Source: an uncultured Clostridia bacterium (GTDB lineage Bacteria; Bacillota; Clostridia; Christensenellales; UBA1242). From it: a DNA stretch of 36,306 nucleotides. Below are positions 1 to 36,306 of the stretch, one piece after another; position 1 is the first letter of the stretch, and every line of letters starts with the position of its first letter. Location: contig CAJOLY010000005.1 of the NCBI GenBank assembly GCA_905235485.1, positions 1 to 36,306 on the forward strand. The letters are read 5' to 3'. The translations under genes were made by a program, and so were the position numbers. Below the pieces are notes generated by a model, which worked only from the letters and a program-made list of their open reading frames with translations, was not told the origin of the DNA and did no database searches.

Positions 1-875
1 TATGTTTGGCTGAAAAATTTGGACTCAATGAAACACATAGTTATATTTGGGATGATGTTGCTTCGAACAAAGAGCTTAATATTGTGACAACAAGTTATGT
101 TAAGATCTTGAATAGTATCGTTAAAGAAAATGACAGCATAAGAAGTGAAATTTTACCAAGTATTTTGAAAGTTGTTAATCAAAACAAAAATTTGCTTGAT
201 GAATTTGGAACTTTTGAAATTGGCAGAGTTGTAACCGAACTAGATGAAAACAAAAATGTTGTAGAAACAAAACATTTAGGAATAGCACTATATAGTGCTC
301 AAAAATCTGACAAAGAATTGTATTTTGATATCAAAGATATTGCAGACTTTCTTGTAAAAGAATTTTTGAACAAAAATATTTCATTCAAATTAAGAAAACA
401 AAAAAGAAGTTTTGTTCACCCAATAAACAATGCTGATTTATATATTGATGATGAATGTATTGGTTATATTGGACTTCTTCATCCAACAACAAAAAACGCC
501 ATAAACAAAAAATCAGCAGTAGCTGTTTGCGAAATTGATTTTTCAAAATTCGCAAGTTTAGACGTTAAAAAATCTGAAGTCAAAATGCCAAGCAAATATC
601 AAACAACCACATTAGATTTTAACTTTGTTATGGATGAAAATGTGATATATGCAGAAAGTTTAGAAAATTTGAAAAACATTGCAACTAACCTTTCTTATGA
701 AATCACACTTAAAGATATTTACACAGGTGGAATTTTGATGCAGGGCAAAAAGAGTGTTACATTTACAGTCAAACTTTGGAGCGATACTCACACACTGCTT
801 GGTGAAGAAATTGAAAAATTCCACAGCGACTTTATACAAAATGCAAAAAATTTTGGATATGAAATTAGAAATTAA
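1..875 (+). CDS. pheT: Phenylalanine--tRNA ligase beta subunit, C-terminal part (5' end outside window)
   Basis: This is the last part of the beta subunit of phenylalanyl-tRNA synthetase, which with PheS charges tRNA-Phe in the cytoplasm. The reading frame is open to the left edge, so the gene is partial and the TTG at position 6 is not a real start. The visible piece ends in a ferredoxin-like anticodon-binding domain: roughly the last 95 residues contain KYQTTTLDFNFVMDE, DIYTGG, GKKSVTFTVKLWS and a final GYEIRN, matching the FDX-ACB pattern (RDL..v.de, Y.G, KSla..l, .lR). The preceding part fits the B5/catalytic-like core, with a conserved N-E-x-x-S/T-Y-x-W segment. A strong terminator follows 8 bases after the stop. 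Identity is confident; what lies upstream (probably pheS) cannot be seen. Confidence 0.93.
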   Translation, partial: CLAEKFGLNETHSYIWDDVASNKELNIVTTSYVKILNSIVKENDSIRSEILPSILKVVNQNKNLLDEFGTFEIGRVVTELDENKNVVETKHLGIALYSAQKSDKELYFDIKDIADFLVKEFLNKNISFKLRKQKRSFVHPINNADLYIDDECIGYIGLLHPTTKNAINKKSAVAVCEIDFSKFASLDVKKSEVKMPSKYQTTTLDFNFVMDENVIYAESLENLKNIATNLSYEITLKDIYTGGILMQGKKSVTFTVKLWSDTHTLLGEEIEKFHSDFIQNAKNFGYEIRN

Positions 876-882
876 GCTTATT

Positions 883-913
883 AAACTCTTGATTATTCAA
901 GAGTTTTTTATTT
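883..913 (+). terminator. Rho-independent terminator after pheT
   Basis: A perfect 10-bp stem (AAACTCTTGA paired with TCAAGAGTTT) with a four-base loop (893-896) is followed by a T-rich tract, 8 bases after the pheT stop. Confidence 0.9.
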
Positions 914-941
914 TGATAATTCTACAAAAATCGCAATTGAT

Positions 942-970
942 TTGGTATTATAACAAATATAAGTTATAAT
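942..970 (+). promoter_or_regulatory. Possible promoter of the flavoprotein gene
   Basis: A consensus -10 box TATAAT (965-970) lies 17 bases downstream of TTGGTA (942-947), a weak -35 match. It sits between the pheT terminator and the next gene. Confidence 0.45.
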
Positions 971-1042
971 ATTTATAAGACTAAGATTTTTGTGATTGTT
1001 TATTATAATAATTTTAAGATTTGATTTTATTTAGGAGAAAAT

Positions 1043-2212
1043 ATGAGCAATTTTGATTTTTGTGTGATTGGTGCAGGTGCAAGTGGATCTGTGCTTGCAA
1101 TTGAACTTGCAAAAAAAGGCAAAAAGGTTTGTGTTGTTGATAAGAATGAACAACCTGCAAAAAAACTGCTTGTCACAGGCAATGGAAGATGCAACATAAC
1201 AAACAAAAATATGAGCAGTGAATTCTACAATCAAAATATCGATTTGTTTTTGAATAAGTTTGGGTATTTGGACACAATCAAACTTTTTGAAAACTATGGC
1301 CTCGACATTTATGCTGATGATGAGGGTAGATGCTATCCTATTTCGAATTCAGCCAAGACAGTTCAGTTTGTTTTAGCAAATCAATTTAAAAAACATAAAA
1401 TAAGTTTTTTTCAAAATGAAGTTTGTGATGTTGAAAAAGAAAATGAAATTTTTAAAATTTCACTTTTAAATGGAGACAACATTTTTGCAAAAAAAGTTGT
1501 TTTTGCTTGTGGCATAAATGAATTTTCAGATTCTATGATAGACAAATTTAAAATTGAAAAATCAGAAATTTGCCCTTCGCTTGTTGCCTTAAAAACAAAA
1601 GAAAGCACAAAAAGACTTGATGGCGAAAGAATTAGAGATGTCAAAGTGACCGCCAAAGTTGGTGAAAAAACATATAGTGAATTTGGTGAAATTCTTTTCA
1701 AAGACTCAGGACTTAGTGGAATATGTATTTTTAATCTTTCAACACTTTTTTCAAAAAATAAAGAGTTTTTAGGCAAAATTTTAATAAATTTGCTTCCAAA
1801 ACTGCAAAAAAGTGAGATTTATAATAAAATATTTGATAAAATGAACATATTTGAAAATGTTGAAGATATACTTAAAAGTATGTTTTCAAAAGAACTTGCA
1901 CTTGAAATTTTAAAAAGAGTTAATTTTGATAAGGACATTGATTTACAAAACAAAGATAGTATTTCAAATGGAATTGAAAAGATTGTTGATGTTATAACTA
2001 ATTTAGAATATAATATTGTTGGAAACTATAACAACAATCAAGTTTTTAGTGGTGGAGTTTGTTTGACAGACTTGACTGAAAATTTGGAAAGCAAAAAAAA
2101 TAGTGGTATATATTTTTGTGGTGAAATTTGTGATGTAGATGGTATTTGTGGAGGCTATAATTTGCAGTGGGCTTTTACAAGTGCAATGATAATATCAAGA
2201 GCTATGTTTTAA
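1043..2212 (+). CDS. HI0933/BaiN-family NAD(P)/FAD-dependent flavoprotein
   Basis: A 389-residue flavoprotein of the HI0933-like family (YhiN/BaiN group). The N-terminus has the dinucleotide-binding fold motif VIGAGASGSVLAIELAKKG at residues 7-25 and then the family signature KLLVTGNGRCNITN. The C-terminus has FSGGVCLTDL and GEICDVDGICGGYNLQWAF, where the GGYNLQWA segment closes the FAD site. The length is typical for the family. Family members bind FAD and reduce small or steroid-like substrates (BaiN in bile-acid metabolism), but the physiological role of most is unknown, so I give no substrate. The ATG at 1043 is well placed behind AGGAG (1033-1037). The gene appears monocistronic, with its own possible promoter and an AT-only inverted repeat after the stop. 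Confidence 0.88.
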   Translation: MSNFDFCVIGAGASGSVLAIELAKKGKKVCVVDKNEQPAKKLLVTGNGRCNITNKNMSSEFYNQNIDLFLNKFGYLDTIKLFENYGLDIYADDEGRCYPISNSAKTVQFVLANQFKKHKISFFQNEVCDVEKENEIFKISLLNGDNIFAKKVVFACGINEFSDSMIDKFKIEKSEICPSLVALKTKESTKRLDGERIRDVKVTAKVGEKTYSEFGEILFKDSGLSGICIFNLSTLFSKNKEFLGKILINLLPKLQKSEIYNKIFDKMNIFENVEDILKSMFSKELALEILKRVNFDKDIDLQNKDSISNGIEKIVDVITNLEYNIVGNYNNNQVFSGGVCLTDLTENLESKKNSGIYFCGEICDVDGICGGYNLQWAFTSAMIISRAMF

Positions 2213-2246
2213 TTTTTAGATTTTATTCGACATAAAATTAAAAATT
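2211..2246 (+). terminator. AT-only inverted repeat after flavoprotein gene (weak terminator candidate)
   Basis: AATTTTTA-g-ATTTTAT and ATAAAAT-TAAAAATT form a 15-bp stem with one bulged base and a five-base loop (TCGAC). It starts at the stop codon. The stem lacks G/C pairs and has no clean T tract, so termination is uncertain. Confidence 0.4.
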
Positions 2247-2251
2247 CAATA

Positions 2252-2280
2252 TTGCATAATGTAAAAACATATTGTATAAT
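2252..2280 (+). promoter_or_regulatory. Promoter of the nucleotidyltransferase gene
   Basis: TTGCAT (2252-2257), a 17-base spacer and TATAAT (2275-2280) lie 18 bases upstream of the ATG at 2299, with AGAGGTG at 2288 as ribosome binding site. Confidence 0.6.
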
Positions 2281-2298
2281 TTTAGTTAGAGGTGATAT

Positions 2299-3231
2299 AT
2301 GGATTTATTAATTCTTGCCGGTGGTGCTGGCAGTCGTTTTGGAGGGCCAAAACAATTTGAGCCTATCGATGACAATCAAAATTTTATAATGGATTATTCT
2401 ATTTATGATGCAATTGAAGCAGGATTTGACAGAGTCGTTTTGATAACAAGAAAAAAATATGCTGACTTGATTGATAAAACCCTTAAAAAAAGACTTGAAG
2501 GGAAAGTAGGTTTTAAAGTTATTTTTCAAGAATCAGATTGGATCGAAAATGATTTTGGAATAAAGCGAGAAAAACCACTTGGTACAGGCCATGCCATTTT
2601 GATAGCAAAAGACATTATAAAAGACAATTTTTGTATGATAAATGCTGATGATTTTTATGGCAAAACTTCATTTAAAATTGCTTATAACTTTTTAAAATCT
2701 ATTCAACCTTCTAGCACTGATTTTGCACTTGTTGGTTATAAATTAAAAAATACAATGAGTGAAAAGGGTGCTGTAAAAAGAGGCATTTGCAAGGAAGAAA
2801 ATGGTTTTGTAACAGAAATAATTGAAAGTAAAGCAGAATTTGTTAACAATAAAATTGTTGTACACGAACTTGAAAGTAACAAGGAATATAATGTTTCACC
2901 AGTAGCACCCGTGTCAATGAATATGTTGTGTTTAACCCCAAAACTTTTTGATTTTCTGCAAATCGAATTTGATAAATTTGTGAATAATAAAAATAACTTA
3001 AAAGATAAAGAATTTTTAATTCCAACAATCCTTGATAATATGTCAAAGCAAAATCTTGCTTCAATCAAACTCCTTAAATCTCCTGAAAAATGGATTGGCA
3101 TGACTTATAAGGAAGATAAAGTAGACGTGGTTAATGGCATAAAAAAACTAGTTAACAAAAATCAATATCCGCAAAATTTATGGAACACTAAAAGCAAAAT
3201 TATCGAAGAAAATAAATTAGAGTTAATTTAA
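2299..3231 (+). CDS. Nucleotidyltransferase (NTP_transferase/GT-A fold family)
   Basis: A 310-residue cytoplasmic protein with the nucleotidyltransferase signature: LILAGGAGSRFGGPKQFEPI at residues 4-23 (the nucleotide-binding G-x-G-x-R loop with a following PKQ lysine), GTGHAILIAKD near residue 95, and INADDFYG, whose Asp pair is expected to bind the metal. Family enzymes transfer a nucleotide from NTP to a sugar phosphate or related acceptor. The acceptor here cannot be told. The loop GSRFGGPKQ is closer to the stand-alone Bacillota/Bacteroidota nucleotidyltransferases than to RmlA or GalU. The start is set by AGAGGTG 6 bases upstream. The gene has its own promoter and a terminator that begins before the stop codon, so it is probably transcribed alone. 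Confidence 0.82.
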   Translation: MDLLILAGGAGSRFGGPKQFEPIDDNQNFIMDYSIYDAIEAGFDRVVLITRKKYADLIDKTLKKRLEGKVGFKVIFQESDWIENDFGIKREKPLGTGHAILIAKDIIKDNFCMINADDFYGKTSFKIAYNFLKSIQPSSTDFALVGYKLKNTMSEKGAVKRGICKEENGFVTEIIESKAEFVNNKIVVHELESNKEYNVSPVAPVSMNMLCLTPKLFDFLQIEFDKFVNNKNNLKDKEFLIPTILDNMSKQNLASIKLLKSPEKWIGMTYKEDKVDVVNGIKKLVNKNQYPQNLWNTKSKIIEENKLELI

Positions 3232-3244
3232 CTCTACTTTTTTA
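3218..3244 (+). terminator. Terminator overlapping the nucleotidyltransferase stop codon
   Basis: TAGAGTTAA (3218-3226) pairs with TTAACTCTA (3228-3236), followed by a T-rich run. The stop codon TAA at 3229-3231 lies within the structure. Confidence 0.7.
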
Positions 3245-3287
3245 TACTTAAAACATTAAGAAAGAATATTTAATATTTATAATTTTG

Positions 3288-3296
3288 TGATATAAT
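3288..3296 (+). promoter_or_regulatory. Extended -10 promoter giving a possibly leaderless transcript
   Basis: TGATATAAT (TG, one base, TATAAT) ends 7 bases before the ATG at 3304. A normal start site would fall at about 3303-3304, on the initiation codon. No ribosome binding site is present between the box and the ATG, and no good -35 box is seen. Confidence 0.6.
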
Positions 3297-3303
3297 AAAA
3301 CAT

Positions 3304-3885
3304 ATGAGAGTTGATTGTTTGGATTTTTTTAATCTGCCAGCAAAAGAGCTTGCTCCAAAACTTTTGGGAATGCAACTATGTAGAAATATTGATGGAGAAA
3401 TCATTAAAACAAAAATCACAGAGGTTGAAGCTTATTGTGGCGAAAAAGATACTGCATGCCATTCAAGCGTCGGCAAAACAAAACGCAACGCATCAATGTG
3501 GAAAGATGGCGGAACAATTTATGTTTATCTTTGCTATGGACTTCACTTTATGCTTAACATTGTTTGTGCTGGAGACAATCCTGAAGCTGTTTTGATTAGA
3601 GGTGTTGATATCGCAAAAGGGCCAGGGGTTTTGACAAAAAAACTTTTTATCAATAAATCATTTGATGGAGAAGATATAAAAACAAGTCAAAAAATTTGGC
3701 TTGAATGCGATGATAAAGATTTTGAATTATTACCATTCAATCAAAAAAATTTGCAAATAAACACTCAAAAACACAAAAAAAATAGCAAAAAAACACCAAA
3801 AATTCAAAAATTATGTCGTGTTGGTATTGATTATGCCAACAAAAAAGATAGAGAAGCAAAACTTAGATTTTTGTTAAAGGAGTAA
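3304..3885 (+). CDS. DNA-3-methyladenine glycosylase (AAG/MPG family)
   Basis: A 193-residue base-excision repair glycosylase of the AAG family (Pfam PF02245), which removes alkylated and deaminated purines from DNA. Recognisable segments in order: FFNLPAKELAPKLLG at the N-terminus, ITEVEAYCGEKDTACHSSVGKT around residues 39-60 (the Glu in EVEAY is the family's catalytic residue), NASMWKDGGTIYVYLCYG, HFMLNIVC, AVLIRGVD and KGPGVLTKKLFI. The basic stretch KHKKNSKKTPKIQK is a low-complexity insertion before the conserved C-terminal RVGIDYA. The length is normal. Its promoter box sits so close that the mRNA may be leaderless. A small gene follows whose ribosome binding site lies inside the last codons of this one, so the two are probably co-transcribed and translationally coupled. 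Confidence 0.9.
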   Translation: MRVDCLDFFNLPAKELAPKLLGMQLCRNIDGEIIKTKITEVEAYCGEKDTACHSSVGKTKRNASMWKDGGTIYVYLCYGLHFMLNIVCAGDNPEAVLIRGVDIAKGPGVLTKKLFINKSFDGEDIKTSQKIWLECDDKDFELLPFNQKNLQINTQKHKKNSKKTPKIQKLCRVGIDYANKKDREAKLRFLLKE

Positions 3886-3887
3886 AA

Positions 3888-4151
3888 ATGATTCATTCAC
3901 TTGCCGGTGGGGAACTTAAAGAACAAAAAGTTTTTGATATAGCAAAACTTGAATTCATAGAAAAAAAAGGCGAATATTTTTGGTTTGTTAGCGATATTCC
4001 AAATTTGCAAGTTGGCGACATTGTTTTGGCTCCATTTGGGCTTTTGGATGAACCAAACAAAGCAATAGTTATCAAAATCGATAAAAATGTTAATTCACAA
4101 AACACATCTATAAAGATTAAAAATTTAAAACGTATTTATAAAAAAATTTAA
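3888..4151 (+). CDS. Small protein coupled to the glycosylase, unknown function
   Basis: An 87-residue soluble protein that I do not recognise. The ATG lies 2 bases after the glycosylase stop and its ribosome binding site AAAGGAG (3876-3882) overlaps the end of that gene, so the two are coupled. The sequence looks like a small beta-barrel: FVSDIPNLQVGDIVLAPFG near residues 33-51, followed by an alternating hydrophobic strand (KAIVIKID). The stretch L-x-V-G-D-x-V-L-x-P-F-G recalls the 3'-end-binding domain at the N-terminus of the primosomal helicase PriA (VGxxVxVPFG), but no helicase follows. This resemblance is by eye only. A role next to DNA repair would fit but is inference. Confidence 0.6.
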   Translation: MIHSLAGGELKEQKVFDIAKLEFIEKKGEYFWFVSDIPNLQVGDIVLAPFGLLDEPNKAIVIKIDKNVNSQNTSIKIKNLKRIYKKI

Positions 4152-4195
4152 TAGAACTGCCATACATAACTTATATATTATTTGTATTGATTTTA

Positions 4196-4222
4196 AGTAC
4201 TAAATGAAATTAGTACTATTTT
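4196..4222 (+). terminator. Inverted repeat between the small coupled gene and the collagen-like gene
   Basis: AGTACTAA (4196-4203) and TTAGTACT (4210-4217) are perfect inverted copies around a six-base loop and are followed by ATTTTT. It is most likely the terminator of the glycosylase operon. It could also act as an operator of the collagen-like gene 62 bases downstream. The core TAAGTACTA occurs again near 4687. Confidence 0.5.
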
Positions 4223-4279
4223 TGTGACAAAAAATATATGTTTTACATATCTTGATTTTGAGGAACAAAGGAGGTTTGT

Positions 4280-4612
4280 ATGAGTTGTCGTAATAATTTT
4301 AATAATTTCTTCCCAAGACCAATTTTTATAGGTGGAGGGGTTGTTGGACCAACAGGCCCTGCTGGTCCTAGAGGTCCAATTGGTCCAACAGGTCCAACTG
4401 GAGTTATGGGTCCGACTGGTGTAACAGGTCCAACCGGGGCAACCGGAGCAACTGGTCCAACCGGAGCAACCGGAGCAACAGGAGCGGATGGACTAACACC
4501 AACATTAACCATAGGGACTGTTACAACAGGAACAACTGCAAGTGCATCCATAACTGGAACAGCTCCAAACTTTGTGCTTAATTTGGTTTTGCCAGTTGAT
4601 GAACCAGTCTAA
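4280..4612 (+). CDS. Collagen-like (Gly-X-Y) small surface-type protein
   Basis: A 110-residue protein with three parts: a short N-terminus rich in Asn and Phe (residues 1-22), 17 uninterrupted Gly-X-Y triplets rich in GPT and GAT (residues 23-73), and a 37-residue C-terminal segment ([19 protein letters not shown]...) that resembles the short trimerising ends of Bacillota collagen-like proteins. A triple helix is expected from the repeats. There is no signal peptide or anchor, as in exosporium or spore-surface collagen-like proteins of the BclA type, but spore association is only an inference here. The ribosome binding site AAAGGAGG (4267-4274) is nearly perfect, suggesting high expression. 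It is flanked by hairpins on both sides, so it is probably transcribed alone. It is well outside the integrated element. Confidence 0.85.
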
Positions 4613-4623
4613 TTGAATGGTAT

Positions 4624-4660
4624 AAAAAAGAAGTGAGTTTGCTTAACTCGCTTCTTTTTT
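4624..4660 (+). terminator. Strong terminator after the collagen-like gene
   Basis: AAAAAAGAAGTGAGTT pairs with AACTCGCTTCTTTTTT (one G-U pair) around a five-base loop. The A and T runs on either side mean it could also serve the convergent gene on the - strand. Confidence 0.9.
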
Positions 4661-4720
4661 ACTATAAACTGTTTATTGGCTACATATAAGTACTACTTAA
4701 GACAATTCATATAGTTTTTA

Positions 4721-5467
4721 TTATTGATTATCATTCTTATTTTTTAAAGCATTTAGCTCTGCTTTAAGTTGTTCAATTTCTTGTTTAAGCAAGAGATTTT
4801 CTTCTTTTATATGCAAATATTCTTGCTTTGTATTTAAGTTTTCTTTTTGCAAAGATGCAAATTCTTCACTTGTTTCTTTTATTGTAACAATTTTACTTTG
4901 TTGCAATTCACTATTTCTTTTCTTTGTTCCCAAAACGAATAGAGCAACAAGCAATGAAAATGTTGCGATACAAAGTATACTAAAAATAGTAATCATTATT
5001 GAAAATGCAAAAACATTTATGCCATAAATCAAAAGAGATATGATAACATCTATTGCAATCAAACCAAAATATGTCAAGAATTGCAAAACTACTGCTGTTT
5101 TTTCAAGCTTTGAATATTGTGAAATGATAATAATAAACACAACGCTAGAGACTGAAGTCAAAGCAGCAATTTTGCCTAAAAAAGGTATATCTGTGAATAT
5201 GTTTGTGCAAAACAATATTATTGCAAAAACCGTTGACACTGCTAGTAGTGAAATTCCAATAAGACCTAAAACTCTTTTTCTTTTGATTACTGAAATTTCG
5301 TTTATTGATAGTCCAGCAGCAGCAGCAATTGTGGCAGTTACAAGAAGGACTTTTAACAACACACCTTCAAAAACATTTACGCCAAAAACTGCCATTATCA
5401 ACATAATTGCCACAACAGCTATTCCTGCCAATGAAACACCGGTTAATGTTTTTCTTAATTTTTCCAT
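4721..5467 (-). CDS. Six-helix membrane protein with C-terminal coiled coil
   Basis: A 248-residue membrane protein of unknown function. Six hydrophobic helices can be seen at about residues 10-30, 36-53, 66-87, 96-115, 126-146 and 152-175. A charged cytoplasmic-type tail follows (residues 178-248) that is strongly heptad-like and rich in Leu, Glu, Gln and Lys (for example EENLLLKQEIEQLKAELNALKN), predicting a coiled coil. The start is the ATG at 5467 (MEKLRK) behind GAGAGG. The upstream GTG at 5473 lies within the ribosome binding site and is rejected. It has its own promoter on the - strand. I recognise no family signature. The architecture suggests a membrane anchor for a dimerising or partner-binding tail, which is inference. 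Confidence 0.78.
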   Translation of the reverse strand: MEKLRKTLTGVSLAGIAVVAIMLIMAVFGVNVFEGVLLKVLLVTATIAAAAGLSINEISVIKRKRVLGLIGISLLAVSTVFAIILFCTNIFTDIPFLGKIAALTSVSSVVFIIIISQYSKLEKTAVVLQFLTYFGLIAIDVIISLLIYGINVFAFSIMITIFSILCIATFSLLVALFVLGTKKRNSELQQSKIVTIKETSEEFASLQKENLNTKQEYLHIKEENLLLKQEIEQLKAELNALKNKNDNQ

Positions 5468-5506
5468 AAACACCTCTCAAATATTTTAAACATTATTGAT
5501 GAAAAT

Positions 5507-5535
5507 ATTATACAATATCACATTTGATTTGTAAA
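5507..5535 (-). promoter_or_regulatory. Promoter of the six-helix membrane protein
   Basis: Read on the - strand, TTTACA (5535-5530), a 17-base spacer and TATAAT (5512-5507) precede the GAGAGG ribosome binding site and ATG at 5467. Confidence 0.6.
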
Positions 5536-5680
5536 CTTTTTTATAGTAATTTTATGATTATAAATCATTTTTCTATTTTAAAGTTGCATTTATAAAGAGA
5601 ATTTTTTGTTGCTAATTGAAGTGATATAGCTATTATACTTATTTGTTTATATTCAAAAAACAATTATGTATCAATTACTT

Positions 5681-5707
5681 AAAAAAAACTGAATGAAGTT
5701 CATTCAG
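5681..5707 (-). terminator. Orphan - strand terminator, probably the original terminator of tRNA-Asn
   Basis: On the - strand CTGAATGA, a three-base loop and TCATTCAG are followed by eight T. No gene on the - strand lies immediately upstream, because the sequence there is the element. It sits three bases past a TGGCTCC copy, the same spacing at which the present tRNA-Asn CCA end is followed by its current terminator. It fits the pre-insertion terminator of that tRNA. Confidence 0.7.
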
Positions 5708-5710
5708 CTT

Positions 5711-5717
5711 TGGCTCC
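5711..5717. repeat. Left attachment core (attL), TGGCTCC
   Basis: TGGCTCC here repeats the + strand reading of the tRNA-Asn 3' end (13570-13576); eight of the first nine bases match. Together with the stranded tRNA terminator on its left this marks the left junction of the element. Confidence 0.65.
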
Positions 5718-5781
5718 ACATTTTTTGCTAGTACCGAACAAATTAAATATTTTGGCACATTGTTTTACAAAAAAATTATTT

Positions 5782-5830
5782 TGATATAATTTAAAAAATC
5801 AATACAATTTTCAGCAATATATGATATAAT
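5782..5830 (+). promoter_or_regulatory. Two tandem extended -10 promoters for the methyltransferase operon
   Basis: TGATATAAT occurs at 5782-5790 and again at 5822-5830, 40 bases apart, ahead of AAGGAG and the ATG at 5853. No strong -35 box accompanies either. Confidence 0.5.
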
Positions 5831-5852
5831 ACAGATTATAAGGAGAAAGACA

Positions 5853-6761
5853 ATGTGTAAAGGAGTTGCCAAGCCATTTTTGAAATGGGCTGGCGGTAAA
5901 GGTCAATTACTTAATAAGTTTGAAAAAATGTACCCACAAGAACTTATAAGTGGCGAAATTGAAACTTACATAGAACCATTTGTTGGTGGTGGTGCTGTTT
6001 TGTTCGATGTCCTTCAAAAATATAAAGTTAAGAAAGCAGTTATAGTTGACTTAAACAAAGAACTTATAAATTGTTATCGTTGCATTAAAGCGGATGTAAA
6101 TGAACTGATAAAACATCTTAAAACATTGCAAGATGAATTTTTGTCATTAAGCGATGAAAAAAGGAAAGATTATTTCTTAGAGGTAAGAAATAGGTACAAT
6201 GAGATTCATCTTAATGGAAAATATGACTTTGAAAAAGCAGCTGATTTTATATTTTTAAACAAAACATGTTTTAATGGTCTTTATAGGGTTAATAGTAAAG
6301 GCGAATTTAATGTTCCATTTGGGAAATACAAAAACCCATTAATTTGTGATAGCGAAAACCTAACATTAATAAATAAGCTTTTACAAAATGTCGAAATAAG
6401 ATTTGGAGATTATTCAGTTTGCGAAGAATATATAAATGGTAAAACATTTGTATATTTTGACCCACCATATCGCCCACTTATAGAAAACACTTCTTTTGTG
6501 GGATACGACAAATCAGGATTTAATGATGATAATCAAAAAGAACTTGCTGAATTTGTAAAAAAACTTGATAAACAAAATTGTTTAGTAATGCTTAGCAATT
6601 CAGATCCAAAAAACACCAATCCGAATGATAACTTTTTTGATGAACTTTATAAAGGGTTTGAAATTGATAGAATCTTTGCAAAAAGAATGATAAATTGTCA
6701 AGCAGACAAACGTGGAGATATTACAGAAATAGTTGTAAGAAATCACAAAAGGAGAAAATAA
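5853..6761 (+). CDS. Dam-type DNA adenine-N6 methyltransferase (alpha class, DpnM-like)
   Basis: A 302-residue methyltransferase that transfers a methyl group from S-adenosylmethionine to adenine in DNA. Motifs in alpha-class order: motif X KPFLKWAGGKGQLL (residues 7-20), motif I EPFVGGGAVLF (41-51), a target-recognition part with CFNGLYRVNSKGEFNVPFGKY (about 139-159), and motif IV DPPY (203-206). The recognition segment closely resembles that of DpnM, whose target is GATC, so GATC is a reasonable guess for the target but remains inference. In DpnII-type loci such an enzyme is paired with a second methyltransferase, as here. It is the first gene of a closely spaced set of four. The ATG lies behind AAGGAG with good spacing. 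Likely role: protecting host DNA from the nuclease encoded in the same operon. Confidence 0.93.
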   Translation: MCKGVAKPFLKWAGGKGQLLNKFEKMYPQELISGEIETYIEPFVGGGAVLFDVLQKYKVKKAVIVDLNKELINCYRCIKADVNELIKHLKTLQDEFLSLSDEKRKDYFLEVRNRYNEIHLNGKYDFEKAADFIFLNKTCFNGLYRVNSKGEFNVPFGKYKNPLICDSENLTLINKLLQNVEIRFGDYSVCEEYINGKTFVYFDPPYRPLIENTSFVGYDKSGFNDDNQKELAEFVKKLDKQNCLVMLSNSDPKNTNPNDNFFDELYKGFEIDRIFAKRMINCQADKRGDITEIVVRNHKRRK

Positions 6762-6764
6762 ATT

Positions 6765-7304
6765 ATGATAAAAAGCGGAAAAGGTGGCGGAAACACTAGA
6801 ACAGGATTGGTGTTTGAAGGAAAGACTGATTTGTCTACTTTTTTAACACAACAACCAAATTATGAAGTAGTAGATAATGATGTCTTATATAATGGTAAAA
6901 AAGTTGCAGAAGTTTATAAAAAGCATAAATTTTACAATATTTTTTTAAAAAAATTAAATATTGATTGGAAACAACACATTTCAAAACAATTATTACCAGA
7001 TGATAGTATTTTTGTTTTACTGAACAATATTTTATTTATTATAGAATGCAAACATCAAGAAGTTGCTGGTTCTGTTGATGAGAAATTACAAACTTGTGAT
7101 TTTAAGAAAAAACAGTATAAAAAATTAATGGCTCCAGCCAATATAGATGTTGAATATATTTATTTACTCGATGAATGGTTTAGAAATGAAAAATACAAAG
7201 ATGTGTTAGATTATATTCAGTCTGTAGGTTGTGATTACTATTTTGAATATATACCACTAAATAGATTAGGACTACCTGTTCCTCCAGAATTAATTGAGGA
7301 TTAA
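6765..7304 (+). CDS. Compact PD-(D/E)XK nuclease, probable restriction endonuclease
   Basis: A 179-residue protein located between two methyltransferase genes, 3 bases after the first and 3 before the second. It carries a plausible PD-(D/E)XK active site: P78-D79-D80 followed after 13 residues by E94-C95-K96, in hydrophobic strands typical of this fold (SIFVLLNNILFIIECKHQ). The upstream E19 could be the additional acidic residue. The following segment SVDEKLQTCDFKKKQY is striking and probably belongs to a conserved core. The protein does not look like R.DpnII, R.MboI or Sau3AI, which are longer. Context and motif support a sequence-specific restriction enzyme; the target cannot be read from the sequence. 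The ribosome binding site AGGAG (6751-6755) is 9 bases from the ATG. Confidence 0.75.
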   Translation: MIKSGKGGGNTRTGLVFEGKTDLSTFLTQQPNYEVVDNDVLYNGKKVAEVYKKHKFYNIFLKKLNIDWKQHISKQLLPDDSIFVLLNNILFIIECKHQEVAGSVDEKLQTCDFKKKQYKKLMAPANIDVEYIYLLDEWFRNEKYKDVLDYIQSVGCDYYFEYIPLNRLGLPVPPELIED

Positions 7305-7307
7305 TAC

Positions 7308-8027
7308 ATGGAAGAAGATTTTGAACTTGAAACAAATACGGTTTGGAGCTTCCCTAATCGTGGGAAATGGGCAACACACGATGCTAAATATCGTGGGAAT
7401 TTTTCGCCCTATGTAGCAAAAAATATAATTTTAAGGTATTCCCAACCAAACGATTTGGTTTTAGATCAATTTGTTGGTGGCGGAACTACTCTCGTCGAGT
7501 GCAAACTCAATAATAGAAATGCTATTGGAATTGATATAAATCCAAAGGCCGTTGAAAGAACAATTGAAAAACTTAATTTTGATTGTTATTATAAAAATGA
7601 TATATGTGTAAAACTTGGCAATGCGTGTAATTTAAAAAATATTGAAAATGATAGTATTGATTTAATATGTACTCATCCACCTTATGCAGATATTATCAAA
7701 TATAGTGAAGATATTGATGGAGATTTATCCCATTTAAAATACAAAGAGTTTTTAGTAGCAATCGAAAAAGTTGCTGGTGAATGTTATAGAGTTCTTAAAA
7801 AGGACAAATTTTGTGCTATTGTTATGGGAGATACTCGAAAAAAAGGTATGGTTCAACCACTTGGATTCGAAGTTATGCAGAAATTCATAAATGTTGGTTT
7901 TAAACAAAAAGAAATAATTATTAAAGAACAACATAATTGCAAAGCAACAGGTTTTTGGAAAACGAATAGCCAGAAATATAATTTTTTACTTTTGGCACAC
8001 GAATATATTTTTATATTAAAAAAATAA
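7308..8027 (+). CDS. Second DNA amino-methyltransferase (N4-cytosine/N6-adenine type)
   Basis: A 239-residue DNA methyltransferase. The N-terminal part has WSFPNRGKWATHDAKYRGN (13-31) and a motif X-like FSPYVAKNIILRYS (32-45). Motif I is VLDQFVGGGTT (51-61) followed by the acidic AIGIDINP (72-79). Motif IV is THPPY (122-126), and the C-terminus has QHNCKATGFWKTNSQKYNF. The order X-I-IV with a short spacer, and the THPPY variant, separate it from the Dam-type enzyme upstream and from the beta-class DpnA. It belongs to the N4/N6 amino-methyltransferase group, but the modified base cannot be decided. Its neighbours suggest it protects DNA, perhaps the other strand or another half of an asymmetric site. 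GAGGA at 7295-7299 serves as ribosome binding site inside the end of the nuclease gene. Confidence 0.88.
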   Translation: MEEDFELETNTVWSFPNRGKWATHDAKYRGNFSPYVAKNIILRYSQPNDLVLDQFVGGGTTLVECKLNNRNAIGIDINPKAVERTIEKLNFDCYYKNDICVKLGNACNLKNIENDSIDLICTHPPYADIIKYSEDIDGDLSHLKYKEFLVAIEKVAGECYRVLKKDKFCAIVMGDTRKKGMVQPLGFEVMQKFINVGFKQKEIIIKEQHNCKATGFWKTNSQKYNFLLLAHEYIFILKK

Positions 8028-8042
8028 ACAAAGGAGAATTTG

Positions 8043-11000
8043 ATGAGCGAAATATGTAACAACCATTTAAATACTCACTCACTAAATGCAGTTCGTGATA
8101 AAAAAACCGTAGCATGTTTGGAAAATTTTTTAAGTTCGAATGGTAAAATAAACACAAAATTTGAAGCATATAGCACTTGGCCCAATATAGATGGTAGTTT
8201 TGAATTAGTGCAAGAACCAGATCTATCAAGAGCTCCAATAAAAAACTTTTGTGTTCAAATAAAAGGAACTGAAAACGATTATGAAGAAGATGAAAATGAA
8301 ATAAAATATAGATTAATGGATTTAGCTTTTATTCAGTATATTAGAGATGAAGTCACTAGCGATCCTGGTATTTTATTTGTTGTTATTAATACTGGTAAGA
8401 AGGGTAAAGAAAGAGTTTTTTGGAAATATATTTCAACAGAATTTATTAAATCGGTTGATTTTAATAAAAAGAGTTATTTAATTAGTTTTTCGAAAGAAGA
8501 TGAAATTTTTAATACAGATGACAGTATAAATCATTTTGTTGAAAAACTTATAAAGATTTGCAAGCAACATTCGTTTGTTAAAAAATTAGAAATAGTAAAT
8601 CAGAAATCCGTAGAAGATGTAAAAAGAATTATAGAAACATGTAATATTTTTATTACGGAAGCGATCGAGAGATTTGAGTTATTTAATGATACTAGAGATG
8701 CAGTTTCTCGTCGTATGCTCCCACACCTTCAAGATTTGTGCGAAGCAACATTATATTGCAATGCTTTTAATAGGAATTATAAGGAACCCAGCCTAAGACT
8801 CGCTTGGGAAATTTCTCTTATGGATATAGAAACAAAGTTTCTTGATAGATTTTTACAATCGCTTAAATATATAGCAAGACGCATCCCTGAAGACGGGCAA
8901 AATGAAAGATTGATATTAAGTTATTATGATTACTTGTGGCAAATAAGGGAGTATTTAAAGTTTCACAACAATATAAATATTTTACAAAATTTAGAGAAGT
9001 TTCCAATAAATCAAGTTCAAGATGATATAGATTATTATGTTGAGGTCTCAAAAGCAATTGAAAAGCATTGTCACGATTTAAACGGATTCAGTAAACCAAG
9101 ATATTATATTGAGAAAAAGAGGCCATTTTTTATCGGAAAGAAAAGATATTTTGAATTAACATTACAATTAGCTGGAAGATTTGCATCAAAATTTAATAGA
9201 TTAACAGTGTATTCAAAAATAGACGTTTCTACAGATTACTCCATTCAAATAGGATATTCGGAATGTAATGTAAAGTTTTTTGATATAAACTCTAATATTA
9301 AAATTTTAACTACTTGGAAAGTTGCAATTGACCCCTCCGTTATAAATAAATTCTCTTTAATTGTTGGTAATGAAATTAAAATATCATCCAATTATGGAGA
9401 ATATAATGCTTTAATGCAATTTCTTACAAGGACTGGTTGTAATTTATTAGATATTACAGATTTACGAAAACAAAATTTCGAAATCACTTTGAATAATATA
9501 TTTGTAAAATCTAATACCGACTATTTAAAGCAATTATTAATCAGATTAAGAAATATTATAAGTGATGAGTCAACTACTAAAGGTAAAAATACAATTAGGT
9601 ATGCTTTAATACGATTAAGAGAAGAGATGATTTATAATCTATTGCCAGAAAACGAAAATGACAGATACTTTAATAAGGATTTATTTTTAACAAAGAGTTG
9701 TAATTGCTTTGAAAGCGATCCATACTTATATAATATACCAAAACAAAAAACCAATAAAAATATTATATCAAAAGATGTGCTAAGGGCTGTTGGAACAAAA
9801 AATTGCGAATACAAAATACCTTACATTAGGTTAAAAAATTTAACCGAAACAACTGGTCAAGTATATATTGAAAAATCAGAAATTATTGATAATTTTGATA
9901 ATAACGAAATTGATATTTTTAATAACCATTTAAGTAAATTTGATATTACTCAAGGCAAAGAAATAAAACAATATAAAGATTATTTATATATAGATGAATA
10001 CGAAAAAAGTTCAATTTTTATATTAAATTGGTTATTAGAACATTCAAAATCCGGTAATAACGGACAAGAAATAGTTAATAATAAATTTATAAAAGATAAT
10101 CCAGAATTGTTTAAAGACGACGAAACAAAAAAACTTGCAATCAAAAAATTATTTTGTCAATCAAAGATACTCGCCATTTATGGTGCTGCTGGTACTGGGA
10201 AAACGACATTAATGAATTATATTTCAACTTTGATGGATGGGAGAAATAAGCTTTTTATTACCAAAACACATACTGCACTTAACAATTTAAAGAATAGAAT
10301 AAAATCACAGAGCCAAAGTAAATTTATAACTATAGATAGATTTATAAAAGCTAAAAATGAAATTAATTATGATATTGTATTTATTGATGAATGCAGTAAT
10401 ATTGACAATAGATCAATGATGGAAACACTAAAAAAAATAAAAGATACATCCCTATTAGTTATTGCTGGTGATATTTATCAAATAGAATCAATTGATTTTG
10501 GTAACTGGTTTAATTATGCAAGAACTATATTAAACAATGAATCAAAAATAGAATTAACAAACACGTGGAGAACAGATTTAAAAGAACTAAAAAAATTGTG
10601 GGAAGAGGTTCGAAATAAAGGCAATCTCATTACTGATATTTTAGTCATAGACGGACCATTTTCAGAAGCAATATCTAACAACCTATTTAAATCAAATGAT
10701 ATAGATGATGAAATAGTTCTTTGTTTAAATTACGATGGGAGATTTGGTTTAAATAATATTAACAACTATTTTCAAGATGTAAATCCTAATACTCCGTACA
10801 GTTGGCATGATTGGAAATATAAAAAGAATGATCAAATTTTATTCAATGAAACAAAAAGATTCCCCAAATTATATAACAATTTGAAAGGAAAAATATATGA
10901 TATAATAAAAGAAGAAGAATCCATTACATTTATTGTTGATGTGTATACAAATTTAACGGAAATAGATGCCCTTAATAGTGAATTTTCTATAGTAGAATAT

Positions 11001-11351
11001 TTTGATGAGTACACACGTATACAGTTCTCAATATATGAGAATCAGGGTGGGACAACAGACGAGGAACGAGAAGATTCAAAGATGAAGTCTATAGTTCCAT
11101 TTCAGTTGGCATATGCAGTTTCTATACATAAGTCGCAGGGTTTAGAGTATGATTCTGTGAAAATAGTAATTCCAAATAATAATAAAGAACAAATTAGTCA
11201 TGGTGTATTTTACACTGCAATTACAAGAGCAAAAACAAAATTAAAAATTTTTTGGAGTGCAGAAACAATGACAAATGTCGTAAAGAATATTCAAAATGAA
11301 AGCAACCGTGATATAAGTTTAGAGATTCTTAAAAGTAAATTAAATAATTGA
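8043..11351 (+). CDS. DUF4365-like nuclease domain fused to a superfamily 1 helicase
   Basis: A 1102-residue protein, last gene of the tight operon. The N-terminus (about 10-175) resembles DUF4365, a PD-(D/E)XK-type domain: D50-G-S-F-E54 and, about 20 residues on, V71-Q72-I-K74-G-T. Residues 180-690 match nothing I recognise. The C-terminus is a superfamily 1 helicase/ATPase: Walker A GAAGTGKTT (714-722), Walker B FIDEC with D782-E783, a motif III-like VIAGDIYQIE, the Q/R motif NTWRTDL, motif V-like HKSQGLEYD from H1029, and motif VI FYTAITRAKTKL, similar to RecD/DUF2075/UvrD-type enzymes. The ATG at 8043 is chosen behind AAGGAG (8031-8036). It likely couples DNA unwinding or translocation to cleavage. 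Whether it acts with the methyltransferases as one restriction system or is a second defence gene is open. Confidence 0.85.
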   Translation: MSEICNNHLNTHSLNAVRDKKTVACLENFLSSNGKINTKFEAYSTWPNIDGSFELVQEPDLSRAPIKNFCVQIKGTENDYEEDENEIKYRLMDLAFIQYIRDEVTSDPGILFVVINTGKKGKERVFWKYISTEFIKSVDFNKKSYLISFSKEDEIFNTDDSINHFVEKLIKICKQHSFVKKLEIVNQKSVEDVKRIIETCNIFITEAIERFELFNDTRDAVSRRMLPHLQDLCEATLYCNAFNRNYKEPSLRLAWEISLMDIETKFLDRFLQSLKYIARRIPEDGQNERLILSYYDYLWQIREYLKFHNNINILQNLEKFPINQVQDDIDYYVEVSKAIEKHCHDLNGFSKPRYYIEKKRPFFIGKKRYFELTLQLAGRFASKFNRLTVYSKIDVSTDYSIQIGYSECNVKFFDINSNIKILTTWKVAIDPSVINKFSLIVGNEIKISSNYGEYNALMQFLTRTGCNLLDITDLRKQNFEITLNNIFVKSNTDYLKQLLIRLRNIISDESTTKGKNTIRYALIRLREEMIYNLLPENENDRYFNKDLFLTKSCNCFESDPYLYNIPKQKTNKNIISKDVLRAVGTKNCEYKIPYIRLKNLTETTGQVYIEKSEIIDNFDNNEIDIFNNHLSKFDITQGKEIKQYKDYLYIDEYEKSSIFILNWLLEHSKSGNNGQEIVNNKFIKDNPELFKDDETKKLAIKKLFCQSKILAIYGAAGTGKTTLMNYISTLMDGRNKLFITKTHTALNNLKNRIKSQSQSKFITIDRFIKAKNEINYDIVFIDECSNIDNRSMMETLKKIKDTSLLVIAGDIYQIESIDFGNWFNYARTILNNESKIELTNTWRTDLKELKKLWEEVRNKGNLITDILVIDGPFSEAISNNLFKSNDIDDEIVLCLNYDGRFGLNNINNYFQDVNPNTPYSWHDWKYKKNDQILFNETKRFPKLYNNLKGKIYDIIKEEESITFIVDVYTNLTEIDALNSEFSIVEYFDEYTRIQFSIYENQGGTTDEEREDSKMKSIVPFQLAYAVSIHKSQGLEYDSVKIVIPNNNKEQISHGVFYTAITRAKTKLKIFWSAETMTNVVKNIQNESNRDISLEILKSKLNN

Positions 11352-11430
11352 CCGATTAGCAATTAATCAAATTCATTGCCTCTCTTTTTGAGATAAAAGA
11401 AAATAAGAAAATTTTACAGTGGTTGACAAA

Positions 11431-11533
11431 TTTGAAAAAAATTTGGTGGCTAAAAAAATATTTTTATGCTGATATTCGTTGGAATATCGGCTTTTTTATT
11501 GCTTGGATATTTTAAAAGTTGAAAAATTGGTGG
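11431..11533. repeat. Two imperfect direct repeats in the leader
   Basis: TTTGAAAAAAATTTGGTGG (11431-11449) and GTTGAAAAATTGGTGG (11518-11533) share TTGAAAAA-TTGGTGG apart from length of the A/T runs. They flank the terminator hairpin. Their function is unknown. Confidence 0.4.
11468..11497 (+). terminator. Terminator after the nuclease-helicase gene
   Basis: GCTGATATTC and GAATATCGGC pair (one G-U) around GTTG and are followed by six T. It lies 116 bases past the helicase stop. Confidence 0.8.
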
Positions 11534-11720
11534 TTTCAAATTCCCCTTATATGTAAGGATATTTTTCAAAATAAGGTGGTGATTTGGTATGAAATAAGTT
11601 TAAGCAGGAAAAGAGTTGCAACAAAAACAAAAATAACACCCGTTTTGTTAGATATTTCGGGCATCATTTTGTTACAGGGCTATTTTTGATGATACTTTTT
11701 TGTTACACTCTACTTCAAAG

Positions 11721-11739
11721 GAACAGGGAAACCCAGTTC
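11721..11739 (+). other. Compact RNA hairpin in the leader
   Basis: GAACAGGGAAACCCAGTTC is symmetrical: GAAC pairs with GTTC, one A-A mismatch, GGG pairs with CCC around AAA. The GC pairs stand out in AT-rich surroundings, suggesting a selected RNA structure. Confidence 0.5.
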
Positions 11740-11751
11740 TAATTTTAAAAA

Positions 11752-11781
11752 CTTTCATTGCCCCTCTAATAGCGATGAAAG
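11752..11781 (+). promoter_or_regulatory. Hairpin that can hide the ribosome binding site of the 80-residue protein
   Basis: CTTTCATTGC (11752-11761) pairs with GCGATGAAAG (11772-11781) through ten base pairs, one of them G-U, around a ten-base loop. The right arm overlaps AAAGGAAG (11778-11785), the ribosome binding site for the ATG at 11790, and also contains an in-frame ATG at 11775. Folding would block translation. Confidence 0.55.
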
Positions 11782-11789
11782 GAAGATTT

Positions 11790-12032
11790 ATGGAAGAATT
11801 AAACAATCAAATTACAGAACAAACAAAAGATAAAAATTTACTAAATATAGCAATATTAGATTTGCTTTCAAACACTCAAAAACAATGCCAAGTTGAACTT
11901 GATAAAGTGGTAATTAAACAAGCAAGCAATATATTTGTAAAAGATTTATTGGAGTATGCTAAAGCGGGTGGAAACTTGAAAGACATAAGAGTCGAAGATG
12001 TTTACAAAAACATTTTATCTTCTTCGAAATAA
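11790..12032 (+). CDS. 80-residue element protein of unknown function
   Basis: A small, charged, probably helical protein between the helicase and the recombinase. I do not recognise it. The sequence is rich in Asn, Gln, Lys and Leu (NLLNIAILDLLSNTQKQCQ, then FVKDLLEYAKAGGNLKDIRVEDVY), with no obvious helix-turn-helix, cysteine motif or membrane segment. The start is taken at 11790 because AAAGGAAG lies directly upstream; an in-frame ATG at 11775 gives five more residues but has no ribosome binding site. Position just ahead of the serine recombinase would suit a directionality factor or regulator of the recombinase, but that is only a positional guess. A hairpin covering its ribosome binding site suggests controlled translation. 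Confidence 0.6.
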   Translation: MEELNNQITEQTKDKNLLNIAILDLLSNTQKQCQVELDKVVIKQASNIFVKDLLEYAKAGGNLKDIRVEDVYKNILSSSK

Positions 12033-12094
12033 TGCTGGACTTGTTCAAAACATTGTGATATGTGTGTGTTTGTAAAAAAATAAAAGGAGCAAAT

Positions 12095-13633
12095 ATGAAA
12101 TTAAAAGCAGTAATTTATGCAAGATACAGCAGTGATAAACAATCAGAGCAATCAATAGAAGGACAACTTCGTGTATGCCATGATTATGCCGAAAGAAATA
12201 ACTACGCCATTGTTGGTGAATACATTGACAGGGCTTTAACAGGAACAACCGACAAACGACCAGAATTTTTGCGCATGATTGAAGATAGTAAAAAGCGAAC
12301 TTTTGATTATGTTATAGTTTATCAATTAGACAGATTTGCAAGAAATAGATATGACAGTGCAATATACAAATCAAAACTTGCAAAGAACAATGTTAGAGTT
12401 ATTTCTGCACAAGAAAACATTAGCGATGATGCTAGTGGTGTTTTGATGGAAAGCGTGCTTGAGGGTATGGCAGAATATTATTCAAAAGAGTTAAGTCAAA
12501 AAACAAAGCGAGGAATGAAAGAATCAATACTTAAAGGTAACTGGACTGGTGGTTATATTCCTTATGGATACAACATCGTGGATCATAAATTTGTAATCAA
12601 TGAAAATGAAGCAATTATTATCAGAAAAATTTTCGACCAATACATAGGTAATATGAAGATGAAAGACATTGCAAAAGAACTGAACGAAATGGGAATAAAA
12701 AACAAACTAAACAAACCATTTGCTTCTAGTTATATTTCACGAATATTACAAAACAAAAAATACATTGGTGAACTAAGTAAAACATATCAAAGTGAAGTTA
12801 AATCTCCAAAAATTATTGACATAGAAACATTTGAAACTGCCAATGAAAAGATTACGCGCAATTTACACAAAGGTGGAAGATTTAATGCAGATGAACTATA
12901 CTATTTGAGCAATAAAACAATTTGTGGATATTGTGGCAAATCCATTATTTCAGAATGTGGTGTGAGTGGCAATGGGAATATGTATAGGTATTACAAATGC
13001 TCAAACAGAAAAAAGAAAGGTCAATGCAAAAAATCTACAATAAAAAAAGAACTTTTTGAAAGCAAGGTGATAGAAAAAACAATCCAAGATATATTTATCC
13101 CTAAAATTATTGATGAAATTGCTGAAAACATTGTTCAAACATTCAATAAACAAATAAAAGAAAACCCTGAACTAAAATCATACACAAGACAATTGAGTGA
13201 TATTGAAAAGAAAATTTCAAATATTATGACTGCTATTGAACAAGGAATAATTACTTCCACAACAAAGGAAAAGCTGATGCAATACGAAAGCGAAAAAACA
13301 GACATAGAAAACAAACTGTTAAGTATTAAGAATAAATCTATACAGCCACTAGAATTTGACAATGTTAAGGCATTTCTGCACGATTTCGAAAGGCAAGATT
13401 ACACAAAGCCAGAGTGCAGATATAGACTCTTAGAAATGTTTATAAACAAAATTTACCTTTATGATGATTATGCCATAATTGTTTACAATGGAATAAAAAA
13501 TTCGGGCAATTTACTAAATTTAGGCAACAAAAAAACCGAACTGAACAATTTGTTCGAATTCGGTTCATCTGGCTCCCCGGAGAGGGCTCGAACCTCCAAC
13601 CTATCGGTTAACAGCCGAGTGCTCCACCATTGA
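12095..13633 (+). CDS. Large serine recombinase (site-specific integrase)
   Basis: A 512-residue large serine recombinase that should integrate and excise the element. The N-terminal resolvase domain begins KAVIYARYSSDKQS, with S12 the expected nucleophile, and includes the conserved YQLDRFARNRYD. The recombinase domain follows (GYIPYGY..., about 150-260), then a zinc ribbon with CGYCGK and YKCSNRKKKGQC (about 275-310), and a heptad-rich segment (about 345-420), in the usual order. The ATG at 12095 lies behind AGGAG (12085-12089); the open frame upstream to 12062 has no ribosome binding site. Odd feature: from residue 492 onward the codons are the antisense of tRNA-Asn, so the last about 20 residues are supplied by the chromosome. 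In an excised circle the frame would instead continue from the left end for 23 residues to a stop at 5787-5789. Confidence 0.92.
   Translation: MKLKAVIYARYSSDKQSEQSIEGQLRVCHDYAERNNYAIVGEYIDRALTGTTDKRPEFLRMIEDSKKRTFDYVIVYQLDRFARNRYDSAIYKSKLAKNNVRVISAQENISDDASGVLMESVLEGMAEYYSKELSQKTKRGMKESILKGNWTGGYIPYGYNIVDHKFVINENEAIIIRKIFDQYIGNMKMKDIAKELNEMGIKNKLNKPFASSYISRILQNKKYIGELSKTYQSEVKSPKIIDIETFETANEKITRNLHKGGRFNADELYYLSNKTICGYCGKSIISECGVSGNGNMYRYYKCSNRKKKGQCKKSTIKKELFESKVIEKTIQDIFIPKIIDEIAENIVQTFNKQIKENPELKSYTRQLSDIEKKISNIMTAIEQGIITSTTKEKLMQYESEKTDIENKLLSIKNKSIQPLEFDNVKAFLHDFERQDYTKPECRYRLLEMFINKIYLYDDYAIIVYNGIKNSGNLLNLGNKKTELNNLFEFGSSGSPERARTSNLSVNSRVLHH
13529..13566 (-). terminator. Element-encoded terminator of tRNA-Asn, inside the recombinase gene
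   Basis: On the - strand AACCGAA, GAACA, a loop of three, TGTTC and TTCGGTT form a two-part stem with an internal loop, followed by seven T. It starts a few bases past the CCA end. The same bases encode recombinase residues near 478-491 on the + strand. Confidence 0.7.
13570..13576. repeat. Right attachment core (attR), TGGCTCC, the tRNA-Asn 3' end
   Basis: The last seven bases of tRNA-Asn (GGAGCCA on the - strand) recur at 5711-5717. This marks the right junction of the element. Confidence 0.65.
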
Positions 13634-13644
13634 GCTACCGAGGA
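13570..13644 (-). tRNA. tRNA-Asn (anticodon GTT)
   Basis: The 75-base - strand sequence folds as a standard tRNA. The acceptor stem is TCCTCGG with CCGGGGA (one G-U pair), then discriminator G and an encoded CCA. The D stem is GCTC/GAGC. The anticodon loop is CTGTTAA with anticodon GTT, read as asparagine. The T arm is GGAGG, TTCGAGC, CCTCT. The first anticodon-stem pair (C with T) is mismatched. The gene is the integration target of the element: its 3' seven bases form the right attachment core and are duplicated at the left end. Confidence 0.95.
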
Positions 13645-13681
13645 ATAATACATTGATGCAATTTATGCTCAACGCACATAA

Positions 13682-13710
13682 ATAATATCAAATCAAAATC
13701 GTTATGTCAA
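13682..13710 (-). promoter_or_regulatory. Promoter of tRNA-Asn
   Basis: On the - strand TTGACA (13710-13705), a 17-base spacer and TATTAT (13687-13682, with an upstream TG) place the start site about 30 bases before the tRNA 5' end. Confidence 0.75.
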
Positions 13711-13821
13711 GCACAATTTATGTTTTTTTTAATTAAATTATAAATTATTTTTTTTTGCATAACATAATATTGTTATTTGTAAAAAAATATAAAAATATGA
13801 TCCCATAACAATGAAATATAC

Positions 13822-13850
13822 TTGACATTAACAATTTAATATCCTAAAAT
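13822..13850 (+). promoter_or_regulatory. Promoter of the prepilin-like gene
   Basis: TTGACA (13822-13827), a 17-base spacer and TAAAAT (13845-13850) lie 45 bases before the ATG at 13896. AAGGAG precedes the ATG. Confidence 0.7.
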
Positions 13851-13895
13851 TATTATGTATTTTACGAAATATGATAAAATATAAGGAGAGTAAAA

Positions 13896-16085
13896 ATGAG
13901 AAAATCAAAGAAAGGCTTTACTATTGTTGAATTGGTAATCGTAATTGCTGTAATTGCTATTTTGGCAGCAGTTTTAGTACCAACATTTACGAATTTAGTA
14001 ACAAAAGCAAATATTTCAGCAGATGCTTCTACAGTTAAAACTTTAAATACATATCTAGCTGTAGAAGAAGGAGAAACTGGCAAAAAGCCACAAACAATGA
14101 GTGAAGTTGTTGATATATTAAACAATCATGGATATAATCTTGAAAGACTTCACTTGTCAAATAAATCTAGCACATTGCTTTGGAATCAAGAAACAAATCG
14201 ATTCATAATAAAAAATGGCAATGAAGTGATTTATGCTGCAAATGATGAAAATGCAGATTACAAACTTTGGGAAATTGTTAAAACAATCCCAGCAGAACAA
14301 AAATATAATTTGTATTTGAATGATAGCTTTGAAGGAACAACTGCAAATGTTTCAGTTGGTTTAGATACAGGTAAAAATGACCAAATTAAAGTTATAACAT
14401 ACACTCACACCAGTGGTGCAGCAAGAAACAATGTAATAATTCGCACATGTGGATTGGATACAGAAGTTTCTATCAATGCAAAAAATGACTTAATAAAACA
14501 TTATGGAAAGGCTGGTTCAGTAAGCATTGTTTCAGTTGGCAGCGTTCAAGAAAATGCCGTGGTTCCATTTGTCGAAATTGCTGGTGGAAATTTGGTTGTT
14601 GAAAGTTCAGCAAAGGTTACAGCAATTCATTTCAATGCAACAGATGGCAAATTTGAAAATGAAGACCAAAAACAAATATTTGTTGATTTGAGTAAAGTTC
14701 AAGTTGCAAATGCACCATCATTTTCAAGAGATGGTGTTGAAATTGAAAACGAAGTTCTTGTTGCAAAAGTTGATGATCTTTACATTTGGCTCACAGGCAA
14801 TGGAACAATAGAAAATGCTGAAGTCAAGACTTCAACATCACCTGATGGAATAAAAACAAGTGCAGAAGCAACAGTTTCAGGAAATTCTATTGCAGAGCAA
14901 GTTGCAAATACTGTAGTTGAAAACATAGATGGAACAACTACTTATGAACCAAAAGTAACAAAAGAAGAAGCACAAGAAATTATTGAAGATGCAAAAACAG
15001 AAGAAGTTTTGGCAGAAGCAGAAAATCAAGATAAAAACTTTGTTGCAAGAATTGGTGTAAGAGGCTATGAAAGTCTTGAAAAAGCAGTTGAAAATGCTGT
15101 TAATAACGATACAATATATTTACTTAAAGATAGCACTTTGCAATCACGCTTAACAATAAGTGGTAAAAACTTGACAATTGATGGTGGAGTAAACAAGTAT
15201 TCAATAACTGTTTTAAATGAAAATATTGAGAACGGAAGAGCAATTAACATTTTTGACGGTAATATCGCTGTTAAGTTTAAAAACCTTAAACTTGTTGGAC
15301 CAACAAGTGGTAGTTATACAAGAGGTTTGAATATTGCTGATGAAAATGTAAAATTAGACATAGAAAATTGTGAAATTAGTTCAAATACTTATGCAATCAA
15401 TTTCTGTTCTGGAACAACAATTGATGTAAATATTATTGACTCAAAAATTTCAGGTTGGGCAGCTCTTAACATTTGGTCTGATGGAATTTCAGTTGTTGTA
15501 AAAAATTCAACTTTAGAAGGAATAAATGACAAATCATACGACAAATGGAATACATTTAGCACAATTTGTTTTGAAGGTGATTCAACTCACAAAACAACTT
15601 TGCATTCAGAGAATATGAATTTGTATTGTGAAAACTCAACTATCATTGCAAAATCTACAACTGGCAACAGACAAGATATTATTGGATTTAACTCAGATTG
15701 CTTGAACAATAAAGCATCATTTGTAAATTGCAATTTTGTTTTGGATAATGCTTCATACAATCATATGTATTACAACAATGGAACAAATAATTCATTGAAA
15801 GTTGATGGATTTGATTATTTAAGAGACTACACACAAGATGTTGACACAACAGATTTGGTTATTTCTCAAGAAGGAAATTCAGCAACAGGTAGCATAAAGT
15901 TTATATTTGGTGACCAGGTTTTAACTTTCAACCTTGAAGATGCAGAAGTTTCACAATGGTCAAACACTGCAGGAAGTGGTACTGACTATGTGTTCAGTGA
16001 TGTAACTTTGGCTGGAAAAACATATTCATTGGATTTAGATATTAGCACAGCATATCCAGATGGATTTCATTTGTACGTATTTTAA
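13896..16085 (+). CDS. Prepilin-like surface protein with large probable beta-helix ectodomain
   Basis: A 729-residue protein starting with a type IV prepilin signature: basic leader MRKSKKG, then FTIVELVIVIAVIAILAAVLVPTF. Cleavage by prepilin peptidase is expected after G7, leaving F8 as the methylated N-terminus and E12 as the conserved Glu5. Ordinary pilins are near 150 residues; here about 690 residues follow the helix. The ectodomain alternates short strands with Asn- and Gly-rich turns (for example KNLTIDGG, VKNSTLEG, VKFKNLKLVG, VNIIDSKISG around residues 425-550), a pattern of right-handed parallel beta-helices seen in adhesins. A segment rich in Glu, Ala and Lys (about 345-380) may be a linker. 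The next gene begins 9 bases after the stop. No pilus assembly genes lie in the window, so its machinery must be elsewhere. Confidence 0.82.
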   Translation: MRKSKKGFTIVELVIVIAVIAILAAVLVPTFTNLVTKANISADASTVKTLNTYLAVEEGETGKKPQTMSEVVDILNNHGYNLERLHLSNKSSTLLWNQETNRFIIKNGNEVIYAANDENADYKLWEIVKTIPAEQKYNLYLNDSFEGTTANVSVGLDTGKNDQIKVITYTHTSGAARNNVIIRTCGLDTEVSINAKNDLIKHYGKAGSVSIVSVGSVQENAVVPFVEIAGGNLVVESSAKVTAIHFNATDGKFENEDQKQIFVDLSKVQVANAPSFSRDGVEIENEVLVAKVDDLYIWLTGNGTIENAEVKTSTSPDGIKTSAEATVSGNSIAEQVANTVVENIDGTTTYEPKVTKEEAQEIIEDAKTEEVLAEAENQDKNFVARIGVRGYESLEKAVENAVNNDTIYLLKDSTLQSRLTISGKNLTIDGGVNKYSITVLNENIENGRAINIFDGNIAVKFKNLKLVGPTSGSYTRGLNIADENVKLDIENCEISSNTYAINFCSGTTIDVNIIDSKISGWAALNIWSDGISVVVKNSTLEGINDKSYDKWNTFSTICFEGDSTHKTTLHSENMNLYCENSTIIAKSTTGNRQDIIGFNSDCLNNKASFVNCNFVLDNASYNHMYYNNGTNNSLKVDGFDYLRDYTQDVDTTDLVISQEGNSATGSIKFIFGDQVLTFNLEDAEVSQWSNTAGSGTDYVFSDVTLAGKTYSLDLDISTAYPDGFHLYVF

Positions 16086-16094
16086 GGTGAGTAA

Positions 16095-16547
16095 GTGAAA
16101 AATATATTTAAAAAATTAGGATTTATTTCGATAGCTTTGGTTATGATTCTTTGTACAGCTTGTGCACCAAACAATAGCATTTATGTAAAAGCAAATAACA
16201 AAAATGAACTTGAACAAGTTTATAGTGCTTATCAAAATGATTGTTCCGATGGTGTTGTTGATATCCAAAGTGCATATAGTCATTTACAAAATGTTTCATA
16301 TGACACGGAAAGTGGAGTTATTGTTGATAGTGTTATGGACAGAGAGAATGTTCTTCTGATTGACGAAACTTCCATGAAAGGATATGTGTATAGAAATAAC
16401 GAATGGTATTTTGTTAATGTAGAAAATATTGAAGATATAAATTTTGAAGCAGCAACTGCAAAATTTTTGGTTGAAGGAAAAAATGTTTCAACAGTTTCTT
16501 TTACTTATCTAACATATCTCAATTATAAAGTATATAGGTTATCATAA
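16095..16547 (+). CDS. Small putative lipoprotein downstream of the prepilin gene
   Basis: A 150-residue protein with a lipoprotein-type signal: KK at the start, hydrophobic core LGFISIALVMIL, then CTAC, so lipid attachment would be at the second Cys. The -3 residue is Cys rather than Leu, so the lipobox is not canonical. The rest is hydrophilic and not recognised. The start is GTG at 16095 behind AAGGTGAG. The gap to the prepilin gene is only 9 bases and a terminator follows, so the two genes form one operon. A role anchoring or assisting the large prepilin is possible but is inference. The mature part contains periodic Tyr and Val residues but no cysteine or catalytic motif. Confidence 0.7.
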   Translation: MKNIFKKLGFISIALVMILCTACAPNNSIYVKANNKNELEQVYSAYQNDCSDGVVDIQSAYSHLQNVSYDTESGVIVDSVMDRENVLLIDETSMKGYVYRNNEWYFVNVENIEDINFEAATAKFLVEGKNVSTVSFTYLTYLNYKVYRLS

Positions 16548-16557
16548 TGGAAAAATC

Positions 16558-16590
16558 AAATAGGCAATTTATCATTGATTGCCTATTTTT
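16558..16590 (+). terminator. Terminator of the prepilin-lipoprotein operon
   Basis: AAATAGGCAAT pairs with ATTGCCTATTT around a nine-base loop and is followed by T. It starts 10 bases after the lipoprotein stop. Confidence 0.85.
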
Positions 16591-16810
16591 ATTGTTTGTA
16601 ATTTGTTTTTTGTTGATTTTAAACAATAATAGCATAATTGTTATCGATATAACAAACATAAAATTGACAATTTAATATTTTTGATTAGATTTAAATTACA
16701 TAAAATTATAACTTAAAATTTGAGTAAATTAAAGTATTTATTTTGTTAATTAGCACATTATAAGATAGTTTATAATTATACCAATCTATTGTCTAGTTTT
16801 TTAAATTTTG

Positions 16811-16842
16811 CTATTGACAATAGAGGTTTAATAAAGTATAAT
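16811..16842 (+). promoter_or_regulatory. Consensus promoter with palindrome over the -35 box, upstream of the GLUG protein
   Basis: TTGACA (16814-16819), exactly 17 bases, then TATAAT (16837-16842) is a perfect sigma-70/A consensus promoter. The -35 box sits inside the 13-base palindrome CTATTGACAATAG (16811-16823). Another CTATTG lies at 16786-16791. A repressor could bind here. Confidence 0.8.
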
Positions 16843-16864
16843 GTATTCTAGTTAAGGAGATATT

Positions 16865-19744
16865 ATGAAAAGATTTTGGGTATTTGTAATCATAAGTATA
16901 GTAGCTCTTGGAATTGGATTTACTGTATTTAGATTTATGTCAAAAGATGAAATTCTCTATGTTAATCAGACCGTGTTTGAAGTTAACAGTGGAGAAAATA
17001 TCAAATTGAGTGTTGTAAGCGAAAATTTAAAGGCAGGCACAACAATTACAGCAACAAGCAATAATGAATCAATTATTGAAAAGGTTAATGACTTTGAATT
17101 TAAGGCAAAAAATGGCGGATCAACAACAATCACTGTAACGAGTAACAAAGCAGGATTTTTGCCAGTAAACATTCAAATTACTGTCGGTGATGGAAATTCT
17201 GCAACGCCATTCTTTATAAAAAATGCAGCAGATCTTGCAAAGATAGGCACAGAAAGAATTGAAGGTGGAGAATCTCTCATTTATCCTCTCACAAGCAATT
17301 ATAAGCTCACAGCTGATTTCTCACTTAGCAGCGATTCTTGGGTTGCAATTGGTGTGAATGATGATGCGGGTTTCACTGGCGTGTTTGATTTCAATGGTCA
17401 CACAATCAGCAATTTAAACATTGCAACTGCAACAAATGGTTATGCAAGTTTGTTTGCAAAAATAGGTAATGGCGGATATATTAAAGGTGCAAGCATTTAT
17501 TCTTCCACTATATCTGCAGACGCAAATTATAGTGCAGTTGTTGCTGGAATAAATTATGGAACAATTGAAACTGCAACAATAAGAAATGTTAATATTTCAA
17601 ATGCAAGAGAAAACGCATATGTTGGTGGTATTGTAGGACTCAATAAAGGTATAATCACAAAATCACTTGTTTTGAATGATGCAGCAAAATTAATTGTGGC
17701 AAGAGGAAATGGAAGCGTTGCTGGTGGTGTTGCTGGTGCTTCTATAATTGAAACAATAAATGATGTTGTTTCAATTACAAGATGCGGAGCAGAAACCTCA
17801 GTTTCAGCAGTTGAAGCTGTAGGTGGAGTTGTTGGATACAACAAAGGTGCAATTATTGAAAATTGTTATGCAGGATCTATATCAAATGATTTTGTTATAA
17901 CAGCTGCAGTATCTACAAAGGCTGGTGGAGTTGTTGGACACAATGAATATGCAAGCATAGGATCATCTTCAGCTATAAGATCTTATGTTGCAGATACATA
18001 TTCAGCAATGCAGTTTGCAAACTTAAGTTCAAGCAACTTTGGTGGAATTATTGGAAAAAATGACAATTTTGATTCTGATGTAAATTATAATGTTATTTAT
18101 GGAAACTATTACAGCAGTGAAATAAATAATGGTATGAATGGTATTGGATTAGATTCAACACCTGCAACAACTGACGAACTTGGAATTTATGCAAAAACAA
18201 CTGATGAATTAAAAAATCAATCAACATATTATTCATTTAGAAATGAAAATGGAATAAATAATTACTGGCAATTTAATGAAGGCGTTTGGTCTATAAATTC
18301 TGAAAACGGACTTCCAAAACTTACTTTTGCAGTTAATTATGTAAGTTCAAGAGTTCAAAATTTTGCATCTCCAAATGAAGTTAATAATTCAAATTTTGTA
18401 TCAAAACTTACAAATGCAGATACTCATACAATTTATAAACTAACAAGCAATATTGTGTTGAAATCTCAAGAAGGATTTGTTCCATTTGATTTTAATGGAA
18501 AATTATATTGTCCATTAGATGATAATGGTGAACCACAATTCAAAATCACTTTGATTATAGACACAGAAAGTGGCGTTAATAATGGATATGCAACAATATT
18601 CTCAAAACTTGGTCAAGGTGCACAACTAGAAAATATTAAGGTTGAAGCAACCATTGGAGACATTTTAACCGCAGACCACATTTCTGCTCTTGTTGGTCTC
18701 AATCAAGGTAATTTGGAAAATTGTTCTGCAACAGGAACTTTAACAACAGGAAAATCTAGTGATACAATTTATATTTCTGGATTGGTTGCTGAAAATAATG
18801 GAAATATAAATAACAGCAAATCTTCAGTATTTATTGATTATAGTAGCTCTCCAAACTTGATTTATGCTGGTGGAATTTGTGCATACAACACAAGCACAAT
18901 TCAAAATGTTAATAATATTGGAAATATTAGTATACTTAGCAGTAATGAAGCATTTATTGGTGGTGTTACAGGTTACTCAAGCGGTGCAATTGCAAAATCT
19001 GCAAACCGTGGAAGTATATCAGGTAATTTAAATGCTAAAGATGCATATATTGGTGGAATTGCTGCATATCTTGCACAAAATGCTAATGCAAAAATGACAT
19101 ATTGTGGAAGCTATGGAGAACTCTATGGCTCTAATGTTGGTGGACTTGTTGGAATTTCTATCGGTTCAATTGAAAATTGTTATTCTAATGCATCTATTAC
19201 AGGTGTTAAAATTGGTGGACTTGCATATAACATTAAACAAGGAACATCTAATGCTCCATCATATATTAAAAATTCTATGACTGATAATGCACAACTCTTT
19301 GGAGAAAATGCATCAAGTATTGTATGCGGAGTAGTTTATCAAATTGATGTTATTGAATCACATTTAGCTTATTGCGAAAAGATATTCTCATCTTCAAGAT
19401 TTAGTGGTGATGGAAAATTCTACTATGAAACAACTTCAAATATACGTGGAAAGAGTACTTGGGGCCAAGCACCATATATTGATGAGAACGCATTTAATAA
19501 TTCAATTCATGTAGAAAGAAGCGAAAATATTGAAAGACAAACATCTAACTTCGAGTTTTCTTGGGACAATTTCTTTAGTATAGAATGGAGTTTTTGGCTT
19601 AAAGGAAAGCACGATATTCCAGTGACTGAAGAACAAGCTAAGGGTAGTGATAATTATAAAGTATTTTATGACAATAATTACAAAACAAGCGATTGGTTAT
19701 TTAATCCAGGCGAATATCCAATGATTAAAGATGTAGCAAAATAA
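16865..19744 (+). CDS. Large membrane-anchored GLUG-repeat surface protein
   Basis: A 959-residue extracellular protein. An uncleaved-looking signal anchor is at residues 3-25 (FWVFVIISIVALGIGFTVF). A bacterial Ig-like domain follows (about 30-115: VNQTVFEVNSGENIKLSV, ending GGSTTITVTSNKAG). The rest consists of two GLUG-type repeat blocks with phrases such as GGIVGLNKGIITKS, GGVVGYNKGAIIENCYA, GGVVGHNEYASI, SALVGLNQGNLENCSA and GGLVGISIGSIENCYSN, separated by a spacer at about residues 460-570. GLUG repeats build beta-helices in adhesins. The gene stands alone between a perfect promoter and a terminator, beside another large surface protein. No LPXTG-type anchor is seen. The target it binds is unknown. 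The ATG follows AAGGAGA with good spacing. Confidence 0.85.
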   Translation: MKRFWVFVIISIVALGIGFTVFRFMSKDEILYVNQTVFEVNSGENIKLSVVSENLKAGTTITATSNNESIIEKVNDFEFKAKNGGSTTITVTSNKAGFLPVNIQITVGDGNSATPFFIKNAADLAKIGTERIEGGESLIYPLTSNYKLTADFSLSSDSWVAIGVNDDAGFTGVFDFNGHTISNLNIATATNGYASLFAKIGNGGYIKGASIYSSTISADANYSAVVAGINYGTIETATIRNVNISNARENAYVGGIVGLNKGIITKSLVLNDAAKLIVARGNGSVAGGVAGASIIETINDVVSITRCGAETSVSAVEAVGGVVGYNKGAIIENCYAGSISNDFVITAAVSTKAGGVVGHNEYASIGSSSAIRSYVADTYSAMQFANLSSSNFGGIIGKNDNFDSDVNYNVIYGNYYSSEINNGMNGIGLDSTPATTDELGIYAKTTDELKNQSTYYSFRNENGINNYWQFNEGVWSINSENGLPKLTFAVNYVSSRVQNFASPNEVNNSNFVSKLTNADTHTIYKLTSNIVLKSQEGFVPFDFNGKLYCPLDDNGEPQFKITLIIDTESGVNNGYATIFSKLGQGAQLENIKVEATIGDILTADHISALVGLNQGNLENCSATGTLTTGKSSDTIYISGLVAENNGNINNSKSSVFIDYSSSPNLIYAGGICAYNTSTIQNVNNIGNISILSSNEAFIGGVTGYSSGAIAKSANRGSISGNLNAKDAYIGGIAAYLAQNANAKMTYCGSYGELYGSNVGGLVGISIGSIENCYSNASITGVKIGGLAYNIKQGTSNAPSYIKNSMTDNAQLFGENASSIVCGVVYQIDVIESHLAYCEKIFSSSRFSGDGKFYYETTSNIRGKSTWGQAPYIDENAFNNSIHVERSENIERQTSNFEFSWDNFFSIEWSFWLKGKHDIPVTEEQAKGSDNYKVFYDNNYKTSDWLFNPGEYPMIKDVAK

Positions 19745-19750
19745 AAAATT

Positions 19751-19775
19751 GCAAGCTTTACAGCTTGCTTTTTTT
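19751..19775 (+). terminator. Terminator of the GLUG gene
   Basis: GCAAGCT and AGCTTGC pair around TTAC, followed by seven T, just after the stop. Confidence 0.9.
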
Positions 19776-19794
19776 ATTTATTTTGATGGAGATT

Positions 19795-19815
19795 AAAAAA
19801 AGTGCCAATGGCACT

Positions 19816-19817
<2 letters not shown>
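19795..19817 (-). terminator. Terminator of groEL
   Basis: On the - strand AAAGTGCC and GGCACTTT pair around ATT and are followed by T. The structure touches the groEL stop codon. Confidence 0.85.
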
Positions 19818-21444
<1,627 letters not shown>

Positions 21445-21729
21445 TTATTCAATAATAGCAAGTATGTCAGCTTGCTTAACAATTACATATTTTTTGTCTT
21501 CTATTTTAACTTCACTTCCTGCATATTTGGAATACAAAACTTTGTCACCGACGTTCACCAGCATTTTTACTTCTGATCCGTCGACAATACCACCTTCCCC
21601 AACGGCAACAACTTTTGCATAGCTTGGTTTTTCCTGTGCAGAATTTGGGAGCAAAATTCCACTTGCTGTTTTTTCTTCTGCTTCAATTTGTTCCAAAACA
21701 ACTTTGTCAAGTAATGGTTTAATTTTCAT
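21445..21729 (-). CDS. groES: 10 kDa co-chaperonin GroES
   Basis: A 94-residue GroES, the lid for GroEL. Typical segments: MKIKPLLDKVVLEQ, ASGILLPNSAQEKPSYAKVVAVG (mobile loop around residues 18-32), VGDKVLYSKYAGSEVKI and YVIVKQADILAII. The start is the ATG at 21729 behind GAGGAG with seven bases of spacing. A longer in-frame reading from a TTG overlapping the ribosome binding site is rejected. The preceding ATG (21735) is out of frame. It is first in the operon with groEL; the promoter carries a long AT-rich inverted repeat instead of CIRCE. Confidence 0.97.
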   Translation of the reverse strand: MKIKPLLDKVVLEQIEAEEKTASGILLPNSAQEKPSYAKVVAVGEGGIVDGSEVKMLVNVGDKVLYSKYAGSEVKIEDKKYVIVKQADILAIIE

Positions 21730-21748
21730 CTCATTTCTCCTCAAAATA

Positions 21749-21798
21749 ATTATACATCAAAATGTTAAATTTGTTAAACAACATTTTTAAACAAATTT
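21749..21798 (-). promoter_or_regulatory. groESL promoter with overlapping inverted repeat
   Basis: On the - strand TTAACA (21777-21772), 17 bases, then TATAAT (21754-21749). The inverted repeat AAATTTGTT(T)AAA / TTTAACAAATTT (21798-21786 and 21778-21767, seven bases between) covers the -35 box. No CIRCE (TTAGCACTC-N9-GAGTGCTAA) is present. Confidence 0.55.
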
Positions 21799-21855
21799 TT
21801 GATTTGATGCGCATATAAATAGTTTATAAATCAAAGAAAAAAAGGTCAAGTTTTT

Positions 21856-22641
21856 ATGCCAATTATTCAAGTTGAAAATGGATATATCTACAAAAAAAAC
21901 ACAAAAAATACAAAAATGAAAAAAGCGGTTTTTATATTGTTGCTTTTTGTGATTGCTGTGCTGATTTTGGCATCGAGTATGTTTGCATTTTCAAAATTTG
22001 ACTTTACATCTGCATTTAATATGAATAAATATTTAATTTATAATTCCAAATCTTATTACGCAATCAGTTTAAAGCAAGGGGTAAGTTTTGCAGAGGTATC
22101 TGATGAAACTAATCTAATCAAAATTCAAGATGGAGCAGGATTTGTTTACAAACAAAACGGTACTTATCACTTGATTGCAAGCACATATGGTTCAAAATCC
22201 GATGCTGAAAAAGTTATAAACAACATATCAAATTATGATGCACAAATAGTTGAAATTAAGTTTGATAAGTTAATACTTTCTGCAAAATACACAAGTGAAC
22301 AAATTGAAATGTTAAGATATTCCCTTGGGATGGTGGATAGATTTTTTAATGTTGTGGAGTCTATCATAATTTCATTTGACAGGGGGGAAATTTTGGATGC
22401 CGAAGTAAGACAAAAATTGCAAGTTTTTAAAGAAAGTTGTCAAGAAGATAAAGAAAATTTAGCAAAAGTGTTTAAAGATAATAGTGATGTTGTGGTGACT
22501 TATGTTAAGATATTTCAAAGTGAGGTGATTTCAAATTTGTCAAGTGCAATTGTCAGTCAAAATTTATCCGGCGATTTAAAATATATTACAATAAGCACAC
22601 TTTCAAGTTTTGAAATGCTTCAAAAAAACATCAAAAAGTAG
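21856..22641 (+). CDS. Membrane-anchored protein with SPOR-like region
   Basis: A 261-residue protein with a short cytoplasmic N-terminus, one transmembrane helix at about residues 22-45 (KAVFILLLFVIAVLILASSMF) and an external domain. The region at about 92-140 (GAGFVYKQNGTYHLIASTYGSKSDAEKVIN) resembles the SPOR peptidoglycan-binding fold, where an aromatic strand is followed by a helix starting near a K/D/A cluster. The remainder (about 150-261) is helical and unrecognised. The start has only a weak AAAGGT upstream. The next gene, sepF, begins 5 bases after the stop. A place at the division septum is therefore a fair inference: SPOR domains bind septal glycan and SepF links FtsZ to the membrane. 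Confidence 0.65.
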   Translation: MPIIQVENGYIYKKNTKNTKMKKAVFILLLFVIAVLILASSMFAFSKFDFTSAFNMNKYLIYNSKSYYAISLKQGVSFAEVSDETNLIKIQDGAGFVYKQNGTYHLIASTYGSKSDAEKVINNISNYDAQIVEIKFDKLILSAKYTSEQIEMLRYSLGMVDRFFNVVESIIISFDRGEILDAEVRQKLQVFKESCQEDKENLAKVFKDNSDVVVTYVKIFQSEVISNLSSAIVSQNLSGDLKYITISTLSSFEMLQKNIKK

Positions 22642-22646
22642 GTAGT

Positions 22647-22985
22647 ATGGGGTTAATAAAAACAATTGTTAACAATTTTGTGAAACAAAAAGAAATTGAA
22701 AGCGAAGTAAGCGTGGATGAAAACATTAAAAAATATGATGGCATAAATATGTCAAGTTTGGTGGTATATGCACCAAAAAATCTGATTGAGCTCAACAAAG
22801 TGATTGATTGTGTTGCAGGTGGTCAATCTGTAATCATAAATTTTGCGAGTATTAAAAAAGCCGAATATCAAACAGTGGTTGATTATCTGAGTGGGGCTCT
22901 ATATGCAATCAAAGCAAAAATTTCAAGACTAGAAAATCAACTTTATGTAATTATGCCAAAATCAGTTAAGCTTGCAACACTTTAA
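22647..22985 (+). CDS. sepF: Cell division protein SepF
   Basis: A 112-residue SepF-like protein. The C-terminal core has SLVVYAPKNLIELNKVIDCVAGGQSVIINFASI, which corresponds to the SepF pattern (P..y.da..i.d.l..g..Vi.nl..l), then YQTVVDYLSGALYAI, where SepF usually has R..DFl.G..ya. The N-terminus MGLIKTIVNNFV can form the amphipathic membrane-binding helix. Known SepF members polymerise on the membrane and recruit FtsZ. It is shorter than the typical 140-150 residues because the variable linker is short. It is coupled to the SPOR-like gene upstream (gap 5 bases). Confidence 0.8.
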   Translation: MGLIKTIVNNFVKQKEIESEVSVDENIKKYDGINMSSLVVYAPKNLIELNKVIDCVAGGQSVIINFASIKKAEYQTVVDYLSGALYAIKAKISRLENQLYVIMPKSVKLATL

Positions 22986-23022
22986 GACATAGACTCAATT
23001 GTTTTGTTTTTAATAAGCTGTA

Positions 23023-23031
23023 TGTTATAAT
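23023..23031 (+). promoter_or_regulatory. Extended -10 promoter of the HD gene
   Basis: TGTTATAAT (TG, one base, TATAAT) lies about 25 bases before the ATG at 23057. Confidence 0.5.
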
Positions 23032-23056
23032 ACGTTATAAAACAAAAGGTGTATTT

Positions 23057-23761
23057 ATGTTAAAACAATTAGATGAGATTTTGTTGAGCGATAACGCTCG
23101 TGAAATGTTTTATCAAAATTATCAAAATCAAGAATTTAAAAACTGGATTCTCTCAATTTTGCCAGAAATTGAACTATGCAAAAATCAAAAACAAGATAAT
23201 CCTTGGCATATATACGATTGTTTGGATCATATTCTGCATTCTGTTGAAGAGATGAACAATCAAACAAGATATATGGACTTTGAAACAAGAAAAATGCTTG
23301 CATACACAATGTTTTTGCACGATATCGGTAAACCACAATGTTATTTTAGGAGATATTCAAATTTGTATGGCAGATATGTAGATAGTTTTTTTAATCATAA
23401 CTTAGTAAGCGAAAAAATTGCGGAAAGAGTATTGCCCAAACTTGAATTTAACAAAAAACAATCCAATATAATTTGTTTGCTTGTGAAAGAACACGATTTG
23501 TTTATGAATCTAACACTAGAAGATGATGGAAACAAATATCATATAGTTTTAACTCAACAATATTTAGATAAACTTTTTAAAAAGTTTAATGTTTTTTGTG
23601 ATGGAAAAAAACTACTAAATTTTCTTGTTATGGTTGGCAGAGCGGATAATTTGGCACAAAATCCAAAAATGACAAAAGAATCATTAAAAAAAATAGATAT
23701 TTTTGAAAATATGCTAAAAAAAGAAAGAGCAAAAAATGAAATTGATTTTCTTAAGACTTGA
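23057..23761 (+). CDS. HD-domain protein (tRNA nucleotidyltransferase-like HD)
   Basis: A 234-residue cytoplasmic protein with a metal-binding HD domain: H51 and H58 in HIYDCLDHILHSV, the HDIGKP pair H88-D89, and a further VKEHD segment (about 153-157). This arrangement is that of HD phosphohydrolases and of the HD half of CCA-adding enzymes, but no nucleotidyltransferase domain is present. The substrate (nucleotide, 2'-3' cyclic phosphate or signalling molecule) cannot be told. AAAGGTG is a moderate ribosome binding site. A terminator overlaps its stop codon. Confidence 0.75.
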   Translation: MLKQLDEILLSDNAREMFYQNYQNQEFKNWILSILPEIELCKNQKQDNPWHIYDCLDHILHSVEEMNNQTRYMDFETRKMLAYTMFLHDIGKPQCYFRRYSNLYGRYVDSFFNHNLVSEKIAERVLPKLEFNKKQSNIICLLVKEHDLFMNLTLEDDGNKYHIVLTQQYLDKLFKKFNVFCDGKKLLNFLVMVGRADNLAQNPKMTKESLKKIDIFENMLKKERAKNEIDFLKT

Positions 23762-23780
23762 TTATTTCAAGTTTTTTTTT
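23756..23780 (+). terminator. Terminator overlapping the stop of the HD gene
   Basis: ACTTGA pairs with TCAAGT around five bases, followed by nine T. The stop codon TGA (23759-23761) is in the left arm. Confidence 0.8.
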
Positions 23781-23874
23781 AAAAAAGACAGTTTATTTTA
23801 AGTTTTAAAGAAAGAGAATACTATTATTAAACTAAACAAATATTTTTTATATTGTATTATATTTTAAATTTTTG

Positions 23875-23883
23875 TGGTATAAT
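23875..23883 (+). promoter_or_regulatory. Extended -10 promoter directly ahead of lspA
   Basis: TGGTATAAT ends 6 bases before the ATG at 23890, so the start site would be at the initiation codon. No ribosome binding site lies between. It is a second leaderless candidate. Confidence 0.6.
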
Positions 23884-23889
23884 GAAATT

Positions 23890-24564
23890 ATGAAAGAAAC
23901 TAAAAAAAGGTTTAATTTGCAAAATATTAAAATTCAATTTAATAACTACATTAAGCAATATTGGTGGAAATTGATAGTTATTGCAATAATTTTGGCAATA
24001 GATTTAATCACAAAATCCTTGATTGTTAGATTTGATGAATTTGGAAATATTATTTCCTATGAGACTTCAATTTTAGGAAGCGTTCTTGTTATAATGCCAA
24101 CAACAAACACGGGCGCTGGGTTTTCTTTGCTTTCTGGGCATCAAACTCTTTTGATTGTTTTCACATTTTTGTTTTTAATTGCAATTTCTGTTTTCGATTT
24201 TTGTTTCAAAAAAAAATCAGTTTTGTTTGGAATTGCAACAGGACTAATTTTTGCAGGCGCACTTGGAAATTTGATTGATAGGCTTGCATTCAATTTTGTT
24301 AGAGATTTTATTTATGTTAAATTTATAAATTTTCCTGTGTTTAACATTGCCGATATGGCACTCACTTTTGGGATAATTTTGCTTGCTGTATACATTTTGT
24401 TTTTTATGAACAAAAAAGAAAAAGAACATCAAATAAATACTTCGTCTCAGAAAGCAACAGATAACAAAAATGCTAAAAATAATGATGATATTATGGCTGA
24501 GAAAATTGAAGATGATTTGCTAAACGATTTGCAAGACGAATCAAAAAACGATAAAGATTATTAA
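23890..24564 (+). CDS. lspA: Lipoprotein signal peptidase (LspA)
   Basis: A 224-residue membrane protein that removes signal peptides of prolipoproteins after lipidation. Four membrane helices are seen. The motifs are DLITKSLIV (38-46), NTGAGFSLLSG (73-83), GNLIDR with catalytic D130 and VFNIAD with catalytic D155. The C-terminal tail of about 50 residues after the last helix is acidic and Asn/Lys-rich and not part of the usual enzyme. The start is the ATG at 23890 (MKETKK). An upstream TTG extension reads through the promoter box and is rejected. Neighbour rluD follows in the usual lspA-rluD order of Bacillota. Confidence 0.93.
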   Translation: MKETKKRFNLQNIKIQFNNYIKQYWWKLIVIAIILAIDLITKSLIVRFDEFGNIISYETSILGSVLVIMPTTNTGAGFSLLSGHQTLLIVFTFLFLIAISVFDFCFKKKSVLFGIATGLIFAGALGNLIDRLAFNFVRDFIYVKFINFPVFNIADMALTFGIILLAVYILFFMNKKEKEHQINTSSQKATDNKNAKNNDDIMAEKIEDDLLNDLQDESKNDKDY

Positions 24565-24578
24565 AAAATCTAATTATA

Positions 24579-24587
24579 TGATATAAT
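24579..24587 (+). promoter_or_regulatory. Extended -10 promoter of the pseudouridine synthase gene
   Basis: TGATATAAT lies 44 bases before the ATG at 24632, just after the lspA stop. Confidence 0.5.
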
Positions 24588-24631
24588 GTCTCAAAGATAA
24601 CAAAAAATAATTATTAAAAACGGAGAAAGTG

Positions 24632-25531
24632 ATGCAAAAGATTATTGTTGATGAGGATATTGGAGAAAGGCTTGACATATACCTTGCAAAAAAACTTGAA
24701 ATCACTCGCAGCAGTGTGAAAAACTTGCTTGATGACAAAAAGATAAAAGTAAATGACAAATATGTGAAAGCAGGTTATAAGATTTTAGAGGGTGATGTTA
24801 TTGCAATTGAAAGCATTGAAAAACACGAACTTTCTGCAAGTCCAGAGGATATTGAACTAGATATAATTTATGAAGATGATGACCTTTTAGTTGTAAACAA
24901 ACCACAAGGAATGTGTGTTCATCCTGCAGTAGGAAATTTTAACGGAACGCTTGTTAATGCTCTAACTTACCATTTTAATAATTTAAGTTCGGTCAATGGC
25001 AATTTCAGGCCAGGCATTGTTCATAGACTCGATAAGGACACCAGTGGTCTTTTGATTGTTGCAAAAAATGACAAAGCACATATGGAACTTGCTGAGCAAA
25101 TTCAATCAAAGGTGTGCAAAAGGCATTATATGGCAGTTCTAGAAGGGAATTTGAAAGAAGATAAAGGTGAAATTATCACAAATATTGCTCGTAGCAAAAA
25201 AAACAGACAGATGATGGATGTTTGCGATGGTGGCAGAGGTAAACTTGCAATTACAAATTTTGAGGTTGTGAAAAGACTTAACGGCTATACCCTTGTTCAC
25301 TTTGAACTAAAGACAGGAAGAACTCATCAGATTAGAGTTCACTCAAAATATTTAGGACACCCAGTTGCTGGAGACAAAGTTTATGGAATTAAAAACAAAG
25401 AAAAGGATCTTGATGGTCAGCTTTTGACAGCTTTTAAAATCTGTTTTTTTCAACCAACAACAAAAAAAGAAATAGTTTGCGAAATTCCACTTCCAAAATA
25501 TTTTTTAGATTTTGTTGAAAAACATAGCTAA
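24632..25531 (+). CDS. RluD-family 23S rRNA pseudouridine synthase
   Basis: A 299-residue RluA/RluD-type pseudouridine synthase that isomerises uridines in large-subunit rRNA. The N-terminal S4 RNA-binding domain (about 1-60: GERLDIYLAKKLEITRSSVKNLLDDKKIKVN) is followed by the catalytic domain: VVNKPQGMCVHP (87-98), HRLDKDTSGLLIVAKN with catalytic D134, and LKTGRTHQIRVHSKYLGHPVAGD. The ATG at 24632 is 6 bases after GGAG; the GTG three bases earlier is less well placed. The S4-plus-catalytic layout and position after lspA fit RluD, but members of the family differ in target sites, so I leave the symbol empty. Confidence 0.92.
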   Translation: MQKIIVDEDIGERLDIYLAKKLEITRSSVKNLLDDKKIKVNDKYVKAGYKILEGDVIAIESIEKHELSASPEDIELDIIYEDDDLLVVNKPQGMCVHPAVGNFNGTLVNALTYHFNNLSSVNGNFRPGIVHRLDKDTSGLLIVAKNDKAHMELAEQIQSKVCKRHYMAVLEGNLKEDKGEIITNIARSKKNRQMMDVCDGGRGKLAITNFEVVKRLNGYTLVHFELKTGRTHQIRVHSKYLGHPVAGDKVYGIKNKEKDLDGQLLTAFKICFFQPTTKKEIVCEIPLPKYFLDFVEKHS

Positions 25532-25629
25532 GATTTGTCAAAAAACAACTTTTATGATATTATAATTTTTAGAATAAACAACATAAATTTAGATTTAATT
25601 GCTTATTAAAAGTTTAAAGGAATAATAAA

Positions 25630-25908
25630 ATGAAAAAAGAACTCAACTCAAAAAAATTTTTTAGTTTGCTAGCATTTATTGCACTAATAATAAGTGGTGT
25701 CGCTCTTTTGATTTCAAAAATATTTTTTGGAAATTCAACAACAGCAGTAGTTCTTAATAACACTGCTTATGTGCTTGCATTTGTGGTTACGGCTTTTTCT
25801 GCATTGAATTATGTAAAAACAAAGCATAGTCTTGTGTGGACAATTATTTATATTGTTGCAGTGATTATTGTTGTTGTGCCACTTGTACTTTCAATGTTTA
25901 AAATTTAG
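25630..25908 (+). CDS. Small membrane protein with three helices
   Basis: A 92-residue protein with three predicted membrane helices, at about 10-32, 40-60 and 68-89. No family signature is recognised. It lies 8 bases upstream of another small membrane protein and is likely co-transcribed with it. Preceding bases AAAGGA (25616-25621) are an acceptable ribosome binding site. Confidence 0.65.
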   Translation: MKKELNSKKFFSLLAFIALIISGVALLISKIFFGNSTTAVVLNNTAYVLAFVVTAFSALNYVKTKHSLVWTIIYIVAVIIVVVPLVLSMFKI

Positions 25909-25916
25909 GAGTTTGT

Positions 25917-26306
25917 ATGAAGTTTAAATATAATGTATTTAATTTTATAACTGCACTTATGTTTGTGCTTGCATTCTTATCTCTAATGATTTCATATGCA
26001 ACAACAATTATGTATTATGTTGCAATGGTATTTTTTGTGGTTGGATTTTCAATGCTTTCAGTTATATTTATCAAAAATTATATAAATCAATCAATTGATG
26101 ATGATACAATTGGCGATCCAATAATAATGGAACTATCAGGCGGAGTTGATGGTGAAACCTATGTTATGACTGATGAAAAGCAAAACAAAAAAGAAAGAAG
26201 AATAAAAAGAACTCAAAAGTTTGACAGATTGCTTCCGTCAATATTTTCAATACTCGCTGCAGGACTATTTCTATTTTTGTTTATAAGATCAATAATTGTT
26301 AATTAA
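25917..26306 (+). CDS. Small membrane protein, partner of the preceding gene
   Basis: A 129-residue protein with two N-terminal helices (about 7-25 and 30-52), a charged cytoplasmic-type middle (DDDTIGDP..., then KQNKKERRIKRTQKFDR) and a final helix (about 108-126). It follows its neighbour by 8 bases with GGAG upstream of the ATG. Function unknown. The two genes form a small unit ending in a bidirectional terminator. Confidence 0.65.
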   Translation: MKFKYNVFNFITALMFVLAFLSLMISYATTIMYYVAMVFFVVGFSMLSVIFIKNYINQSIDDDTIGDPIIMELSGGVDGETYVMTDEKQNKKERRIKRTQKFDRLLPSIFSILAAGLFLFLFIRSIIVN

Positions 26307-26330
26307 AAACAGTGCAATTGCACTGTTTTT
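26306..26330. terminator. Bidirectional terminator between converging genes
   Basis: AAAACAGTGC and GCACTGTTTT are perfect inverted copies around AATT, with A and T runs on either side. It can stop both the small-membrane-protein operon (+) and the glycosyltransferase (-). Confidence 0.85.
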
Positions 26331-26331
26331 G

Positions 26332-28047
26332 TTATACCTTTGTTTTGGCTTTTTTGTTTAAATTAACATTAGGAATTTTTTGATTTTGCAAAAGATATAA
26401 CTTGTTTTCATTGAGTGTGATTTCAGTGGTTAATTTATCATTTTTTTCATATTGCCTTTTTGTATATTTTCTGTTTGATAAAAATAATAGAAAGAACGAC
26501 AAATATCCAGTTCCAGCAATCAAAATAATTGGTAAAACACTTCGGCAAAAAATAAGCGATAACACAATCAAAATGGTTGAAAAAACAAGCTCTTTCCATT
26601 GAAAACAAAGTGCAAACCACGGATCAATTTTTTGCGTGCTTTTTGGAGTTACAATAAATGTTGCTTTTTTACCAAAAACCCCGAGTGTGGCACTAATAAG
26701 TGAAGTTGTGAGCATCGAGCCATATAAAATAATTGAACCAATATAGTAAAGCAAAAATTCAAAGATATTTATTTTAAAAATCCAAGTGAAAATATCATTG
26801 AAAGTTGGAGAGAAAAAGAAAATTATTGTTGGAATAATCATCCAAATAGGATAAACCAAACCTAAGTTTATGTGAAGAAGTGGTGCTATGATCAAATTCA
26901 CAAAAATGTAAAAAGCAAAAATTGCAGTGAGTGGAAGATTATATGTGAAAAGTACAATGTCCAATTTTTCAAACCACTTCATTTTTGATTTGAAAATTTT
27001 GCTTGTGTATTTCTTTATAAATTCCAAATTTCCTTGTGTCCACTTTGAATGTCTCTTTTTAAATGCCACATAGTCAACAGGATATTCCTCTGAACAAATA
27101 ATGTTTGGAGCGAATGCAACCAAATAACCAATGTTTCTGGCTTCAATGCTCAAACACAAATCTTCTGCCACTAGGTTTGGGAAGCCTCCAGCCTTGTAGT
27201 AGCAATCATTTTTTATCATAGCCCCATGACCAAGCATTGTTGAAAATCCATAAAAATGTTTCATTGTTTGGTAGGTTGGCCAATGAGAGTTAACGCCCAA
27301 GTGGAAAAGTCTCATAAACAAATTTTTGTTTCTAGTTGAAATGTGATTTGCCTGAACAATACCAATATTTTTTTTAGCATAAAAATATTTCAAGCTTTCA
27401 GTTATAAAATTGTTTGGGATAATTTCATCAGAATCCAAAATAACAAAATAGTCATAATTTTGTGATCTGCATTCCTTTGACATTAAATAATTGTTTATGT
27501 TGCCTGCTTTAAAACCTTCTCTATTTTGCCTTCGCACAACTTTTATGTTGTATTTTTTTGCAAACTCATCAATTTGAGCCTTGTATTCTTCTTTTGATGA
27601 GTCATCTAAAATAACAGTCTCAAAATTGTGATATTTTTGTTTTATGCTTTGTTCCAAACTTTTGCCATCAAAATCATTGCAAGTGCAATAAATAAGAAGT
27701 ATTTTATCATTAGTTTTTGATACATCGGTGTTTATGATATCCAAATAATTTTTTGTCAGTCGTTTTCTATTTATAAAATACCAAACAACATAAATTAAAT
27801 CTTTTACACCATTAAGCCAGAAGTAAGAAATAAATATTGCATTGAAAATTAGTAGTATATTTGCAAGCACATTTACAAAGGTTGTAATTTTTGTGTTTTG
27901 ATAAAATGGTACATTACCAAAACTTTTGGACATTGTCCACCAAAAAAATATAATTAGTATTATCCATGCCACCAAAAGAGTTATATAGAGTTTTGGACTT
28001 TTTTTAATTAAATCATTATTTTCTTTTTTTAGTCTTTTTGTTTTCAT
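26332..28047 (-). CDS. Membrane glycosyltransferase family 2 protein (BcsA-like processive type)
   Basis: A 571-residue integral membrane glycosyltransferase. Two N-terminal helices (about 22-40 and 57-88) precede a cytoplasmic GT2 domain at about 110-360: the first Asp in LDDSSKEEY, metal-binding FVILDSDEIIPNNF, AEDLCLS (catalytic ED) and KRHSKWTQGN, a variant of the QxxRW motif of processive enzymes. Several further helices (about 370-540) follow. This is the layout of cellulose-synthase-like and other polysaccharide synthases that polymerise and export a sugar chain. The sugar is unknown, and no partner genes (PilZ, periplasmic subunits) are next to it. It is transcribed alone on the - strand. 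The start ATG at 28047 has little ribosome binding site upstream (AAGGATAA). Confidence 0.82.
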   Translation of the reverse strand: MKTKRLKKENNDLIKKSPKLYITLLVAWIILIIFFWWTMSKSFGNVPFYQNTKITTFVNVLANILLIFNAIFISYFWLNGVKDLIYVVWYFINRKRLTKNYLDIINTDVSKTNDKILLIYCTCNDFDGKSLEQSIKQKYHNFETVILDDSSKEEYKAQIDEFAKKYNIKVVRRQNREGFKAGNINNYLMSKECRSQNYDYFVILDSDEIIPNNFITESLKYFYAKKNIGIVQANHISTRNKNLFMRLFHLGVNSHWPTYQTMKHFYGFSTMLGHGAMIKNDCYYKAGGFPNLVAEDLCLSIEARNIGYLVAFAPNIICSEEYPVDYVAFKKRHSKWTQGNLEFIKKYTSKIFKSKMKWFEKLDIVLFTYNLPLTAIFAFYIFVNLIIAPLLHINLGLVYPIWMIIPTIIFFFSPTFNDIFTWIFKINIFEFLLYYIGSIILYGSMLTTSLISATLGVFGKKATFIVTPKSTQKIDPWFALCFQWKELVFSTILIVLSLIFCRSVLPIILIAGTGYLSFFLLFLSNRKYTKRQYEKNDKLTTEITLNENKLYLLQNQKIPNVNLNKKAKTKV

Positions 28048-28172
28048 AATTATCCTTGAAACAATTGTAGTATGTGCAATTTTGAATAAAGTATAATTAA
28101 ACTTTAAATTTATTTAATATATCAAAAAACCACAAAAAAACACAAAAAATTTAGGATTACTGGCAAAACAAA

Positions 28173-28206
28173 TTGCAATAAAATATTTTGTGTGATATAA
28201 TATCAC
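28173..28206 (+). promoter_or_regulatory. tig promoter with palindrome centred on the -10 box
   Basis: TTGCAA (28173-28178), 17 bases, then TATAAT (28196-28201) with an upstream TG. The -10 box sits in the middle of a perfect 15-base palindrome, GTGATAT-A-ATATCAC (28192-28206). Confidence 0.7.
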
Positions 28207-28225
28207 TTGCGAAAAGGAGAAAGAA

Positions 28226-29503
28226 ATGGAATACACAAAAGAAGTATTGGCAGATAAAAGAGTCAAACTCACAATCAAAATAACAGCTGAAGAATGGGAA
28301 AATGCTCTTCAAAAAGCATATGAAGAAACAAAAGGTAAATATCGTGTGCAAGGCTTTAGAACAGGAAAAGCACCAAGAAAAGTTATTGAAAGAGAATATG
28401 GTGACACTGTATTTTTTGATGAGGCATTAAACGACAGTTTTTATAAATACTATGATGAAGCTATTGAAAAAGAAAAACTTGATGTTGTAGGCAATCCAAA
28501 TGTATCTGTTGATAAAATTGAAAGTAGTGGCGTAACAATGACAGTTACAACAGCAGTTTATCCAGAAGTTAAGCTTGGAGCATACACAGGGCTTACTATT
28601 GAAAAAGAACAAGTTAAAGTTTCAGCAGCAGAAGTTAATGGTGCTGTCAAGGATATGCAAGAAAAAGCTGGCAGAATGGTGAAAGTGGAAAGAGAAGCAA
28701 AAAATGGCGATACAGTTATCATAGACTTTGTTGGTAAAAAAGATGGTGTTGCTTTTGACGGAGGAACAGCAAAAGGATATGAACTTGTGCTTGGCAGTGG
28801 TGCATTTATCCCAGGATTTGAAGACCAACTAGTTGGCGCTAAAGCAGGCGAAGAAAGAGAAGTTAATGTAACATTCCCAAAGGACTACCCAGCAGCGGAT
28901 CTTGCAGATAAACTTTGTATTTTTGAAGTTAAAGTTAACGAGGTCAGAGAAAAGGTTCTTCCAGAACTCAATGATGATTTTGCAAAAAATGTTAGTGAAT
29001 TCGATACGCTTGAAGAATACAAAAAGAGTGTTAAGGAACAAATAAAAAAACAAAAAGAACAAAGAGCAGAGCAACAAGCCGAAGAAAAACTTTTGGTTAT
29101 GATCACAGACAATGCTACTGTTGATGTGCCAGAAGTTATGGTGGAAGAACAAGCGGATGCTTTCATTCATGATTTTGAACATAGACTTGCTCATCAAGGA
29201 CTCACACTTGACGGATATCTTGAATATATGAACACAACAGTTGAAAAACTTAAAGAATCAAGAATGGATGATGCGAGAAAGACTGTTAAGACTCGTCTTG
29301 TTTTAGATGCAATTCTCAAAAAAGAGAATTTAACTCTTGAAAAGGCAGAAGTTGAAAAAGCTATTGAAGAACAAGCAAAATTCAGTGGTATGGAAGTTGA
29401 AGAATTCAAAAAGAATGTTCACGATCATGTTATAAATGATATTGCAAACAATATTGTAATGACAAAACTTCTTGACTTTCTTAAAAAGAATAACACTTTA
29501 TAA
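28226..29503 (+). CDS. tig: Trigger factor (ribosome-associated chaperone)
   Basis: A 425-residue trigger factor with its three domains. The ribosome-binding domain (about 1-110) contains the signature QGFRTGKAPRKVIEREYG near residue 40. The FKBP-type prolyl isomerase domain (about 150-240) has GDTVIIDFVGKKDGVAFDGG and GSGAFIPGFEDQLVGAKAGEE. The C-terminal chaperone arms (about 250-425) are helical and charged. Length is normal. AAAGGAGA precedes the ATG. It is followed by clpP and clpX, the common Bacillota order tig-clp, but with a terminator in between, so it is separately transcribed. Confidence 0.97.
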   Translation: MEYTKEVLADKRVKLTIKITAEEWENALQKAYEETKGKYRVQGFRTGKAPRKVIEREYGDTVFFDEALNDSFYKYYDEAIEKEKLDVVGNPNVSVDKIESSGVTMTVTTAVYPEVKLGAYTGLTIEKEQVKVSAAEVNGAVKDMQEKAGRMVKVEREAKNGDTVIIDFVGKKDGVAFDGGTAKGYELVLGSGAFIPGFEDQLVGAKAGEEREVNVTFPKDYPAADLADKLCIFEVKVNEVREKVLPELNDDFAKNVSEFDTLEEYKKSVKEQIKKQKEQRAEQQAEEKLLVMITDNATVDVPEVMVEEQADAFIHDFEHRLAHQGLTLDGYLEYMNTTVEKLKESRMDDARKTVKTRLVLDAILKKENLTLEKAEVEKAIEEQAKFSGMEVEEFKKNVHDHVINDIANNIVMTKLLDFLKKNNTL

Positions 29504-29524
29504 TTGAGACTTGATCTCATATAC

Positions 29525-29562
29525 AAAAGATAAAATGGCAAATGCTATTTTATCTTTTTTTA
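29525..29562 (+). terminator. Terminator of tig
   Basis: AAAAGATAAAATGGC pairs with GCTATTTTATCTTTT (one G-U) around AAAT, followed by T. Confidence 0.85.
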
Positions 29563-29644
29563 TTTGACAAAAATTAACAATAATCGTTGTTTTAATTTGA
29601 TTCATAAAAGCTTATATGGAAAAGATATATAAAGGAGATTTTTT

Positions 29645-30229
29645 ATGCTTATACCTTATGTTGTTGACAATATTGCAAATGGTGAAAGGACATATGATAT
29701 ATATTCTAGACTTCTTGAAGATAGGATTATTTTTTTGGGTGGAGAAATAAATACTGATGTTGCAAATTCTGTAATTGCACAAATGCTTTTTTTGGAAGGA
29801 AAGGATAATACAAAAGAGATATGCCTATATATCAATAGCCCCGGCGGAACTATTGATGCAGGACTAGCAATTTTAGATACAATGAACTACATTAAATGTG
29901 ATGTTTCAACAATTTGTGTTGGGCTTTGTGCATCAATGGGAGCAGTGTTACTTTCAAGTGGTGCAAAAGGAAAAAGATTTGCTCTCAAAAATAGCAAAAT
30001 TATGATTCATCAGCCGCTTTTATCAAATGCAAGTGGGCAAGCAAGTGACATAAAGATTGTTGCTGATCAAATTTTAAAATCAAGAGATTGTATCAACAAA
30101 ATTTTGGCAGAAACAACCGGACAGCCCATTTCAAAAATTGAAAAGGATACAAATAGGGATTATTACTTAACAAGTTTTGAAGCAAAGGAATATAATTTGA
30201 TTGACAAAGTTTTGATTAAAGGAGAATAA
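29645..30229 (+). CDS. clpP: ATP-dependent Clp protease proteolytic subunit
   Basis: A 194-residue serine protease subunit of the barrel-shaped ClpP ring. The catalytic triad can be seen: S97 in [10 protein letters not shown]122 in MIHQPLL and D172 in [19 protein letters not shown] (65-76) is the conserved oxyanion/structural loop. It is next to clpX (gap 2 bases), whose unfoldase it serves. AAAGGAG (29632-29638) precedes the ATG. A TTGACA at 29564 could be part of its promoter but no well-spaced -10 is seen. No CtsR operator repeat is present. Confidence 0.96.
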
Positions 30230-30231
30230 TC

Positions 30232-31464
30232 GTGCAAAAAAATATCAATATGAGTTGTTCATTTTGTGGCAGGGGTCAGCCTGAAATAAAAAAATTTATT
30301 GCAAGTCCAACAGGTAATGCTTTTATTTGTGAAGATTGCATCTCAATTTGCAATACTATAATAATTAGTGACGAAAAAACCTTCACACAGCAAAAAAGAC
30401 TTTTGACTCCAAAGGAAATAAAAAATCATTTAGATGAATATATTATAGGTCAAGATGATGCAAAAAAAGTTTTGAGCGTTGCAGTTTATAATCATTACAA
30501 AAAAGTTGAATATAATAAAAAGGTTAAATTGCAAAACAAAGTGATGCTTGACAAAAGCAATATTTTGCTTGTTGGACCAACTGGTTGTGGAAAAACTTTA
30601 CTTGCAAAAACTCTTGCAAAAATTTTGGAAGTGCCCTTTGCAATGTGTGATGCCACAACACTCACAGAAGCTGGATATGTTGGTGAAGATGTTGAAAGTG
30701 TGCTATCAAAACTTTTTCAAGCGAGTGGTGGTGATGTCAAAAAAGCTCAAACAGGCATTGTGTATATTGATGAAATTGACAAAATTGCAAAAAAGAATGA
30801 AAACAGAAATCTGCCAAAAGATCCTTCAGGTGAAGGCGTTCAGCAAGCGCTTTTGAAAATCATAGAAGGAACAATTGCAAATGTGCCTGTTCAATCAAAC
30901 AAAAGGTCACCATATCAGGAAAGTGTTTCAATAGACACTTCAAACATTTTATTTATTTGCGGTGGTGCATTTGTGGGTCTGGAACAAATATTAAATGAAA
31001 GAAGCAAAAATCATAATTTAGGCTTTTCAAAAGTAAATGAAGTTAATGAGTTTAAAAATGTAATTATGCCACAGGATCTTATCAAGTTTGGACTCATTCC
31101 AGAGTTTGTTGGCAGACTTCCAGTGGTCAGTATGCTTCAAAAACTAACAAATGAAAATTTGCAGGATATTCTCACAAAACCAAAAAACTCAATAATAAAG
31201 CAATATCAAGAAATGATGAAACTAGATGGTATAAACTTTTATGCAAGCACTGATGCAATTCAAGAAATTGCAAATCAAGCATATAGTCTTGGAGATGGAG
31301 CAAGAGGGCTGAGAACAATTCTTGAAAACAATTTGCTCGATGCAATGTATTCACTCCCAAACAGTGACATTAAAAAGTTTACACTTGATGTTGATGAAAA
31401 AAAGCTTTCTCTCAAATATGATGATAAAAAGTTTGATAAAAATACCGTAGGTGCAAATGCTTAG
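30232..31464 (+). CDS. clpX: ATP-dependent Clp protease ATPase subunit ClpX
   Basis: A 410-residue AAA+ unfoldase that recognises proteins and feeds them to ClpP. The N-terminal zinc domain has C9-x2-C12 and C33-x2-C36. The AAA+ core has LLVGPTGCGKTLLAKTLA (Walker A), DATTLTEAGYVGEDVE, IVYIDEIDKIAKK (Walker B), and sensor segment GLIPEFVGRLPVV, followed by GARGLRTILE. The start is a GTG at 30232, 7 bases behind GGAG; the next ATG (30250) would remove six residues and lacks a site. It is coupled to clpP by a gap of 2 bases. A terminator overlaps the stop codon. Confidence 0.97.
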   Translation: MQKNINMSCSFCGRGQPEIKKFIASPTGNAFICEDCISICNTIIISDEKTFTQQKRLLTPKEIKNHLDEYIIGQDDAKKVLSVAVYNHYKKVEYNKKVKLQNKVMLDKSNILLVGPTGCGKTLLAKTLAKILEVPFAMCDATTLTEAGYVGEDVESVLSKLFQASGGDVKKAQTGIVYIDEIDKIAKKNENRNLPKDPSGEGVQQALLKIIEGTIANVPVQSNKRSPYQESVSIDTSNILFICGGAFVGLEQILNERSKNHNLGFSKVNEVNEFKNVIMPQDLIKFGLIPEFVGRLPVVSMLQKLTNENLQDILTKPKNSIIKQYQEMMKLDGINFYASTDAIQEIANQAYSLGDGARGLRTILENNLLDAMYSLPNSDIKKFTLDVDEKKLSLKYDDKKFDKNTVGANA

Positions 31465-31479
31465 GCTTTTGCATTTTTT
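31452..31479 (+). terminator. Terminator at the clpX stop codon
   Basis: TGCAAATGC (31452-31460) pairs with GCTTTTGCA (31465-31473), one mismatch, and the loop contains the stop codon TAG. Six T follow. Confidence 0.75.
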
Positions 31480-31613
31480 ATGCACGCAAGAAGTACTCAA
31501 AAGAAAATATCTTATTTGATTTTTATTAAAATTTAATACTTTTATCATCAAAAAAATTTAATTGTCAAAATGAGACTGCATATCATAAATAAATATATTG
31601 ATAAAAATTGCTG

Positions 31614-31642
31614 TTGACACAATGTCTCAATTGTGATATACT
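31614..31642 (+). promoter_or_regulatory. Strong promoter of the HAD gene with palindrome in the spacer
   Basis: TTGACA (31614-31619), exactly 17 bases and TATACT (31637-31642) with a TG extension. The spacer holds CACAAT-GTCTCA-ATTGTG (31618-31635), a palindrome with six-base arms that overlaps the -35 box, a candidate operator. Confidence 0.75.
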
Positions 31643-31658
31643 TTTGTAGAGGTGGAAA

Positions 31659-32501
31659 ATGACAAAAGTTGCTTTGGTTTATGATTTTGATAAAACACTT
31701 TCAACAGATGATATGCAAACATTTGGCTTTATTCAAGCATTGGGAATGGAAGTTGATGATTTCTGGAACAAGTGTGGAGAGTTTGGAGAAAAAAACAACA
31801 CAGATGGGGTATTAGCTTACCTTTATGTTACAGTTAAAGAAATGAGAGATAGAAACATAAAGCTGACAAAAGAATATTTAAACAAATGTGGAGAGAATAT
31901 TGAATTTTTTAAAGGCGTTGAAACTTGGTTTGATAGAATCAATAAATTTGGAAAAGAAAATGGAATTGAAGTTGAGCATTATGTGGTTTCAAGTGGTTTA
32001 ACTGAAATTATTGAAGGTACAAAAATTGCAAAATATTTTAACAAAATTTTTGCTTGTTATTTTGCTTATGATGAAACTGGTGTTCCAGTTTGGCCAGCAC
32101 TTGCTCTAAATTACACCAATAAAACTCAATTTATTTATAGAATAAATAAAGGCATATTTGGTGTAAGAGACAATAGAGTAAATGAAGAAATGTCACATAA
32201 AGACAGATACATACCATTTTCAAACATTATTTATGTTGGAGACAGTGCAACTGACATTCCTTGTATGAGAATGTTATTCAAATATGGTGGCACAGCAATT
32301 GGACTTTATCAACCTGGCACAAAAAATGAGAAATATCTTAAAGACTTAATCAAAAGAGATAGAATAAGTTTTGCTGTTAAGGCTGATTATAGTGAAAATG
32401 AAGAATTTGACACTATAGTAAAAGGAGTTATTAAAAAAATTAAATATCAAAGCGAACTGAATATATTTAGAGAAATAGAAATTCAAGATAAGAAAGATTA
32501 A
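31659..32501 (+). CDS. HAD-superfamily phosphatase
   Basis: A 280-residue cytoplasmic HAD hydrolase. Motif I is VYDFDKTLS with nucleophile D9 and acid D11, motif II VVSSGLTEI near residue 110, and motif IV IYVGDSATDIPCM near residue 190. The DFDKT version and long cap resemble the HAD-IB-type phosphatases (SerB-related), but the substrate is unknown. GAGGTGG lies upstream of the ATG. It is transcribed alone from a strong, apparently regulated promoter and ends in a hairpin before dnaE. Confidence 0.82.
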   Translation: MTKVALVYDFDKTLSTDDMQTFGFIQALGMEVDDFWNKCGEFGEKNNTDGVLAYLYVTVKEMRDRNIKLTKEYLNKCGENIEFFKGVETWFDRINKFGKENGIEVEHYVVSSGLTEIIEGTKIAKYFNKIFACYFAYDETGVPVWPALALNYTNKTQFIYRINKGIFGVRDNRVNEEMSHKDRYIPFSNIIYVGDSATDIPCMRMLFKYGGTAIGLYQPGTKNEKYLKDLIKRDRISFAVKADYSENEEFDTIVKGVIKKIKYQSELNIFREIEIQDKKD

Positions 32502-32536
32502 AGATATTTGAAATGAATTAGTTTTAGTGTTATTAT

Positions 32537-32578
32537 AAAAAAAGATTGTCACTTAATTAAATTTGAGTGACTTTTTTT
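32537..32578 (+). terminator. Terminator between the HAD gene and dnaE
   Basis: GTCACT (32548-32553) pairs with AGTGAC (32566-32571), extended by flanking A and T runs, and is followed by seven T. Confidence 0.75.
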
Positions 32579-32612
32579 GTTTTATGATATAAACTATAAT
32601 AAAGGAGTTTTT

Positions 32613-35600
32613 ATGAAATTTGCTCATTTACATTTGCACACTGAATATAGCCTTCTTGATGGCGCAATAAGAATTAAAGACATAACAAAAACTTGTGAAA
32701 AGTTTGGTATGCCTGCTGTTGCAATTACAGATCATGGCAATATGTATGGAGCATATAAGTTTAACAAAGAAATTGTTAAATATAATGAAAAGGTAGATAA
32801 ATACAATGCTGATCCATCACACACACAAAAAAAAGAACACATAAAGGGCATTATTGGGTGCGAGTTTTATTGCTGTCCTGATCACACACAAAAACTTGGA
32901 AGAGGTGACACAAGTCACCTTATTTTGCTTGCAAAAAATATGCAGGGTTATCAAAATCTGTGCAGGTTAAACAGTATTGCCTTTGTTGATGGATTTTATT
33001 ATAAGCCAAGAATCGACTATAAGCTATTGGAACAATATCATGAAGGGCTTATTTGCCTTTCTGCATGCATAAATGGTGATATCCCACGACTTATTCTTGC
33101 AAGACGTTTTGACGAGGCTGACGCGCTTGCTCTAAAACTTAAAGATATGTTTGGTGGTGATTTTTATCTTGAAGTTCAAAATCATGGAATGCCAGAAGAA
33201 CTTTTTGTGAGAACAGAGCTCCGCAAGATGGGTCAAAGGCTTGGCATTAAGCTTGTTGGAACAAATGATTGTCATTATCTTGAAAAGGAAGACGCCGAAA
33301 TGCAAGATATATTGATGTGCATTTCAACAAAAAAGACGCTTGATGATCCTAACCGAATGAAATTTAATGCGCCAGAGTATTACTTTAAAACAAGAGAAGA
33401 AATGGAAGAAGCACTTTCTGGATTTGAAGATGCTTTAGATAATACTATTGAAATTGCAGACAAATGCGAACAAATCGTGCTTAAAAAAGGTGATTTAATT
33501 CCCGGGTACACGCCAGAGGATGGCAGTACACCAGAAGAATTTTTGCGAAAGATAACAGAAGAAGGTTTAAAAAATAAATACGAAGAAATAACTCCTGAAA
33601 TTCGTGAACGTGTTGAATATGAAATGGAAATTATCAACAGAATGAAATTCACGGAATATTACCTTATTGTTTGGGACTTCATTCATTGGGCTGAAAATCA
33701 TGGAATTGAAGTTGGACCAGGGCGTGGAAGTGGTGCAGGAAGTATCATTGCTTATGCAATAGGCATAACAAAAGTTGAGCCACTCAAATATGCGCTTCTT
33801 TTTGAAAGATTTATCAATCCAGAGCGTGTTTCTATGCCTGATTTTGATATTGACTTTCCATCAGATACTTGGATTGATGTTAGAAATTATTGTCGCGAAA
33901 AATACGGTGAAGATAAGTTTTGTGGGATTGTAACTTTTGGAACACTAGCTGCTAAAGCAGTTGTAAAAGATGTTGCCAGAGTTTTAAGAATGCCTTTTAG
34001 TGAAGTTAACAAACTTACAAAAAACATTGATCCAAAGCCAATTTTTAATGAAGATAAACTTAAATTTATTTTTGGTGTTGCAGACAAAGATTTCAAGGAA
34101 TCAGATCCAGCATTCCAAGAAAAATATGATAACGACTTGAAGCAAATAAATCCAGAACTTAGGCAAATGTATCTTGATGACCCTGAAATCAAAAGGATTG
34201 TTGATATTTGCGTCAAGCTTGAAAATATGCCTCGTCAATGTGGACAACATGCAGCAGGTCATATAATTTGTAAAAAAACACTTATGGACAATATTCCTCT
34301 CACTGTCAACAATGGCAGTGATATTGCACTTACTCAATATGACAAAGAAGAAGTAGAAAAACTTGGCTTCTTAAAAATGGATTATCTTAGAATTAATACG
34401 CTTAATGATATTAGGGAAGCAAAAAAATTTGTTAAGCAAACTCACGGAATCGATTTGGATCTTTACAAAATCAATATGGATGATCCAAAAGTGTATGAAA
34501 TGATTTCAAATGGTGACACTGATGCAGTTTTCCAAATTGAAAGTGGAGGACTAAAAAGGTTTTTGAAAGATCTTAAACCTGACTGCATAGAAGATATAAT
34601 AGCAGGTATATCTCTTTATCGACCTGGCCCAATGGATTTTTGTCCAACATATGTAGAAAATAAGCATAATCCTGACAAAATAACTTATGATTTGCCTTGC
34701 CTTGAAAAAATATTAAAACCAACTTATGGAGTTATTGTTTATCAAGAACAAGTTATGCAAATCGTGCAAGAGATGGCGGGATATTCATTAGGCCGTGCTG
34801 ACCTTGTGCGTAGAGTGATGAGCCATAAAGAGCAAGAAGTAATGTTGAGAGAACGAGAGGTATTTCTTCATGGTCTTGTTGATCCGGAGCATAATATTTA
34901 TGTTGATGGAGCATTAAAACGTGGTGCAACTGAAGAACTCGCAAACAAAATTTTTGATAGGCTTGTTAAATTTGCAAGTTATGCATTTAACAAATCACAC
35001 GCAGCAGCATATACATTTTTAACATATCAAACAGCTTATTTAAAATGCTATTACAAAGTAGAATTCTTAACTGCAGTTTTAAACAATCGTATCACAAAGC
35101 CTGATGATTTAAAAAAATATATAATGTATGCAAAGAGTGTTGGCATAGATGTTTTGCCACCAGACATAAACAAATCTCAAACTTATTTTAGCATTGAAAA
35201 TGGAGCAATTCGTCATGGGCTTGCAGCACTCAAAAATATGGGCTATTCAATCACAGAAAAGATGATTAGCGAAAGAGAAGAGAATGGCGATTTTAAAGAT
35301 TTGGTTGATTTGATTACCCGTATGAATAAATATGGTCTAAACAAGCGTGGCATAGAAAGCTTGATACTTAGTGGTGCCTTGGATGGGTTTGGAAAACACA
35401 GAACTCAACTTATGGCTGTTTTTGAACTTGTAATTGAAAGAACAACAAAAGATAGAAGGCTTAGTTTAAATGGGCAAATAAGTATGTTTGATACATTGCT
35501 TAAAGACGAACAAACACTTACAAATATAGAATATCCGGAAATCCCGGAATTTCCAGAAAATGAAAAACTTAAAAAAGAAAAGGAAATAGTTGGAGTTTAT

Positions 35601-35978
35601 GTTTCCGGTCATCCTCTTGATAAATATATGAAGCAATTTTCATCTTATACATTCAATAGTTCAATGATAAAAAAAGATGAAGATGATGACACTGAAATCA
35701 TGAATGAAGATGAGCAATTAAGTGAAATATATGATGGTATGCCTGTAACTTTTGGTGGAATAATTACTGAAGTTAAAAAAATGTACACCAAAAAAGATAA
35801 CAGAGAAATGTGCCTTCTCAAAGTTGAAGATTTATATGGTGAAATTGATTGCTTTGCATTTCCAAACAATTATAAATATTTAAAGCAAGAAATTGAAGTT
35901 GACAAAATTGCTGTGTTTAATGGCAAAATTTCAACAAAAGATGATTTGAGTACTAATGTGATTTTGGATTTTGGATAG
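32613..35978 (+). CDS. dnaE: DNA polymerase III alpha subunit (DnaE), C-terminus cut off by a frameshift
   Basis: Replicative DNA polymerase of the DnaE type, 1121 residues before the frame break. The N-terminal PHP domain begins MKFAHLHLHTEYSLLDGAIR. The polymerase core has GPGRGSGAGSI, PDFDIDFPSD with catalytic D410 and D412, and the third Asp D590 in KMDYLRI. Further on come the helix-hairpin-helix region (about 850-920) and an OB fold near the end (VTFGGIITEVKKMYTKK). The start is the ATG at 32613 behind AAAGGAG; an open frame from 32577 lies upstream of the ribosome binding site. Translation stops at 35978, but the next frame continues with the missing end. A 7-base tandem duplication at 35961 explains the break; without it the gene would encode 1212 residues. 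Confidence 0.95.
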   Translation: MKFAHLHLHTEYSLLDGAIRIKDITKTCEKFGMPAVAITDHGNMYGAYKFNKEIVKYNEKVDKYNADPSHTQKKEHIKGIIGCEFYCCPDHTQKLGRGDTSHLILLAKNMQGYQNLCRLNSIAFVDGFYYKPRIDYKLLEQYHEGLICLSACINGDIPRLILARRFDEADALALKLKDMFGGDFYLEVQNHGMPEELFVRTELRKMGQRLGIKLVGTNDCHYLEKEDAEMQDILMCISTKKTLDDPNRMKFNAPEYYFKTREEMEEALSGFEDALDNTIEIADKCEQIVLKKGDLIPGYTPEDGSTPEEFLRKITEEGLKNKYEEITPEIRERVEYEMEIINRMKFTEYYLIVWDFIHWAENHGIEVGPGRGSGAGSIIAYAIGITKVEPLKYALLFERFINPERVSMPDFDIDFPSDTWIDVRNYCREKYGEDKFCGIVTFGTLAAKAVVKDVARVLRMPFSEVNKLTKNIDPKPIFNEDKLKFIFGVADKDFKESDPAFQEKYDNDLKQINPELRQMYLDDPEIKRIVDICVKLENMPRQCGQHAAGHIICKKTLMDNIPLTVNNGSDIALTQYDKEEVEKLGFLKMDYLRINTLNDIREAKKFVKQTHGIDLDLYKINMDDPKVYEMISNGDTDAVFQIESGGLKRFLKDLKPDCIEDIIAGISLYRPGPMDFCPTYVENKHNPDKITYDLPCLEKILKPTYGVIVYQEQVMQIVQEMAGYSLGRADLVRRVMSHKEQEVMLREREVFLHGLVDPEHNIYVDGALKRGATEELANKIFDRLVKFASYAFNKSHAAAYTFLTYQTAYLKCYYKVEFLTAVLNNRITKPDDLKKYIMYAKSVGIDVLPPDINKSQTYFSIENGAIRHGLAALKNMGYSITEKMISEREENGDFKDLVDLITRMNKYGLNKRGIESLILSGALDGFGKHRTQLMAVFELVIERTTKDRRLSLNGQISMFDTLLKDEQTLTNIEYPEIPEFPENEKLKKEKEIVGVYVSGHPLDKYMKQFSSYTFNSSMIKKDEDDDTEIMNEDEQLSEIYDGMPVTFGGIITEVKKMYTKKDNREMCLLKVEDLYGEIDCFAFPNNYKYLKQEIEVDKIAVFNGKISTKDDLSTNVILDFG
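35961..35974 (+). repeat. 7-bp tandem duplication causing the dnaE frame break
   Basis: ATTTTGG occurs twice in tandem. Removing one copy makes the reading frame continue through codons ATT TTG GAT AGT ATA into the downstream fragment with no stop. Confidence 0.85.
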
Positions 35979-36258
35979 TATACAAAGTGTAAACATTGAA
36001 ACTTTAAACGATGAAAAAAATAGTGAAGAGAGAATTGAAAAACCAAAAGTTTTATACTTAAAGTTTGATAATACTGACTTAGAATTAAAAAATAAAGTTA
36101 TTTCAATTTTAGAAAATTACAAAGGAGAATCGGAGTGTAGAATATTGTGTTCTTCTCAAAAACAAGTGTTTAAGTTTGATGGAACAGTAGAAGTTAACAA
36201 TTTGCTTCTTTATGAACTTGCAACGATTTTGCCAGAAAATGATATAAAATTTGTTTAA
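35971..36258 (+). pseudogene. dnaE: Detached C-terminal part of dnaE
   Basis: This frame starts 8 bases inside the end of dnaE, begins with TTG and has no ribosome binding site, so it is not a gene of its own. Its content (EKPKVLYLKFDNTDLELKN, later FKFDGTVEVNNLLLYELATIL) matches the C-terminal segment of Bacillota DnaE proteins (LYIK..., ... V.....L...L...LG). That segment is associated with binding of clamp-loader subunits in other bacteria. It is shifted by +1 relative to dnaE and rejoins it if the 7-bp duplication is removed. About 90 codons are affected. Confidence 0.85.
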
Positions 36259-36306
36259 AAATTACATTTTTTTGTTATTTTTCTGTAAAAAATCAACAAT
36301 TTTAAT

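Follow-up and report, generated by a model that had tools for sequence, protein, structure and literature searches.

A single reading frame in an uncultured Clostridia bacterium joins a nuclease domain to a superfamily 1 (SF1) helicase motor and lies directly downstream of DNA methyltransferase genes, and the question it raises is whether the protein works with these methyltransferases or as a system of its own. The window, i.e. the whole stretch of DNA analyzed, is 36,306 nucleotides long. From its letters alone, the initial annotation had described the nuclease, the motor and about 500 unassigned residues between them, and had suggested translocation-coupled cleavage of unmodified or damaged DNA.

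Reading frame and domain layout

The frame was found to be intact and open from 8040 to 11351. Of its two possible starts, 8043 is likelier than 8040, because AAAGGAG lies 6 nt ahead of the ATG; residues are nevertheless numbered throughout from M1 = TTG 8040. The parts of the gene are as follows.

8030..8036, + strand: ribosome-binding site AAAGGAG, 6 nt 5' of ATG 8043
8043..11351, + strand: fusion of a DREN-like nuclease and a PDC-S53 core helicase; a start at ATG 8043 gives 1102 aa, one at TTG 8040 gives 1103 aa
8040..8597, + strand: DREN/DUF4365-like PD-(D/E)XK nuclease, residues 1-186, from Pfam, conservation and predicted fold
8601..9068, + strand: helix bundle, residues 188-343 (188-312 HEPN/HepT-like), by structure match only
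9075..9329, + strand: OB-fold-like beta domain, residues 346-430, with fold matches to SSB and the MCM N-terminal domain
9333..9794, + strand: conserved helical region, residues 432-585, with no fold match
9795..10007, + strand: winged-helix-like segment, residues 586-656, weak, best Z 4.9
10113..11309, + strand: SF1B (RecD2/Dda-type) helicase motor, residues 692-1090, all motifs intact

The nuclease motifs are DGSFE (51-55) and QIKG (73-76), while those of the helicase are YGAAGTGKT (714-722), DECS (783-786), GDIYQ (810-814), HKSQGLEY (1030-1037) and YTAITRA (1058-1064). Every motif named earlier (D50-GSFE, Q72-I-K74, Walker A, D782-E783 and HKSQG) is thus present in frame, mostly at positions one higher, since the earlier numbering began at 8043. 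Both D51, E55, Q73 and K75 and the helicase motifs are conserved across divergent relatives, and the motif set is therefore not due to chance. Nuclease and SF1 helicase do occur in one chain, as had been observed, and the assignment to a DUF4365/DREN-type PD-(D/E)XK domain plus an SF1 motor was borne out by Pfam, predicted structure and fold search.

The N-terminal nuclease domain

In Pfam, the protein matched DUF4365 at 25.8 bits against a cut-off of 24.3. The proposed profile search thus put the window protein just over the cut-off but hardly its relatives, one of which (L025) reached 21.9 bits while the other nuclease-bearing ones had no match. As the score is barely over the cut-off and most relatives miss it, the predicted fold carries the weight of the assignment. 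An AlphaFold2 model of residues 1-700, built from 77 sequences, had a mean pLDDT of 86, with values below 50 at residues 1-15 and 44-51, which places D51 at the edge of a poorly modeled loop. When searched with VIA-align, residues 14-186 of this model superposed on six DREN entries of SPARDA systems with Z of 11.2-13.2, the best having an rmsd of 2.9 over 147 aligned residues at 19% identity; the next PD-(D/E)XK proteins (Hjc, the PBP-related factor A fold and DpnI) had Z of about 7-8. Foldseek also ranked DREN first, but with an E-value of only 0.006. A sequence profile linking the N-terminus to SPARDA was not found, nor did a PDB sequence search with the N-terminus return anything. The fold search accordingly put the domain inside the PD-(D/E)XK group, nearest to SPARDA DREN.

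A PD-(D/E)XK fold with a D...QxK site is what the predicted structure and conservation give for this domain: 8/8 full-length nuclease-bearing relatives keep D51, E55, Q73 and K75 unchanged, although identity across the domain is only about 45-51%. By motif, D51, Q73 and K75 correspond to D41, Q60 and K62 of DREN. In NbaSPARDA, D41 and Q60 bind magnesium, collateral activity is abolished by D41A and Q60A and impaired by K62A, and the DREN domain is inactive by itself until switched on by tetramerization (PMC12205087). The DUF4365 domain of TmuSPARDA similarly uses Q62 and K64 (PMC10810196), and earlier work placed DUF4365 among the RecB-like nucleases, in the Mrr subfamily (PMC6299218). While the nuclease fold and the D...QxK site are common to SPARDA DREN-APAZ and the present protein, SPARDA has a short Argonaute as neighbor, whereas here a Pfam scan of the neighboring genes found no Argonaute and the DREN-like nuclease is instead fused to a helicase core. 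Nor was APAZ among the matches listed for the middle region, which were of HEPN-like and OB type.

The helicase motor and the middle region

The complete SF1 motor described earlier was recovered with all its motifs; in 92 homologues, Walker A, Walker B and the Q and R motifs hardly vary. The nearest NCBIfam model was RecD2 (TIGR01448), which matched residues 597-1090 at 117.2 bits against a cut-off of 500. RecD2 orthology was rejected on this score, the true RecD2 of the genome being encoded elsewhere, on contig C6, and scoring 838; what is shared with RecD2 is the SF1B motor similarity of residues 597-1090.

The formerly unassigned stretch is covered by the PADLOC model PDC-S53. All top fold matches of residues 188-312 (VIA-align) belong to the HEPN superfamily, i.e. 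HepT and relatives, with Z up to 9.9, which is too low to be relied on in a helical bundle, as such bundles can reach similar values by common arrangement alone. Profile comparison with 36 HepT proteins (hhalign) gave no match (probability 0.2). The bundle contains E289-R290-x4-Y295, in which R290 and Y295 are invariant (92/92) and no histidine is found; the Rx4-6H motif of HEPN RNases thus reads R290-x4-Y295 in every homologue, the site having been placed by motif and not by superposition. HEPN RNase activity is doubtful because an invariant tyrosine replaces the histidine of this motif.

Residues 346-430 matched the OB folds of SSB and MCM with Z of about 7 (VIA-align). Residues 425-706, modeled separately (pLDDT 92), matched only winged helices over 586-656 and nothing over 432-585. 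Neither a PDB sequence search with the middle nor a viral structure library gave a significant match. A known helicase insertion here would, by the initial annotation, have refuted its reading, but structure prediction and fold search instead resolved HEPN-like, OB, helical and winged-helix-like parts; the middle is therefore conserved family core, neither confined to the nuclease-bearing clade nor a helicase insertion. It is probably DNA-handling, and a sensing role, close to the recognition or regulatory function suggested before, is plausible.

The PDC-S53 family and its armed clade

Residues 194-1100 matched PDC-S53 (PDLC05035) with an E-value of 5.8e-265 and 879.7 bits, over model positions 4-893 out of 900, and relatives scored 890-1335 bits. 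PDC genes are PADLOC candidates, tallied apart from known systems (PMC11514479); a literature search returned neither a mention of PDC-S53 nor experiments on any PDC-S53 protein. A scan of genome contigs with the single sequence as query found zero relatives, while an alignment-based scan confirmed at least 562 out of at least 579 matched stretches. Within the order of the window, the core was found in 11 out of 347 genomes, and further members are encoded by plasmids and phages.

Nearly all core members are about 900 aa long and start where the nuclease would end. The protein thus shares the whole core with PDC-S53, but the model and most members lack the N-terminal nuclease of about 185 residues that "arms" this clade. 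The number of residues preceding position 200 was bimodal among 92 near-complete homologues, at about 200 in eight and about 0-37 in most others; the few with 55-101 residues may reflect early starts in mechanical ORF calls. The eight armed relatives form a single group in the tree (SH-aLRT 100), whose exact place in the family is unsure because the branch leading to it is long. Including a ninth (G558, 48% identity, from the window's own order), the members found are 46-51% identical, and they are mostly from Bacillota, with one from Gastranaerophilales. The architecture is thus a well-bounded, armed variant of a catalogued defense candidate and not an orphan design.

A split, two-gene version of the nuclease beside core members was considered and rejected, as the genes upstream of five core members had no DUF4365 match, and standalone relatives of the nuclease were found neither in plasmids nor in phages. 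Two phages of different hosts (L012:7077-10688 and L013:7086-10733) have in common a 278-aa gene, of no recognized family, directly upstream of the core gene, and the two genes may form a unit. Separately, one phage core homologue (L012:7932-10685) has a weak KwaB-like Pfam match at residues 65-190 (E-value 8e-4), a match absent among the 77 homologues scanned with Pfam.

The adjacent methyltransferase cassette

Upstream of the helicase gene lies a set of restriction-modification (R-M) genes on the same strand, and a terminator-like site lies downstream of it.

5853..6761, + strand: Dam-type D12-class adenine methyltransferase of a separate R-M cassette
6765..7304, + strand: 179-aa PD-(D/E)XK protein, probably the restriction enzyme belonging to the cassette
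7308..8027, + strand: N6/N4 (beta-class) DNA methyltransferase of the cassette
11468..11491, + strand: terminator-like stem-loop 3' of the helicase gene, ending the gene run

The genes are separated by 3, 3 and 12-15 bases, the last gap being that to the helicase gene. By its two kinds of methyltransferase, the cassette presumably resembles MboI/DpnII-type systems. Among 38 related methyltransferase loci with 1.5 kb flanks, the Dam-type gene occurred in 32, the same restriction enzyme in six and any part of the helicase in none. Of the 347 genomes of the order, 43 contain close relatives of the beta-class gene, including one that is 86% identical, and in three genomes (G532, G558 and G456) the methyltransferase and a PDC-S53 gene are both present, on different contigs. 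This cassette was absent from the flanks of the other armed relatives wherever these could be read. Only one further locus (L081:4157-9499) repeats the arrangement, with, in the same order, a Dam-type methyltransferase, a different restriction enzyme (DUF6996/DUF6997), the same methyltransferase (56%) and a nuclease-less PDC-S53 core; it is a distant and independent parallel. From the lack of linkage in the 38 loci, the separate contigs and this single repeat, the cassette is self-contained and its adjacency at most occasional.

Proposed mechanism and alternatives

Given the computed domain layout, the intact motor and nuclease motifs, the single armed clade and the scattered occurrence near restriction genes and recombinases, we propose a single-chain anti-phage enzyme in which a PDC-S53 sensor and motor core controls an N-terminal DREN-type effector, independently of the adjacent methyltransferases; we put the probability of this reading at about one half. 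Single-stranded or fork DNA would be gripped by the OB and winged-helix parts during translocation by the SF1B motor. Where the enzyme meets broken DNA or intermediates of phage replication, the DREN domain would be freed or assembled, through movement driven by ATP or through multimerization, and would then cut DNA without sequence preference and destroy the phage genome, and probably the cell too. Such an enzyme would work like Hachiman, with a helicase sensor and a nuclease effector, but with a SPARDA-type nuclease and as one polypeptide. In Hachiman, the HamA nuclease is kept in check by the HamB helicase and then released (PMC12278908), and Nhi, Hna and AbpAB show that such systems can be triggered by phage SSB or by DNA damage (PMC10732053, PMC12904381). 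Hachiman HamAB and AbpAB pair a nuclease effector with a helicase sensor, as proposed here, and the AbpA mutants Q58A and K60A point to a QxK-type site like that of the present nuclease; both are, however, two-gene systems of other helicase and nuclease families. The comparison is one of working principle, as no HamA/HamB or AbpAB model was among the PADLOC matches (Hachiman: E-values up to 1). Nhi and Hna do combine nuclease and helicase in a single chain acting in phage defense, and a model of neither was among the matches to PADLOC 2.0.0, which may not include them.

The main rival, which we consider unlikely, is a processive, translocation-coupled helicase-nuclease of the RecBCD, AddAB or Dna2 kind, which would digest DNA as it unwinds it, ends left by the neighboring restriction enzyme included, in defense or repair without suicide. 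It would account for a nuclease and a motor in one chain, for an OB fold as in DNA-processing enzymes (with a weak Foldseek match to Dna2) and for R-M genes within the same gene run. What tells against it is that the genome already has a true RecD2, that most family members are without the nuclease, and that the nearest nuclease fold is that of a non-specific, assembly-activated collateral effector, for which reason collateral cleavage is favored over the translocation-coupled restriction suggested initially. The frequent absence of the nuclease also bears on the preferred single-chain effector, since the core must act otherwise in those members and need not be a nuclease controller.

Cleavage guided by modification, with the protein as the cutting and translocating arm of the adjacent methyltransferases, is highly improbable. 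The 12-15 bp gap on the same strand, the second such cassette beside a core helicase in L081 and the type I R-M genes adjoining several relatives speak for it, yet the cassette has a PD-(D/E)XK enzyme of its own, the armed relatives do without it, the genes lie on different contigs in three genomes of the order, no target-recognition domain was found, and with a helicase beside 0/38 related cassettes the earlier step from adjacency to cleavage of unmodified DNA is not supported. A further improbable reading makes the core the toxin, with the HEPN-like domain working as an RNase and the DREN domain as accessory: the one-superfamily fold matches and the invariant E289-R290-x4-Y295 would suit such a role, but the tyrosine in place of the catalytic histidine, the missing profile link to HepT and the ease with which helical bundles reach such Z argue against it.

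Starting from the single-chain effector reading, we would tentatively see an undescribed branch of defense, in which DREN was fused once to a widespread sensor-helicase core, built of HEPN-like, OB, new helical, winged-helix and SF1B motor parts, to give one-protein abortive infection by collateral DNA destruction on sensing DNA intermediates. If true, the fusion would reveal a sensor role in the unarmed core members as well. PDC-S53 is a widespread candidate family, and the armed clade is the first concrete handle on what its core does; it may also be a one-polypeptide counterpart of Hachiman and SPARDA, and would extend DREN-type nucleases beyond Argonaute systems.

Mobile context and wider neighborhoods

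Downstream of the gene run, one feature points to mobility.

12062..13633, + strand: CcrB-like large serine recombinase; its last codons overlap a tRNA-Asn gene of the opposite strand (12062-13644 as a putative island boundary)

The recombinase reading into tRNA-Asn suggests the end of a mobile island; no direct repeat of at least 14 bp was found to link the tRNA-Asn region with another part of the window. Type I R-M genes adjoin three armed relatives, with HsdR and a TIR/SEFIR gene in L021, HsdR in L025 and HsdS genes in L018, while an HD-domain protein (L016) and a DUF1016 gene (L015) are neighbors of two others. Across the whole family, 134 neighbors included HsdR, McrBC, AbiH, AlwI and recombinases, a tally that serves as description and not as an enrichment statistic. 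Two other genes of the window were also observed: a short collagen-like protein with GPTG repeats near the putative island (4280-4612), and a 729-aa protein (13896-16085) whose N-terminus bears a methylation motif like that of type IV pilins, and which has partial paralogues on another contig.
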